From assembly GCA_013792135.1 (NCBI GenBank), contig VMSP01000080.1, forward strand, positions 1 through 56,726: DNA of 56,726 nt, in the 5' to 3' direction. Made by a program: the position numbers and the translations under genes. Below the pieces are notes generated by a model. It saw only the letters and a program-made list of their open reading frames with translations. It had not been told where the DNA came from and did not search any database. The stretch is from Desulfocapsa sp. (GTDB taxonomy: Bacteria; Desulfobacterota; Desulfobulbia; Desulfobulbales; Desulfocapsaceae). The number at the start of each line of letters is the position of its first letter. Positions within the stretch are counted from its first letter, which is position 1. Shown here piece after piece: positions 1-56,726 of the stretch.

Positions 1-64
1 CAAATGTGAGCAAGTGGAGCCCGAGCGGCGCCCTTAATGTCACCAAGGTTCGACTGGCTTATTA

Positions 65-1543
65 CTACAACGGCTTTGACGCATAGAAATGTAATCGGGA
101 GGGCTTTTCCTCAGGTCTCCTATTGACAACGCTACCAATATTTTTAGCTATCATGCCCTTCACAAGATCATGGGAGATCGCGGAAGAGATCGCCAGGAGC
201 AGACCAGCAGCAGTAGAGAGGGCGGCAGCAATACCACCGGCGGCCACCAGGGCAATGACCCAGTTAGGAAGCTTGGCAATTTCTGGGTTGGCAAGGACCA
301 TGATGTCGTTATCGACTTTGGTCACCTCATTGCCCTTCCAACCAAAACCAGCAAATTTGCTTTCCGCATGCTTCGCAGCAGCTGCATCCACCTTGGCCTG
401 AGCGGCTTCCACACCTAAATTGTCTTTCTGAGCCTTAACCAGATCAGCCTGAGCAGCGCTCAGACCGCTGTCACTGTAAAACTGAATCCTGCCATCACCA
501 TTCATGTCCTTAAAACCAAGCAGGCCGGTTTTTTCCCAATTTCTCATCCACTGGGGTCGCTCTTCCAGAACCAAATTTCCTTCCGGGGAACCAATCTCTC
601 CGGTTTGAACAGTATTCATCAGGTTCATGCGGGCCATTGCCCCAACCGCCGGGGCGGTGGTGTACAAAATGGCAATAAAAACCAGAGCCCAGCCGGCAGA
701 TGAACGGGCATCCTTAACCTTGGGCACGGTGAAAAAACGGGTGATAACATGAGGCAGACCAGCAGTTCCGATCATCAGGGACATGGTGAGCAGAAAGATA
801 TTCAGAGTACTGTCCTTCTGGGCGGTATAGGCGGAGAAGCCAAGATCCGTCACCACCTTATCAAGTTTATCAAGAAGAAAGACCCCATCGCTTCCGCTCA
901 AGGTCGAACCCAGCCCAAGCTGCGGGATAGGATTACCGGTAAGCTGAAGAGAGATGAAAACGGCAGGAACAGTATAAGCAAAAATCAGAACCACATACTG
1001 AGCGATCTGGGTATATGTTACACCCTTCATCCCGCCGAGAACTGCGTAAACAAAAACAATACCCATACCGATCATCAGACCGGTCTCAAAAGGAATCTCC
1101 ATGAAACGGGAGAAGGCCACGCCGATACCCTTCATCTGACCGATAACATAGGTCAGCGAGGCAACAATCAGACAGATGACGGCAACCAGACGGGCGGTCT
1201 GGGAATAGAAACGGTCACCGATAAATTCAGGGACCGTGAATTTACCGTACTTACGGAGATAAGGGGCCAGGAGCATGGCCAGAAGGCAGTAGCCGCCGGT
1301 CCATCCCATCAGGTAAGCAGAAGCATCATAACCGCCCATGGCCAGCATACCGGCCATTGAGATGAACGAGGCGGCAGACATCCAGTCGGCGCCTGTGGCC
1401 ATGCCGTTCAAAACGGGATGAATACCCTTGCCGGCCACGTAAAACTCGCCGGTATTTTTGGCACGGGATTTAAGGGCAATAAAGAGATAAAGGGCAAAAG
1501 TCGCCCCCACCACAAGATAAGTGGTCATCATTAAATTTGTCAT
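65..1543 (-). CDS. Sodium:solute symporter large subunit (acetate/solute permease type), C-terminally broken
   Basis: Inner-membrane sodium-coupled transporter of the SSS family, of the kind that works with a DUF4212 small subunit; acetate or another short carboxylate is the likely substrate because acetyl-CoA synthetase is nearby. About ten hydrophobic segments are visible, with the family's GADWMSAASFISMAG segment near residue 52 and a soluble insertion around residues 320-430. An AAGGAG site precedes the start by seven bases, and the start lies 12 bases after the small-subunit stop. The oddity is the end: after the conserved ISHDLVKG stretch (about residue 455) the reading frame becomes hydrophilic and stops at 492 residues, whereas relatives continue for roughly 80 more residues with several more helices. 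The gene is therefore truncated or frameshifted close to the window edge. Family call sure; substrate inferred. Confidence 0.85.
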   Translation of the reverse strand: MTNLMMTTYLVVGATFALYLFIALKSRAKNTGEFYVAGKGIHPVLNGMATGADWMSAASFISMAGMLAMGGYDASAYLMGWTGGYCLLAMLLAPYLRKYGKFTVPEFIGDRFYSQTARLVAVICLIVASLTYVIGQMKGIGVAFSRFMEIPFETGLMIGMGIVFVYAVLGGMKGVTYTQIAQYVVLIFAYTVPAVFISLQLTGNPIPQLGLGSTLSGSDGVFLLDKLDKVVTDLGFSAYTAQKDSTLNIFLLTMSLMIGTAGLPHVITRFFTVPKVKDARSSAGWALVFIAILYTTAPAVGAMARMNLMNTVQTGEIGSPEGNLVLEERPQWMRNWEKTGLLGFKDMNGDGRIQFYSDSGLSAAQADLVKAQKDNLGVEAAQAKVDAAAAKHAESKFAGFGWKGNEVTKVDNDIMVLANPEIAKLPNWVIALVAAGGIAAALSTAAGLLLAISSAISHDLVKGMIAKNIGSVVNRRPEEKPSRLHFYASKPL

Positions 1544-1555
1544 GTCCAGATCTCC

Positions 1556-1807
1556 TTACGCTTCTTCGACGTTGAATTTACGATCAAGCTGATTCATACG
1601 CCAGGCGTAGAAAAAAATCAGGACCACAAAGGTGTAGATGGAACCTTGCTGGGCAAACCAGAAGCCGAGTTGATAGCCGCCAAGACGAATAGCGTTCAAC
1701 TGGTTGACAAACAGGATGCCGCACCCGAATGAAACGAAAAACCAAACAATCAAGCATCCGATGACGAGCCGGATATTTGCCTGCCAGTACTTCTGAGCAT
1801 TATTCAT
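1556..1807 (-). CDS. DUF4212 sodium:solute symporter small subunit
   Basis: Small 83-residue membrane protein of the DUF4212 family, normally encoded directly before a large SSS-family permease and thought to be its partner subunit. Two hydrophobic helices are visible (about residues 13-35 and 49-68), separated by a short loop. The N-terminus has the family's YW-x-x-N-x-R pattern (residues 7-13) and the C-terminus the charged LDRKF stretch. An AAGGAGAG ribosome-binding site sits just before the ATG. It is the first gene of the two-gene symporter unit, with 12 bases between its stop and the permease start. Nothing in the sequence shows the substrate. Confidence 0.9.
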   Translation of the reverse strand: MNNAQKYWQANIRLVIGCLIVWFFVSFGCGILFVNQLNAIRLGGYQLGFWFAQQGSIYTFVVLIFFYAWRMNQLDRKFNVEEA

Positions 1808-1990
1808 ACCACTCTCCTTTTTTAATTTTTCTCTTGTGTAAAAAAATTAATTCCAATGATGCCGCACATGCAACGAAAGCCTATATACTAACCCCAATCA
1901 TTGGAGTCAACGGCTTTTCCCCTATTAATAAAACACTCCTCTTGAAAGTGCGTACGCTCTAAACTTGGTGACTTTCACTGAAAAAGTCTC

Positions 1991-3463
1991 TTACAGGATT
2001 GATTTCATCGACCCCATATACGAGCGAAGCTCCTCACCGATCATCTCCACACCGGTGAAACGGATCGCTTCGTTGACGGCAATAAGCTTGACGTTATCAA
2101 CACCGTTATCCTTTATGGAAAGGCCCTTACCGATGACATCACTGTCAATCTTCTTCATGAAGTCAGCGAGCAGAGGCACTGCCGCGTGCGCAAACAGATA
2201 ACAGCCATATTCCGCAGTATCAGAGATAACCACATTCATCTCATAGAGTTTTTTACGGGCAATAGTATTGGCAATAAGCGGCACTTCATGCAGGGACTCA
2301 TAATAGGCGGATTCTTCCTTGATGCCGGCAGCAACCATGGTGTCAAAGGCCAACTCCACTCCAGTCTTCACCATGGCGATCATAAGAATACCGTGATCAA
2401 AATATTCCTGTTCGGGGATGGCTGCCGTGGTAGAAGCCGCCTTTTCAAAAGCGCTCTTGGCTGTTGCCGCCCGCCATTTCAAAAGATTGACATCATCTTT
2501 GGCCCAATCCTTCATCATCGTCTTGGAAAAATGTCCGGACATGATATCATCCATATGTTTTTCAAAAAGAGGGCGCATAATAGTCTTCAACTCCTCAGAG
2601 AGGGTGAAGGCTATGATCTTGGCCGGATTGGTCAGACGATCCATCATATTGGTGATCCCGCCATGCTTCAGGGCCTCTGTAATGGTTTCCCAGCCATTCT
2701 GAATCAGCTTGGAAGCATATGAAGCCTCGATCCCTTTTTCGATCAACTTGTCGAAACAGAGCAGTGATCCAGCCTGGAGCATACCGCAGAGGATGGTCTG
2801 CTCGCCCATGAGATCAGACTTCACTTCAGCCACAAAAGAAGATTGCAGAACACCGGCACGATCTGCTCCAGTACCGCAGGCATAAGCCTTCGCCATGTCC
2901 CAGCCTTTTCCCTGCGGGTCATTTTCACGATGGACAGCTATCAGAGTTGGTACTCCGAAACCACGCTTGTACTCTTCCCGCACCTCGGTGCCGGGAGACT
3001 TGGGGGCCACCATGATAACCGTGAGATCCTCACGGATCTGCATCCCCTCTTCAACGATATTAAATCCGTGCGAATAAGAGAGACAGGCACCCTTCTTCAT
3101 CAAAGGCATGATGGCTGTAACCACCTTGGTGTGCTGTTTGTCGGGGGTCAGATTGATTACCAGATCAGCCTTGGGAATCAGTTTTTCAAAGGTGCCCACG
3201 GTAAAACCATTGGTACTGGCATTTTTGAAAGACTGCCGCTTCTCGCTGATGGCCGCTTCCCGCAAGGCATAGGAGATATCAAGTCCACTGTCCCTGAGGT
3301 TAAGCCCTTGATGCAACCCTTGAGCGCCACAGCCGACAATAACAATCTTTTTACCGAGCAAAGCCTCAACCCCATCAAACTCGGAAGAGTCCATGAATCG
3401 ACACTGCCCCAGTTCCTGAAGCTGCAGACGCAACGGCAGACTGTTGAAATAGTTTTTTTCCAT
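1991..3463 (-). CDS. ilvC: Ketol-acid reductoisomerase, long (class II) form
   Basis: Cytosolic enzyme that isomerises and reduces acetolactate or acetohydroxybutyrate to the dihydroxy acids of valine, leucine and isoleucine synthesis, using NADPH and magnesium. The N-terminal Rossmann motif [14 protein letters not shown] (about residues 42-55) and the acid-rich knotted C-terminal helical repeats (for example [20 protein letters not shown]) are clear. At 490 residues it is the duplicated-knot class II form best known from enterobacteria and plants, rather than the roughly 330-residue class I form found in most bacteria; it aligns closely with the E. coli protein from memory, starting with the NYFNSLPLR-type N-terminus. 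AAGGAG precedes the ATG. It stands alone, without ilvB or ilvN next to it, and has its own promoter-like sequence. Confidence 0.97.
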
Positions 3464-3565
3464 TATTTTCTCCTTATCTTTTTTAAAAGGTTATTTTCTT
3501 AACAAACGACCAGATGAACGAAGAGGGGGCACCTTAAGAAAAGGTGTCTTTTCAAAGCACCGTGT

Positions 3566-3593
3566 AGCATAGTCTTATTTTACATTGCGTCAA
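3566..3593 (-). promoter_or_regulatory. Possible sigma-70 promoter for ilvC
   Basis: Reading the minus strand, TTGACG (3588-3593) is followed after 16 bases by TATGCT (3566-3571), about 100 bases before the ilvC start. Between them and the gene lies a short hairpin of GACACCTT and AAGGTGCC around 3527-3552. The -10 matches consensus at four of six positions, so this is plausible but not certain. Confidence 0.45.
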
Positions 3594-3637
3594 GTGAAGT
3601 TATCAATGATTCCCAATAAAAAAAGATAATTTCACAC

Positions 3638-4354
3638 TCAATAGCGAAAGCTTCCCACACGTCCGGCCTGATAGATATCCTTCAAGGTCACAAGACCACC
3701 TTTCCTGAATTTCTTGAGGAAAAAAAGAAACAGATAGGCCGTCTGTATCGCATCCTCAAGGGCATCATGCGGTTTAAAAATGGGAAGATTGTACTCTTTA
3801 GCCAGATCCTCCAAGACATAACTGGCGGCATGATCGTCTTCTTGATGAAAATGACCCAGCAACACCCGGCGATAACCCTGAGCCATACGCATGGTATCAA
3901 TTCCAGGATTTGACAATGTTCCACCAAGAGCCTTACGGGCTGCCCTGTTCAAAAAACCCATATCAAGCCCTACACAATGGCCCACCACGAGACTGCTGCC
4001 CGTAAACTCTATAAAAGCAGGCAGCACCTCCTCTATAGAAGGTGCCTGGGCCAATTGTTGCGGGGTGATTCTGTGGATCAGGGTGGCCCGGGTATGTTCA
4101 ATATTCTCCGGCCTGACATACTGATGGAAAGTAGCCCCGAGATCAATCTGCAGATCTCTGATCAAGACCGCGCCAATGGAGATGATTTCATCCCGCTTCT
4201 GGTCTAACCCGGTCAGTTCGGTATCACAGACCACAAAGGTGTAGTCGGCAAGGGGCCTGGATTGATCAAAATTGGCAAACGCCTCCCGATTCTGCACAAT
4301 GAGCGGATGAGGCGGGGAGAACCACGAGCTGGGCTTCAGAAAATTCAACATCAT
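3638..4354 (-). CDS. DEDDh 3'-5' exonuclease, DnaQ-like
   Basis: Predicted cytosolic 3'-5' exonuclease of the DNA polymerase III epsilon superfamily. The three Exo motifs can be read: D44-T-E46 in VVCDTELTGLD, the HCVGLDMGFLNR segment (Exo II) and PHDALEDA (Exo III, with the histidine that makes it DEDDh). It has a short unrelated N-terminal extension of about 36 residues and no polymerase or helicase domain, so it is a stand-alone exonuclease rather than a replicative proofreading subunit for certain. It lies directly downstream of the cNMP/CBS/DUF294 protein in the same orientation. This exonuclease plus DUF294 pairing next to a DUF4212-type symporter and acs recurs in many bacteria, so a role in acetate or carbon signalling, perhaps nucleotide turnover, is possible. 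Nucleic acid substrate unknown. Confidence 0.85.
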   Translation of the reverse strand: MMLNFLKPSSWFSPPHPLIVQNREAFANFDQSRPLADYTFVVCDTELTGLDQKRDEIISIGAVLIRDLQIDLGATFHQYVRPENIEHTRATLIHRITPQQLAQAPSIEEVLPAFIEFTGSSLVVGHCVGLDMGFLNRAARKALGGTLSNPGIDTMRMAQGYRRVLLGHFHQEDDHAASYVLEDLAKEYNLPIFKPHDALEDAIQTAYLFLFFLKKFRKGGLVTLKDIYQAGRVGSFRY

Positions 4355-4547
4355 CGTCTCGCTAAATTGTTATTAAGAAGATGGCTAAGCCAAAAAGCGA
4401 GGCTCGCAGGTAGTCGAGCTTGCGAGACACCGAAACCTGAGGAATGCGGCGTACTGCTGGGTACACCACAATGACGAAGGATGTGCGCGCCCCGAAAGGA
4501 AGTGCCCTTGGGGTACAACGAAGTATTTGGACCTTTTGGCAACACCA
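4355..4547. other. Intergenic block with internal similarity, no gene supported
   Basis: This stretch between the exonuclease and DUF294 genes contains two partly similar segments on the minus strand (each starting CTTCGT, then TGT, TACCC and a TTCC-TTTCGG-like end) and an imperfect hairpin built from CTCGCA and TGCGAG around 4402-4425. Short open frames here have no recognisable content. It resembles a decayed repeat more than a gene. Confidence 0.35.
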
Positions 4548-6488
4548 TCACGACACCGGATACATCTGAGCCAACACACCATACAGCCTCTCAATGACCG
4601 CAAAGGCGTCTTTCAGCATCCTGCGCTCCAGGTCGGAGAGATTCGCAGGATCGATATGGTTGTCAGGTAATATTCCGGCCTCAATCTGCTTCAATTGATG
4701 AACCAGACGCTGTTGCATCTGAAGCTCATAGGCCTCGCTTGCCGCAGACCATAAATCCCCTTGAATATGTTCTCCCTCCATCAGGGCCTTCAGACGCGCC
4801 AGGGTATTGGTCTCTTTCACCCCAAATTTCAGGGCCAGCACCCGGGCAAAATTAACAAAAGGACTCAACCCTTGACGTTTAATATCCAGACGATTTTTAT
4901 GCTCCCCATTTTTTTCGACAATAAAATTCTTGAAAAAAGAAAGAGGAACTCGACTGTCCATACACTGACGAGCCATATGGAATAAAAAAAGCTCTTTCCC
5001 TACTATCCTCTTGTTTAAATGCGTGCGCAGATCTTCAGCAAGCCTCGTCTCTCCGAATCCAGCTCGAAAATCAAAAAAGATAGTGGAGTGAAGCAGCTCC
5101 TGGGGGTCAGGCGCTGCAATCCAGCGCTCAAAATATTGTTTCCACACGGAGAAAGGCTGACACCAGAGTGGATTAATGGCCATGATTTCACCGGGGCAGA
5201 GCGGATAGCCGCAGTTGACCAGATAATCAATAGCTTTGGCTGCAAAGTCCTTAAAATATGCCTCCGCCGCCTGCTTCTGGACCTCATCCACTGGATCGGC
5301 ATAGAGTATGGCATTGTCCTGATCGGTCTTGAAGGTCTGCTCACGACGCCCTTCACTGCCCAGCAGCAACCAGCAGTAAGGCAGGGGTGGCGGCCCCATT
5401 TCTTTTTCCAGCAGGGCCAACATCCTTCCTAATATATGATCGTTCAGGATGGCAATCATCTGGGTAATATTTCCGGCCTTGGCCCCCTCCCCGATCAGAT
5501 CCCGAATCACCTCGGGGATTTTCTGCGCCAGGGGATACAACGCGACGATCTGCTGCTGAGCACGGATCTCTTTGAATAAATAATAGGGAGAATGACCCTG
5601 CAGGAGCATGATATCATGGGAGGTGATCACCCCCACAATCCGACCTCCGCGCTCAACCGCCAGATGATGAATCCCGGTGGACATCATCTTCAGCAGTACG
5701 TCAAAACAAAGAGACTGCGAAAGTACGGTCTGCACCGGACTGCTCATGATAGTCGTAACCGGCTGACGGTAGTCCATTCCGGCGGCAACCACCTTGCTCC
5801 GCAGATCCCGGTCGGTGATAATGCCGACAATCTTTTCTTCATCGACCACATCATGAATCAGTAGACAACCCACCCGGAACTCGGACATAAGGGCGGCGGC
5901 CTCCTGAATCGTAGCCTTTTCCCCGACCTTACGCAAGCTCTTCACCAGATCACCGACCTTGATGGAGAAAAGATACAAGTCTTCATTGCTCCGCCGCGCC
6001 ACCTTATGATGCCGCAGCTCATTATAAGCGGTGGTAACAATTTTTTCTGAAAAACTCTTCAGATAATAATGGGCAAAGGCTGCCTGTTTTTCGATGAGAT
6101 CAAGGAAGATCTCCCGGGGCAGGAGAAAGCAAAAAGTATCCTCCACCGTCTCGATATTAAGATTGGCAGGAGTGCCGCGAATAATGGCCAAGGCCCCGAC
6201 ATAAGCGCCTTCCCCCCGAAAGTCCTTCAGGGTCACCTCGCCGTTGTCATCTTCAAGAAAGGCCTTGACCCCACCCCGCTGGATCAGATAGAGATGGGTC
6301 AACTCTGTGATGTCGGCGGTGAGCATCCTGGTGCCTTTGGGGAAAAAATCAATCCGGCAATGGCGGGCGATATCTCTCAGCGTATTGTCATCCAGAGTGT
6401 TAAAGGGCATGACCCCCTTGAAAAAAGAGATCGCCACATCAGGAGCAACCACATGGGCATCGGTTCCTTTAAAAATTGCCATTTTCAC
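4548..6488 (-). CDS. cNMP-binding / CBS pair / DUF294 nucleotidyltransferase-like signalling protein
   Basis: A 646-residue soluble regulatory protein. Domains in order: a cyclic-nucleotide-binding beta-roll at about residues 20-130 (FFPKGTRML, LIQRGGVKAF), a pair of CBS domains at about 170-300 (IVGIITDRDLRSKVV and IVGVITSHDIMLL), a DUF294 nucleotidyltransferase-like domain at about 330-480 (LLLGSEGRREQTFKTDQDNA, the GS-x-x-R...D-x-D pattern), and the DUF294 C-terminal helical domain to the end. Such proteins resemble GlnD-like uridylyltransferases and are thought to sense nucleotides; they commonly sit beside DUF4212-type symporters and acs. Here acs is upstream, separated by a terminator, and the exonuclease gene downstream. 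A role in controlling acetate uptake is inferred from context only. Confidence 0.88.
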   Translation of the reverse strand: MKMAIFKGTDAHVVAPDVAISFFKGVMPFNTLDDNTLRDIARHCRIDFFPKGTRMLTADITELTHLYLIQRGGVKAFLEDDNGEVTLKDFRGEGAYVGALAIIRGTPANLNIETVEDTFCFLLPREIFLDLIEKQAAFAHYYLKSFSEKIVTTAYNELRHHKVARRSNEDLYLFSIKVGDLVKSLRKVGEKATIQEAAALMSEFRVGCLLIHDVVDEEKIVGIITDRDLRSKVVAAGMDYRQPVTTIMSSPVQTVLSQSLCFDVLLKMMSTGIHHLAVERGGRIVGVITSHDIMLLQGHSPYYLFKEIRAQQQIVALYPLAQKIPEVIRDLIGEGAKAGNITQMIAILNDHILGRMLALLEKEMGPPPLPYCWLLLGSEGRREQTFKTDQDNAILYADPVDEVQKQAAEAYFKDFAAKAIDYLVNCGYPLCPGEIMAINPLWCQPFSVWKQYFERWIAAPDPQELLHSTIFFDFRAGFGETRLAEDLRTHLNKRIVGKELFLFHMARQCMDSRVPLSFFKNFIVEKNGEHKNRLDIKRQGLSPFVNFARVLALKFGVKETNTLARLKALMEGEHIQGDLWSAASEAYELQMQQRLVHQLKQIEAGILPDNHIDPANLSDLERRMLKDAFAVIERLYGVLAQMYPVS

Positions 6489-6560
6489 ACTCTCTCCGCA
6501 TCTCTGCCTCTCCGCGCCTGTGCGCGAAATAAGTCTTCATCCGATTTTCTTTATCCTGAA

Positions 6561-6599
6561 ACAAACAAGGCGGAGCTTCCTCTCTGGAAAACTCCGCCT
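6561..6599 (-). terminator. Rho-independent terminator after acs
   Basis: On the minus strand AGGCGGAG and CTCCGCCT form a stem, extended by TTCC/GGAA pairing, followed by the T-rich run TTGTTTGTTTC. It starts 38 bases after the acs stop and separates acs from the DUF294 gene. Confidence 0.75.
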
Positions 6600-6636
6600 C
6601 ACTTCATCGATTACCAGCAATCAGCCTTGAAAGGAT

Positions 6637-8628
6637 CTACTTTTTAGCCAAGGCCTTTTTGCCATTAATCAGATCTTCAACCACTGACGGATCAGCCAGG
6701 GTTGAGGTGTCACCAAAGTTTTCAAAATCATTGGCGGCGATCTTTCTCAAAACCCGACGCATGATTTTGCCACTACGGGTCTTAGGCAGACCCGGCGCAT
6801 ACTGGATCGCATCCGGCGAGGCAATAGGCCCGATCTCGGTGCGCACATGAGCCCGCAGTTCAACCAGCAGTTCCGGAGTCTGCTCGATATTGGATTTCAC
6901 GGTAACAAAGGCATAAATGGCCTGCCCCTTAATCGGATGCGGCATCCCGACAACTGCGGCCTCAGCAACTGCATGGTGAGCCACCAGGGCCGACTCGATC
7001 TCGGCAGTACCCAAACGGTGACCGGAGACGTTAATAACATCATCCAGACGTCCCATGATCCAGAAATAGCCATCCTCATCCCTGCGGGCCCCGTCTTCAG
7101 GGTCGTAAATATCCTCATAGCGGCTGAAATAAGCCTTCTTGAAGCGCTCAGGATTACCAAAGACACCGCGCAGCATGCCGGGCCAAGGTTTGCGGATAAC
7201 CAGATGCCCACCTTCATTAGGGCCGGCTTCATGCCCTTCTTCCGTATAGATGGCCGCATCAATACCGGGCAGAGGCAGGGTGGCGGAACCTGGTTTCAAA
7301 GGCGTGGCATAGGGAAGCGGCGAGATCATGATCCCGCCGGTCTCAGTCTGCCACCAGGTATCGACGATGGGCAGCTTGCCCTTGCCGATATTGGCATGAT
7401 ACCACATCCAGGCCTCAGGGTTGATCGGCTCACCAACGGAACCAAGGATCCGCAGGCTGGAAAGGTCATAGCGCTGAGTGGGTTCCTCGCCATCCCGCAT
7501 CAGGGCCCTGATCACCGTGGGGGCGGTATAGAAAATATTGACCTGGAACTTCTCCACAATCTTCCAGAAACGATCGGGACCAGGATAGGAAGGCACACCC
7601 TCAAACATCAGGGAGGTGGCACCCATGCCCAGAGGACCATAAAGGATATAGGAATGGCCGGTAACCCAGCCGATATCGGCGGTACACCAGTAGACATCAT
7701 TATCCTTCATGTCAAAGACCCACTGACAGGTATGCATGACATAGGTAAGATAACCGCCGGTGGTATGAACCACGCCCTTGGGTTTGCCGGTAGAACCGGA
7801 GGTGTAGAGGATAAAGAGGATATCCTCAGCATCCATGGATTCAGGCTCACAGGTACTGGATATATCGGCGGCAGTAACCTCATCGTGCCACCAAGTGTCA
7901 CGACCGTCCTGCATGTTGATCTCATTGCCGGCCCGCCGGACCACAATAACATCCTTGACGCTGTCACATTCCGCAACCGCAGCATCAGCATTTGGTTTCA
8001 GGGGAATCGTCTTGCCGGCACGAATCACGGCATCGGCGGTGATCAACACCTTGGCCTCACAATCCTGAACACGGCTCTTGAGGGCAATCGAAGAGAAACC
8101 GGCAAAGACCACAGAGTGCGTGGCGCCAATGCGGGCACAGGCCAGCAACGAGATGGCCAGCTCGGGAATCATGGGCAGATAGATAGCCACCCGGTCGCCC
8201 TTCTTTACCCCTTTTTTCCTGAGAACATTGGCCATGCGGCAGACTTCGGTATGCAACATCTGATAAGTATAGACCCGAACATCCTCTTCCGGTTCACCCT
8301 GCCAGATGATGGCAGCCTTGTTACGCCGTCCGTTGGTCAAATGGCGATCAAGACAGTTATAGGAAATATTCAACTTACCGCCCTGGAACCATTTGATCTC
8401 GGGCTTGTTGTAATCATACTCCAGGACCTTGTCCCATTTCCTGTCCCAGGTGACCAGCTCTTCGGCACGCTCCGCCCAGAAACCTTCCGGATCCTCCATA
8501 GAACGCTGATACGCAGCCTTATAGGCCTCCATGCTTCCTACATGGGCAGCATCCCGTCCTTCCTGTGGGGGCTCAAAGACACGACCTTCACTCAATAGAC
8601 TGGTAATCTTATCATCATCAACACTCAT
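6637..8628 (-). CDS. acs: Acetyl-CoA synthetase (AMP-forming)
   Basis: Converts acetate, ATP and CoA to acetyl-CoA, AMP and pyrophosphate through an acetyl-adenylate. The 663-residue length is usual. The adenylate-forming P-loop [15 protein letters not shown] lies near residue 270, the substrate-pocket stretch [14 protein letters not shown] near 315, and the C-terminal [11 protein letters not shown] motif holds the catalytic lysine that protein acetylases target in this family. A GAGGAG site precedes the ATG by about seven bases. With the symporter pair and the DUF294 protein it forms an acetate uptake and activation neighbourhood, suggesting acetate use, or scavenging of excreted acetate. 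A terminator follows it. Upstream it faces the CRISPR array's distal end across 576 bases. Confidence 0.97.
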
Positions 8629-8800
8629 TTCATGCTCCTCTATACTCTTGTTAAAAAGGTATCGCGACCCAGAAAGGCAGGTTATTTATCTCAAGATACA
8701 ATGTGATCCAAAATAAATGTCCGCCTTACGGGCAAACTTAACAATCAAAGATATTTAACATACCTTAAACCCTACCCACTTTTCAAATAAAAAAGAAAAT

Positions 8801-8947
8801 GCTTCTATACAATACTCAGCTAAATGTTCCTGGGAACCCCATAAATAGTGAACTCCCGCCTGTGTGGGAATGATATTAATTAAATGCTACGTCACTCTCA
8901 CATAGCCGGGAGTTCAGGAAGGTGATAGCTGAGTTTCCTATAGAGGC
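8801..8947. repeat. Long imperfect palindrome, MITE-like or structured RNA
   Basis: The outer 22 bases at each end match as an inverted repeat at 18 of 22 positions (sharing ACTCAGCTA / TAGCTGAGT). Inside, GAACTCCCG (8850-8858) pairs with CGGGAGTTC (8907-8915), and CTGTGTGGGA (8860-8869) with TCTCACATAG (8896-8905) allowing G-U pairs. The nested stems fit either a miniature inverted-repeat element or a folded transcript; no second copy was seen in this window. Confidence 0.55.
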
Positions 8948-9072
8948 ACGAAAAAGAATAATCATTTTCAGAAATCGTACTCATTCAGTGAAGCATTGTT
9001 ATCAGGTTCTTCACAATTTCGGCGAATAATCTTCTTATCTGCATTTCGAAGATAAGTCTAACTCTCAAAACA

Positions 9073-9093
9073 GAACAGGCTCTCAGCCCGTTC
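9073..9093 (-). terminator. Terminator-like hairpin beyond the CRISPR array
   Basis: On the minus strand GAACGGGCT, GAG, AGCCTGTTC form a stem with one internal mismatch, followed by TGTTTTG. It lies about 110 bases past the decayed last repeat, where the array transcript would be expected to end. It could also act on the plus strand. Confidence 0.5.
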
Positions 9094-9204
9094 TTGTTAC
9101 TTCTTTTCCTGAGGGTTGCTTCTGGAATATGATGACATCATCGCACAAGATCCAAAGACCAGCTCCATTAAATAATTTTCTTAAATATCAGAGACTAACA
9201 ACAG

Positions 9205-10427
<1,223 letters not shown>

Positions 10428-10617
10428 CGTACTGCAAAAAAACTTTATTATATCACTAACTAAAAACTACTTCACCGCGAAGAGATGGGTAATTCTTATC
10501 AAAGCTACATTCTCACGAAGAAAGTAAAAACTATACTACTACAAAAACAACATCTTAACTAATCTGCGAACATCTCAGAAAAACCATGTCCGCTTAGGGT
10601 TCGCGCACCTCCTTCTT
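10428..10617 (-). promoter_or_regulatory. CRISPR leader
   Basis: The 190 bases between the cas2 stop and the first repeat are AT-rich near the array (TTAGTTAGTGATATAATAAAG on the minus strand contains a -10-like TATAAT) and carry near cas2 the I-C-like element TGCGCGAACCCTAAGCG followed by GATGTTCGCA, an inverted GCGAAC/GTTCGC pair. Position and orientation fit a leader that promotes array transcription and new spacer insertion. Confidence 0.75.
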
Positions 10618-10908
10618 TTATAGAATAAGCGGACCTTCTGGATCATAACCAGGCTTGGCCCCCACATGTTCCACCCGCCGTTTCCAATTATTGCCAAGAA
10701 AATAAAAACGCAGACTGTCCTGCGCCTCATCAATTTCGTCAATTAGTCGGGCCCGCAATGCAGACAATTGTGCAGGATCTACCAGACACTCAAAAACGGA
10801 ATACTGTACCCGTTGGCCACAATTCTCACAGGCTCTGGCCACGCGCCGCAAGCGCTTACGCCCTGCCGCCGTTTCCGTCTTTACATCATAGGTTACCAAC
10901 ACCAGCAT
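10618..10908 (-). CDS. cas2: CRISPR-associated endonuclease Cas2 (type I-C)
   Basis: Small ferredoxin-fold protein that forms the Cas1-Cas2 spacer-integration complex. The 96 residues begin with the classic LVLVTYDVKT strand carrying the conserved aspartate (D8), followed by RRVARACENCGQRVQYSVFEC and the C-terminal HVGAKPGYDPEGPLIL tail typical of I-C Cas2. The gene is the last of the cas operon, nine bases after the cas1 stop, and its stop abuts the leader. Its base composition is GC-rich like cas1 and cas4. Confidence 0.97.
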   Translation of the reverse strand: MLVLVTYDVKTETAAGRKRLRRVARACENCGQRVQYSVFECLVDPAQLSALRARLIDEIDEAQDSLRFYFLGNNWKRRVEHVGAKPGYDPEGPLIL

Positions 10909-10917
10909 AACAGCCTC

Positions 10918-11949
10918 CTACTTCCAGAAAAAGGGCGGATACCCATCCAGATCACCCCGCAGATAACGACTCAACAACAAACTTTGCACATAGGGCAACA
11001 AACCAAGCGCAACCTTCTCATTAATAAAGGGATGCTGTAACTCTTCCTGTTTTCTCTTTTGATAGGCAATCAACACCTCCTTGCGGGTTTCATCATCCAT
11101 GACCACCGCACCGGTTTCCGTGGTCTTAAATCCTTTTCCTTTGACCTGTTGGCGATTAACTAGCGAAAGAGCCAGCCGATCAGCAAGTACCGGACGCAAT
11201 TCCTCCATGAGATCAAGGGCCAGACTCGGTCTTCCCGGCCGATCACGGTGCAGAAAACCAACCGCAGGATCCAGCCCCACTGTCTCCAAGGCCGAACGAA
11301 CATCATGCACCAGTAGTGTGTACAAAAAAGACATCAACGCATTCATATTATCCAGCGGCGGCCTTCGATTCCGTTCCCGAAAGAAAAAGTCCTCCTTCCG
11401 GAACACAATGAGATGATCGAACACAGCAAAATAACGCCGGGCTGCGTCCCCCTCCATGCCCCGCACACTATCAAGTGATTGTTCATCCTGAAGCATTATC
11501 AGAGTGCGCCCCAGGGAATCACCTGCAGCCTTGACTTCCGCACTTGCCGCCATACCTGGATGGTCCCGCAGGGCACGGAGAAGCACGACCCGCTGATTGG
11601 CAACCTTGGCTGTGACCACGGCTCGGGCAATAGCTGCCGATTGACCGGAATCGTCAGACCTTCGGTACTGTTCCCGCCGCAAAAGCACATTTCCTGAGAC
11701 CGGCCCCTCAACTCTGGCCCAGAATCTGCCGTACTCGCTCAAAAATGAGATCCTCACTCCCCGCTCGGCGCAAAGCTGCATCAGCGGTGGCGAACAGGAG
11801 ATCTGGCCAAAACAGACAATGGAGGCCAAAGTATGGAGAGGTATCCGAAGCCGAGTTTCGCGCTCCACCCGAACGGCCACGGTCTCACCGTCTCGCGCCA
11901 GATAGGCGCCTTGGGTTGTCACATAAAGGGTGTTGAGCAGATGCCGCAT
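10918..11949 (-). CDS. cas1: CRISPR-associated endonuclease Cas1 (type I-C)
   Basis: Metal-dependent integrase of the adaptation complex. The start is set at MRHLLNTLYV, giving 343 residues, because this is the family's usual N-terminus and GAGGT lies five bases upstream; an in-frame ATG 24 bases earlier lacks a site and would overlap cas4. The N-terminal beta-domain (GAYLARDGETVAVRVE) and the helical catalytic domain (PLDNMNALMSFLYTLL, VGFLHRDRPGRPSLALDLMEELRP, with the conserved glutamate, histidine and aspartates) are evident. It begins seven bases after the cas4 stop and is followed by cas2 after nine bases. Confidence 0.97.
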   Translation of the reverse strand: MRHLLNTLYVTTQGAYLARDGETVAVRVERETRLRIPLHTLASIVCFGQISCSPPLMQLCAERGVRISFLSEYGRFWARVEGPVSGNVLLRREQYRRSDDSGQSAAIARAVVTAKVANQRVVLLRALRDHPGMAASAEVKAAGDSLGRTLIMLQDEQSLDSVRGMEGDAARRYFAVFDHLIVFRKEDFFFRERNRRPPLDNMNALMSFLYTLLVHDVRSALETVGLDPAVGFLHRDRPGRPSLALDLMEELRPVLADRLALSLVNRQQVKGKGFKTTETGAVVMDDETRKEVLIAYQKRKQEELQHPFINEKVALGLLPYVQSLLLSRYLRGDLDGYPPFFWK

Positions 11950-11956
11950 AGCTACC

Positions 11957-12610
11957 TCATATTTCCTGAGCAAAGACCTTGGCCATGTACCCTTGCACGC
12001 TCCGATGCGACCCGGTTACCTTCGGCATGCAGATGGACAACATGGAACAACTCTCGCATTTTTTTTCATACCGTGCCTGGGGCGTTCGGCCACTGTTGAT
12101 CAATTCATGGAGCCGCCGCGCCCCCTCCCTGGTCTTTTCCCGCAAGACCTCGTCAAGGACCACAACAAGACGCCGCCGAGGTTTCCCATAATAGATAGCC
12201 CCCTCCGACACCACCACTCCCAGCATCTCCTCAAGGCAAAGGGCCTGAGCACAGAGTTGGACCAGATCACAATCATTCTGCTTGGGCTTGCCCCGTTTGT
12301 ACTCCACCGGAAATGGCCGCCAGACCGAAGCTTCACTGGGATCATCATCTCCTTCCCGATGAAACTCCACAGCATCCGCCTTGCCGGAAAGGCCGAGACG
12401 CAAGGAACGAAGCGGCAGGCCAGAGACAGTACGTATCCGTCCTCGGGACTCCCGACCAGCCTCGTCCACCCGCTCGTGCAGGATACGGCCCTCGGCAGTG
12501 AAACGGTTTTCCGCCCAGGCCTGCTCAATGTGAATGAGTGCGCACTGACGCTCACAAAACAACAGGTGCTGGAGTGCAGAAAGTGGAAGAAGTTCATCTT
12601 CGTTGAACAT
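11957..12610 (-). CDS. cas4: CRISPR-associated exonuclease Cas4 (type I-C)
   Basis: RecB-family nuclease with an iron-sulfur cluster that trims prespacers and checks the PAM during adaptation. The 217 residues show the N-terminal cysteine site (LLFCERQCAL, about residue 18), the nuclease motifs GKADAVEF and VEYKRGK (Asp, Glu-x-Lys), a QLCAQALCLEE motif, and the C-terminal cysteine group KKCESCSMLSIC that completes the cluster. Its ATG overlaps the stop of the upstream Bro-N/DinD-like gene in a TAATG junction, so the two are probably translationally coupled. cas1 follows after seven bases. GC-rich composition matches cas1 and cas2 and differs from cas7, cas8c, cas5 and cas3. Confidence 0.95.
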   Translation of the reverse strand: MFNEDELLPLSALQHLLFCERQCALIHIEQAWAENRFTAEGRILHERVDEAGRESRGRIRTVSGLPLRSLRLGLSGKADAVEFHREGDDDPSEASVWRPFPVEYKRGKPKQNDCDLVQLCAQALCLEEMLGVVVSEGAIYYGKPRRRLVVVLDEVLREKTREGARRLHELINSGRTPQARYEKKCESCSMLSICMPKVTGSHRSVQGYMAKVFAQEI

Positions 12611-13464
12611 TATTCATCCTTGATACGCCGGGACTTCTTCGCCGCCAACCGCTTCCGGCCCTCCGGCTCGCTCAGATAATTTTCAGAAGATACAACTTTT
12701 TCTCCTGTCTCCTGTTCAAGGTTTTCCCGTGCCTCTCCGGCTATCCGACCACCTTTACGGGCTGCAGTCTTGTTCTCTCCAAAGCCCTGAGCATCATGTC
12801 TGCGGGTGATCTCGGTGGTAGCGGCCTCGCCGAGCATGGAGAAAATAAGCTCCAGATCGGTCATGTGATCGCGCAGGTTCTCCCGCTCCAGCCCCTTCAG
12901 ATTCTTGTACTCCGTTGGAGTAACCCCGAAGGCAGCCTTGGAAATCTCGGCGGTGAGGATAGAGTATTCCGATTTCCCGTTGACACCCCTCTTTTGCCAT
13001 TCATCGGTCAACTCGGCCCGGACGGCAATGCCGCGCATCCGCTTTTCAATCCATGCATCGGAATACCCCTTGGCCCGGTACAACGCCTTGGTCCGTTTGG
13101 TGGCCAGTTCCGGGTCTTCAATCTCCTGCACCCGCTCATAACCGACCTTGGCCAGCCAACGCTTGAAGGGCTCCGCCTTGGGCGAGGGGATCGACTGGAT
13201 GATGCGGAAGATGCCTTCGGTATTGGCCATTTCCGTCTGATATTTCTTGCCGTCGGTGGACTCCAGTTTGAGTTGTCGACAAAGTGTCGACAACTCAAAC
13301 TGGGTTGCCTCCAACTCCCGTTTTTTCATGCGATACCAGTAATCACGGGGCTTGTCGCTATCCGTCAAGGCTGCCACCACATCTACGACGGCAAAATGCC
13401 ATTCATCGTCATGCAGAATTCTGCGGATTCCCTTGTTTTTAAAGACTATCAGTTTTGTTTCCAT
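12610..13464 (-). CDS. Bro-N / DinD-like (phage antirepressor family) protein inside the cas operon
   Basis: A 284-residue protein with an N-terminal Bro-N domain (about residues 5-110: FKNKGIRRILHDDEWHFAVVDVV, DYWYRMKKRE, GIFRIIQSIPSPKAEPFKRW) and a C-terminal half (about 145-262: LTDEWQKRGV, YSILTAEISKAAFG, LKGLERENLRDHMTDLELIF) like the C-terminal part of E. coli DinD and related proteins, ending in a lysine/arginine-rich tail. Family members are putative DNA-binding antirepressors carried by phages and mobile elements, or damage-induced genes. This one sits between cas7 (45 bases upstream) and cas4 (TAATG overlap), in the operon's direction, where cas4 would normally follow cas7 directly. 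AAGG/AGGA sites precede the ATG. The coding sequence contains a 41-base palindrome (13263-13303). Function in CRISPR immunity is unknown. Confidence 0.88.
   Translation of the reverse strand: METKLIVFKNKGIRRILHDDEWHFAVVDVVAALTDSDKPRDYWYRMKKRELEATQFELSTLCRQLKLESTDGKKYQTEMANTEGIFRIIQSIPSPKAEPFKRWLAKVGYERVQEIEDPELATKRTKALYRAKGYSDAWIEKRMRGIAVRAELTDEWQKRGVNGKSEYSILTAEISKAAFGVTPTEYKNLKGLERENLRDHMTDLELIFSMLGEAATTEITRRHDAQGFGENKTAARKGGRIAGEARENLEQETGEKVVSSENYLSEPEGRKRLAAKKSRRIKDE
13263..13303. repeat. 41-base near-perfect palindrome within the Bro-N gene
   Basis: CCAGTTTGAGTTGTCGACA (13263-13281) and its exact reverse complement (13285-13303) are separated by only AAG. The element falls in the codons for residues 55-67 of the Bro-N protein (Q-F-E-L-S-T-L-C-R-Q-L-K-L), so it is translated. 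It could be a protein-binding operator, a strong mRNA hairpin or a chance product of a repeated amino acid pattern. Confidence 0.9.
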
Positions 13465-13509
13465 ATCCTTTCCTTATTCCGGTACTGACGGCCTATCAAT
13501 TTAGCAAAT

Positions 13510-14451
13510 TCACTCACTACCAAGCTTTTGCAACTCCACACCCTCCAGAGGGTCAAGTTCTTCTGGTTCCAGGCCCGGTAATTTTTCCTTCAATTTACTT
13601 GAATCGTAACTCCCATCTTTTTTTTGCTCCAAAAGTTCACGTAAAGACCCATGAACTCTAGCAGAGGAATACCGACCACTTGGGCTGTTATGCTTCCACC
13701 AGATCACTTTCATAACTTCCATACTTCCTTCGGGACGAGCGGAAGAAACGTCGTTGACAAACAGTGTCTGCAAACCTTTTTTTATTTTTTCTGCATCGGT
13801 ATCAGAAAAGCCGGTTTTGCTCGCAAGTTGCGTGTTGATAGCGCCATAAGATACATAAATTCCTTTATCTACCCGGTGCTTCATCCCCATCGTGTCTGAG
13901 GCCTTTTTATCCGGGTTTTTTTCGGTTTCAAGATTGACACTCTTGGTAATTTGCAGACTATCCGGTGTAATCGGTTCAAGACTAAAGGCGCTCTGAATGG
14001 TTACAGGCCCGCGGATTCCAACAGATACTGCATCGGAATTTTCTTCCGAGTTCTCGGAAGTCTTGCCTTTCTTTCCCTTAAATGCAAAAACTTGACCAAA
14101 TGCCCGCACATCAAACCATTCCTTTGGGGCATTGATCCGTGTATCGTCAGATTCGATTTTCTTTTCTTCTACTTCCTTTTTCCATTTATCCGAAGCAGTC
14201 TTGAAACGGTCATTAAGCGAGCGGAATTCATCGACCCGGTTATCATCTGATTGGACAAAAATTGATTCACCCATGTCCTGCAGGCGATTTCGGATTTTCC
14301 GTTTAAGACAAACGTCTGATATTTCGCCATAACCATCATAGGTTTGCCGAGGCCTGTTGCCGTTCAAGGGGTCGCCGTTGGGGTTTGCCCTTCTTACGGA
14401 AATAATCACCGCAAAATCGATCTTGTTGCCGAGTGTTTTATGATTTGTCAT
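13510..14451 (-). CDS. cas7: Type I-C Cascade backbone protein Cas7 (Csd2)
   Basis: RRM-fold protein that polymerises along the crRNA to form the Cascade backbone. The start is placed at MTNHKTLGNK, giving 313 residues, since the first 20 residues of the longer frame lie inside cas8c and are low-complexity arginine/threonine. The I-C signature FAVIISVRRANPNGDPLNGN is at the N-terminus, followed by ISDVCLKRKIRNRLQ and, later, GIRGPVTIQSAFSLEPI and DTMGMKHRVDKGIYVSYGAIN, all typical of Csd2. It overlaps the cas8c stop by 14 bases, so it is probably coupled. Composition is AT-richer than in the Bro-N, cas4, cas1 and cas2 genes downstream. Confidence 0.95.
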   Translation of the reverse strand: MTNHKTLGNKIDFAVIISVRRANPNGDPLNGNRPRQTYDGYGEISDVCLKRKIRNRLQDMGESIFVQSDDNRVDEFRSLNDRFKTASDKWKKEVEEKKIESDDTRINAPKEWFDVRAFGQVFAFKGKKGKTSENSEENSDAVSVGIRGPVTIQSAFSLEPITPDSLQITKSVNLETEKNPDKKASDTMGMKHRVDKGIYVSYGAINTQLASKTGFSDTDAEKIKKGLQTLFVNDVSSARPEGSMEVMKVIWWKHNSPSGRYSSARVHGSLRELLEQKKDGSYDSSKLKEKLPGLEPEELDPLEGVELQKLGSE

Positions 14452-16441
14452 TGTTGTCCTCCGTCTCTGTGTTGTCAGTCGTCTTTTTCTCGTTGTGAGC
14501 AGCCTTGCCAAGGCTATTGATATAGGCGCGTTCGTGGTAATACCCTATCAAATATGAACCATTCAACGGCGTATCCTTTTCGTACTCACCGCTTTCAAAC
14601 CTATCCATAATCGCTTCAATTTCACTAAAGGCAAAGCTGCCTTTAACTGATTGAATATACGGATTCAAACAGCCATGAATCGTTTGCCACGTCCTGAACG
14701 GACGTTGAGCAAAGGCTTGCATATGCCGAATGGCCGCAGTGACAACACGGTCATTATTCTTTTTATAGAGGGCGTATTCCTCCAGTTTGTCTGCGGCACC
14801 AAGCAGCCTGCCGTACAGGTAATCGCGATCCGTCCTGTCATGTTCAATGCTCAATTTGTAGTCCTCCTTATCTCTTTGTAGATTATCTTTTCTTACCAAC
14901 GCACATGCCGTTGATACGACTTGTTCAAAAGCATTGCGGTCAAATTCGCCGCCCGTTGAAATTCCCAATGGATTAGAGCCCCGTCGTACAGCCGCCACCA
15001 CATAATCCTTCGGCAACAGCGCTTCGTCAAAAATACAACGGAGCAACCGTTCCCTCGCGGCTTTCTTGATTTTAGTATAACTTTCATCCTTGACAGCACG
15101 AGGTTTTCCGTGAACGGCTGCAATAATTTTATCTACGGACGGCGCGCCGACGTAAGGAACATATTTTTCGTTTTCCTTATCCCAAAATTTTTGATGCCAT
15201 TTACCACCGCTGTGCCATTCGGCAATTTTTTCCAGATACTCGTTTCTGTCCAGCTCGCGATAAAATGTAATGGCTAATCGTCCGGTGGTGGCGGCATCCA
15301 GCGCAATTACCGCCGTTTTGGCATGTTGCTTCAATGTGTTACTGTATCCCAAACCAGCGAGCGTTTGTTTCAATGCGACGGCGTAATCAAAGCCTGTCTC
15401 GGCGCGAAGCTCAATCTGTATATCACTCTGGGTTGCAATCTGGGCACCTTGCAAAATTCCCCAGATGCTGTTGTCTTCAATCGGGGGCGGCAACAATTTT
15501 TCCGTGGAGCCAATCGTAAATGATAAAATAACCTGCTCGCCGCAGGAATAGCCTCGATCATTATTGATCAGATAGCGTAAAAACTGATGGGCTTTTTGCG
15601 AAGATTCATAGCCGATTGCCACGGCTTCCGAAGACTCGGCAAATTTGCCGCGAAAAGTGTAATTTGTATCGTCATTCGCCGAAACCAACTTTGCATTGCC
15701 AGAAGCATTGGAAATTTTCTTTGGGTGAGATATGGCAATGAGTTGCCCCTGCGCTCCACTGATGTAATCAATTGAAACATCATCTTTGAGCTTAGCTTGT
15801 TCTTCGAATTTCTTCTTTTCATCCCGTGATAAATCTTGTCGGTTCGCCAGCTTGGTTTCAGCCTCCCCTCGTGCATCATGCCTCTTTTTTTTCTCACTCT
15901 GATAGTATTGATGCCATGCGTTGAAGAACGTCTCGTCTTTCCAAACTTTTGCCTGTCGATTGTCAGGAATTTCAACCTGAAAAATAATATTTGTTTTATC
16001 TTTCAGGTTCATTTCCGATAAATCAGAGGCAATGCTTCTTTTTTCAACGTATTTATAAATCGCCTTGATCTGCTGTGTTGCGAATTTTGATTCAGAATAG
16101 TTTTTCAGTTGAGCAATGTAGGCATCAAATTTTTTCCCTTCCCCTTTCAAGTATCCGTATTGATCAAATACCGGATGCGAACATACATTACTTGAACGTC
16201 CCTGGCTGTCCTCCGTAACTGGAATTGTGATATTGACAAGTGGATTCCCAGGGGATTTTTTGGTTGGCTTGGACTGTTTTTCAATTTTATCGGAACGGAT
16301 AAACTCCCCGTTACCATCAATAACAATTACGACAATTATATCGCTGTTATTGGATATGGAGGTTGTTGAAAGCGGATACGCTTCTTTCAACGCCTCTGCG
16401 TTTTTGTCGTAGCTTTCAGCTAAATGTTGCCAGAGTCCCAT
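14438..16441 (-). CDS. cas8c: Type I-C Cascade large subunit Cas8c (Csd1)
   Basis: Large subunit of the I-C Cascade, which recognises the PAM and supports target unwinding; in this type an internal start often also yields a small Cas11-like subunit from the C-terminal region. The 667 residues carry Csd1 hallmarks: the N-terminal IIVVIVIDGNGEFI, a central ISGAQGQLIAISHPKKI segment, SEAVAIGYESSQKAHQFLRYLI, and the C-terminal DYLYGRLLGAADKLEEYAL followed by NPYIQSVKG and LIGYYHERAYI. It is somewhat longer than the common 570-620 residues, with a charged insertion at about 180-230. The start follows the cas5 stop by two bases. No internal start was assigned because the sequence does not decide it. 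Confidence 0.95.
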   Translation of the reverse strand: MGLWQHLAESYDKNAEALKEAYPLSTTSISNNSDIIVVIVIDGNGEFIRSDKIEKQSKPTKKSPGNPLVNITIPVTEDSQGRSSNVCSHPVFDQYGYLKGEGKKFDAYIAQLKNYSESKFATQQIKAIYKYVEKRSIASDLSEMNLKDKTNIIFQVEIPDNRQAKVWKDETFFNAWHQYYQSEKKKRHDARGEAETKLANRQDLSRDEKKKFEEQAKLKDDVSIDYISGAQGQLIAISHPKKISNASGNAKLVSANDDTNYTFRGKFAESSEAVAIGYESSQKAHQFLRYLINNDRGYSCGEQVILSFTIGSTEKLLPPPIEDNSIWGILQGAQIATQSDIQIELRAETGFDYAVALKQTLAGLGYSNTLKQHAKTAVIALDAATTGRLAITFYRELDRNEYLEKIAEWHSGGKWHQKFWDKENEKYVPYVGAPSVDKIIAAVHGKPRAVKDESYTKIKKAARERLLRCIFDEALLPKDYVVAAVRRGSNPLGISTGGEFDRNAFEQVVSTACALVRKDNLQRDKEDYKLSIEHDRTDRDYLYGRLLGAADKLEEYALYKKNNDRVVTAAIRHMQAFAQRPFRTWQTIHGCLNPYIQSVKGSFAFSEIEAIMDRFESGEYEKDTPLNGSYLIGYYHERAYINSLGKAAHNEKKTTDNTETEDNNDKS

Positions 16442-16443
16442 GA

Positions 16444-17181
16444 TTATTCCTCCGATAGTAAATCCATAAGGGATTGATCGTTGCCGAGGAGAGAGAAATT
16501 CCGGTCTTTCTCAAACTCTTTCGCCGTCATCTTACGGATAAATCGTCGCAATGCAGGATCACAATTCTTCGGCATTGGAAATTCAATGAGACCGTCTTTC
16601 ATTTTTGGCCGCCACAGCCGCACAAATAGTTCATCTTTTCCCGTTTCATCGGGATAGTCGTACCCGTGAAACTGTATGCCGAAATCAAGTTCGCCATAGT
16701 TTTTATAAAAACTTTCACCTTCACCGAACATACAAGGTTCGACATAGCCCTGGCATTCCCGCGTTCCGAGAAATATATCCCGCCGACCGCCTTTTATAAT
16801 GCAGCGTTTGGCGATATTATGATGTTTGTTTTCATCGCGGTCACCATCAAGGTCATTGCGGTGCTCATTCCACTCAAAATGAGCAAGAACCTGATATTCT
16901 ACATCCCGCAAATAGGTGTAATATGCGAGATCGTTCCCGCCGCTCATTTTGATGGGTTTGATTCCTTTGGACTCGGTCTGAATCTTCTCCATCACCCGCA
17001 CTGCGTCGATATACCAGATCAATGTCGGCTTCCAATAAACGCTTTCGAGAATACCCTTGAGCGCCTGATATGTCGGAATCTGGTAAGAAAACTTCTCGCC
17101 ACCCACCCGCGTAACGGGATCGGCAAACATGGCGTATCGACCTGTGATTTTGAACTCCACCGAGTTGCGTTTTTTGTCCAT
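16444..17181 (-). CDS. cas5c: Type I-C crRNA-processing nuclease Cas5 (Cas5c/Cas5d)
   Basis: In type I-C, Cas5 replaces Cas6: it cuts the pre-crRNA in the repeat and stays bound to the 5' handle. The start is placed at MDKKRNSVEFKITG (245 residues) because AGGAAGGGG lies six to seven bases upstream, while an ATG 27 bases earlier, inside the cas3 stop region, has no site. The family pattern VEFKITGRYAMFADPVTRVGGEKFSYQIPTY-type N-terminus, split here as VEFKITGRYAMFADP and KFSYQIPTYQALKGI, and the LGTRECQGYVEPC motif with DFGIQFHGYDYP are clear. Twenty bases separate it from the cas3 stop. Confidence 0.95.
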   Translation of the reverse strand: MDKKRNSVEFKITGRYAMFADPVTRVGGEKFSYQIPTYQALKGILESVYWKPTLIWYIDAVRVMEKIQTESKGIKPIKMSGGNDLAYYTYLRDVEYQVLAHFEWNEHRNDLDGDRDENKHHNIAKRCIIKGGRRDIFLGTRECQGYVEPCMFGEGESFYKNYGELDFGIQFHGYDYPDETGKDELFVRLWRPKMKDGLIEFPMPKNCDPALRRFIRKMTAKEFEKDRNFSLLGNDQSLMDLLSEE

Positions 17182-17200
17182 CTGACACCCCTTCCTCACT

Positions 17201-19552
17201 TTACACATTCAATAAAGAAAACATTGCCTCACGCTTCAGCCCTTGTTCTTCGGCATCGTAGTAGTCTGGACTCAACAAATAAAATGTGTCATCCACAATA
17301 CTGGCCGCATGGTTGATTTCATCCCAAGTGTTTGAATACACCGAGACCGTATATTTCTGCAACTGTTTCAAAATACGCACTTTTTCTTTCGAGCTATAAG
17401 TATGTTGGAATTCATCAATAAGCTTCAAGGCATCACCATAAGGAACAACAATGCCGATCTGAGTTCCTTCAATTACAGAAAACTCATCTGCCGCCGTCCG
17501 GAAAGCACTGGGTAAGCCAGTGTAATCTTTGTTGTGACGGTTCCGATAAGCAATCGTTCCTAACGGGTTATTACTGAGCAAACTGAAAATCGTCGTCGTA
17601 CCGTCTCTTGTGCTGTAATCCATTTTCTCTTGCTGCATATAAAAATAGTATTCATAAAATTGAGTGATAACTTCATCGCTCAACAGATCAGCACCCTGCT
17701 TTTCACGAAACACTCTTGACGTAACACTTTTACCCTCCTTAATTTCTGGTAGTCGAGAGAGATTTTCACCTTGGACATCGACAACAAAGACCGGCTGCGG
17801 CGTTGCGTTTTCTTTATTTCGGTTACAACGACCGGCTGCTTGGATAATACTGTCCATGCCAGCCTGCGCACGAATCACACAGTCAAACGACACATCGACA
17901 CCCGCTTCAATCAGCTGCGTACTGACGCACAACGTTACCTGTTTTATTTTGGAGTCCAGATTTTTCCGTAATCTGTCAAGGACATTCAAACGGTGAGCTG
18001 GACAAAGGTCGGTCGTCAGAAATGCTTTCTCGCATTCAATCTGCCTGCATTGTTCATACACTCCCCGAACATCACCTTTGGTGTTCAGAATAACAAGCGT
18101 ACTTTTCCCCTGTCCAATTTGTGCTTTCACCAACTCTGCAATCTGTTCATAATCCATCGGCAGTTGAGTTTTATTTTCAATGTTTACCCGCTCAAAGATT
18201 TTCAACTCATCAGGAGAAATGCTGACAATATCCGGCTCGTCAGATAATAAAACCGGACGCTCCGTCCTGTGAAGATGGGGTTGAGTGGCCGTGCAAAGCA
18301 GGATGGTAGTTTTTCCGAAAGTCTGCAAAAAGTTAATTGCTGCATTGAACAGATGGACGCATTTTATCGGTAACGCCTGAATTTCATCAAAGATCAGAAC
18401 CGCCTCCGACATATTGTGAAACCTGCGGAGTTTTGAGGCTTTATCGCTGTAAATTGTTTCTAAAAACTGAACCATGGTGGTCAAAATAATCGGACTGTCC
18501 CAACGGGAAGCCAGCAAACGATACTCTTCCTCCCTGTCGTCCTCTTCGAATATTTCAATATTTGAATGATGTTCAAGAATCAACTCATCTGTTTTACGAT
18601 ACGCTTCGCATTTTCTCCGCTCTTCTTCACTTTTAGTACATCGAACATTCTTATCACATTCCGCCAATGTACATCGAATTGTCTTTGCTGTTTGGTCAAG
18701 AATCGATAGATAAGGAATAATGTAAATGATGCGTTTCAAATCATGCTCTTTGGCATGTTCCAGTGCGAATCGCAAACTTGAGAGGGTCTTCCCTCCGCCG
18801 GTTGGGACGGACAATGTATATATCCCCTGCTGCCGATTACTCCCCTGTTTACATTGCTCTGAAATACTCTTGCGGACTCTATCTATGCCGTTTTCATCTG
18901 GAAAGGACGCCAGGAGGTTTTCCAAAAGTTGAATCAAACCTTTCCAATGCGGCACCTGATCGTTGATCTCCAAGCCTGCGCTATTACATCTATCTGCATC
19001 CACAATACAGGAATAAATCACTTTCGTTAAAAGATGCAGCATGAAGTAAGGGTTTAATGTTTTCTCTTGGCTTGTCCGGCAAAAGTTCAAAATTTCTGCT
19101 TCAATATCTGCCACATTTGCTTCAATATCCGTCACATTCATATCAAGACAAAAGTTGTTAATGGCTTCATTATAATGGAGCTTATCTTCTTCTTTATTAG
19201 TTTTGATTGATAATGTCCTCTCTCCATCGCTGAGACTATCAAACAGACCGCCATGATGAGCCGCGATGATATTGCCAATTATGTCTGATATCAAATGGTT
19301 ATTTATTTTTTCTTTTGCACATTTCGCCCCTTGCAAGGCGTGGATAACTTCTCCTCGTCTAACATCCTCACCTGCCAGGCTTCGTTTCAAATAATCCTGA
19401 AACATATGAGTGTATTTCCCCAGGTCATGCAGCAAACCAGACCAGTAGGCAAGATTTTCACATCCAAAAACTCTGGTAAATATTTTTGCAAGATCAGCAG
19501 TCTCTGAGAGGTGATCAAGCAGTCTCTGATTTTCACGAGCGTAATAGATCAT
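17201..19552 (-). CDS. cas3: CRISPR-associated helicase/nuclease Cas3 (HD plus SF2)
   Basis: Effector recruited by target-bound Cascade to unwind and degrade DNA. The N-terminal HD nuclease has H14, the H42-D43 pair in GLLHDLGKYTHMF, the H99-H100 pair in AAHHGG and D185 in CIVDADR. The helicase part has Walker A VPTGGGKT (249-256), the DEIQ box (389-392), a LLCTATQP motif III and a C-terminal QAAGRCNRN motif VI. At 783 residues it is the usual I-C length. It opens the operon and lies downstream of the WYL regulator in the same direction, 524 bases away; its start is preceded by AGGACAACC and, 12 bases further up, by a strong hairpin. Composition is AT-richer than the adaptation genes. Confidence 0.97.
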   Translation of the reverse strand: MIYYARENQRLLDHLSETADLAKIFTRVFGCENLAYWSGLLHDLGKYTHMFQDYLKRSLAGEDVRRGEVIHALQGAKCAKEKINNHLISDIIGNIIAAHHGGLFDSLSDGERTLSIKTNKEEDKLHYNEAINNFCLDMNVTDIEANVADIEAEILNFCRTSQEKTLNPYFMLHLLTKVIYSCIVDADRCNSAGLEINDQVPHWKGLIQLLENLLASFPDENGIDRVRKSISEQCKQGSNRQQGIYTLSVPTGGGKTLSSLRFALEHAKEHDLKRIIYIIPYLSILDQTAKTIRCTLAECDKNVRCTKSEEERRKCEAYRKTDELILEHHSNIEIFEEDDREEEYRLLASRWDSPIILTTMVQFLETIYSDKASKLRRFHNMSEAVLIFDEIQALPIKCVHLFNAAINFLQTFGKTTILLCTATQPHLHRTERPVLLSDEPDIVSISPDELKIFERVNIENKTQLPMDYEQIAELVKAQIGQGKSTLVILNTKGDVRGVYEQCRQIECEKAFLTTDLCPAHRLNVLDRLRKNLDSKIKQVTLCVSTQLIEAGVDVSFDCVIRAQAGMDSIIQAAGRCNRNKENATPQPVFVVDVQGENLSRLPEIKEGKSVTSRVFREKQGADLLSDEVITQFYEYYFYMQQEKMDYSTRDGTTTIFSLLSNNPLGTIAYRNRHNKDYTGLPSAFRTAADEFSVIEGTQIGIVVPYGDALKLIDEFQHTYSSKEKVRILKQLQKYTVSVYSNTWDEINHAASIVDDTFYLLSPDYYDAEEQGLKREAMFSLLNV

Positions 19553-19564
19553 GGTTGTCCTTTA

Positions 19565-19613
19565 ATGAAAGTCTCCGGCGGAGCGCGAAACGCGCCATGC
19601 CGGAGACTTTCAT
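19565..19613. promoter_or_regulatory. Strong hairpin in the cas3 upstream leader
   Basis: ATGAAAGTCTCCGGC (19565-19579) and its exact reverse complement (19599-19613) enclose GCGCG-AAA-CGCGC, giving a long two-tier stem 12 bases before the cas3 ATG. On the plus strand it is followed by ATATAATTTTTTTT, which could terminate rightward transcripts; on the minus strand it would sit in the cas3 mRNA leader just before the ribosome site. Its role is not determined; it could also be a REP-like repeat. Confidence 0.7.
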
Positions 19614-20076
19614 ATAATTTTTTTTCGTAACATGGCGGGGCAGGTTCACAGCATACCGTTGCAAACGGCTCGAAAGCCAACGCTCCGGCTCCGGCCCTCT
19701 CCCACTGAAAAAGATTGAGTTGCATTGTCTTCTCTTCCTTATTTCATCCTCTGGTCATTAATGAATCCGCTAAAAGTCCAGCTTTCCCTGTTGTCATTTC
19801 GACCATTGGGAGAAATCTTCACCGTACCCAGTACGTTTAGTGCCTTACAGCAAATTTTCTTGTTATTTTTTCAAAGAAATTTTGCTGTAAGGTAACTTAT
19901 CCCGTTCATCGGGGTAAGAAGAAAGATTTCTCGCTGTCGCTCGAAATGACACACTTTTTTGACTTTTCTGAGTCTCGCAGACTTTACCTGCGAGATCATC
20001 ATCATTCATGCTCAACGCTATCATACACCCAGGGTGGGTCAAAAGATGATCCAGTGAGCTTTGTAATTTCATTTTT
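19614..20076. other. Intergenic region between cas3 and the WYL regulator
   Basis: No gene is supported. It contains a palindromic mobile-like element (19792-19951); the remaining sequence on either side shows nothing recognisable. The promoter of the cas operon should lie here if cas3 is not read through from the WYL gene, but no convincing -35/-10 pair was found. Confidence 0.55.
19792..19951. repeat. 160-base palindromic intergenic element (MITE-like)
   Basis: The ends read TGTCATTTCGA (19792-) and TCGAAATGACA (-19951) and both continue into a GAGAAATCTT block, so the element is bounded by imperfect inverted repeats. The centre is another inverted repeat of CCTTACAGCAAA and its complement around 19842-19892. 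Sequences beginning TGTCATTTCGA...GAGAAATCTT are familiar as dispersed repeats in several bacterial phyla (from memory). It is non-coding and has a single copy in this window. Confidence 0.7.
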
Positions 20077-21048
20077 TTATTTTTCATACTGCCGCAGGGC
20101 GGCAATCAATCTCTCCCTGACCTCACAACGCAGTTCATCCGGTGCAATCACCTCGACATCAGGGCCATAGCGCAGAATATCCAGCACCAGTTCGCGGGAG
20201 TCGCCATAAGGCAGGCTGAGCTGATAGGAGCCGTCAGCCAGCCAGCTTCCCTGCTGGTCAGAGTGCCATTGTTCCTCGGCCACCCAGCGGGCGCGCTGCG
20301 GGCTGAAACGCAGGATGGCGGCATGCTTCGGCGGCCCGGAAAAAATGCCGAAGGATCCGCCATAATAACTGTCAAGCTGTTCATCGGGAATGTCCATTGC
20401 CTCCTCATCACGCATGACAGGATCATGGATCCGGTCAAGAGCCAGGGTACGCAACCCATCGGCCTGATGGCACCAGGAATCGAGATACCAGTTTTCACGG
20501 TAATAGATAAGACGCTGGGGTGAGACAGTGCGGCTGGAAAGGCAATCGTTCCCCCGGTTATGATAGCGCAGATCCAGTCTGCGGCGCTGAAGGGTGGCTG
20601 AGGCAGCGGCATGAAAATTTTCTGGCAGACACACACGCGCACCAACGCTGTGAAAACGAAAACGGCGAAAAACTTCGCCGGTGGCCACATTTTTGTTCTT
20701 GAGGATCGACTCAATCCGCTGGCGGAAGAGAGAAAATTCCTGGCGGAGAAGACCAGGATGCATGCGGCTGAGCAATTCATGGACGGTGAGCAGGGCATGG
20801 AGCTCGGAAAGGCTGAACCAGAGGCCGGGCAACTCGCATTGATCACCGCCTGCCCGATCCAGAATATAGCCCTTGAGTTTCGGGTCAAAATGAACGGGTG
20901 CCGCCAGTTCTGAGCGCAGTTTCCTGATCGTCCGCTTGACCGTGGGCTGGGAACATTCCAACCGCTCCTGCAGCTCGCGCATGGTGATCGGATAGCGTCG
21001 GGAATGCAGAATGGCATGCAGCTCGTAGATGCGGTCAAACGTGTTCAT
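20077..21048 (-). CDS. HTH plus WYL-domain transcriptional regulator
   Basis: Predicted DNA-binding regulator of 323 residues. The start is placed at MNTFDRIYEL, where CCGGAGAG sits just upstream; an earlier in-frame ATG lacks a site. Residues 1-60 form a DeoR/HTH-11-like winged helix (MRELQERLECSQPTVKRTIRKL), and the middle holds a WYL domain (about 115-200, RLIYYRENWYLDSWCHQADGLRTLALDRI), followed by a WCX-like C-terminal region (DSYYGGSFGIFSG, VLDILRYGPDVEVIAPDELR). WYL regulators bind nucleic acids or nucleotides as ligands and are known to control CRISPR, CBASS and BREX loci. Its position just upstream of cas3, same strand, makes control of this I-C operon the leading idea. Confidence 0.9.
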   Translation of the reverse strand: MNTFDRIYELHAILHSRRYPITMRELQERLECSQPTVKRTIRKLRSELAAPVHFDPKLKGYILDRAGGDQCELPGLWFSLSELHALLTVHELLSRMHPGLLRQEFSLFRQRIESILKNKNVATGEVFRRFRFHSVGARVCLPENFHAAASATLQRRRLDLRYHNRGNDCLSSRTVSPQRLIYYRENWYLDSWCHQADGLRTLALDRIHDPVMRDEEAMDIPDEQLDSYYGGSFGIFSGPPKHAAILRFSPQRARWVAEEQWHSDQQGSWLADGSYQLSLPYGDSRELVLDILRYGPDVEVIAPDELRCEVRERLIAALRQYEK

Positions 21049-21284
21049 TTTTCTCTCCGGCAGAGGAAAAGACGTAGAATCAGAATGATTCACTCTTGCC
21101 CATGCCATCGAAGAAAGCAACAGCTTTTATATAAAAACACAAAAAAGCAACTCGATGCGGACCTCGCACCTTGTTGCTTTTATTGAAATTTTATTCGCTT
21201 GTTGCCATAATGCGAACACTACAACATTGAAAAAAAAGGGGGGCAGCGGAGACTTGATGAAGAAGAGAAGCAGAAATCAAAGAC

Positions 21285-21325
21285 AAAAAAAGGGGCATCC
21301 AGAATACTTCTGAATGCCCCTTTTT
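21285..21325 (-). terminator. Terminator of the tRNA operon
   Basis: On the minus strand GGGGCATTCAGAA, a TAC-like loop and TTCTGGATGCCCC form a 13-base stem with one mismatch, preceded by A residues and followed by seven T residues. It starts about ten bases after the tRNA-Glu 3' end. The A-run on the other side lets it also act rightward. Confidence 0.9.
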
Positions 21326-21334
21326 AAGATTATA

Positions 21335-21412
21335 TGGCGTCCCCAACCGGATTTGAACCGGTGTTGTCGGCGTGAAAGGCCGATGTCCTGGACCTGACTA
21401 GACGATGGGGAC
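21335..21412 (-). tRNA. tRNA-Glu (UUC)
   Basis: A 78-base cloverleaf with encoded CCA. Acceptor strands GTCCCCA and TGGGGAC pair fully; the anticodon stem TCGGC/GCCGA encloses loop CTTTCAC, giving anticodon TTC; the T arm reads ACCGG-TTCAAAT-CCGGT. It lies 12 bases downstream of tRNA-Lys in one transcript. Confidence 0.97.
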
Positions 21413-21424
21413 CAGTATGAAAAA

Positions 21425-21500
21425 TGGTGGGTCGTGCGCGACTTGAACGCGCGACTCTCTGATTAAAAGTCAGATACTCTACCAACTGAGTTAACGACCC
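21425..21500 (-). tRNA. tRNA-Lys (UUU)
   Basis: A 76-base cloverleaf with encoded CCA. Acceptor strands GGGTCGT and ACGACCC pair; the anticodon stem TCTGA/TCAGA encloses CTTTTAA, anticodon TTT; the T arm reads GCGCG-TTCAAGT-CGCGC. First gene of the two-tRNA unit. Confidence 0.97.
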
Positions 21501-21512
21501 GTAAAGGAAGGC

Positions 21513-21541
21513 TTTATACAAAGTCGTTCTTTATCTGTCAA
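21513..21541 (-). promoter_or_regulatory. Near-consensus sigma-70 promoter of the tRNA-Lys/tRNA-Glu operon
   Basis: On the minus strand TTGACA (21536-21541), then exactly 17 bases, then TATAAA (21513-21518), ending 12 bases before tRNA-Lys. The -35 is perfect and the -10 matches at five of six positions, as expected for strong stable-RNA expression. Confidence 0.92.
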
Positions 21542-21857
21542 TAGAAAAAAACATATCTGAAGACAATCTTCATCCATTTATCACTCAGTCCGGTGTAAGT
21601 CAAGGGAATTCCACACAATCAAAAAGGAACCCGTGACAGAACCGATTGTTCTTGATCCGCAGAAAGAGATAAAGGCCATTCGGCAATTTTTGTTGTGACC
21701 ATGGGAAATGAATGATGTATATTGATGTCGCTTGAGTCGCATACTGTTCTTTTTGCCAGAGTCTCGACACTGCAATGTAACAATTCTATTTCAACAACAA
21801 GTATCATTTTTCAGGCATTTGTCCTGACTATTCAGGTCTGGGAGCAGCGTTTTAATT
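21542..21857. other. Intergenic region between the tRNA promoter and rdgC
   Basis: No gene is supported here. It must contain the rdgC promoter (not identified). The 17-base string ACTGCAATGTAACAATT at 21769-21785 recurs exactly at 38231-38247 upstream of ccsA. Confidence 0.5.
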
Positions 21858-22463
21858 ATGGGGTTTCTTAATGGTTCGGCAAGTTTTGTCCGTTTCAGCG
21901 TGGAAGGCGATCTTCCTGAAAACTTCTGGGATTTTGCCGCGGAACGGATCACGGCATTTTCTTTCAAAGATATTGATGAAACTTACGACGAATTTTCCAT
22001 CGGCTGGGTCTCCGTTCAGAACATGTTTGATTCTGATTTCAAGTTCGCCTCCTATGCCAGCGGCGACTATGTCACCCTCTCCCTGCGCATCGATGAACGC
22101 AAGGTGGCCCCGGCCATCCTGAAAAAATTTGCCCAGAAGGAAGAGGAGCGGATCAAAAAGGAAAAGCAGATCCCCAAGATCGGTCGCACTATGAAGATAG
22201 AGATCAGAGAACGGATCCAGAGCGAGCTGATGAAAAAAGCAGCGCCGATCCCCGCCGTCTATGACCTGTGCTGGAACCTGTCGGACTCGACCCTTATTTT
22301 TTTCACCACCAACAGGAAGGCGCATACTCTGCTTGAGGACCTGTTCAAAGAGACCTTCGGACTACTCATTGCCCAGCAGATTCCTTATTATATGGCTGAG
22401 CGCCTCCTGGATGAGGACGACACTCTGCGCCTTGCTGCTATTACCCCTGATATCTTTGTTTAG
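21858..22463 (+). CDS. rdgC: RdgC-family recombination-associated protein, short form
   Basis: RdgC is a ring-shaped DNA-binding protein that limits RecA-driven recombination in enterobacteria. This 201-residue protein has the family's opening pattern (MGFLNGSASFVRFSVEGDLP, then FSFKDIDETYDEFSIGWVSV), a central charged segment IGRTMKIEIRERIQSELMKK and the PAVYDLCWNLSDSTLIFFTTNRKA stretch, here split as VYDLCWNLSD and LIFFTTNRKA. It is about 100 residues shorter than the E. coli protein, as is common outside the gamma and beta classes, so biochemical equivalence is not assured. A GGGAG site lies rather far upstream (about 13 bases). A C-rich/G-rich hairpin follows the stop, then a 56-base repeat and a gene of unknown function in the same direction. 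Confidence 0.8.
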   Translation: MGFLNGSASFVRFSVEGDLPENFWDFAAERITAFSFKDIDETYDEFSIGWVSVQNMFDSDFKFASYASGDYVTLSLRIDERKVAPAILKKFAQKEEERIKKEKQIPKIGRTMKIEIRERIQSELMKKAAPIPAVYDLCWNLSDSTLIFFTTNRKAHTLLEDLFKETFGLLIAQQIPYYMAERLLDEDDTLRLAAITPDIFV

Positions 22464-22479
22464 GAACCACCACCCCCAG

Positions 22480-22503
22480 CCCCCTCCTTAAAAAAGGAGG
22501 GGG
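22480..22503 (+). terminator. Hairpin after rdgC
   Basis: CCCCCTCCTT, four A, AAGGAGGGGG form a perfect 10-base stem 17 bases after the rdgC stop; only three T follow, so termination may be weak. Confidence 0.6.
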
Positions 22504-22519
22504 TTTACGTAAAACATAC

Positions 22520-22575
22520 AAGGAGTCGTAACGAACTGCCTCGAGATGCAGTGATTATCTCGCAACGGCTCCTCA
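22520..22575. repeat. 56-base hairpin repeat, copy A
   Basis: Starts AAGGAGTCGTAACGA and ends TCTCGCAACGGCTCCTCA. The two ends are imperfect inverted repeats (11 of 14). A second copy of the same length is at 43505-43560: the first 15 bases match at 13 and the last 21 at 19, while the centre differs. Both copies lie just before a gene start. Confidence 0.8.
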
Positions 22576-22619
22576 TTTTCTTTTGAACCTTCAGCCTCAC
22601 CGGGCCTGGTAATGACCTT

Positions 22620-23165
22620 ATGGATTTAGTTGACCTTATTGCAGAAAAACGATTTATCGGCCAGGAGTTTCTTACCTGGCTGTGGTGGAAAAGCGAAGAG
22701 CGCGGCGGCAGCGTTGAGCTCCCCGGCCAGGGTGATATCACCGTGGTCTTTGAAAAGCATATGCTTCTCGAATATGGCGAAGGTGAGTCCAGCGAAAAAT
22801 GCATCTGCAGCGGCCTGCAAAGCGAGCTGAAAGAGGCACGCACCGGGCTGGTCATGGGCAAGAAGTTGGAGCAGGCACGAATTCAAGTGGCCCAGAATGA
22901 CTATGAATGGAATTTCACCATGGCAGCCGCCGTTATGGAGTTTCGCAATGTCAAACTGCCGAAGACCGGAGCTGCCCAGGAAGGCGGAAACAGCCCTGAA
23001 GAAATAGAAGGGCTGATTCTGGAGCGCATCTTCCTCTTTGAAGAGTTGATTCGCCTGGTGCAGGCCCTTTTCCGCATGTTTCTCGAGGTACGGGTCAGCA
23101 ATAACTGGAAGGATGAACTGGTCAAGATTCGCTCCTGGGTCCATACCCGGGGGCAGATGACATAA
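22620..23165 (+). CDS. Conserved protein of unknown function linked to rdgC
   Basis: A 181-residue soluble protein that I do not recognise by domain. It begins with MDLVDLIAEKRFIGQEFLTWLWWKSE, split here as LVDLIAEKRFIGQEFLTWLW, a tryptophan-rich start, and contains an acidic and glycine-rich middle (GGSVELPGQGDITVVFEKH), one CICSG pair of cysteines, and a predicted helical C-terminal half (EGLILERIFLFEELIRLVQALF). Same direction as rdgC and 156 bases downstream, with a terminator-like hairpin and the 56-base repeat between them. The pairing with a short RdgC seems to recur in related genomes (from memory, not verified), so a DNA-recombination role is a guess. There is no clear ribosome site before the ATG. 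Confidence 0.65.
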   Translation: MDLVDLIAEKRFIGQEFLTWLWWKSEERGGSVELPGQGDITVVFEKHMLLEYGEGESSEKCICSGLQSELKEARTGLVMGKKLEQARIQVAQNDYEWNFTMAAAVMEFRNVKLPKTGAAQEGGNSPEEIEGLILERIFLFEELIRLVQALFRMFLEVRVSNNWKDELVKIRSWVHTRGQMT

Positions 23166-23306
23166 GGGTACTTTGAAAAATGGTCTTTTTACCCAATCTC
23201 TGCGTTGCTCTGAAAATTTTACCCTCGGAATATCAGCTATATGCCTGCGGTAAAATTTTCTTCACGCCTTGATCTTGAATAAAAATCCTGATTTTTCAAG
23301 GTACCC
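23166..23306. repeat. 141-base palindromic intergenic element (MITE-like)
   Basis: GGGTACTTTGAAAAAT at the left end and ATTTTTCAAGGTACCC at the right are inverted repeats matching at 15 of 16 bases. Inner arms around GAAAATTTTACC and GGTAAAATTTTC continue the palindrome to a centre near 23240. It begins one base after the stop of the preceding gene and ends 27 bases before gatB. Confidence 0.75.
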
Positions 23307-23333
23307 ATAAAAGCATGCTCAGGAAAGATAAGT

Positions 23334-24758
23334 ATGAAATTTGAAACTGTAATCGGGCTGGAGATCCACGCCCAGCTCAAGACCGAATCAAAGATTTTCT
23401 GCGGCTGTTCAACAAAATTCGGGGCACCACCCAACAGCCACACCTGCCCGGTGTGCCTGGGGCTACCCGGCAGCCTGCCGGTTCTTAATAAAAAGGTGGT
23501 GGAATTCGCCATCAAGATGGGCCTGGCCACTGGTTCGGACATCAATCGTATCAATCAGTTCGCCCGCAAAAACTACTTTTACCCGGATCTGCCCAAAGGC
23601 TATCAGACCTCCCAATTTGATCTCCCCATTGTTGAACATGGCGAGGTGGAGATCGAGGTGGACGGCAAAAAAAGGGTAATCGGCATCACCCGCATGCACA
23701 TGGAAGAAGATGCCGGCAAACTGATCCATGACGATCGGGAACCCGTCTCCTATGTGGACCTGAATCGCACCGGAACACCGCTCCTTGAAATCGTCTCCGA
23801 GCCGGATATTCGCTCCCCGGAAGAGGCCGCGGCTTATCTACGCAAAATCCACGCCATCCTCCGCTATCTCGACATCTGCGACGGCAACATGCAGGAGGGG
23901 AGTTTCCGCTGTGACGCCAATATCTCTCTGCGCCCTGTAGGGCAGGAAAAGCTTGGCACCCGTACAGAGCTCAAGAACATGAACTCATTTCGAAATGTAC
24001 AGAGTGCCCTGGAATACGAAGTACGAAGGCAGCGGGACATTCTCATGGAAGGCGGCACCATCGTCCAGGAGACCCTGCTCTGGAATCCCGACCGTAACTG
24101 CACCGAATCCATGCGCAGCAAGGACGATGCCCACGATTACCGCTATTTTCCCTGCCCTGACCTTGTCCCTGTCAGGATTGATGACGCCTGGATCGAAGAA
24201 ATCCGCGCCACCCTGCCCGAGCTGCCGGAAGCGCGCAAGCTCAGGTTCATACAGGAATACGAACTGCCCGAGCATGACGCCTCGCTGCTGACCAATTCGC
24301 GGGAACTGGCCGACTATTTCGAAACAGCTGCCAAAGCCTGTAATCAGCCCAAGAAGGTATCCAACTGGATGATGACCGAACTGATGCGCGAGCTGAAGGG
24401 CGAAGAGCTCTCCACTTGCAAGGTCGGTGCCGAACAGCTGGGATCTCTGGTGAACATGGTGGAGACAGGGACCATCAGCGGCAAGATCGCCAAGACGGTT
24501 TTTCTGGAGATGATGGCAAGCGGCAAGGGACCGGAAACAGTTGTTGAGGAACAGAACCTGGGTCAGGTCTCCAATGAGAGTGAGCTCCTCACCATTGTCC
24601 GCCGGATCATTGCCGACAATCCCGGCCAGGTTACAGACTTCAAGGGAGGCAAGACCAAGCTCATGAGTTACTTTGTCGGCCAGCTGATGCAGAAAACAAA
24701 GGGGCAGGCCAATCCCGCCCTGGCCAACAAGCTGTTCACCCAGGAACTGGCAGGGTAA
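23334..24758 (+). CDS. gatB: Aspartyl/glutamyl-tRNA amidotransferase subunit B
   Basis: Subunit of the GatCAB complex that phosphorylates and amidates misacylated Glu-tRNA(Gln) and/or Asp-tRNA(Asn) in the cytosol. The 474 residues begin [14 protein letters not shown] and carry the zinc cysteines in FCGCSTKFG and [11 protein letters not shown], the [11 protein letters not shown] segment near residue 82, the EDAGKLIHD kinase-site stretch and the GADIS-type [19 protein letters not shown] motif, here read as [17 protein letters not shown]. The C-terminal YqeY-like tail domain is present. AGGAAAG precedes the ATG. gatA and gatC are not adjacent; radC follows after eight bases, implying co-transcription. 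Confidence 0.97.
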
Positions 24759-24766
24759 AGAGCCTG

Positions 24767-25498
24767 GTGGACAAGGAAGAGTGGCAGAAAAAGGGAGAAG
24801 GACACCGCCAGCGGCTGCGGGATCGTTTTCTGGAACGCGGCCTGGAAAGCTTCACCGATGCCGAGGTTCTGGAACTGCTGCTCACCTTCGGCACCCCACG
24901 CGCAGACTGTAAAGAGGCAGCCCGCCAGGCCTTGAACGAGTTCGGCTCCTTTGCCGCGGTCTTTGAGGCAGCCGTCCCCGCTCTCCAGAAGATCAAGGGG
25001 ATCGGTCCCAAGAACAGCTTTGCCATCCACTTTGTGCAGGAGGTTGCCAGCCGCTATCTGAAAGAGCGACTGGCCGGCAAGCGCTATCTCCATTCCTCCG
25101 CCGAGGTCAGGGACTATCTGCTCCACTCCATGCGCGGCCTGAAAAAAGAGGTCTTCACTGTTATCTTTCTCGACTCTTCGCATGCCATCATCGATTCCGA
25201 GGTAGTGGCCGAGGGTACCATCAACGTCAATACCGTCTATCCCCGGGAACTGATGAACAAGGCCCTGAGTCACAATGCCGCAGCCTTGATCGTCGCCCAT
25301 AACCATCCATCAGGCAGCCTCGACCCCTCTCCCCAGGATCGTCATCTGACTCGTACTCTTTGCCTGCTCTGCTCACTGATGCAGATCCAGCTCCTTGACC
25401 ACCTGATCATTGGCGATGGCAGTTATTCCTTTGCCGATCATGGGCTGATGAGCGAACTGCAGCAGGAATGCCGGGAACTGGTAGAGAACCTGCACTAA
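24767..25498 (+). CDS. radC: RadC family protein (JAB/MPN domain)
   Basis: The RadC/JAB family has a helix-hairpin-helix N-terminal half and a JAMM-like metal site; the historic link to DNA repair is doubtful, and the biochemical role remains unclear. In these 243 residues the HhH part lies at about 20-100 (LQKIKGIGPKNSFAIHFVQE), and the JAMM residues are in the segment AALIVAHNHPSGSLDPSPQD (H-x-H...D pattern) with an upstream glutamate in VVAEGTINVN. The start is GTG; AAAGAG lies a few bases upstream. It follows gatB by eight bases and precedes hemW by 20. Confidence 0.93.
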   Translation: MDKEEWQKKGEGHRQRLRDRFLERGLESFTDAEVLELLLTFGTPRADCKEAARQALNEFGSFAAVFEAAVPALQKIKGIGPKNSFAIHFVQEVASRYLKERLAGKRYLHSSAEVRDYLLHSMRGLKKEVFTVIFLDSSHAIIDSEVVAEGTINVNTVYPRELMNKALSHNAAALIVAHNHPSGSLDPSPQDRHLTRTLCLLCSLMQIQLLDHLIIGDGSYSFADHGLMSELQQECRELVENLH

Positions 25499-25518
25499 AA
25501 CCTGAATGACGGCCACTG

Positions 25519-26646
25519 ATGTCCTCCCTCTATATCCACATTCCCTTTTGCCTTTCCAAGTGCCCTTACTGCTCCTTTGTCTCCTATCCGGGTATGGACA
25601 AACTCCATCAGCGCTATGTAGCCGCCCTGCTCCTTGAAGCCCAATGGCTGCACCAAAACGCTTCTGTTTCTCCCCTCTCCACCCTCTTTCTGGGAGGCGG
25701 AACCCCTACTATCTTTTCGGGCAGAGAACTGGCACAACTTGTGTCCTGCTGCCAAGAACTGTTTGCTTTTAGCGATCAAGCAGAAATCTCAATTGAGGCC
25801 AATCCCAAGACTATTAATCCGGAAAAACTGTCCCTGCTGCGTCATAGCGGCATAAACAGGCTGTCTATTGGCGTTCAATCCTTCAATGATAAAGAGCTGC
25901 AACTCCTTGGTCGCCCACATTCAGCAGAAGACGCTGCTGAGGCTGTACAATTGGCACGCGCGGCCGGCTTTGACAACATCAGCCTCGATCTGATGTATGG
26001 ACTTCCCGGTCAGGACCATTATTCCTGGCAACAGACCCTTGAGCAGGCCATCTCCATTGCTCCGGATCATCTCTCACTCTATGAACTGACCGTGGAGCAA
26101 GGCACCCCGTATCATCTCCAACGGAATCAGGGGCTACTTGATCTGCCGGATGAAGAAAATATGGTGATCATGGATCAGCTCACGGCAACGCTCTGCCGGC
26201 AGGCCGGACTTGCCCAGTATGAAATATCCAATTATGCCAGGCCCGGATATGAATGCCGCCACAACATCAACTACTGGCAGAACGGTCCCTACCTGGCACT
26301 GGGTGCCGGTGCCGTTGGCTGTGTGGATGGCAGACGCCGGCAGAAGACCTGCGACCCCCGGCACTACTGTGAACAGATCGAATCCGGGCAATCAGTGGTA
26401 CAGGAGGAGGAATGCCTTGAACGGACAGCATCCTTTCGGGAGACCGTGGTCATGGGGCTGCGCATGACCTGTGGGGTGTCGAAGATACAACTACAGCAGC
26501 GTTATGAAATGGATCTGGATGACTATTACGGCGACACCCTGATCCATCTTGTTAATCAGGGCCTGGTGGAGATAACCGCAAGCCATCTGCGGCTGACAGC
26601 CAGAGGCCGGAGCTTTGCCAATCAGGTAATGGCTGAACTGGTGTAA
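25519..26646 (+). CDS. hemW: HemW-like radical SAM protein
   Basis: Radical SAM enzyme of the HemN/HemW family. The cluster-binding motif is near the N-terminus (IHIPFCLSKCPYCSF, C-x3-C-x2-C), followed by the SAM-binding FLGGGTPT segment, LSIGVQSFNDKELQLLGR and DLMYGLPGQ. At 375 residues and lacking the extra N-terminal residues of true oxygen-independent coproporphyrinogen oxidase HemN, with a short HemN C-terminal domain, it fits HemW, a heme-trafficking chaperone, better than HemN. Third gene of the gatB-radC-hemW run. No terminator was recognised in the 100 bases before the convergent EI24 gene. Confidence 0.93.
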   Translation: MSSLYIHIPFCLSKCPYCSFVSYPGMDKLHQRYVAALLLEAQWLHQNASVSPLSTLFLGGGTPTIFSGRELAQLVSCCQELFAFSDQAEISIEANPKTINPEKLSLLRHSGINRLSIGVQSFNDKELQLLGRPHSAEDAAEAVQLARAAGFDNISLDLMYGLPGQDHYSWQQTLEQAISIAPDHLSLYELTVEQGTPYHLQRNQGLLDLPDEENMVIMDQLTATLCRQAGLAQYEISNYARPGYECRHNINYWQNGPYLALGAGAVGCVDGRRRQKTCDPRHYCEQIESGQSVVQEEECLERTASFRETVVMGLRMTCGVSKIQLQQRYEMDLDDYYGDTLIHLVNQGLVEITASHLRLTARGRSFANQVMAELV

Positions 26647-26749
26647 GAGAGGCAATAACAACAAATGCAGGCCTGAAGACCTTAGGGCACCCCTTAATTT
26701 ATTCCTCACATAGTCAATATATATTTTTCTTTTTTCATCCTCTGCACCT

Positions 26750-27559
26750 CTACGCGAGATCAATATCTTTTTTCTCTGCCTGTTCCAGAGCACTGAAGTT
26801 CAAGGTTATATGCACTGTGAACAAGGGAAAAATCAAGGCCATGAGAAAAATATTAACGATGGGGATCAAACTGATAACCGCGGGCAGAATACCCAGACGA
26901 AAAGCTGAGGCGCCATGCCTGCGCAGCCAGCCGATTTTGCGGCCCAGACTCCAGCGTCGCCGTGAGGTCGGATAATCCAGGAACATAAGGGCCGAATAAT
27001 AGGTGTAGAGCAGCAGGACAAGGACCTGACCAAGGAGCGGGATAAAGCTCAGGGTCAAGGCCACTACAGTGACCACCAGTCCAAAGGCACCAATCTTCAC
27101 CCCCTCCACGAGATCATTCACTATCCCTTTGAAAGTAAAGGCCGCATCTTCTTCAAAGGCTTGCCCGGCATACTTTTTTTCAGCGGCACTACTCAAAAAG
27201 ACATATCCTGGCGCACTCAGGGTATAGGCCAGGATAAAGGCAAGATAAAAGGCCACGATCCGGGAGATGATAAAAAAAGTCCATTTCATCACCAGCCAAC
27301 CGAAGTGCTTCACCCACCCCCAGATCCCCACTGCCTCGGGTGCCTGTTGAAAAAATGCGGCTGTATGACCATCAACATAGCCCACAGTCAGCAGATAAGC
27401 GCCCCAGGTGAGCGCGAATGTCAGGAGGACCAGCAAAAAACTCCAGCCAAGAAGTTTTGGGCTGCGGAGGAGAAAAGCAATGGAGGACCCGAGAGGAATC
27501 CATTTGACAGGGGCCTGATGGGGGGGCATACTACTTGAAGATATATCCATGATAATCAA
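26750..27559 (-). CDS. EI24 domain / CysZ-like membrane protein
   Basis: A 269-residue inner-membrane protein with four or more hydrophobic segments (about 30-50, 85-125, 165-205 and 230-255). The pattern FAFLLRSPKLLGWSFL-like start, here SIAFLLRSPKLLGWSF, and the LSFIPLLGQVLVLLLYTYYSALMFLDYP region (read as LSFIPLLGQVLVLLLYTYYS) are typical of the EI24/CysZ family (formerly DUF540). E. coli CysZ is a sulfate transporter component; many family members have no assigned substrate, and no sulfur-assimilation gene is adjacent here. Divergently oriented from radA with 50 bases between the starts. Confidence 0.8.
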   Translation of the reverse strand: MIIMDISSSSMPPHQAPVKWIPLGSSIAFLLRSPKLLGWSFLLVLLTFALTWGAYLLTVGYVDGHTAAFFQQAPEAVGIWGWVKHFGWLVMKWTFFIISRIVAFYLAFILAYTLSAPGYVFLSSAAEKKYAGQAFEEDAAFTFKGIVNDLVEGVKIGAFGLVVTVVALTLSFIPLLGQVLVLLLYTYYSALMFLDYPTSRRRWSLGRKIGWLRRHGASAFRLGILPAVISLIPIVNIFLMALIFPLFTVHITLNFSALEQAEKKDIDLA

Positions 27560-27609
27560 CTCTATTACGATAAACGGGAAAGGCTTATTTATTAATTGCT
27601 TATGATGCT

Positions 27610-28977
27610 ATGAATACACCAAAGAAGAAAGAAAAAACAGTCTTTATCTGTCAGAAATGCGGCTATCAGAGCCTGAAATGGTTGGGGCGCTGCTCCCAGT
27701 GTGGCGCCTGGGAATCTCTGGTTGAAGAGCTGATTACTCCAACCCGAACAGGCGCGCAGGCAAGACTCAGCACTAAGCCTGTCCCCCTGCATCTGGCCCC
27801 GGACAGCGATGAAGAGCGGATCCCCACAGGTATCGACGAACTCGACCGGGTACTGGGAGGCGGCATTGTTCCGGGCTCGGTGGTGCTCATCGGCGGTGAT
27901 CCCGGGATCGGCAAATCCACCCTCCTGCTCCATCTGCTGGCCGCCATCGCCAGGCAGGATAGGCGCGTCCTCTACGTCTCGGGCGAGGAATCCGCCCATC
28001 AGATCAAACTCCGCGCCCGGCGTCTTGATGCCATGCATCCGGAAGAGTATCTGGCCTGCGAAAACAGGGTGGAGGCCATCATCGCCATGACCTGTGAGAT
28101 GCGGCCGGCCCTCCTGGCCGTCGATTCCATCCAGACCCTTGTCTGTGATGATTTCCCCTCGGCAGCCGGTTCAGTGACCCAGGTCCGGGAGTCTGCCGCC
28201 CGCATTCTGGCCATGGCCAAACAGGAGAACATCCCGACTATCCTGGTGGGCCATGTGACCAAAGATGGGTCCCTGGCTGGGCCCAAGGTTCTGGAACACA
28301 TGGTGGACACGGTGCTCTATTTTGAGGGTGACCGCAACCATGCCTTCCGTATCCTGCGCACCGTGAAAAATCGTTTTGGCTCCACCAATGAGATTGGAGT
28401 CTTCGAGATGAAGGAAGAGGGATTGGTACAGGTGAGCAACCCTTCCGAAATCTTTCTGGCGGAAAGGCCCTTGGATGTCCCGGGTTCCGTGGTGCTACCC
28501 AGCATTGAAGGCACCAGACCCATCCTCGTTGAGGTCCAGGCACTCGTCAGCCCCACCAATCTAGGGACCGCCCGACGAACCGCCATCGGTGCCGACCCTC
28601 AGCGTTTGTCCCTGCTCTGCGCGGTTCTTGAGAAAAAAGCCGGGCTCAATCTCTACGGCCATGATATCTTTCTCAATATTGCCGGAGGGATCCGCATCGA
28701 AGAACCGGCCCTGGACCTTGGAGTGATCTGTGCCCTGGCCTCAAGCCTCTTGAACAAATCGATCCCATCAACCACGGTGGTCTGCGGCGAGGTTGGCCTG
28801 GCAGGGGAAATCCGGGCCACGAGCCATATCGAGATGCGGGTACGGGAGGCGGAACGGCTGGGCTTTACCCGCTTTATCCTCCCACGAGGCAATCTTGAAC
28901 GACTGACCTGGAAGAGCAGTATGAATCTTCATGGAGTTTCAACCATTCAGGAAGTGCTGGCGGTGATTTTTGATTGA
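27610..28977 (+). CDS. radA: DNA repair protein RadA
   Basis: RadA/Sms is a hexameric RecA-like ATPase that drives branch migration in recombination. The 455 residues contain the N-terminal C4 zinc finger (FICQKCGYQSLKWLGRCSQC), the Walker A GGDPGIGKST near residue 98, the RadA-specific KNRFGSTNEIGVFEM motif and a C-terminal Lon protease-like domain (IFLNIAGGIRIEEPALDLG, GEVGLAGEIR). Length is normal. No good ribosome site precedes this ATG, and an ATG five codons further on does not exist, so the start is taken as the first in frame. It shares its upstream region with the divergent EI24 gene. Confidence 0.96.
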   Translation: MNTPKKKEKTVFICQKCGYQSLKWLGRCSQCGAWESLVEELITPTRTGAQARLSTKPVPLHLAPDSDEERIPTGIDELDRVLGGGIVPGSVVLIGGDPGIGKSTLLLHLLAAIARQDRRVLYVSGEESAHQIKLRARRLDAMHPEEYLACENRVEAIIAMTCEMRPALLAVDSIQTLVCDDFPSAAGSVTQVRESAARILAMAKQENIPTILVGHVTKDGSLAGPKVLEHMVDTVLYFEGDRNHAFRILRTVKNRFGSTNEIGVFEMKEEGLVQVSNPSEIFLAERPLDVPGSVVLPSIEGTRPILVEVQALVSPTNLGTARRTAIGADPQRLSLLCAVLEKKAGLNLYGHDIFLNIAGGIRIEEPALDLGVICALASSLLNKSIPSTTVVCGEVGLAGEIRATSHIEMRVREAERLGFTRFILPRGNLERLTWKSSMNLHGVSTIQEVLAVIFD

Positions 28978-29030
28978 AAAAAGTCCCTCACATTTCGCCG
29001 TAATTTTCTCATAAAAATAAGGAGCAGACC

Positions 29031-29636
29031 ATGGATTTTAAAGAACACATCGAAACAGCATGGCAGAATACCCTGAAATTTATCGGGCCGGTTCTCATCC
29101 TGACCGTGGTACAGATTGTCGTCAGTGTCTTCAGCTTGGGAATCATGGCCCCGGTTACCATGGCCGGATATATGCAGTCACTCCTTCGGGTGCTGCGGGA
29201 AGGCAGGGAACCGGAGGTGAAAGATCTTTTCTCCGAGATGCGCTTGTTCCTGCCTCTGGCGCTCTTCAGTTTGGTGGTGATGGTAGCTCTGATTATCGGC
29301 TTTACCATGCTGGTACTCCCCGGTATTCTCATGACCGGATGCCTTGTCTTCGGCGCCATCTACATGGTTCCCCTGATGACCGACAAAAAGCTGGGCATCA
29401 TGGATGCGCTCAAGGAATCATGGGAAATGGCCACAAGAGATCCCTGGACCGACCAGATTATCCTCACCCTCCTCTACCTGATTATCGTCTCAGTGGGAGG
29501 TAGTGTGATCGTGGCGGTCTTTTTCACCCAACCGCTGGCCACATTCCTTGTCCTTTCTGTCTATGAGGAACGTCTGCAAAAAAAGATTTCCCTTGCCACT
29601 CCTGTTGTACCGCCACCTCCACCGCCAGCGGAATAA
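29031..29636 (+). CDS. Small integral membrane protein of unknown function
   Basis: A 201-residue protein with about four hydrophobic segments (18-45, 75-105, 108-120, 145-185), a cytoplasmic loop rich in charges (LLRVLREGREPEVKDLFSEM) and a proline-rich C-terminus (VVPPPPPPAE). It resembles the broad family of DUF975/GDPD-anchor-like membrane proteins, with the KKLGIMDALKESWEMATRD pattern common in those, but no function follows. AAGGAG lies seven bases before the ATG. It is 53 bases downstream of radA, same strand, and convergent with the rhodanese/ferritin gene. Confidence 0.7.
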   Translation: MDFKEHIETAWQNTLKFIGPVLILTVVQIVVSVFSLGIMAPVTMAGYMQSLLRVLREGREPEVKDLFSEMRLFLPLALFSLVVMVALIIGFTMLVLPGILMTGCLVFGAIYMVPLMTDKKLGIMDALKESWEMATRDPWTDQIILTLLYLIIVSVGGSVIVAVFFTQPLATFLVLSVYEERLQKKISLATPVVPPPPPPAE

Positions 29637-29671
29637 AAATGCTCCCGACATCATTCTTTTCCTGCTTCTGC

Positions 29672-29710
29672 CATGGCGAGGACAGAGCACAACACTCTCT
29701 CCTCGCCATG
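29672..29710. terminator. Hairpin between convergent genes
   Basis: CATGGCGAGGA and TCCTCGCCATG (11-base perfect arms, with AGAG/CTCT partly extending) lie between two converging stops. There is no clear T run, so it is a possible bidirectional terminator only. Confidence 0.4.
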
Positions 29711-29713
29711 CTG

Positions 29714-30544
29714 CTATTCAGCAAGCAATGAATCCAATTTTTCAGTGAGATAGCCTAGATGCTTGGCCTCCTCTTTGGCCAGAAAGTGAAATAACTCCCT
29801 GCTCTTTCCCACCTCACTTTTTCTGGCCAGACGGCTATAAAGATCCAAGGCCTGAGCCTCAAGCATAATCCCCAGTTGCAGGATATCTTCCAGGGAATCA
29901 AGTTGCGAATCAAAATGAGCCATGATCTGCCGGCGATCGAGCCCACCCTCCACGATCCCATCATCAGCACGCCCCTCATCGTCCTCAATGCCGCTAAAAT
30001 CCTCCGGGGCAAACATGGCCACCAGCATTGCCTTATGCCCCTCTTCAAAGGCGGCTAAACGCTCAAGAAACTTTTTATTTTCCTCATTGGCAACCTTATC
30101 CATAAGACCAAGGTAGAGCTGGCGCAGCCCCTCTTCCATGGCATAGGCCATGTGAAAGACATCCGGAAAATCCCGCTCCATGAAAAACTCCAAGCCCTGC
30201 AGTTCCCCACCGCTGATTTTTTCACCTTTCCAGGCGACAATCCCACCACTCATATTATAAACCTCACTGAAACCTTCGGCCAACAAAAGTTGACAGGCGG
30301 CTTTACTGCGTACCCCGGAATGACAGTACACAAGGAGAGGTTGGTCCCGGTCCAGTTCCCCTAGCCTAGTTGTCACCTCTTTCACCGGCATGAGCAGAGC
30401 ACCGGCAAGATGTCCCTGCTCATATTCCTTGGGTTGTCGCACATCAAGGATCTGATAGGTATCCCTGGGATGGACATCCATAAATTTTCTGGCCTCTTCC
30501 GGACTCATATTGGCTCCAGAGGTAAATAAACTTTTCCAGTTCAT
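29714..30544 (-). CDS. Rhodanese domain fused to a ferritin-like (rubrerythrin-type) domain
   Basis: A 276-residue soluble fusion. Residues about 14-110 are a rhodanese domain (YQILDVRQPKEYEQGHLAGA, catalytic loop LVYCHSGVRS with Cys near residue 94, then SEVYNMSGGIVAWKGE). Residues about 125-275 are a four-helix ferritin-like domain with di-iron-type E-x-x-H motifs (LAAFEEGHK and FLAKEEAKHLG). Such fusions occur in anaerobes and are suspected of sulfur transfer or peroxide/sulfide handling, without firm proof. The ATG overlaps the stop of the upstream candidate selenoprotein in an ATGA junction, so the two are probably made together. Confidence 0.88.
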   Translation of the reverse strand: MNWKSLFTSGANMSPEEARKFMDVHPRDTYQILDVRQPKEYEQGHLAGALLMPVKEVTTRLGELDRDQPLLVYCHSGVRSKAACQLLLAEGFSEVYNMSGGIVAWKGEKISGGELQGLEFFMERDFPDVFHMAYAMEEGLRQLYLGLMDKVANEENKKFLERLAAFEEGHKAMLVAMFAPEDFSGIEDDEGRADDGIVEGGLDRRQIMAHFDSQLDSLEDILQLGIMLEAQALDLYSRLARKSEVGKSRELFHFLAKEEAKHLGYLTEKLDSLLAE

Positions 30545-30873
30545 GCCATCAACTCCTCATACATTGTTTCATTATAGCCCACATAATAGCTGTTACCCAC
30601 CTGTAACGCGGGCGCCCGCAGGTTTCCGCTACGGCCAAGAACATCATGCATGAGTAGATCTTTGACTGCCGGATCAGGGACATACATCTGTACCTTTTTC
30701 CCTTTCCCGACAAAGACCTTTTCAGCTCGCCTCAATCTTTCCCAAGCTGCATCGACCTGCAATGCCTCTTTCTTCGCATCAATTTCAACTACAATCTCAA
30801 TCTGACCAAGAGCCTCCCGGGCCTTGCTGCACGATACTCATCCTTTCCGAAAATATGCCCATTCAATCTTCAT
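30541..30873 (-). CDS. Candidate selenoprotein: thioredoxin-fold protein with U-V-S-C motif (in-frame UGA at codon 12)
   Basis: Read through one TGA, this frame gives a 110-residue protein: MKIEWAYFRKG-U-VSCSKAREALG, then QIEIVVEIDAKKEALQVD and a C-terminal GRSGNLRAPALQVGNSYYVG. The N-terminal strand, a U-x-x-C pair at positions 12-15 followed by a helix, and a cis-proline-like RAPALQVG segment fit an ArsC- or glutaredoxin-like thioredoxin fold. AGGTGG precedes the ATG at 30871-30873 by about six bases. The downstream half alone would have to start with TTG at codon 38 and would lack the active site, so decoding as selenocysteine is favoured. A hairpin (30807-30826) is placed as a bacterial SECIS should be. 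The TGA stop overlaps the ATG of the rhodanese/ferritin gene. An alternative is a pseudogene with a nonsense mutation in place of Cys. Confidence 0.8.
30807..30826 (-). promoter_or_regulatory. Candidate bacterial SECIS hairpin
   Basis: On the minus strand, CAAGGCC, loop CGGGA and GGC-T-CTTG form a 7-pair stem with one bulged U. The stem begins 11 bases after the UGA (30838-30840) and the loop 18 bases after it, with G as the second loop base, which fits the general rules for bacterial SECIS elements. The bulged U is on the 3' side, unlike in E. coli fdhF. Confidence 0.6.
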
Positions 30874-31177
30874 TTGATCCACCTCATATCTAGTCGATTC
30901 AAAAATTTCAGCCCCTGATAACTACTGATTCCACCACAAGAGTAATAGCAAAACAGAAGAAATAATCAATAGCCCGGAGTAAGAAAAGAATAATCTTGCC
31001 ATGTGTCAGTTATATAAGTATAAAATATGGTAAATTTATACAGGAGATTCGTCTTATCTGACTTTGGATATTAAAGTTGTAATGGTTAACCAGACTGACC
31101 GGTTTAAATAAACCACAGACATCAATCCATTGGTTTTTATTCACCACTTTTAATACATCAAAACAAGGAGGTTTTTC
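30874..31177. other. Intergenic region between divergent genes
   Basis: These 304 AT-rich bases separate the selenoprotein operon (leftward) from the anchored protein (rightward). No gene is seen. AAGGAGG lies just before the rightward start at 31178. A string TATAAGTATAAAATATGG near 31013 could hold promoter hexamers but no clean pair was identified. Confidence 0.5.
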
Positions 31178-31705
31178 ATGAATGGTAAATTTTGGGGCAA
31201 GATCGCAATCAGCGCCGTTATTCTCGGCCTTGGCATGTATGCTTTCAACACATTCAGCACCACTCCTATAGCCAAGATTCTCCTACCACCAGTAGAGGCC
31301 TCTGCAACTGCCCAGGATCTGAAGGACAGCGTTATTCTTTCCCGTTCCGAGATTGCGGTACAAGAGAAAGGACATCTGAACCGTGCCGCTTTTGCCATTG
31401 AGAACAACAGCAAGCACGACATAAAAAATATTAAAATTATCTGCACCGTCCTGGATAACGCTGGAGGTGAGCAGGGCAGAGATAAGTGGGTCGTTTATGA
31501 CACTATCAAAGCCCATGCAAACGGGGTTTTCTCCTACACTTCAAAAATGTATGTGAGCAACAGGGCCACGTCCTCTCAATGTCGGATTGTAGATATGGAA
31601 ATAGCAAAACCGCCGCTTTTTGCCATTCATCGAGGAAAAACAGAAGGTCAGGGTGGTGGTCACCAGCCAACAGAGGATGCCATGCATGGCGGTACACATA
31701 ACTGA
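31178..31705 (+). CDS. Membrane-anchored exported protein of unknown function
   Basis: A 175-residue protein with one N-terminal hydrophobic segment (about residues 8-25, IAISAVILGLGMYAFNTF) that could be an anchor or uncleaved signal, followed by a beta-rich domain (LNRAAFAIENNSKHDIKNI, IKIICTVLDNAGGEQ) resembling the FxLyD/DUF-type folds that expand on 'nonlocal' secretion of small domains; this resemblance is weak. The tail is histidine- and glycine-rich (GGGHQPTEDAMHGGTHN). Two cysteines lie in the domain. A perfect AAGGAGG precedes the ATG. It is followed 110 bases later by the biotinyl-like gene; there is no evidence that the two work together. Confidence 0.7.
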   Translation: MNGKFWGKIAISAVILGLGMYAFNTFSTTPIAKILLPPVEASATAQDLKDSVILSRSEIAVQEKGHLNRAAFAIENNSKHDIKNIKIICTVLDNAGGEQGRDKWVVYDTIKAHANGVFSYTSKMYVSNRATSSQCRIVDMEIAKPPLFAIHRGKTEGQGGGHQPTEDAMHGGTHN

Positions 31706-31815
31706 TACAATCAGGGATGGTATAATCATTGCAGTTATAATAAATAAACGAATGAATTGAAATTTTTAACTGACAGTAAAACCGAACAAATACTACTTAC
31801 AAGCAAGGTTGACGG

Positions 31816-32493
31816 ATGGCTGAAGAGATAGACTTTGATGCAATTTTAAAAAAGTATCACTCAGATCCCTATGATTATGTGGATATCTGTGCGACACAAA
31901 CAGGTCGGGTCAGTTTCAAGATCACTGAAGGAAGTAATGTCAACTCACCAAGTGGTGAATGGTTGCATATTCCCGGCAGTCCACTTTTTGAAATTACCAG
32001 AGAACGAAACCCCAAAATTGTAACAGCAAAGACCAATGGCACCATTTCTTCGGTGCGTACAGAACTGGAAGGACAGTTTGTGGAAGCAGGAGAAAAACTG
32101 CTGACTATCCGCCATCCCCTGAAAAAGAAAGAAGTTATTGAGAACATTCTCAAGGAAGTGCTCTATCTTTTTCCTGCTCCGGAACGGGCAAAATATTTTT
32201 TTTCCCTTGATATTCAGTCACGGATAGAAAAAAAAGGGGCACGGGCGATAACCATCAAGCCCGGCGAAGAAATCTTCACCATGTCTCTGATGAAGCGTGA
32301 TACGCCTATCTATTATACCGGTGAGGCCGGTGTGATCCATTCAATTTACTTCACCCCCGGACTCTCTGTGGATCAGGGCCAACCACTCATCGGCATCTGC
32401 GCCTCAGACAAATTACCTCTGATCCAGAAAGTTATCACCAGAGTCAAGGCAGACTGGGACAAGCTGATTGAATCTGCCGCCCTGGAAGAATAG
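31816..32493 (+). CDS. Biotinyl/lipoyl-like carrier protein
   Basis: A 225-residue soluble protein with two hammerhead-like segments. The first (about residues 28-98: GRVSFKITEGSNV, TAKTNGTISSVRTELEGQFVEAG) lacks an attachment lysine. The second (about 150-195) reads FTMSLMKRDTPIYYTGEAGV and ends VDQGQPLIGI, so K160 in M-K-R occupies the place of the biotinyl lysine in the usual A-M-K-M motif. Only two bases separate it from the next gene, a divergent biotin protein ligase, which supports its being a biotinylation substrate. No carboxylase subunit is adjacent, so the enzyme it serves is unknown. Confidence 0.7.
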   Translation: MAEEIDFDAILKKYHSDPYDYVDICATQTGRVSFKITEGSNVNSPSGEWLHIPGSPLFEITRERNPKIVTAKTNGTISSVRTELEGQFVEAGEKLLTIRHPLKKKEVIENILKEVLYLFPAPERAKYFFSLDIQSRIEKKGARAITIKPGEEIFTMSLMKRDTPIYYTGEAGVIHSIYFTPGLSVDQGQPLIGICASDKLPLIQKVITRVKADWDKLIESAALEE

Positions 32494-32495
32494 CA

Positions 32496-33434
32496 TTGAT
32501 GGCGGCAATAAATCAGCCGACCCCAGCCTCACTGCAGGAATATCTCTGGAACCACGAAAAAGCCAGCCGCAACCAGAATCCTCTGCTGCTCCCTCCTGAG
32601 AAAATTCTCCGAATTCTCCGTTACGGAGCCATTGTCGGCTCAGTGATCCAATGCCACTCCTCAATGGACAGGACCATGGATCAGGCCCGCCAATATATCA
32701 CCGATCTTGAAAACTCCGGGGGATCGGTGGCCAGCGGGACCGCCATCCTTGCAGACACGCTGATTCGCCCCAAAGGCCGTTTTACACGAACCTGGCATGC
32801 CCCGGTGGGTGGACTCTGGGGCTGTTTGATTCTGGCCGACACCTTCCTGAGCAAAGCCAGAACTCTCTTGCCCCTGACTCTTGGGATATCCTGCTGTGAA
32901 GCCGTCCGTGGCCTGGGTGTCGACGATGCCTCTGTACGCTGGGTCAATGATGTCATGGTAGACGGTCGGAAGCTCGCCGGTTTCCTGGTGGAAAGCTTTC
33001 ACAGCCCCCACTATGGCGAGGGCTTCCATCTGCTTGGCTTTGGCATCAACATCAACAACAGCTGTTTCCCTGCTGCCTTGACAAATTCGGCGGTATCGCT
33101 CAGTCAGATCCTGGGGAGGCCGGTGAATTTACATAACTTCACCCTTTCATTCCTAGCCAAGATGGCCTGGAATATTGGTCTCCTCTGTTATGAAGAAGAA
33201 CAGGAACTACACCAAGCTTATTTTTCAGAAGAACAGAAAAATCATCTCCTGCTTGAACAGTGGAAAAATTTATCAGACACCTTGGGGAGAAGGGTCCTCT
33301 ATGGGTACGACATCCAACAAAAACCCCTGTACGAGGCAATAGTGACAGGTATCAGAGCAGATGGCGCCATTGTGATGCGACTCAAGGATGGCAATGAGAT
33401 CATTGAACATGGCGGGGAACTGCAATACCTGTAA
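32496..33434 (+). CDS. Biotin protein ligase-like protein, divergent
   Basis: A 312-residue protein of the BirA/LplA catalytic fold without an N-terminal helix-turn-helix repressor domain. Recognisable segments are SSMDRTMDQA, LIRPKGRFTRTWHAPVGGLW, VRWVNDVMVDGRKLAGFLVE and FHLLGFGININN, which correspond to the ligase motifs. The biotinyl-adenylate loop, normally GRGRRGR, reads KGRFTR here, and the usual K-W-P-N-D reads R-W-V-N-D, so activity may be altered. It immediately follows the biotinyl-like gene and is probably its dedicated partner. Convergent with recO. Confidence 0.8.
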   Translation: MMAAINQPTPASLQEYLWNHEKASRNQNPLLLPPEKILRILRYGAIVGSVIQCHSSMDRTMDQARQYITDLENSGGSVASGTAILADTLIRPKGRFTRTWHAPVGGLWGCLILADTFLSKARTLLPLTLGISCCEAVRGLGVDDASVRWVNDVMVDGRKLAGFLVESFHSPHYGEGFHLLGFGININNSCFPAALTNSAVSLSQILGRPVNLHNFTLSFLAKMAWNIGLLCYEEEQELHQAYFSEEQKNHLLLEQWKNLSDTLGRRVLYGYDIQQKPLYEAIVTGIRADGAIVMRLKDGNEIIEHGGELQYL

Positions 33435-33469
33435 TCCTTCCAGCAGGATCTATCTCTCCACAATGACCA

Positions 33470-34240
33470 TCAACCTTTCCATTGGGCGTCGCTGAGTACT
33501 TTCAAGGAGCAGATCTCCCGCTGCAGCAAATGCCGCCCATACTGATACAAAAGGGAAAGGGCCTCGCGCAGACCGGAACCAGACAGATGGAGACGATGCA
33601 AACGGTCCAGAGGTTGATTCTGGGCTGACTGAAGAATCTTAATCGTCCCCCTGGCCAGTGGCAGAGTCGCTGGCCCCCGCTCTCCCTGACAGCCCCTGCA
33701 GACGATCCCTCCCGCTCTGCTGTCAAAACCATACTCCTGAGTTGCATTAAACGGCTGGTTACAGTGCACACAACAACCGAGATTAGGCCGGTACCCTATC
33801 TGCTCATAAAATTTTATCTGAAAGAAGACAAGAACGGTCAGGGCAGGTCGCCGGGAATCCAGTGCCTGAAGTCCCCACTGCAGGAGAGAAAAGAATCCGT
33901 CATCACCCTCAAGGTCACGGGTTGCCACAAGGGTCAGTTCTCGAACAACAGTGGCAGCCAGATACAACGACATACTCTGGCGAAGACGGATAAAGCTCTC
34001 CACAAGTTCTGCCTCATTGATAAAGGCCAGATTACCACTTCGTGATTCCGTATAGCGGATAGAAAGCAAGCTGAAGAGCTCAAGCTTGTTGACAAAACGT
34101 TTTTGACTCCGCTTCGCCCCTTTGGCAATACCCGTCATCCGCCCGATATTCCGGCAGTAAAAGGTGACTATCTGGTCTGATTCGCCATGGTCCTGACAGT
34201 CAAGGACAATGGCGGCAGACTCTTTACTTGACTCGGACAT
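33470..34240 (-). CDS. recO: DNA repair protein RecO
   Basis: Recombination mediator that helps RecR load RecA on SSB-coated DNA. The 256 residues begin with an OB fold (AIVLDCQDHGESDQIVTFYC, IGRMTGIAKGAKRSQKRF) and end with helices and a four-cysteine zinc site (CCVHCNQPF and IVCRGCQG near residues 165-200). Length is normal. Convergent with the biotin ligase gene with 35 bases between stops, and followed upstream by the SurA-like gene in the same direction, 76 bases away. Confidence 0.93.
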   Translation of the reverse strand: MSESSKESAAIVLDCQDHGESDQIVTFYCRNIGRMTGIAKGAKRSQKRFVNKLELFSLLSIRYTESRSGNLAFINEAELVESFIRLRQSMSLYLAATVVRELTLVATRDLEGDDGFFSLLQWGLQALDSRRPALTVLVFFQIKFYEQIGYRPNLGCCVHCNQPFNATQEYGFDSRAGGIVCRGCQGERGPATLPLARGTIKILQSAQNQPLDRLHRLHLSGSGLREALSLLYQYGRHLLQREICSLKVLSDAQWKG

Positions 34241-34316
34241 GAAATCGTAACTGCTCAGGTTGTGAAACTACCGTCGCTCCTGCTCCCACATCCGCCATCT
34301 TGATTGAAAAACGGAA

Positions 34317-35339
34317 TTACATCTTTTTAATATAGGCGGCTTCTTTAATCTTACTAACCCAGATGCCGAATTCCTCTTTCAGCTTTTCGTCATAAAGCAT
34401 CTTCCTGATCTCTTCTTTCACCGATTCGTATGGGGCCTGAACCACAATTCCACCATCCTGACTGGAGAGGAGTTTAAAAAACTGATAGCCGTCAGGTGTC
34501 TCCACGACCGGACTCACTTGCCCTGGAGTTAAGGCGGTCACAACAGGCCTCATATAATCGGCCATTTCTTCTCTCTGGAATGTTCCAATATTACCACCAT
34601 CTGCAGCCGAAGGAAGCTCAGAAAACTTCTTGGCAAGGGTGGAAAAATCCTGGCCGCTCTCAACAAGACTGCGTACCCGTTCTGCTCTTTTTCTGGCATC
34701 AAGCCTGGCAGCCTTATCTGTCTTTTCAGAATGACCCGAGTCTTTTTTCCAGACAAAACCCATCTGCAGGAGATAAAAACCACCCTGATCTACATGTTTA
34801 GTGTATTTGGTATCATAATAATCAAGAATCATATCATCGGTAATGATAATCTTGGACCGCACCTCATAGTTGAGAAGCTTGCTTTGGAGAATCTGATTTC
34901 TTAAATTATCACGATATACACTTTCGGTCATGCCCACGGTTTTCAACTGCTCACGAAACTGTTCGGGACTCATGTTATTACTGACAATCATCTGTTTAAG
35001 GGCAGCCTCAAGTTCGGCATCATTGACTGTCACCTTCTGTTTTACCGCCTCCTGGGCAATGAGCTTTTTATCTATAAGCCCATTCAGTACCTCTTCTCTG
35101 GCATGCCTGAGGGCGGCAGACAGTTCTCCGGCTGGCGCCTGTTCCGTGATCTTCTGAAAAAATGCTTTCCCCTCTTCATTTACCTCAGACATAGTGATCA
35201 CGTCATCATTCACAACTGCGACAACCCGGTCAACCAGCTCAGCACGGCAGTTCCCTGGAAGGGAGAGAACAAGGAAAAGCAAAATGGCCGCACCCGAGAA
35301 AGACAAAAAACGCACATTGGCAACTGACATAATATTCAT
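34317..35339 (-). CDS. SurA-like periplasmic chaperone / peptidyl-prolyl isomerase
   Basis: A 340-residue exported protein. The N-terminus has a signal peptide (FSGAAILLFLVLSLPGNCRA, cleavage likely after residue 32), then the SurA N-terminal domain (LVDRVVAVVNDDVITMSEV, DKKLIAQEAVKQKVTVND, MSPEQFREQLKTVGMTESVYRDN in parts), and one parvulin domain at about 190-290 (SLVESGQDFSTLAKKFSELPS, GGNIGTFQREEMADYM). It probably helps outer-membrane proteins fold. It carries one parvulin domain instead of the two of E. coli SurA, as in many of this phylum. Confidence 0.88.
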   Translation of the reverse strand: MNIMSVANVRFLSFSGAAILLFLVLSLPGNCRAELVDRVVAVVNDDVITMSEVNEEGKAFFQKITEQAPAGELSAALRHAREEVLNGLIDKKLIAQEAVKQKVTVNDAELEAALKQMIVSNNMSPEQFREQLKTVGMTESVYRDNLRNQILQSKLLNYEVRSKIIITDDMILDYYDTKYTKHVDQGGFYLLQMGFVWKKDSGHSEKTDKAARLDARKRAERVRSLVESGQDFSTLAKKFSELPSAADGGNIGTFQREEMADYMRPVVTALTPGQVSPVVETPDGYQFFKLLSSQDGGIVVQAPYESVKEEIRKMLYDEKLKEEFGIWVSKIKEAAYIKKM

Positions 35340-35792
35340 AAGGGGACACCTTCAATCCGAGAAAGAGAGAATAAACTGGACTCAACAACCCTGCACCTAT
35401 CATTCCAAACAACCTTTACCCTGCAATTGGAACGTCAGATGGTGCGAATAAAGAAACGGCCGAAAAATCATTTATTGACAGTCCTGACATTTTTCCAGCT
35501 AATACAGCACTATAAAAGAAGCGCCGTCAGCACAATGGCTCAAAAACGGCATAAAAAAACGCAATGAAAGACTTTGACATACAATAGTGATTTTTTTAAG
35601 ATTACTGAATGTACCATAAAATTTATTTTGCCACATCATCTTATGCTTCTTACACATATAAAGGATAATTCCAATACTGTCACCAATGATAACTGCTTTA
35701 CCGATTGACTTTCTGTATAAACAACATATTTTATGTCTGTCTATAATTGATGCAAAGATCCAATTTTTTAATACCAATCCGGAGTCAAGTGA
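35340..35792. other. Intergenic region between surA-like and tlpA-like genes
   Basis: These 453 AT-rich bases hold no supported gene. A perfect TTGACA at about 35472 has no well-spaced -10; TCTATAATTG near 35739 contains a TATAAT, 50 bases before the tlpA-like start, but lacks a good -35. A small GCCGT/ACGGC hairpin lies near 35523-35552. Confidence 0.45.
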
Positions 35793-36296
35793 ATGAAAAT
35801 AATCGCCAGTACCTTTTTCAGTAAAACAGCACAAATTATGGCTTTAATGCTGTTTCTTGTCAGCAGCTCCGCCCAAGCGGCAACGAAGATGCCTGTCTTC
35901 AGTCTCCCCGATGCCGTCAGTGGCACTACTGTAAACAGTGCAGAGTACAATGGAAAGACCTTGCTCATCACCTTTTTTGCAACTTGGTGTCCGCCCTGCA
36001 TGCAGGAGGTTCCGACGCTGATGGAACTACACCAGGAATTCTCCAAGGCCGATTTTTCAGTAGTCGGACTTTCTGTGGACCAAGGAGGCCCCGACGTTGT
36101 AGCAAAGCTTGTTGAAATGCGTTCCATCAACTATCCTGTATTGATGGCAGATGAGACCACCGCCCGCAATTTTGGGGGAGTCGCCGGCATCCCGACCTCC
36201 TTCCTTGTCAACAAAGAAGGGAATGTGGTAAAAAAATATCCAGGCTATGTCCCACACGCCATTCTTGAAAAGGACATCAAGACATTAATGAATTAG
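35793..36296 (+). CDS. TlpA/ResA-like periplasmic thioredoxin
   Basis: A 167-residue exported thiol-disulfide protein. A signal peptide (IMALMLFLVSSSAQA, cleavage after residue 29) is followed by a TlpA-type domain with ATWCPPCMQEVPTL near residue 68; the C-P-P-C active site is that of ResA/TlpA proteins that reduce periplasmic thiols, often apocytochrome c. VAGIPTSFLVNKEG carries the cis-proline. Cytochrome c assembly gene ccsA is 2 kb downstream, which makes heme-site reduction a sensible role, but the genes are not in one operon. GGAG precedes the ATG by eight bases. Confidence 0.9.
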   Translation: MKIIASTFFSKTAQIMALMLFLVSSSAQAATKMPVFSLPDAVSGTTVNSAEYNGKTLLITFFATWCPPCMQEVPTLMELHQEFSKADFSVVGLSVDQGGPDVVAKLVEMRSINYPVLMADETTARNFGGVAGIPTSFLVNKEGNVVKKYPGYVPHAILEKDIKTLMN

Positions 36297-36420
36297 CATT
36301 CATTAATTCAGCTTTTTATTTGACATATGCCCTGCTGATTAGTACACTTTGTTGCAATGTTAGTTTATAAACCCTGGAGAAATCCAGAAAAGAGTAACCT
36401 CAATACCATTGGAGAACAAA

Positions 36421-36660
36421 ATGAAAAAAGGAATCGTATCTGCACTTGTTGCTCTGTCATTCTTGGTCTGCACCGCTGCAGCTTCTTTTGCCTGCACCGG
36501 TGTGGTCAAAGCTGTTGATGGCGCAAACGTAACTGTAACCTGCGATGATGGTACCGAGGCAATAGCCGAGGGTGCAGCAGCAGTTGGTGACAAAGTCACT
36601 GTAAAAGATGGCAAGATTGCTCCTGCTGCCAAGAAGAAAGCTGCCATCGAAGGTTGCTAA
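36421..36660 (+). CDS. Small exported protein of unknown function
   Basis: A 79-residue protein, start chosen at MKKGIVSALV with GGAG six bases upstream. The first 23 residues are a signal peptide (VSALVALSFLVCTAAASFA), followed at once by cysteine; the site is not a proper lipobox. The mature part is a short beta-rich domain with two near-repeats (GVVKAVDGANVTVTCDDG and VGDKVTVKDGKIAP), then an alanine/lysine tail ending in EGC. The fold looks like small OB- or SH3-like exported proteins, such as ExtJ of selenite/tellurite operons, but this is a resemblance only. A strong terminator follows. Confidence 0.75.
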   Translation: MKKGIVSALVALSFLVCTAAASFACTGVVKAVDGANVTVTCDDGTEAIAEGAAAVGDKVTVKDGKIAPAAKKKAAIEGC

Positions 36661-36692
36661 TTGACATAAAGTTTGTTTTTAAGTAGTTTGCA

Positions 36693-36730
36693 GGGGCTGA
36701 TTGATTCATATCAATCAGCCCCTTTTTTTT
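36693..36730 (+). terminator. Strong rho-independent terminator
   Basis: GGGGCTGATTGAT, loop TCAT, ATCAATCAGCCCC (13 perfect pairs) followed by eight T. Ends the transcript of the small exported protein gene. Confidence 0.95.
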
Positions 36731-36794
36731 CGGAAGAAAATCTTTAACAATCACCCAGCTTACCTCTGACCAACCCTGAGAGACCTGAATAATC

Positions 36795-37490
36795 ATGGAT
36801 ATTCGAACGTTACCTGAACAGGAACGTGACATATACAATAAGATCAAAGCCAGATACAAACTCACCTTTGACCGCCTGAAGGTGGGAGACAAGACTCTGC
36901 GCTTTCTGAAGATAGCCGACATTGAAGAATTGCTGGCTGGCAAAGATCCCTTTGCCAATGTCTCTGAATTTCCATTTTGGGTCAAGCTCTGGGAAGCGGC
37001 CATGGTTCTTTCCTATGTCATGAGCCGGCTGCCGGAGCCACAAGGAAAGACTGTGCTTGAACTGGGAGCGGGCCTGGGTGCGCCAGGGCTTGCCGCAGCG
37101 GCAGCCGGTTTTGATGTGACCATTTCCGACTATGAAGATATTATCATGGATTTTCAAAGGGTGAGCGCAGCGGCATCCGGCCTGCACAATATAACCTTCA
37201 CCCATCTCGACTGGCTGAATCCACCCGAACTTGCCCCTTTTGATATCCTGACAGGAGCGGAAATCCTTTTTCAGGAAGAATTTTTTGAGCCTCTTCTGAA
37301 TATATTCAAAAAATATCTTAAACCTGATGGTTTCATCTATCTGGCCCATGATGCCAGGCGCAGAAGCCTCCCTCTTTTTCTTGAACTGGCCAAAAAAGAC
37401 TTTGATATTACCCTTAATAAACAGGTCATTAAGAAAGAAGGCAGGCAAATCACCATCATTGTCAATCGTCTACACCGCAAAAAGGTCTAA
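36795..37490 (+). CDS. Class I SAM-dependent methyltransferase, METTL-like
   Basis: A 231-residue soluble methyltransferase. Motif I is TVLELGAGLGAPGLAAAAAG (about residue 92), followed by the acidic VTISDY strand end, and LTGAEILFQEEFF (about 155). This pattern fits the protein-lysine methyltransferase (Methyltransf_16 / METTL21-like) group more than small-molecule enzymes; the substrate is unknown. A 90-residue N-terminal extension (RARYKLTFDRLKVGDKTLRF in part, without the initial residues) is shared with related proteins. It precedes the siroheme gene by 13 bases and may be co-transcribed with the tetrapyrrole genes. Confidence 0.8.
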   Translation: MDIRTLPEQERDIYNKIKARYKLTFDRLKVGDKTLRFLKIADIEELLAGKDPFANVSEFPFWVKLWEAAMVLSYVMSRLPEPQGKTVLELGAGLGAPGLAAAAAGFDVTISDYEDIIMDFQRVSAAASGLHNITFTHLDWLNPPELAPFDILTGAEILFQEEFFEPLLNIFKKYLKPDGFIYLAHDARRRSLPLFLELAKKDFDITLNKQVIKKEGRQITIIVNRLHRKKV

Positions 37491-37503
37491 GCTATAAAAA
37501 AAG

Positions 37504-38172
37504 ATGGCCTTTTACCCAATCAATCTGAACGTTAGCGGTCAACTCTGTGTGATCATAGGTGGAGGCGCAGTTGCTACACGGAAAATAACCTCTCTGTTGG
37601 TATGTGACGCCAAAGTGCGGGTTATCAGCCCAGAGCTCTCTTCCGGGATCAAACAATTCGTCGACCAAAACAAACTGGAGTGGTTCCCTCGGGCTTACAT
37701 GCCCGGAGACCTGCAAGGAGCAACTCTTGCCTTTGCCTTGACCGACCATCCAGAGGTTCAGCTTCAGATAGCGACTGAGGCCAAAGAACGAGGAATCCCA
37801 ATAAATGTTGGTGACAATCCTGAGGCCTGCACCTTTCAGACCGCCGCCACCATCCGCCAGGGCGATTTACTGATCTCAGTATCAACCGGTGGCGGGAGTC
37901 CGGCACTGGCCGCCGCTATCCGCAAAGAGCTGGAATCACAGTATGGCCCTGAATATGGCGATCTCGTGAAACTGCTTTCCATGATCAGGCAGCTTACAGT
38001 AGGCCAAAGCTCTTCTCAGGAAAAACAGAAATTACTGCTTGCAAGAATTTTTAAAACAAATATCCTTGCCCTTCTGAGAAAAAAAGAGTGGCAACTGCTC
38101 CATGAAAAACTGGTTGAAATTCTTCCCCGTGAAATTAATGTCATTTCTCTAATGGAAGCCTTGAAACATTAA
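37504..38172 (+). CDS. Precorrin-2 dehydrogenase / sirohydrochlorin ferrochelatase
   Basis: NAD-dependent enzyme of the CysG N-terminal / Met8p family that oxidises precorrin-2 to sirohydrochlorin and may insert iron to form siroheme, the cofactor of sulfite and nitrite reductases. The 222 residues show the Rossmann motif IIGGGAVATRKITSLL near residue 18, the INVGDNPEACTFQTAA segment with the catalytic aspartate (NVGDNPE), and the ISVSTGGGSPALAAAIR loop. It lacks a methyltransferase half, so uroporphyrinogen methylation must be done by another protein. It is followed, after 241 bases, by ccsA and hemA, an order familiar in this phylum. Confidence 0.9.
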   Translation: MAFYPINLNVSGQLCVIIGGGAVATRKITSLLVCDAKVRVISPELSSGIKQFVDQNKLEWFPRAYMPGDLQGATLAFALTDHPEVQLQIATEAKERGIPINVGDNPEACTFQTAATIRQGDLLISVSTGGGSPALAAAIRKELESQYGPEYGDLVKLLSMIRQLTVGQSSSQEKQKLLLARIFKTNILALLRKKEWQLLHEKLVEILPREINVISLMEALKH

Positions 38173-38230
38173 AGGCTGAGAACTAACTTTAAATTTTATC
38201 TGTTTCTTTACGGTCGATTAACCTGTTAGT

Positions 38231-38247
38231 ACTGCAATGTAACAATT
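38231..38247. repeat. 17-base string shared with the rdgC upstream region
   Basis: ACTGCAATGTAACAATT occurs here and at 21769-21785, in both cases in an upstream intergenic region on the gene's strand. It could be a shared operator, but two copies of this length could also arise by chance in an AT-rich window. Confidence 0.3.
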
Positions 38248-38335
38248 ATTTTACGACGATGGCTTAAGTTTTTCATTCAAGCAGTCCCCGTGGACGAAAA
38301 AACAATTATAGAAAAGCCTTTAACGCAGAAGATAC

Positions 38336-38384
38336 GAGAATAACTCATACAACAGATTGCATGCCTGTTGTATGAGTTATTCTC
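38336..38384. promoter_or_regulatory. Perfect 20-base inverted repeat upstream of ccsA
   Basis: GAGAATAACTCATACAACAG (38336-38355) and its exact reverse complement (38365-38384) surround ATTGCATGC, 29 bases before the ccsA start. No T run follows, so it is more likely a regulator-binding site or an mRNA leader structure than a terminator. Confidence 0.75.
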
Positions 38385-38413
38385 CTGAAGTCTATCCCTT
38401 AACTAGAATAACA

Positions 38414-39244
38414 ATGATGGGTGAAATAAGTTATTTACTTTTTCAGGCGCTTCTGGCTGCAAGCTGTATGGCCCTCGTCTTCTATGGTGTCTTTTTTGTC
38501 AAGCAAAAGGAGAAGATCCGGACAGTTGCCAGACTGACCCTACTAGCCGCAGGCGTTCTACAGACTCTGTATATCCTGTTCCGCTATCTACAGTCCGGAT
38601 ATACTCCCATCACCTCACAACATGAGACGATTGTTTTTTTTGCCTGGTCAGTGACTTGGGCCTTTCTGTCCTTCCGCTGGCGCTATACCGTCAAAAATTT
38701 CGGAACCTTCATCTCTCTGCTGGTTTTTATCCTGCTTCTCATTGCCGCAGTTGCATCGCGTGCCATAAATCCTCTACCCCCGGCCCTACAAAGCTGGTGG
38801 CTGCCGGTACATGCCGGAATTGCCGTCATATCATACGGTTTTCTGGCCCTGGCATTTTGTGGCGGAATCATGTATCTCCTGCAGGAGCATGAACTGAAAA
38901 GCAAGCGATTCGGCTATTTCTTTACCCGCCTGCCCTCCCTCGAGTCCCTGGACCAATTAAACAGCCACTGCCTGGCCACCGGTTTTGTCTTCTTGACCAT
39001 GGGCATAATTACCGGTTCGATCTGGGCCCGTCAGGCTTGGGGAACTTACTGGCATTGGGACCCAAAAGAGACTTGGTCACTGATCACCTGGTTTCTCTAC
39101 GCCGCCCAGATCCATCAACGTTTTTCCGCCGGTTGGCGAGGCAAACGAGCCGCCATTATGGCCGTTATCGGATTTGCCTCTGTCCTCTTTACCCTCTGGG
39201 GCGTAACGTATCTGCTGGGAGGGATCCACAGTTATGCCCAGTGA
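38414..39244 (+). CDS. ccsA: Cytochrome c biogenesis protein CcsA (heme handling)
   Basis: Multi-spanning inner-membrane protein of the CcmC/CcsA/ResC superfamily that carries heme across the membrane for attachment to c-type cytochromes with CcsB. The start at MMGEISYLLF gives 276 residues; a longer frame starting at 38357 would run from inside the upstream hairpin. About eight helices are visible, and the tryptophan-rich heme motif WGTYWHWDPKETWSLITW lies near the C-terminus; conserved histidines flank helices (for example VHAGIAVISYG). It overlaps hemA by 11 bases. Confidence 0.92.
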   Translation: MMGEISYLLFQALLAASCMALVFYGVFFVKQKEKIRTVARLTLLAAGVLQTLYILFRYLQSGYTPITSQHETIVFFAWSVTWAFLSFRWRYTVKNFGTFISLLVFILLLIAAVASRAINPLPPALQSWWLPVHAGIAVISYGFLALAFCGGIMYLLQEHELKSKRFGYFFTRLPSLESLDQLNSHCLATGFVFLTMGIITGSIWARQAWGTYWHWDPKETWSLITWFLYAAQIHQRFSAGWRGKRAAIMAVIGFASVLFTLWGVTYLLGGIHSYAQ

Positions 39245-40505
39245 TATGATTCTGCTACTGGGGGTAAATCACAAAACAACCCCTCTGGCAGTACGCGAAC
39301 AATTAGCCATGGGCAATGGGTATGAGCAGCCGCTACATTCCTTGCGGGGCATTGCCGGCTGCAAGGAATGTTATCTCCTTTCCACCTGTAACCGCGTGGA
39401 GATTCTTGTGGTGGCTCAGGAAGACGCACAGGTGGAGGCCCAGATCGCCAAACTGCTTTTTGGGGACTCGGTGGCACCGGAGCAGTATCAAGACTATCTC
39501 TACATCTACCGCAATGATGAGGCCGTGCACCACCTGTTTATGGTTTCCACCAGCCTCGATTCGATGATTGTAGGAGAGGCCCAGATTTTAGGCCAGCTGA
39601 AAGAGGCCTATCGCCATGCCGCAGAGCTTAAGTACACCGGCCCGGTCCTCAACAAACTACTGCACAAATCGTTTTCCGTAGCCAAAAGAGTGCGGAGCGA
39701 GACCCTGATCGGCGCCTCAGCCGTCTCAATCAGCTACGCTGCGGTTGAACTTGCCAAAAAGATTTTCGGCAATCTCCAGGACAAAAACGTCCTCCTGATC
39801 GGGGCGGGTGAGATGGCAGAGCTTGCCGCCGAACATCTTGTCGGTCAGGGTGTGCACAAGGTGGTGGTGGCCAATCGAACCCTGTCACGAGCCATGGATC
39901 TGGCCAAACGATTCAATGGAACCGCCGTCTCCCTGGACGAACTTTTTTCTCAACTGGAACAGGCAGATATCGTCATCAGCTCTACCGGAGCGCCAAACAT
40001 CATCCTGCACAAGCAGGACGTAAAACCAATCATGCGAGCCCGTCGCAATGAGCCGATCTTTTTTATTGATATTGCCGTTCCCCGTGATCTGGATCCAAAG
40101 CTGAATGATCTGGACAATGTTTATCTCTACGACATTGACGATCTCCATAATGTGGTAGAGATAAACAAGTCAGAGCGAGACAAGGAAGCAATCAAAGCCC
40201 TCAGGATTGTTGATGAAGAATCATTGAAATTCCAAAGCTGGCTGGATAACTTATCCGTTGTCCCTACTATCACCGCACTCAGAAAAAAAGCGGATGATAT
40301 CTGTCATATCGAGCTGGAACGAACTCTGTGCCGTCTACAGCTTAGTCCCGATGAACAGAAAGCCATTGAAAAAATGGCCTTGGCCATAAGCTCAAGACTT
40401 CTGCATGACCCTGTTTCTTTTCTGAAAAATGACAGTTGCAAGGAACAGCATGATGTCAAGGTAGAGATGATCCGCGCTGCCTTTGGTCTGGTGGATAAAT
40501 ACTGA
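39234..40505 (+). CDS. hemA: Glutamyl-tRNA reductase
   Basis: First committed enzyme of C5-pathway tetrapyrrole synthesis: reduces glutamyl-tRNA(Glu) to glutamate-1-semialdehyde with NADPH. The 423 residues begin LLLGVNHKTTPLAVREQLA, with the catalytic cysteine C52 in LLSTCNRVEIL, an MIVGEAQILGQ segment, the NADPH fold VLLIGAGEMAELAAEHL and a C-terminal dimerisation helix region. The start at 39234 overlaps ccsA; an alternative ATG 12 bases later cannot be excluded. hemL/hemB are not adjacent. Note that a tRNA-Glu(UUC) gene is in this window. Confidence 0.96.
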   Translation: MPSDMILLLGVNHKTTPLAVREQLAMGNGYEQPLHSLRGIAGCKECYLLSTCNRVEILVVAQEDAQVEAQIAKLLFGDSVAPEQYQDYLYIYRNDEAVHHLFMVSTSLDSMIVGEAQILGQLKEAYRHAAELKYTGPVLNKLLHKSFSVAKRVRSETLIGASAVSISYAAVELAKKIFGNLQDKNVLLIGAGEMAELAAEHLVGQGVHKVVVANRTLSRAMDLAKRFNGTAVSLDELFSQLEQADIVISSTGAPNIILHKQDVKPIMRARRNEPIFFIDIAVPRDLDPKLNDLDNVYLYDIDDLHNVVEINKSERDKEAIKALRIVDEESLKFQSWLDNLSVVPTITALRKKADDICHIELERTLCRLQLSPDEQKAIEKMALAISSRLLHDPVSFLKNDSCKEQHDVKVEMIRAAFGLVDKY

Positions 40506-41035
40506 TGTTCCGCTCACGCCAGGAAGTTCTGGAAGATGAATGGCTTATTGTCCGTAATTCAGGGGAGATTCCGGAGATAGCCTTTCATTCAACATATTAC
40601 TATCTCACGGAAGATCCGGATGGTCCAAAACTGCAGTTGGACAGAGAGGAAATACAATATCTGCAGGAGGCTGCCACTGCGCGCTACCAGGAAATCATCC
40701 TGCGAGATCTTTGCTATGAAAACCGGAAGCTCACTGTCTATCGGGGGGTGCAGCGGGCTATTTTTAACTGGCACCGCTCGGTTGCCTTTTGTGAACGACA
40801 GAATACCGCCTGTCACAACTTACGCAATACCACCAAAGAAGCCTTCCTCCTGTTACTGAGAAAGGCCCTGCGCGCCAACAATAAAGTCCCCGTCACCCCT
40901 GGAGCGAGCGATCATTCTCAGTCCGTAGCCTTCGTTTTCAACTGCAGCTCCCATGACCTAACTCTCTTTGCCCGGGAACTGGGGATCACTGGGGAGCAGC
41001 TCCCTGAGAAGCTCCACCTTTTCTGCAATAGCTAA
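40505..41035 (+). CDS. Conserved protein of unknown function, coupled to hemA
   Basis: A 176-residue soluble protein that I do not recognise. Its ATG overlaps the hemA stop in a TGATG junction, so the two are probably translated together. Visible features are an N-terminal YYYLTEDPDGPKLQLDREE stretch, a central helical segment with RYQEIILRDLCYENR and RGVQRAIFNWHRSVAF (charged, aromatic) and a C-terminal SLT..ELGITGEQLPEKLHLF-like tail (ELGITGEQLPEKLHLF). Three to four cysteines occur but without a CxxC pair. A role in tetrapyrrole metabolism follows only from the linkage. 207 bases without a gene follow before the tautomerase gene. Confidence 0.7.
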   Translation: MFRSRQEVLEDEWLIVRNSGEIPEIAFHSTYYYLTEDPDGPKLQLDREEIQYLQEAATARYQEIILRDLCYENRKLTVYRGVQRAIFNWHRSVAFCERQNTACHNLRNTTKEAFLLLLRKALRANNKVPVTPGASDHSQSVAFVFNCSSHDLTLFARELGITGEQLPEKLHLFCNS

Positions 41036-41242
41036 CAGGCATCAATACACCTGCATGCTCAATTTTACAGGGCCTTACAGATGCCCCGACAAAAAACAAT
41101 AAACAAACATTTTGAAATGATAGACAAATCCTTTTTTTCGCCAAAGAAATAAGATATATCGGAAGAAAGAGTCCAAAAACATGACACGCCTGTGATCAAC
41201 AGCAATAAATCAACAAAAGCGCACAATGAAAGGAGAAAAAAA

Positions 41243-41431
41243 ATGCCCTATGTCAACATCCGGGTGGCCGGTAAATTAAACAGGAAACAAAAAGAAAATA
41301 TCTGCAAGGGAGTCACCGAGGTTATTGCCAAGGAGACAGCCAAACCACCCGATTCCATCCTCATCTTTATCGATGAAGTGGAGCATGAAAATATTGCCAA
41401 GGGCGGGACCCTGCTCCAGGTACCAAAATAA
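41243..41431 (+). CDS. 4-oxalocrotonate tautomerase family protein
   Basis: A 62-residue tautomerase-superfamily subunit. The start is at MPYVNIRVAG, with AAAGGAG nine bases upstream, placing the conserved catalytic proline directly after the initiator methionine; a longer frame would bury it. The rest (KENICKGVTEVIAKETAKPPDSILIFIDEV, in parts) is the beta-alpha-beta fold of the family, and short members form hexamers. Physiological substrate unknown. ligA starts six bases after the stop. Confidence 0.9.
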   Translation: MPYVNIRVAGKLNRKQKENICKGVTEVIAKETAKPPDSILIFIDEVEHENIAKGGTLLQVPK

Positions 41432-43462
<2,031 letters not shown>

Positions 43463-43504
43463 GCGTTCTAAAACAACATGCCACTTACTTGACCCGAGCG
43501 GCGC

Positions 43505-43560
43505 AAGAAGCCGTAACGAGGAAGTTATAAAAGGCCAAGTTATTTCGTAACGGCTCCTCA
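43505..43560. repeat. 56-base hairpin repeat, copy B
   Basis: Starts AAGAAGCCGTAACGA and ends TTTCGTAACGGCTCCTCA. Same length and end sequences as the copy at 22520-22575. It lies between ligA and the AsmA gene, ending 18 bases before the latter's start. Confidence 0.8.
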
Positions 43561-43578
43561 ATTTAACAAAGGAAAAAG

Positions 43579-45783
43579 ATGAAAATATGTTTGCGATGGA
43601 TTATCGCCTTTTTGTTTATGCTGGGCCTTTCCATTTTCCTTCTGATACTGACCCTGCCCTTTCTGTTTACCCCTAATGATCATAAGGCTTTCATAATTGA
43701 TCTGGTTCGCGAACAAACAGGGAGGGAACTGAGTATTGCAGGTGATCTCCGGCTTACGATCTCACTTGGTCTGAATATGACTTGCGCACTCGAAAAAGTG
43801 CGTCTTGGCAACAAGACACACTTTGCAAACAGCACCTTCTTCGAAAGCGAACAGGCAAAGATCGAGCTGTCACTCTGGCCTTATCTGCTCCAGAGACGCC
43901 TACATGTGGCAAGCATCATAGTGGATGGTGCCACACTGAATTTTGTTCGTAACAAAGACGGGCTAGGCAATTGGCAGAACGCAATCAACCCTTCTGCAAC
44001 AACAGGGAAAAACGCAAACGAGAGAGCCACAGTGGCGGAAAATGACCAAGAGCAACCGTCACTGGCTCGATTTTTTCCGGGTGTGACGGGCCTCAATTTT
44101 GGCAAGCTTAACCTGACTCATGTCAATGTTCGCTTTGATAATCGACAGACAGACGATATAATTATTCTCAAAGACTTGAAAATCAGAACCGGTCGGCTGA
44201 TGGAAAATGAACAATTCCCCTTTGAGACTGCTTTCAACCTGACCCTTGCCAATAAGGGTCAGGATCAGTCAGCCATCATTCATTCAGGCGACATTGTAAT
44301 GCAAGGAAATGCGACCTTGTTTTTACAGGACCCCCACCTGCTCCTCGAAGATTTACGAATGGAAGCAACAGTCAAGGGAAAGACGCTGCCCAAGCGGGGT
44401 CTGAAATTCTTTTTAGCAGGCAACAGCGATATTCAGTTACAACAACAAAAAATTACCCTGAAAGATTTTGCCCTTACCCATGACGATCTGCGCCTGCAAG
44501 GCAGCGGTACCTTAGAAAATATCTCATCACCTCGTTTCAATTTATCACTCAAGATCCCTGAATACTCTCCAAAATCTATTCTGAAACAGCTGAAATCATC
44601 CCTACCGATCTTACAAAATACCGACCCTTTTACTCACTTGAGTGCTGAGCTGCTGGTCACTGGCGATATGGAACGGGTTGAGGTTAGTGATCTTACGGTT
44701 ATGGTTGATGAAACAGCAATCACTGGATCAATACAAATAAACGATATCAGAAATCCTGCTTATGCGGCAATCATTCATATCGATCATCTGGATCTCGACC
44801 GCTATGCCCCTCCAAAAAAGGAGGCTCCACCAGTCAGCGGAGAAGAACAGACAGAATTTGTTGCCGAAGGAGAACAGCTGGAAGCCGCTTCCCCTCTCAT
44901 TCCCGTACATTTTCTCAAGGCCCTTCTTTTACAGCTTGATCTGCAGCTCGATTCTTTGACGGTGGGCGGGGCTGAATTATCACAGGTGCAGATCAAGATT
45001 GCCGGAAAAGATGGAAAGATTCAACTGGCCCCATTGACTGCCCATTTGTATGACGGCAGCATCAAAATTGAAGCCGGCATAGATGTCACGGGAGATATCC
45101 CCCAGCTCCAGATCAAGCCAGACATCAACAAGGTCCAACTGGCACCACTTTTCGTGGACATGACCGGCAAAGCGGAAATGTCCGGCACGGCTCTTATCCA
45201 GGCCGAGATCAACAGCAGCGGTCTGACCCGTGAAGAACTTCTGAACAATATCAATGGAACCCTGCAGTTTGAACTCCTGAACGGTGAGATGAAGCCGGTA
45301 ACGATCCTGCAGGTCATCAAAGAAACATTAGCCATGCAGCAAAAGCAGGAAACTCCGCCCGTGACAGACGATGGGGCCACAAAATTTGTCCGTCTGACCG
45401 GCACCGGTATTTTTAAAGAAGGGATCCTCTATAATGAAGATCTCATGGTAGCATCAGAGATCTTGCAGATGACAGGTGCAGGCGAGATCGATCTTGCACA
45501 CCAACAGATCGATCTCAGACTCAACATTTCTCTCCTCCCCTCAGTTCTGGATGCAGATAGAGAATTAGCCGTATTTAGCGGCAGAATAATTCCTTATAAA
45601 ATATTCGGCCCGATAAGCGATTTGAACCAGGAAGCTGATGTGATAACAGTTTTGAGAACGGAGACAGGGAAAGAACTCCAACAGGAATCAGCAGAAAGCA
45701 TCGACCCGATATCTCCGCTTCAGGAAAAGAACAACTCTGCTACTCCTCCTGAACAAACGGTTAAAGAGACAAAAGGAGACTAG
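43579..45783 (+). CDS. AsmA family protein
   Basis: A 734-residue envelope protein with one N-terminal transmembrane anchor (about residues 7-30, IIAFLFMLGLSIFLLILTLP) and a long periplasmic part. AsmA-family features are seen at the N-terminus (TGRELSIAGDLRLTISLGLN, NKDGLGNWQNAI) and in the C-terminal repeat (LLNNINGTLQFELLNGEMKP, LTGTGIFKEGILYNEDLMV, AGEIDLAHQQIDLRLNISLL). Family members form repeating-beta-groove bridges linked to phospholipid transport and outer-membrane balance. The last 50 residues are polar and disordered-looking. AAAGGAAAAAG precedes the ATG. Confidence 0.88.
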   Translation: MKICLRWIIAFLFMLGLSIFLLILTLPFLFTPNDHKAFIIDLVREQTGRELSIAGDLRLTISLGLNMTCALEKVRLGNKTHFANSTFFESEQAKIELSLWPYLLQRRLHVASIIVDGATLNFVRNKDGLGNWQNAINPSATTGKNANERATVAENDQEQPSLARFFPGVTGLNFGKLNLTHVNVRFDNRQTDDIIILKDLKIRTGRLMENEQFPFETAFNLTLANKGQDQSAIIHSGDIVMQGNATLFLQDPHLLLEDLRMEATVKGKTLPKRGLKFFLAGNSDIQLQQQKITLKDFALTHDDLRLQGSGTLENISSPRFNLSLKIPEYSPKSILKQLKSSLPILQNTDPFTHLSAELLVTGDMERVEVSDLTVMVDETAITGSIQINDIRNPAYAAIIHIDHLDLDRYAPPKKEAPPVSGEEQTEFVAEGEQLEAASPLIPVHFLKALLLQLDLQLDSLTVGGAELSQVQIKIAGKDGKIQLAPLTAHLYDGSIKIEAGIDVTGDIPQLQIKPDINKVQLAPLFVDMTGKAEMSGTALIQAEINSSGLTREELLNNINGTLQFELLNGEMKPVTILQVIKETLAMQQKQETPPVTDDGATKFVRLTGTGIFKEGILYNEDLMVASEILQMTGAGEIDLAHQQIDLRLNISLLPSVLDADRELAVFSGRIIPYKIFGPISDLNQEADVITVLRTETGKELQQESAESIDPISPLQEKNNSATPPEQTVKETKGD

Positions 45784-45993
45784 CCGTCCAGGCCAATCAT
45801 AACATCATCTGGCAGCCGAAAGACTCAGAAAATACAATAGTCTTGCCTCACAACTCACAAAATTGCCTCTTGGGCAGGGTTGACACCATAGAAATCTAAT
45901 TTAGTGCTTGCCTCAAGCCACAAGCTGTGAGAAGATTTTATCAGGGATAGATATATTTCAACGTACCAATCACTTACCATTAAAAGGAGTGCC

Positions 45994-46482
45994 ATGAAAA
46001 GGATTACCGATATTACACGAGTGATTACCCCCATTGATTTCTCTGAGAATGCCCCATTGATAGCCGAATCAGCGGCCTATGTGGCCGGGAACTTCAAGGC
46101 CGAGCTGAAGCTGATCTTTGTGGTCCAGGATTTCACGGATTACTCTGGATTCTTTGTACCTCAAATGAATGCCCCGGATCTGGTTCAGGAATTATTTACC
46201 AGCGCCCAGGAAAGAATGGATAAATTTTGTCAGGACTACGAAGAATCTTTTAAGGCCTTGGGAGTAACAGCCCTGAGCTCCAAAGTTCTGATGGGTGATG
46301 TAGCTGAACAGATCATAGACTGCGCCATTCAGCAACAGGGAAATCTGATCGTCATGGGAACCCATGGCTATAAAGGTCTGGAAAAGGTCATGTTCGGCAG
46401 CATCGCCGACAAAGTGGTCAAGGCCGCTCCCTGTCCAATAATGACGGTTAATCCTTACACCTGTTGCCAGGTCAAAGAATAA
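45994..46482 (+). CDS. Universal stress protein (UspA family)
   Basis: A 162-residue cytosolic nucleotide-binding protein. The start of strand 1 (ITRVITPIDFSENA) and the ATP-binding loop G-x2-G-x9-G-S (GTHGYKGLEKVMFGS) near residue 128 show an ATP-binding USP. Members respond to starvation and other stress; no specific role follows here. AAAAGGAG precedes the ATG. It is a single gene with 210 bases of non-coding sequence upstream, which include a TTGACA without a matching -10. Confidence 0.93.
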   Translation: MKRITDITRVITPIDFSENAPLIAESAAYVAGNFKAELKLIFVVQDFTDYSGFFVPQMNAPDLVQELFTSAQERMDKFCQDYEESFKALGVTALSSKVLMGDVAEQIIDCAIQQQGNLIVMGTHGYKGLEKVMFGSIADKVVKAAPCPIMTVNPYTCCQVKE

Positions 46483-46570
46483 AGAAGGTATGGCAAACAA
46501 TGGCAGGATCGGGACGAAGTAACGCACAACATAGCGCGGCGACAGCAGCGAGAATTATGGCTGACTGCCC

Positions 46571-47485
46571 ATGGGCCTAAGCTCTGAAAGCAGCCACATG
46601 CAGACCTTCCTCCTGGCTGACAAGTCTATACGGGGAGTGATCCTAGATGGTACCCTCCTGGTACAGGAGATGCAAACCCGCCATGAACTTGGGACACTGG
46701 AAGCTCTGATCCTTGGCCAGGCCTTGCAGGTGACCGCACTCATAGCCTCATCCCTGAAAGGTCACGACGAAATAGGCTTACGAATAGACTGTTCGGGGCC
46801 GGTCAAGGGCCTTGTTGCCGAGGCCACTGCCACAGGTGAGGTTCGTGGTTATCTCAAGGAGGTTCCAATATCTCTGGCACATCCCCTTGAATCCTTCGAT
46901 TCCATAAAGGACCTCAACCCCTGTTGGGGACAGGGGTTTCTCACCATCAGCCGCTATCTGGAAGGAGGCAGACAACCCTTCAGCGGCAACGTCGCGTTGC
47001 AATCAGGCGATATTGCATTCGAAGTAGCCCACTATTATCGGATCTCCGAGCAACTCCCCACAGCGATTCATCTCACTCTTTTTTTTGATCTCCAGGGCAA
47101 GGTAGCCGGTGCGGGCGGGCTGTTATTACAGACCATGCCAGGGGCCAGCGATGAAATATTTACAACCCTGGAACAGAAAACCAAAACCTTGCCATCCCTC
47201 GCCAAGGCGCTTGCGAGAGGCCAGAAGATCAGTCCATGGTTACACGAGCAGTTTGCTCCTTTCCATCTTGACATTCTGGAAGAACACCCTGTTCATTTTC
47301 ACTGTCGCTGCGACGCTCAGCGCATGCGTCTCCTCCTGCAGCACCTACCCTTGGCAGACCTCGAAGAGATGCACAGCAATGGCCCCTTTCCGGTACAGGT
47401 AAATTGTCATTTCTGTAACGAAGAGTACCGATTTGATCAACAGGCCCTGGCAGAGCTCTGCCAGGAAAAACGGCCGCGCACCTGA
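46571..47485 (+). CDS. hslO: Redox-regulated chaperone Hsp33
   Basis: Holdase chaperone switched on by oxidative unfolding when its zinc is lost. The 304 residues carry the N-terminal folded domain (GVILDGTLLVQEMQTRHELG, ALLIASSL-like segment ALIASSLKG) and the C-terminal zinc centre with C-x-C (FHCRCDAQRM) and C-x2-C (VNCHFCNEEY) about 30 residues apart, as in E. coli Hsp33. No clear ribosome site precedes either this ATG or the one at 46598, so the exact start is uncertain by nine residues. An inverted repeat (47581-47613) lies 95 bases after the stop. Confidence 0.94.
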   Translation: MGLSSESSHMQTFLLADKSIRGVILDGTLLVQEMQTRHELGTLEALILGQALQVTALIASSLKGHDEIGLRIDCSGPVKGLVAEATATGEVRGYLKEVPISLAHPLESFDSIKDLNPCWGQGFLTISRYLEGGRQPFSGNVALQSGDIAFEVAHYYRISEQLPTAIHLTLFFDLQGKVAGAGGLLLQTMPGASDEIFTTLEQKTKTLPSLAKALARGQKISPWLHEQFAPFHLDILEEHPVHFHCRCDAQRMRLLLQHLPLADLEEMHSNGPFPVQVNCHFCNEEYRFDQQALAELCQEKRPRT

Positions 47486-47580
47486 CAGGCTCTGTGCCCT
47501 TGTAACAAAAAAAGAACAAGGCAAGGCAAGAAGAAGGGAACCATCCAAGACACTTCAAATGAGCGAGGGAACAACAACAA

Positions 47581-47613
47581 AACTCATTTTGACAAGGATT
47601 GGCAAAATGAGTT
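47581..47613. terminator. Hairpin downstream of hslO
   Basis: AACTCATTTTG and CAAAATGAGTT are perfect 11-base arms around an 11-base loop. Only A residues flank it on the left and no T run follows on the right, so termination is uncertain; on the minus strand it is followed by TTTTGTTGTTG. Confidence 0.4.
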
Positions 47614-47705
47614 GATGATTAAAAAGAAGGTTAACTCACGCCAGCTCATAATAGCCATAAGTTCTAAAATTATAAAACCTCAACCAACTCTCGTAAAAGC
47701 TGAGA

Positions 47706-48905
47706 ATGGATACATTTCTGGCAAGACAGCCCATATTTGACAGCAATCGTAACATTTATGGGTATGAACTCCTTTTTCGTGCCGGCGAGGCCAATATCTT
47801 TCCACAGATTGATGGCGATGTAGCTACCTCAAAAATACTCTCTTCCACCTTTTTCACGGTTGGCATTGAAGAAATAACCGGAGACCGTAGGGCATTTGTC
47901 AATTTTACCAGCGAGTTATTGCTGCAAAGGGCTGCCCATATGTTTCATCCAGGTACCTTTGTGGTCGAAATCCTGGAAGACGTCTGTCCTGGTACCGAAG
48001 TGATTGAGGCCTGCAGGGAGCTTCGCAGCAAGGGTTATGACATTGCTCTGGATGATTTTACCTGCACATGCCAATCAGAAATACTCATGGAATTTGCCAC
48101 CATTGTCAAGATTGATTTCAGAGCAACAGCCATCACCGAGATCCAGGATATCCTCAGTCGCTTCACTCTTCACCCCTGTGCCTTTCTCGCCGAGAAAATT
48201 GAGACTCATGAAGAGTTTGATCAGGCCAAGGAATTAGGATTCCGTTTTTTCCAGGGCTTTTTTTTCGCCCGGCCTGAGATGATGACCCAAAAAGACATCT
48301 CTCCCATTAAGCAGCATATCCTGCAACTCCTGATCAGAGTTTTTCAGGAAGATTGTACTGTAACCGATCTTGAGAAAATTATTTCCCGCGATGTCTCAAT
48401 GAGTTACAAACTGCTGAAGTATATCAACTCCGCCCACTTCGCCCGCGTCACCCCTCTTTCATCGGTGAGACAGGGCATTGCCTTTCTCGGTATGAACGAG
48501 ATCAGGGCCTTTGTGACGATCATTGCCACCAGTAAACTGTGCCAGGATAAACCCAATGAGCTCTTACGCAGCTCAGTTATCCGCGCCCGTTTTCTGGAAC
48601 ACATCGCCGCTGAAGTAGGAAGAGACAAGGAAGAATTATTCATGCTGGGCCTTTTTTCCCTGATTGACGCCATGCTTAATATCTCAATGGACGAACTCAT
48701 TCCTCGCCTGCGTCTCAATGAAAGACTCCAGAATGCATTAGTAAAAAGAGAGGGGGAACTGCTCACCTATCTTCAGATGGTCGAATTATACGAGACGGGA
48801 CAATGGGAGAGATTAGATGTCCTGGTTAAGGGTGCAGGAATTGCAGAGGGACGGATGGCTATTTTTTATCTTGAAGCCGTGACCTGGAATGACCGGTTTG
48901 CCTGA
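47706..48905 (+). CDS. EAL plus HDOD domain signalling protein
   Basis: A 399-residue soluble protein of the YuxH type: a degenerate EAL domain (about 1-195, starting FLARQPIFDSNRNIYGYELLFR; the E-x-L motif reads E-L-L and several catalytic residues seem absent) followed by an HDOD domain (about 200-395, DVSMSYKLLKYINSAHFA, FLGMNEIRAFVTIIAT). Such proteins probably bind rather than degrade cyclic di-GMP, and influence motility or twitching in other bacteria. It has no recognisable partner nearby. A weak GAGA site precedes the ATG. Confidence 0.9.
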   Translation: MDTFLARQPIFDSNRNIYGYELLFRAGEANIFPQIDGDVATSKILSSTFFTVGIEEITGDRRAFVNFTSELLLQRAAHMFHPGTFVVEILEDVCPGTEVIEACRELRSKGYDIALDDFTCTCQSEILMEFATIVKIDFRATAITEIQDILSRFTLHPCAFLAEKIETHEEFDQAKELGFRFFQGFFFARPEMMTQKDISPIKQHILQLLIRVFQEDCTVTDLEKIISRDVSMSYKLLKYINSAHFARVTPLSSVRQGIAFLGMNEIRAFVTIIATSKLCQDKPNELLRSSVIRARFLEHIAAEVGRDKEELFMLGLFSLIDAMLNISMDELIPRLRLNERLQNALVKREGELLTYLQMVELYETGQWERLDVLVKGAGIAEGRMAIFYLEAVTWNDRFA

Positions 48906-48997
48906 AAAAATTCAAGGAATCGTCTCAAGGCAAGGAAGCTGAAAAATTAGCAGGTTGAATGCACCTTGATACACCCAACCTGCAATCATGCATGCAG

Positions 48998-49040
48998 ATA
49001 ACAATGACAGACAGCAACCAGCACACTCTGTCATTGTTAT
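48998..49040. terminator. Hairpin between convergent genes
   Basis: ATAACAATGACAGA (48998-49011) and its exact complement (49027-49040) form 14 perfect pairs just one base beyond the stop of the leftward GGGtGRT gene. A second inverted repeat of GCAGGTTG and CAACCTGC lies nearby at 48950-48983. Neither has a clean T run, so these are likely but unproven terminators. Confidence 0.55.
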
Positions 49041-49041
49041 T

Positions 49042-50037
49042 TCAAGAGGCCTGTTCCAGTGCCACTGCCACCGAAACTGAGGCGCCAACCATGGGATTGT
49101 TACCCATACCGATGAGTCCCATCATCTCCACATGGGCGGGGACCGAGGATGAACCGGCAAACTGGGCGTCCGAATGCATCCGGCCCATGGTGTCGGTCAT
49201 GCCATATGAGGCAGGACCGGCGCCCATATTATCCGGATGCAGGGTACGTCCGGTACCGCCGCCGGAGGCCACCGAGAAATATTTCTTGCCTTGCTGGACA
49301 CACTCTTTCTTGTAAGTGCCTGCCACCGGATGCTGAAAACGGGTAGGATTGGTAGAGTTTCCGGTAATGGAGACATCCACACCTTCCAGATGGTTGATAG
49401 CCACCCCCTCACGCACATCGTCGGCACCATAACAACGCACCGCACCCCTTTCTCCCAGCGAATACACCTTCTCCTTGACCACGCTCAGTTTACTGGTGGC
49501 GTAATCATAAACAGTCTCCACATGGGTGAAGCCGTTGATCCGTGAAATGATCTGGGCTGCGTCCTTGCCAAGACCGTTGAGGATAACCCGCAGCGGCTCT
49601 TTACGGACCCGGTTGGCTGATCTGGCAAGACCAATGGCCCCTTCCGCCGCGGCAAAAGACTCATGGCCGGCAATAAAGGCAAAACATCTAGTCTCTTCGC
49701 GCAAGAGCATGGAGGCCAGATTGCCATGACCGATCCCCACCTGACGATGATCAGCCACCGATCCGGGGATACAGAAGGCCTGCAGACCCTCACCGAGGGT
49801 CGCGGCAATATCTACCGCCTTCTTCTCGCCTTTTTTGATGGCAATGGCCGCTCCCAGGGTATAGGCCCAGCAGGCATTTTCAAAACAAATGGGCTGGATT
49901 TTCCTCACCAGTGCCGCTACGTCTACGCCATAGGCATCACACACCTCTTTCGCCTCTTCCAAACTCTTCATCCCATATTTTTCAAGGACAGGAGTGATCT
50001 GACCTATGCGCCGGTCATAACTTTCAAACAGTGCCAT
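49042..50037 (-). CDS. GGGtGRT protein
   Basis: A 331-residue soluble protein of the GGGtGRT family, named after the signature SVASGGGTGRTLHPDN near residue 255. The family is widespread in anaerobes and its function is unknown. Other visible segments are FAFIAGHESFAAAEGAIGLA and MGAGPASYGMTDTMGRMHSD; cysteines are few (near 28, 49 and 89). It is the second gene after a NifU-like scaffold protein, 11 bases away, in one operon. This pairing suggests a role in iron-sulfur cluster handling, but this is inference. Confidence 0.9.
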   Translation of the reverse strand: MALFESYDRRIGQITPVLEKYGMKSLEEAKEVCDAYGVDVAALVRKIQPICFENACWAYTLGAAIAIKKGEKKAVDIAATLGEGLQAFCIPGSVADHRQVGIGHGNLASMLLREETRCFAFIAGHESFAAAEGAIGLARSANRVRKEPLRVILNGLGKDAAQIISRINGFTHVETVYDYATSKLSVVKEKVYSLGERGAVRCYGADDVREGVAINHLEGVDVSITGNSTNPTRFQHPVAGTYKKECVQQGKKYFSVASGGGTGRTLHPDNMGAGPASYGMTDTMGRMHSDAQFAGSSSVPAHVEMMGLIGMGNNPMVGASVSVAVALEQAS

Positions 50038-50048
50038 GATACTCCTCC

Positions 50049-50741
50049 CTATTCCTTTCGGGGATCAATTGTTTTGACCGCATGATCGAAGCGGCCATAA
50101 GTGCCGGTGGCATCGGCCAGCGCCTGAGCAGGTTCCACGCCCTTTTTGATCGCCTCCATCATCCGGCCCAGATGGACAAACTTATAGCCGATGATCTCAT
50201 CGTCACCATCGAGTGCCAGCTCCAAGACATAGCCTTCGGTCACCTCAAGGTAGCGCGGGCCTTTGAGCCGGGTGCCATAGGTGGTGCCGCACACCGAGCG
50301 CAGTCCCTTGCCCAGATCTTCCAAGCCGGCGCCAATGGGCAGTCCGCCTTCGGAAAAAGCAGATTGACTGCGACCATAGACGATCTGCAGAAAGAGCTCG
50401 CGCATGGCGGTATTGATGGCATCACAGACCAGATCCGTATTCAGGGCCTCGAGGATGGTCTTACCGGGCATGATCTCGGAGGCCATGGCCGCCGAGTGGG
50501 TCATGCCGGTGCAGCCGATAGTCTCGATCAGGGCCTCTTCAATGATCCCGTCCTTGATATTCAGGGTCAGCTTACAGGCGCCCTGATGCGGGGCGCACCA
50601 GCCGATCCCATGGGTAAGCCCTTTGATGTCCTTTATCTCGCGGGCCTTGGTCCACTCGCCTTCCTGCGGGATGGGCGACGGCCCGTGACATGCACCCTGG
50701 GCCACAGGACACATATTTTGTACTTCAGAAGAGTATTGCAT
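50049..50741 (-). CDS. NifU-like iron-sulfur scaffold protein
   Basis: A 230-residue protein related to the IscU/NifU N-terminal scaffold. Cysteines line up with cluster ligands: GWCAPHQGACKLTLNIKDG, IETIGCTGMTHSAAMASEIM (in parts) and DLVCDAIN. The N-terminal 30 residues have two more cysteines (NMCPVAQGACHG). Compared with a standard IscU it has an N-terminal extension and a C-terminal 90-residue extra domain (LEVTEGYVLELALDGDDEII). It forms one operon with the GGGtGRT protein, the arrangement normally seen in anaerobes. No other cluster-assembly gene is in the window. Confidence 0.85.
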   Translation of the reverse strand: MQYSSEVQNMCPVAQGACHGPSPIPQEGEWTKAREIKDIKGLTHGIGWCAPHQGACKLTLNIKDGIIEEALIETIGCTGMTHSAAMASEIMPGKTILEALNTDLVCDAINTAMRELFLQIVYGRSQSAFSEGGLPIGAGLEDLGKGLRSVCGTTYGTRLKGPRYLEVTEGYVLELALDGDDEIIGYKFVHLGRMMEAIKKGVEPAQALADATGTYGRFDHAVKTIDPRKE

Positions 50742-50878
50742 ACTATGCTCCTATGAGGGATTTATTGAAAAAAATGAGAGGACAAAAGATACAGGATAAA
50801 GCTCAAAATTGAAATTTAAAAAGGAAAAATAGTGATTGGCTGGCAAATATTATCTTTCTGTTCCTCACCACTCTCGTT

Positions 50879-51505
50879 CTATCCTTTTTTTCCGGTAACC
50901 AGAATGATGGGATACGCCCGCTCAACACCGACCTCATTCGTCTTGATAATGGAATGGACCTCTTTGACCGCCACCTGAGTCAGGCCAAGAGCCGTCAGGG
51001 TTTTCACCAGATATTCCGGATTAAAGCCATTATGCATGACCCCATCGGCTGACGCATCATGAAACGAGCCATCTTCTTCCTTCAGGTCAGACACGGCCAG
51101 ATAAGCACCATCCTTCAGCAGATCACAGAAGCGGGCCAATACCTGATCTGCTTCCTTGATATGATGCAGGGTCATGGCGCAGAAGATCAGGTCAAATTTG
51201 CCCTCCAGTGATTCTTGTGACAGGTCCAGACGCAAAGGAGTCACATTGCTAATCTTTTCACTCTCAATCTTCCGGGCGAGCTCTGCAAGCATGCCGCTTG
51301 AGGTATCAATGGCGGTGAGTGTTGCCAAGTGTGGCGCTAACGCCAGCCCCACCAGCCCTGTGCCGCAGCCGTATTCCAATGCGCTCATTTTTTTATTCAG
51401 CGGCAGGGTGCTGCTGATCGCGGCCGCTATCTTTGCTGCCAGTTCAACCCGGCGCTGCTTCTGATCCCAGCCGGCCGCGGCCTTATCAAAATGTTTTCCA
51501 CTCAT
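50879..51505 (-). CDS. Class I SAM-dependent methyltransferase (UbiE/Methyltransf_11-like)
   Basis: A 208-residue cytosolic methyltransferase with motif I ALEYGCGTGLVGLALAPHL at about residue 42, followed by the acidic LTAIDTSSGML strand end and the VSDLKEEDGS post-II region. Substrate unknown; the KAAAGWDQKQRRVELAAKI start is common in a subgroup often annotated as acyl-carrier or quinone methyltransferases, but no such gene is near. It starts 54 bases downstream of the M16C peptidase stop in the same direction. Confidence 0.88.
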   Translation of the reverse strand: MSGKHFDKAAAGWDQKQRRVELAAKIAAAISSTLPLNKKMSALEYGCGTGLVGLALAPHLATLTAIDTSSGMLAELARKIESEKISNVTPLRLDLSQESLEGKFDLIFCAMTLHHIKEADQVLARFCDLLKDGAYLAVSDLKEEDGSFHDASADGVMHNGFNPEYLVKTLTALGLTQVAVKEVHSIIKTNEVGVERAYPIILVTGKKG

Positions 51506-51559
51506 GTTCTATCCTGTTGCTATGGTTTATGAATTACCTGAAAGTTGTGGACAAATGCC

Positions 51560-54481
51560 TTACAATTCACTGATCGTCTCAAACAGATCCCGATCTTTTT
51601 CGATCTTGGTGCGATTGCCGATAATAGTCCGATGGGAGCTGGACAACATCCGGCTAAAGGCCGGGGCAAAGTCCTGCATATCCCGGACCCGGGTGGAGAT
51701 TATCTCTTCAATACGCTGTTGTTTATGGGCTGGTGTTATCCCGCTCAGATATTCATTTCTGGCAGTTGCCCCTTTAGCGGCAGAACTCTGCAGCGGATCA
51801 AAATTGCCATAGGTGCCGATAATCAGTTGTTCCAGCGCCTTATCTGAGAGCTGCAAGCCGGAGACAATTCCGGGGATGGCCGCATAACTGTCATAGGTCT
51901 TCCGCACCTGCGGATCCCTATAACTGACAAAGCCGATATTTCCAGTGATGTGACTGAACTGGATAAAGCAGCCATAGGCCCCTCCCATTTGCCGCACCGT
52001 GTTCCACAGATAATCACGGGAGAGATAATTTTTCAGGACCTCAAAATGGCCATTATAACCAGCTCCGTTTGGTAAAAGAGAACCTGCCTGCACCGCAAAG
52101 ACGATCTCAGCCGAGGTAATCAACGCCTCATGGGCAGACAGCTCAGGCAGAGTGAGGATCTGCCTGACGACAGGGCTAGCTGGAAGGGCAGCCACCAGGT
52201 CAGCTCCATGACGAGAAAAAGTTGCGATTTCTTCAGGGTCAGCAGTAATCGCCAGGATCAGATTGTTGCGGTTGAAAACAAGGGCGGCCATCTCCTGCAG
52301 GGCAGCCAGAAACTCCTCTTCCATCCGCAGGTAATTCTGATCCAGCTCTTTTTCCGCCCGATACGAGCTCACGCCGGAGATCATCTCATTATACGCTCCG
52401 GCAAGACTGAGATGAGCAAAGGCACGTGAGGCCGCCAAGCTGTACCCTTCACTCTGGGCACTGTGTTCCGACCAGGCAAATTCCCGATGCACGATCTCCT
52501 TGATATGCGCTCTATCCTCGAAAGAAAGCTCACTGAAGATCTCGGCCATCAGCTGCATAGCCCGCTCCTGGTATTCGGGCAGACACTTCATCTGAAACCA
52601 GAGAACAGGCTCTACCTGTTCCGCATGGCCCAACTTGCTGTAGATGTTAAAGGAGTGTGAGAAATCACCGGTAGAGGTGCCCAGCTCCCGGGCCAGATGC
52701 ATGAAGTCCATCTTCCGGGTACCGATTTCGGTGACAATGGTGGCAAAGAGGTCCAGCCATGGCAGCAGCCGGGTGGGAAGTACCGAGATATCAAAGCCCA
52801 TGTCCACATAGGAAATATGCTCCGTGGCAAGTTCACTGACCAGAACTTGCACGCTTCCGAACATTTCATGAGGCTGGACCGCATGAAATGAAAGATGAGA
52901 TTCGAGATCGCTGTGACTCAGATGCGGTAAGACGGCAAGAGATTCAGGACTGTTAGGCGTCTGTTGATGCCGCTGCAGTTCAGAGGTCCTGGCAAGCAGC
53001 TCCTGCCGCTGGTTCCCGGTCAAGGTTGCCGCATAGCCCTCCAACCTTCCTCTCTCTTCATCCTGGGTCCGGGCAAGTTTCTCAAGATCAGGGATCAGAG
53101 TCACCACAACGGTGGCCTTGTTTTCCAAAAGATAGCGTTCAATCAAGTCCTCAAAATATCTCTCTTCAAGCGCCTTGTGGCGGATGACACGGAACAGCTC
53201 GTCAATCTCCAGAGTCTCAAAGGGATCCGTACCATATTTAAAAGCAGGCATAACCTTGCCAAAAAGATCCAGACCACGCTGTGCCTTGCTGGCCTCTTCC
53301 CGCACCGCAAATTCATATTTATTCAGTTCCGAGAGCAGCAGATCGCGATCCAGCCCCGCTCTGACCATCTCCTGCAAGGTCTCATTATACAGGGCCAAAA
53401 AAGGATCCCTTTTATCAGGATCACTTCCCACCAGATAGGTAACCATAAAGGTCTTGAAACTGGAGGTACAGAGATAGAGCCCACCAAAATCCTTGCCCAG
53501 CCCGCTGGAGACGATCTTGTTTTTCAAGGGAGAGGCATCTGAATTGTAAAGGATCCCGGCAATGACCTGAAAGGCGGCGTTATCCTCACGATTAAGCACA
53601 GTGCTAACCGCCTGCCCCACAGCCAGAAAGGTCTTGGCGGCAGTCTCTTCCGATTCCACGCCGTATCTGTCTTCAATAAAGGTGATCTGCTCAACATCTT
53701 GTCCCGCCTCAATTTTGGAGGTATTTCCTTTTACCGGAAAAGCCTTAAGAAAATGATCCTGAAGATAGCAGAGCTCCTGATCGAGCGGCGCATCCCCATA
53801 GACAAAAAAGGTACTGTTGGAGGGATGGTAATGTTCCTTGTGAAAGGCACAGAAGGCCTCATAGGAGAGATCAGGGATATTCTTCGGGTCGCCGCCGGAC
53901 TCATGGGCGTAGGTGGATCCGGGCATAAGCCCCCCGAAGATATGATGAAAGAGCAGACGGATAGGATCGGAAAAGGCACCCTTCATCTCGTTGTAAACCA
54001 CTCCCTGAAACTCCAGTTCCCCGTTTTCTTCTTCCTGATGATAGTGCCATCCTTCCTGCTCAAAGGTGGTGCGGCTGAGAAGCGGATTAAAGACCACATC
54101 GCAGTACACATCCATGATGTTGAAATATTCCTTAAGATTCCGGGTGGCAAAGGGATAATAGGTGATATCCGAGCCGGTCATGGCATTCAAAAAAGTCATG
54201 AGCCCGCCCTTGTTGATCTCGCCAAAGACATCATTGACCGGGTATTTCTTCGATCCCATCAACACCGAATGCTCGAGAATATGGGCCACGCCGGTGGAAT
54301 CTGTTGGGGTGGTGTTAAAGGCAGCGGCAAAAGTCTTGTTGGGATCGCTGTTTTTGATGGCAAGCAAAGGACACCCCAGGACATCATGCTCGAAGAGATA
54401 GACATCGGACCCAATTTCAGCAATCTTTGCGTGTCGTTTCAGGGTAAAAGAAGAATACGATTGTCCGGGAATAAAGGGCAT
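51560..54481 (-). CDS. M16C family metallopeptidase (presequence-protease type)
   Basis: A 973-residue zinc peptidase with two M16 halves folding into a chamber that digests unfolded peptides. The inverted zinc motif H-x-x-E-H is in HILEHSVLMGSKKYP near residue 67, followed by the distal glutamate in QGVVYNEMKGAFSD near 160. The M16C-associated helical domain lies around 460-700 (LLARTSELQRHQQT region), and a second, inactive M16 half follows. Length fits the PreP/Cym1-like family. It has no signal peptide, so it acts in the cytosol. Confidence 0.93.
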   Translation of the reverse strand: MPFIPGQSYSSFTLKRHAKIAEIGSDVYLFEHDVLGCPLLAIKNSDPNKTFAAAFNTTPTDSTGVAHILEHSVLMGSKKYPVNDVFGEINKGGLMTFLNAMTGSDITYYPFATRNLKEYFNIMDVYCDVVFNPLLSRTTFEQEGWHYHQEEENGELEFQGVVYNEMKGAFSDPIRLLFHHIFGGLMPGSTYAHESGGDPKNIPDLSYEAFCAFHKEHYHPSNSTFFVYGDAPLDQELCYLQDHFLKAFPVKGNTSKIEAGQDVEQITFIEDRYGVESEETAAKTFLAVGQAVSTVLNREDNAAFQVIAGILYNSDASPLKNKIVSSGLGKDFGGLYLCTSSFKTFMVTYLVGSDPDKRDPFLALYNETLQEMVRAGLDRDLLLSELNKYEFAVREEASKAQRGLDLFGKVMPAFKYGTDPFETLEIDELFRVIRHKALEERYFEDLIERYLLENKATVVVTLIPDLEKLARTQDEERGRLEGYAATLTGNQRQELLARTSELQRHQQTPNSPESLAVLPHLSHSDLESHLSFHAVQPHEMFGSVQVLVSELATEHISYVDMGFDISVLPTRLLPWLDLFATIVTEIGTRKMDFMHLARELGTSTGDFSHSFNIYSKLGHAEQVEPVLWFQMKCLPEYQERAMQLMAEIFSELSFEDRAHIKEIVHREFAWSEHSAQSEGYSLAASRAFAHLSLAGAYNEMISGVSSYRAEKELDQNYLRMEEEFLAALQEMAALVFNRNNLILAITADPEEIATFSRHGADLVAALPASPVVRQILTLPELSAHEALITSAEIVFAVQAGSLLPNGAGYNGHFEVLKNYLSRDYLWNTVRQMGGAYGCFIQFSHITGNIGFVSYRDPQVRKTYDSYAAIPGIVSGLQLSDKALEQLIIGTYGNFDPLQSSAAKGATARNEYLSGITPAHKQQRIEEIISTRVRDMQDFAPAFSRMLSSSHRTIIGNRTKIEKDRDLFETISEL

Positions 54482-54507
54482 AGGAGTTTGAGGAGTTAAA
54501 TTTAGTA

Positions 54508-54957
54508 TTAGAACATCTTGGTTGAATCCAGGAGCAGGGTGACCGGTCCGTCATTCACCAGTTCCACCGCCATTGTTGCCTGAAAACGACCCGTTGCTGT
54601 CTCAATGCCATATTTCTGTACGGCCTGGATAAAACTTTCATACAGAGACTCGGCCTGTTCAGGCCTGGCAGCCGAGGAATACCCGGGCCGGCGCCCTTTA
54701 CGGCAATCACCATAAAGAGTGAATTGTGAAACAATAAGCATGGCCCCGCCGCTGTCGAGCAGGGAATGATTCATTTTCCCATCCGCATCTTCAAAAATCC
54801 GTAAATGAACTATTTTATCGACCAGCCACTGCAGGTCTGTTTCCTGATCATCTCGATGAATACCAAGAAGAACAACCAGACCATGGCCAATGGCCCCGAT
54901 GTGCTCCTGATCGACCGAAACTGCCGCCCGGCTGACCCGTTGAATGACTGCCCGCAT
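54508..54957 (-). CDS. dtd: D-aminoacyl-tRNA deacylase
   Basis: Hydrolyses D-amino acids from mischarged tRNA (and glycine from tRNA-Ala). The start is chosen at MRAVIQRVSRAAVSV, the family N-terminus, giving 149 residues; an upstream frame of 61 residues is non-homologous. The SQFTLYGDCRKGRRP motif (about residues 77-91) and the chiral-proofreading NDGPVT cis-proline loop near the C-terminus are intact. GGAG lies nine bases before the ATG. It precedes the M16C peptidase by 26 bases on the same strand and may be co-transcribed. Confidence 0.95.
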   Translation of the reverse strand: MRAVIQRVSRAAVSVDQEHIGAIGHGLVVLLGIHRDDQETDLQWLVDKIVHLRIFEDADGKMNHSLLDSGGAMLIVSQFTLYGDCRKGRRPGYSSAARPEQAESLYESFIQAVQKYGIETATGRFQATMAVELVNDGPVTLLLDSTKMF

Positions 54958-55269
54958 GCTATTGTCTCCGGTACTATTTATCGAATCATTCCATTTCTCA
55001 GCCAAGAGAATAACGCGAAGGCAAATGGGCTGCACGTGACAGTACAGGAGTACAAAGAGAAACTGCGCAACAAAGCCGACAACGTTAGCGCTTGATTTAA
55101 AAATGGAAACACAATACCCACAAAAGGAAGGGGGTGTCAACTGACTTGAAAGGGAACCACCTGTATTTTGTAGAATAAAAACAGGTGGAGAAGAGGCAGG
55201 AACCTGCTATCATGTCATTATTATCTGACTCTGCTGAAAAGGCTCTGAATCAAACGAAGTTGAGGAAAA

Positions 55270-56514
55270 ATGGGCTCTGATACTAACTCTACTAAAAACA
55301 ACATTTCCGCCATCCATTACGGCTGGTATATCATGGTGACTGGCACCCTCTGTCTCTTTGCCAGCCTGGGTCTAGGCAGGTTTTCTTTAGGGGTGCTGCT
55401 GCCGTCCATGGGTAAGTCCCTGCACCTCTCCTATTCACAGATGGGCCTGATCGGGACCTTAAACTTTGTTGGTTATCTGATCGCGGTGCTACTCTGCGGC
55501 AGACTGACCAAACGCTTTGGCGCCCGCAGGTTAATCGGGACAGCCCTGACCATCATTGGCCTATCCATGCTTCTCATCAGCTGGACCCGGAACCTCTATC
55601 TGATTCTTGCCCTCTATTTATTAACCGGGATCGGCAGCGGTCTCTCCAATGTACCGATGGTGTCGCTGATCTCATGCTGGTTCGCCAGCAATAAACGAGG
55701 CCGGGCCACTGGATTTGTGGCCATTGGCAGCGGTTTTGCCATTATCCTGTCGGGAAAATTAATTCCCTACCTTAACACCGTCTATGAACAGGGTTGGCGA
55801 GTAAGCTGGTTTGTCCTCGGCACGATTGTCCTCTGTGTCGCGGTGATATGTTCTCTCATTCTCAGAAACAGCCCCCAGGAATGCGGGCTTCTGCCTGTAG
55901 GCACGACGACAGAGCCTCATCCCGACAAGTGCCGCAACTCCTTTGCCGAATCGCCAAGGCTGCGCTCGGCCATTATCCTGCACTGTGCTGCTATTTATTT
56001 TCTTTTCGGCTTCACCTATGTGATCTATGCCACCTTTATCGTGACCACCTTGGTCCAGGAAAAGGGCTTCAGCGAGACTGTAGCTGGAAATTTCTGGTCC
56101 TGGGTGGGCCTGCTAAGTCTTTTCTCGGGACCGGTATTCGGGATTTTTTCTGACCGATTTGGCCGAAGGCCAGGATTGATGCTGGTCTTTGCCATTCAAG
56201 CCGTGGCCTACCTCCTGATTGCCCTCGATCTGCCCCAGATTTTTCTTTATCTCTCCATTGGCTGTTATGGAATTGTGGTCTGGAGCGTTCCCGCAATCAT
56301 GGCGGCCCTGGTAGGAGATTACGCCGGGCCTGAGCGAGTGGCAGCTCTCTTTGGATTTGTCACCTTTATCTTTGGTCTGGGCCAGATTATCGGACCTTTT
56401 CTTGCAGGGCTCTTGGCCGAGATGAGTGGCAGTTTTTCCAGCAGCTTTCTCCTGGCTGCTTTTTTGGCGGGAAGCGCAGTATTCCTTTCTGCTTTTTTAC
56501 CAAAAAAGATATAA
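55270..56514 (+). CDS. MFS transporter (YbfB/YjiJ-like)
   Basis: A 414-residue inner-membrane major facilitator with 12 predicted helices. The GRLTKRFGARRLIG loop between helices 2 and 3 (about residue 78) and the FSDRFGRRPGLM repeat between 8 and 9 (about 292) are the MFS signature. The start (IHYGWYIMVTGTLCLFASLG, GRFSLGVLLPSMG) fits the YbfB/YjiJ group. Substrate unknown. TTGAGGAAAA precedes the ATG. Divergent from dtd; the gene stands alone. Confidence 0.93.
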   Translation: MGSDTNSTKNNISAIHYGWYIMVTGTLCLFASLGLGRFSLGVLLPSMGKSLHLSYSQMGLIGTLNFVGYLIAVLLCGRLTKRFGARRLIGTALTIIGLSMLLISWTRNLYLILALYLLTGIGSGLSNVPMVSLISCWFASNKRGRATGFVAIGSGFAIILSGKLIPYLNTVYEQGWRVSWFVLGTIVLCVAVICSLILRNSPQECGLLPVGTTTEPHPDKCRNSFAESPRLRSAIILHCAAIYFLFGFTYVIYATFIVTTLVQEKGFSETVAGNFWSWVGLLSLFSGPVFGIFSDRFGRRPGLMLVFAIQAVAYLLIALDLPQIFLYLSIGCYGIVVWSVPAIMAALVGDYAGPERVAALFGFVTFIFGLGQIIGPFLAGLLAEMSGSFSSSFLLAAFLAGSAVFLSAFLPKKI

Positions 56515-56623
56515 TCACCATGAAACACGTTTTTGTTAAAGTCTTCATATCCGCGGAGGTAGGAATATTATTTACATAGACTCATTAATTCTACTTTGTC
56601 ACATTTGGATACAATATAACATC

Positions 56624-56652
56624 TTGAAATATTTAACATAATATGCTATTGT
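56624..56652 (+). promoter_or_regulatory. Sigma-70 promoter for the gene at the window end
   Basis: TTGAAA (56624-56629), 17 bases, TATTGT (56647-56652), 56 bases before the ATG at 56709. Both hexamers match consensus at four to five of six positions. Confidence 0.55.
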
Positions 56653-56708
56653 CTTTTGCAGAAACAGTAAGGAAAGCAAGTCTTCCATTCATTGCAAAAG
56701 AGGTAAAA

Positions 56709-56726
56709 ATGAGCCACATGCCAACC
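56709..56726 (+). CDS. Start of a gene cut by the window edge
   Basis: GAGGT lies five to six bases before ATG-AGC-CAC-ATG, giving M-S-H-M-P-T before the window ends. The promoter at 56624-56652 supports it. Product unknown. Confidence 0.5.

Follow-up and report, generated by a model that had tools for sequence, protein, structure and literature searches.

The window, which is the whole 56,726-nucleotide stretch of Desulfocapsa sp. DNA analyzed here, carries on its minus strand what is, with a probability of roughly 93%, a 110-residue selenoprotein gene of the NCBIfam family NF041106, whose product has a predicted Spx/ArsC-like fold and whose UGA at codon 12 would be decoded as selenocysteine through SelB, tRNA-Sec, and a downstream hairpin. 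The locus is a new member of a selenoprotein family that has already been curated, as NF041106, and published. The features of the locus and of the gene that overlaps its end are given in Table 1.

TABLE 1 Features of the putative selenoprotein locus and its overlapping partner gene
Feature	Position in the window	Strand	Basis
Ribosome-binding-like GAGGTGG, 5' of the ATG	30879..30885	minus	Sequence
ArsC-family (NF041106) candidate selenoprotein gene, U-V-S-C active site, 110 codons	30541..30873	minus	Profile match and alignment of loci
Codon 12, in-frame TGA, probable selenocysteine	30838..30840	minus	TGA in 71/73 and TGT in 2/73 loci
Codon 15, TGC, UxxC partner Cys	30829..30831	minus	TGC/TGT in 72/73 loci
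SECIS-like hairpin (7 pairs with a bulged U; CGGGA loop)	30807..30826	minus	Folding, register comparison
Partner gene, rhodanese and ferritin-like/rubrerythrin domains, 276 amino acids	29714..30544	minus	ATGA overlap, domain search
Partner rhodanese catalytic-loop Cys74, TGT here	30323..30325	minus	Alignment of 25 loci

The frame from 30873 to 30541 is one 110-codon gene broken only by the TGA at codon 12, as the original prediction had it, and its translation reads MKIEWAYFRKG-U-VSC...EELMA-stop. The terminal stop (30543 to 30541) is the only other in-frame TGA. A sequence like the ribosome site proposed ahead of the ATG is present, and of the 14 rows closest to the window in the alignment, 11 have GAGG before the start and one of the remaining three is masked; 12 of these 14 rows, the window counted, are known to belong to the genus of the window. 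The mechanical list of open reading frames yields just the 73-amino-acid piece from 30541 to 30762, with a TTG start, and the list and the family profile together agree with the proposal that the true gene has 110 residues and that automatic calling would report the shorter piece. The same mechanical call favors a reading in which the TGA is a real stop codon or a sequencing error and only the 73-residue piece is made. That reading is very improbable, as TGA stands at the same position in 71 of 73 distinct loci, the NF041106 profile runs across it, and the codons 5' of it show a coding pattern of substitution. Over the ten codons that precede the UGA, pairwise differences between 13 of these 14 rows (L007, with a masked start, was excluded) number 34, 0, and 183 at codon positions 1, 2, and 3, and 152 synonymous differences are found against 47 nonsynonymous ones. 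The predominance of third-position differences indicates that this stretch evolves as coding sequence.

The read-through protein matches NF041106, the "ArsC family (seleno)protein" model, with 104 bits over model positions 1 to 107 of 107, the curated cutoff being 85 bits. The 73-amino-acid piece by itself scores 59.9 bits, so about 44 bits sit in the part around the TGA. In the genome-wide search the locus scored 96.2 bits. NF041106 matches occur in 96 of the 144 genomes surveyed in the class, in 94 above the cutoff, and exactly one TGA is found in 95 of the 97 matches and none in the other 2. For the alignment, 83 rows were gathered (the window, 12 relatives, and 70 further loci), and the removal of 10 duplicates left 73 distinct loci; an archaeal match of 29 residues (L014) was left out of the relatives. 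The homologs with Cys or Sec at position 12 that had been sought are abundant, with TGA in 71 loci and TGT in 2 (L017 and L034), and the codon three places downstream is TGC or TGT in 72 loci and TCG in 1. Among these rows, all picked by their match to the family profile, the start codon lies 10 to 12 codons 5' of position 12 in 70 of the 73 loci and was not found in L007 (masked), L096, and L099; the homologs thus do not all begin after the UGA. Across 18 family members, Y7, R9, position 12, S14, A18, A33, G58, and P66 are invariant, as are G80, G83, L85-R86-A87-P88, G99, and Y105.

The UxxC near the N terminus, as in NF041106, is present as U12-V-S-C15, and no essential difference from that family was seen in score, coverage, or site. 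The Pfam ArsC model gave no match to the read-through protein at E values up to 1, and the protein is filed under NF041106 and not as an arsenate reductase. A subthreshold Pfam match to Transferrin (E = 0.023) was discarded as chance. Among the organisms for which a similarly named protein has been reported is Desulfotalea psychrophila, which we take to belong to the same wider group as the organism of the window. The relevant passage of PMC1794560 gives this sulfate reducer an ArsC-like selenoprotein, which resembles the protein described here by its ArsC-like name and its selenocysteine. NF041106 itself is listed among UxxC selenoproteins as "Arsenate reductase-like protein, UxxC" in the consulted part of a 2026 review (PMC13188914). 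Excerpts of two other papers contain a COG1393 UxxC entry (PMC9312934), which is alike by name and motif only, and an entry "Arsenate reductase 2, cd03032, UxxC" (PMC2398784). The passages on the family in this literature give no tested function for the ArsC-like selenoproteins.

The selenocysteine machinery sought as a check is all present in the genome of the window. SelA (541 bits), SelB (393 bits), and SelD (377 bits, with an internal TGA) were found, together with a tRNA-Sec on contig C71 that has a UCA anticodon and, by reading of the sequence, a G73-CCA end. SelB has one match above the cutoff in this genome; a second was not found there, the other matches being lower, two of them at 134 bits. 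The comparison supports a mechanism in which SelB, the selenocysteine tRNA, and a hairpin 12 to 31 bases downstream would together decode the UGA at codon 12 as selenocysteine.

Two other decodings of the UGA were weighed against selenocysteine. In the first, a selC*-type tRNA-Cys with a UCA anticodon would read the codon as cysteine and produce a plain CxxC protein. The genome indeed holds, on contig C158, a tRNA-Sec-shaped gene with a UCA anticodon and U73-CCA (U73 by reading), it has two cysteinyl-tRNA synthetase (CysRS) matches above the cutoff, and two homologs carry Cys at position 12. Against this reading, which we regard as quite improbable, the single SelB match leaves no SelB* evident, and the TGA is kept in genomes that show just one tRNA-Sec match, at least seven of them (G133, G079, G031, G013, G096, G005, and G012), a count made with stricter filters on genomes of which some are incomplete, so that weak genes may be missed. 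Moreover, the ArsC-family gene ends in TGA in all 25 loci that carry the partner gene, which indicates that UGA is not read through generally. In the second, the UGA would be read as another amino acid, e.g., glycine, by a tRNA with a UCA anticodon encoded on contig C114, which ends in U73-CCA by reading and whose body is presumably tRNA-Gly-like. This is extremely improbable: a glycine codon does not occur at position 12 in any of the 73 loci, and a tRNA of this type was seen in 1 (L153) of 16 stretches examined, while the TGA of the family is near universal. Selenocysteine is very likely, and much the best, reading of the UGA at codon 12.

The unusual tRNA genes were also compared with published ones. 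According to the sections consulted of PMC7609411, selC* tRNA-Cys has a tRNA-Sec-like body with U73, a GCA or UCA anticodon, and an 8/4 arm with a bulged A51a, and selB* lies downstream in some groups. The C158 gene shares the tRNA-Sec-like body, the UCA anticodon, and U73 (by reading); the gene downstream of it is mvhD-like and not selB, and its 8/4 arm was not settled by the RNAfold drawing. The C158 copy (L058:1501-1599) and an imperfect copy on C62 (L059:1501-1599) are both in the genome of the window, and further tRNA-Sec-shaped UCA/U73-CCA genes occur in L139 to L143 of the same genus, giving seven copies in six genomes. By reading, tRNA genes of the C158 type sit between hdrA-like and mvhD/frhD-like genes; the copy on C62 and that of L143 have imperfect acceptor stems. 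Elsewhere in the family, other genera have related genes shaped like tRNA-Sec (L144, L145, L146, and L149) with GCA (Cys) anticodons by reading, and in L147 a UCA tRNA with U73 lies directly upstream of a SelB-like frame (by reading), like the selC*-selB* layout. The UCA-anticodon tRNA on C114 (L060:1501-1592), also seen in L153, has a long variable arm, scores better with the general tRNA model (60.3 bits) than with tRNA-Sec (47.5 bits), and has HU-like and conjugation-like ORFs nearby (by reading). The better of the two CysRS matches is on C67 (554 bits), and the second (C78:20578-21963, L156; 379 bits) lies within a 782-residue open frame. Further literature bearing on these tRNA leads, likewise consulted in excerpt, is found in PMC5330540, PMC5424206, and PMC8124441.

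The 7-pair hairpin of the original prediction, its loop 18 bases away from the UGA, was borne out by folding. Bases 12 to 18 after the UGA pair with bases 24 to 31, the U at base 27 is bulged, and the loop CGGGA begins 18 bases after the UGA. For the family, 30-base windows were folded against synonymous shuffles at the 71 TGA loci. The mean z score was -1.31 at codons 4 to 13 after the UGA, the other 20 windows ranging from -0.41 to +0.44. In a set of 53 loci thinned to below 80% identity, the same codons gave a mean z of -1.32 (standard error, 0.11), with the other ten windows between -0.44 and +0.44. This excess of hairpins at the SECIS position fits SelB and argues against decoding by a selC* tRNA-Cys. 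It is visible only across the family: from the sequence of this locus alone, the hairpin energy is not distinguishable from that of synonymous shuffles, with a z of -0.93 at codons 4 to 11 (19% of 2,000 shuffles as low) and of -0.38 at codons 4 to 13 (34% of 2,000 as low). The suggestion of a SECIS element after the UGA is thus upheld at the level of the family, but the hairpin of the window is no stronger than shuffles. The two Cys (TGT) rows retain hairpins as well (z, -0.49 and -1.15), which makes them an imperfect control. Of the 71 loci, 26 pair best in register B, 20 in C, 17 in A, and 8 in A with a bulge; in the window, A with a bulge (-8.1 kcal/mol) is better than B (-4.8 kcal/mol). 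A single consensus structure, and hence a covariance model, was dropped because three registers and the bulged form are best in different rows, and an Rfam scan of the locus returned one match, below the gathering score and chance-like; SECIS elements of bacteria are short. Thus, a hairpin is retained at the right place, and its exact pairs are not.

The read-through protein is predicted to have an Spx/ArsC-like fold. A structure model built from 13 sequences (the window and 12 relatives), with C substituted for U, has a mean pLDDT of 85, two of the five models reaching just 41 to 43. The best Foldseek matches are Spx chains (E values of 3e-3 to 7e-3, probability 1.00, TM score about 0.5), with no match at an E value of 0.001 or less. 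VIA-align, whose Z scores below 8 are middling by the tool's own note, placed the ArsC-related 3gkx first (Z, 7.9; rmsd, 2.8; 87 residues aligned), followed by Spx chains (Z, 7.0 to 7.7; rmsd, 2.9 to 3.1; 85 to 88 aligned), with glutaredoxins scoring 6.3 or less. When a profile built on 18 members of the family was searched against the PDB, it also matched Spx (E = 1.4e-4). The protein therefore shares a predicted fold and a profile match with Spx and YffB/ArsC (3gfk, 6ghb, 1rw1, and 3gkx), and its site aligns with the CxxC-type site near the N terminus of Spx, with selenocysteine probably in place of the first Cys; it differs from Spx/ArsC proteins in having no Pfam ArsC match. Of the proposed thioredoxin-fold C-x-x-C site, the redox U-x-x-C part stands, whereas VIA-align and the profile point to an Spx/ArsC-like fold and not to a plain thioredoxin. 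The site and the fold suggest that Sec12 would attack and Cys15 resolve, and that Arg86 of the conserved L-R-A-P motif may lie near the active site, as in Spx/ArsC proteins.

The partner gene starts within the stop of the ArsC-family gene (ATGA), and Pfam assigns two domains to its product, rhodanese at 73.4 bits and rubrerythrin/ferritin-like at 42.5 bits. With at least 1,282 bases inspected downstream of each locus, the partner was found in 25 of the 73 loci, always with the ATGA overlap, and was not found adjoining the other 48 within these stretches. L103 has a weaker ferritin-like match without the rhodanese part. The overlap may couple the translation of the two genes. The partner alignment (A3) excludes L008, with a longer frame, and L012, in which no partner was found, and the structure model of the partner has a moderate mean pLDDT of 70. 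Over the 25 loci, the codon for the catalytic Cys74 is TGA in 7, TGC in 9, and TGT in 9, and the seven TGA-bearing partners (L015, L016, L025, L026, L039, L040, and L043), each directly after the ArsC-like gene, have a rhodanese loop that reads U-H-S-G or U-R-S-G. The letters CGC AGC AAG GCT GCT GC that follow the TGA are identical in all seven, while the same codons vary in the 18 Cys copies, which suggests a second SECIS element. The seven relatives thus seem to have a tandem pair of selenoproteins. Rhodanese selenoproteins of the UxxG form (PF00581) are reported in PMC13188914, and the partner shares the U-x-S-G loop with them in the seven relatives; it differs in its fusion to a ferritin-like domain and, in the window, in having Cys. 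The words "ferritin" and "rubrerythrin" do not occur in the text of that paper, and a literature search on a rhodanese-rubrerythrin/ferritin fusion or selenoprotein returned nothing related, judged by titles and the opening of abstracts; the fusion may nonetheless have been described.

Other neighbors of the ArsC-family gene vary among the relatives. A ferritin gene lies upstream in five other relatives, and unrelated neighbors, BioF-like and ComM-like, are found in other clades (all named by reading). An FAD protein gene is upstream in 11 relatives. It was dropped as a part of the module because the one copy scanned, that of L025, scored 259 bits against TIGR03169, below the cutoff of 310, and the best match in the genome of the window lies elsewhere (C70, 266 bits).

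The recognition of this gene would mend a likely annotation slip, the 73-residue fragment from a TTG, and add a well-supported selenoprotein. Judging by the rhodanese and ferritin-like neighbors, the protein may act on persulfide, selenium, or peroxide, and it could, as a tentative possibility, be the reductase of the partner or its sulfur or selenium acceptor in persulfide or peroxide handling. More doubtful still is that the two genes form an undescribed two-protein module, in which a selenocysteine-containing Spx/ArsC-like reductase would be translationally coupled to the rhodanese-ferritin-like protein, the catalytic residue of the latter alternating between Cys and Sec in close relatives and each gene having a separate SECIS element. 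Such a module would move sulfur, selenium, or electrons between persulfide and di-iron sites. The conserved overlap and the Cys/Sec switch of the partner give the family a concrete partner, and this is the part worth following.
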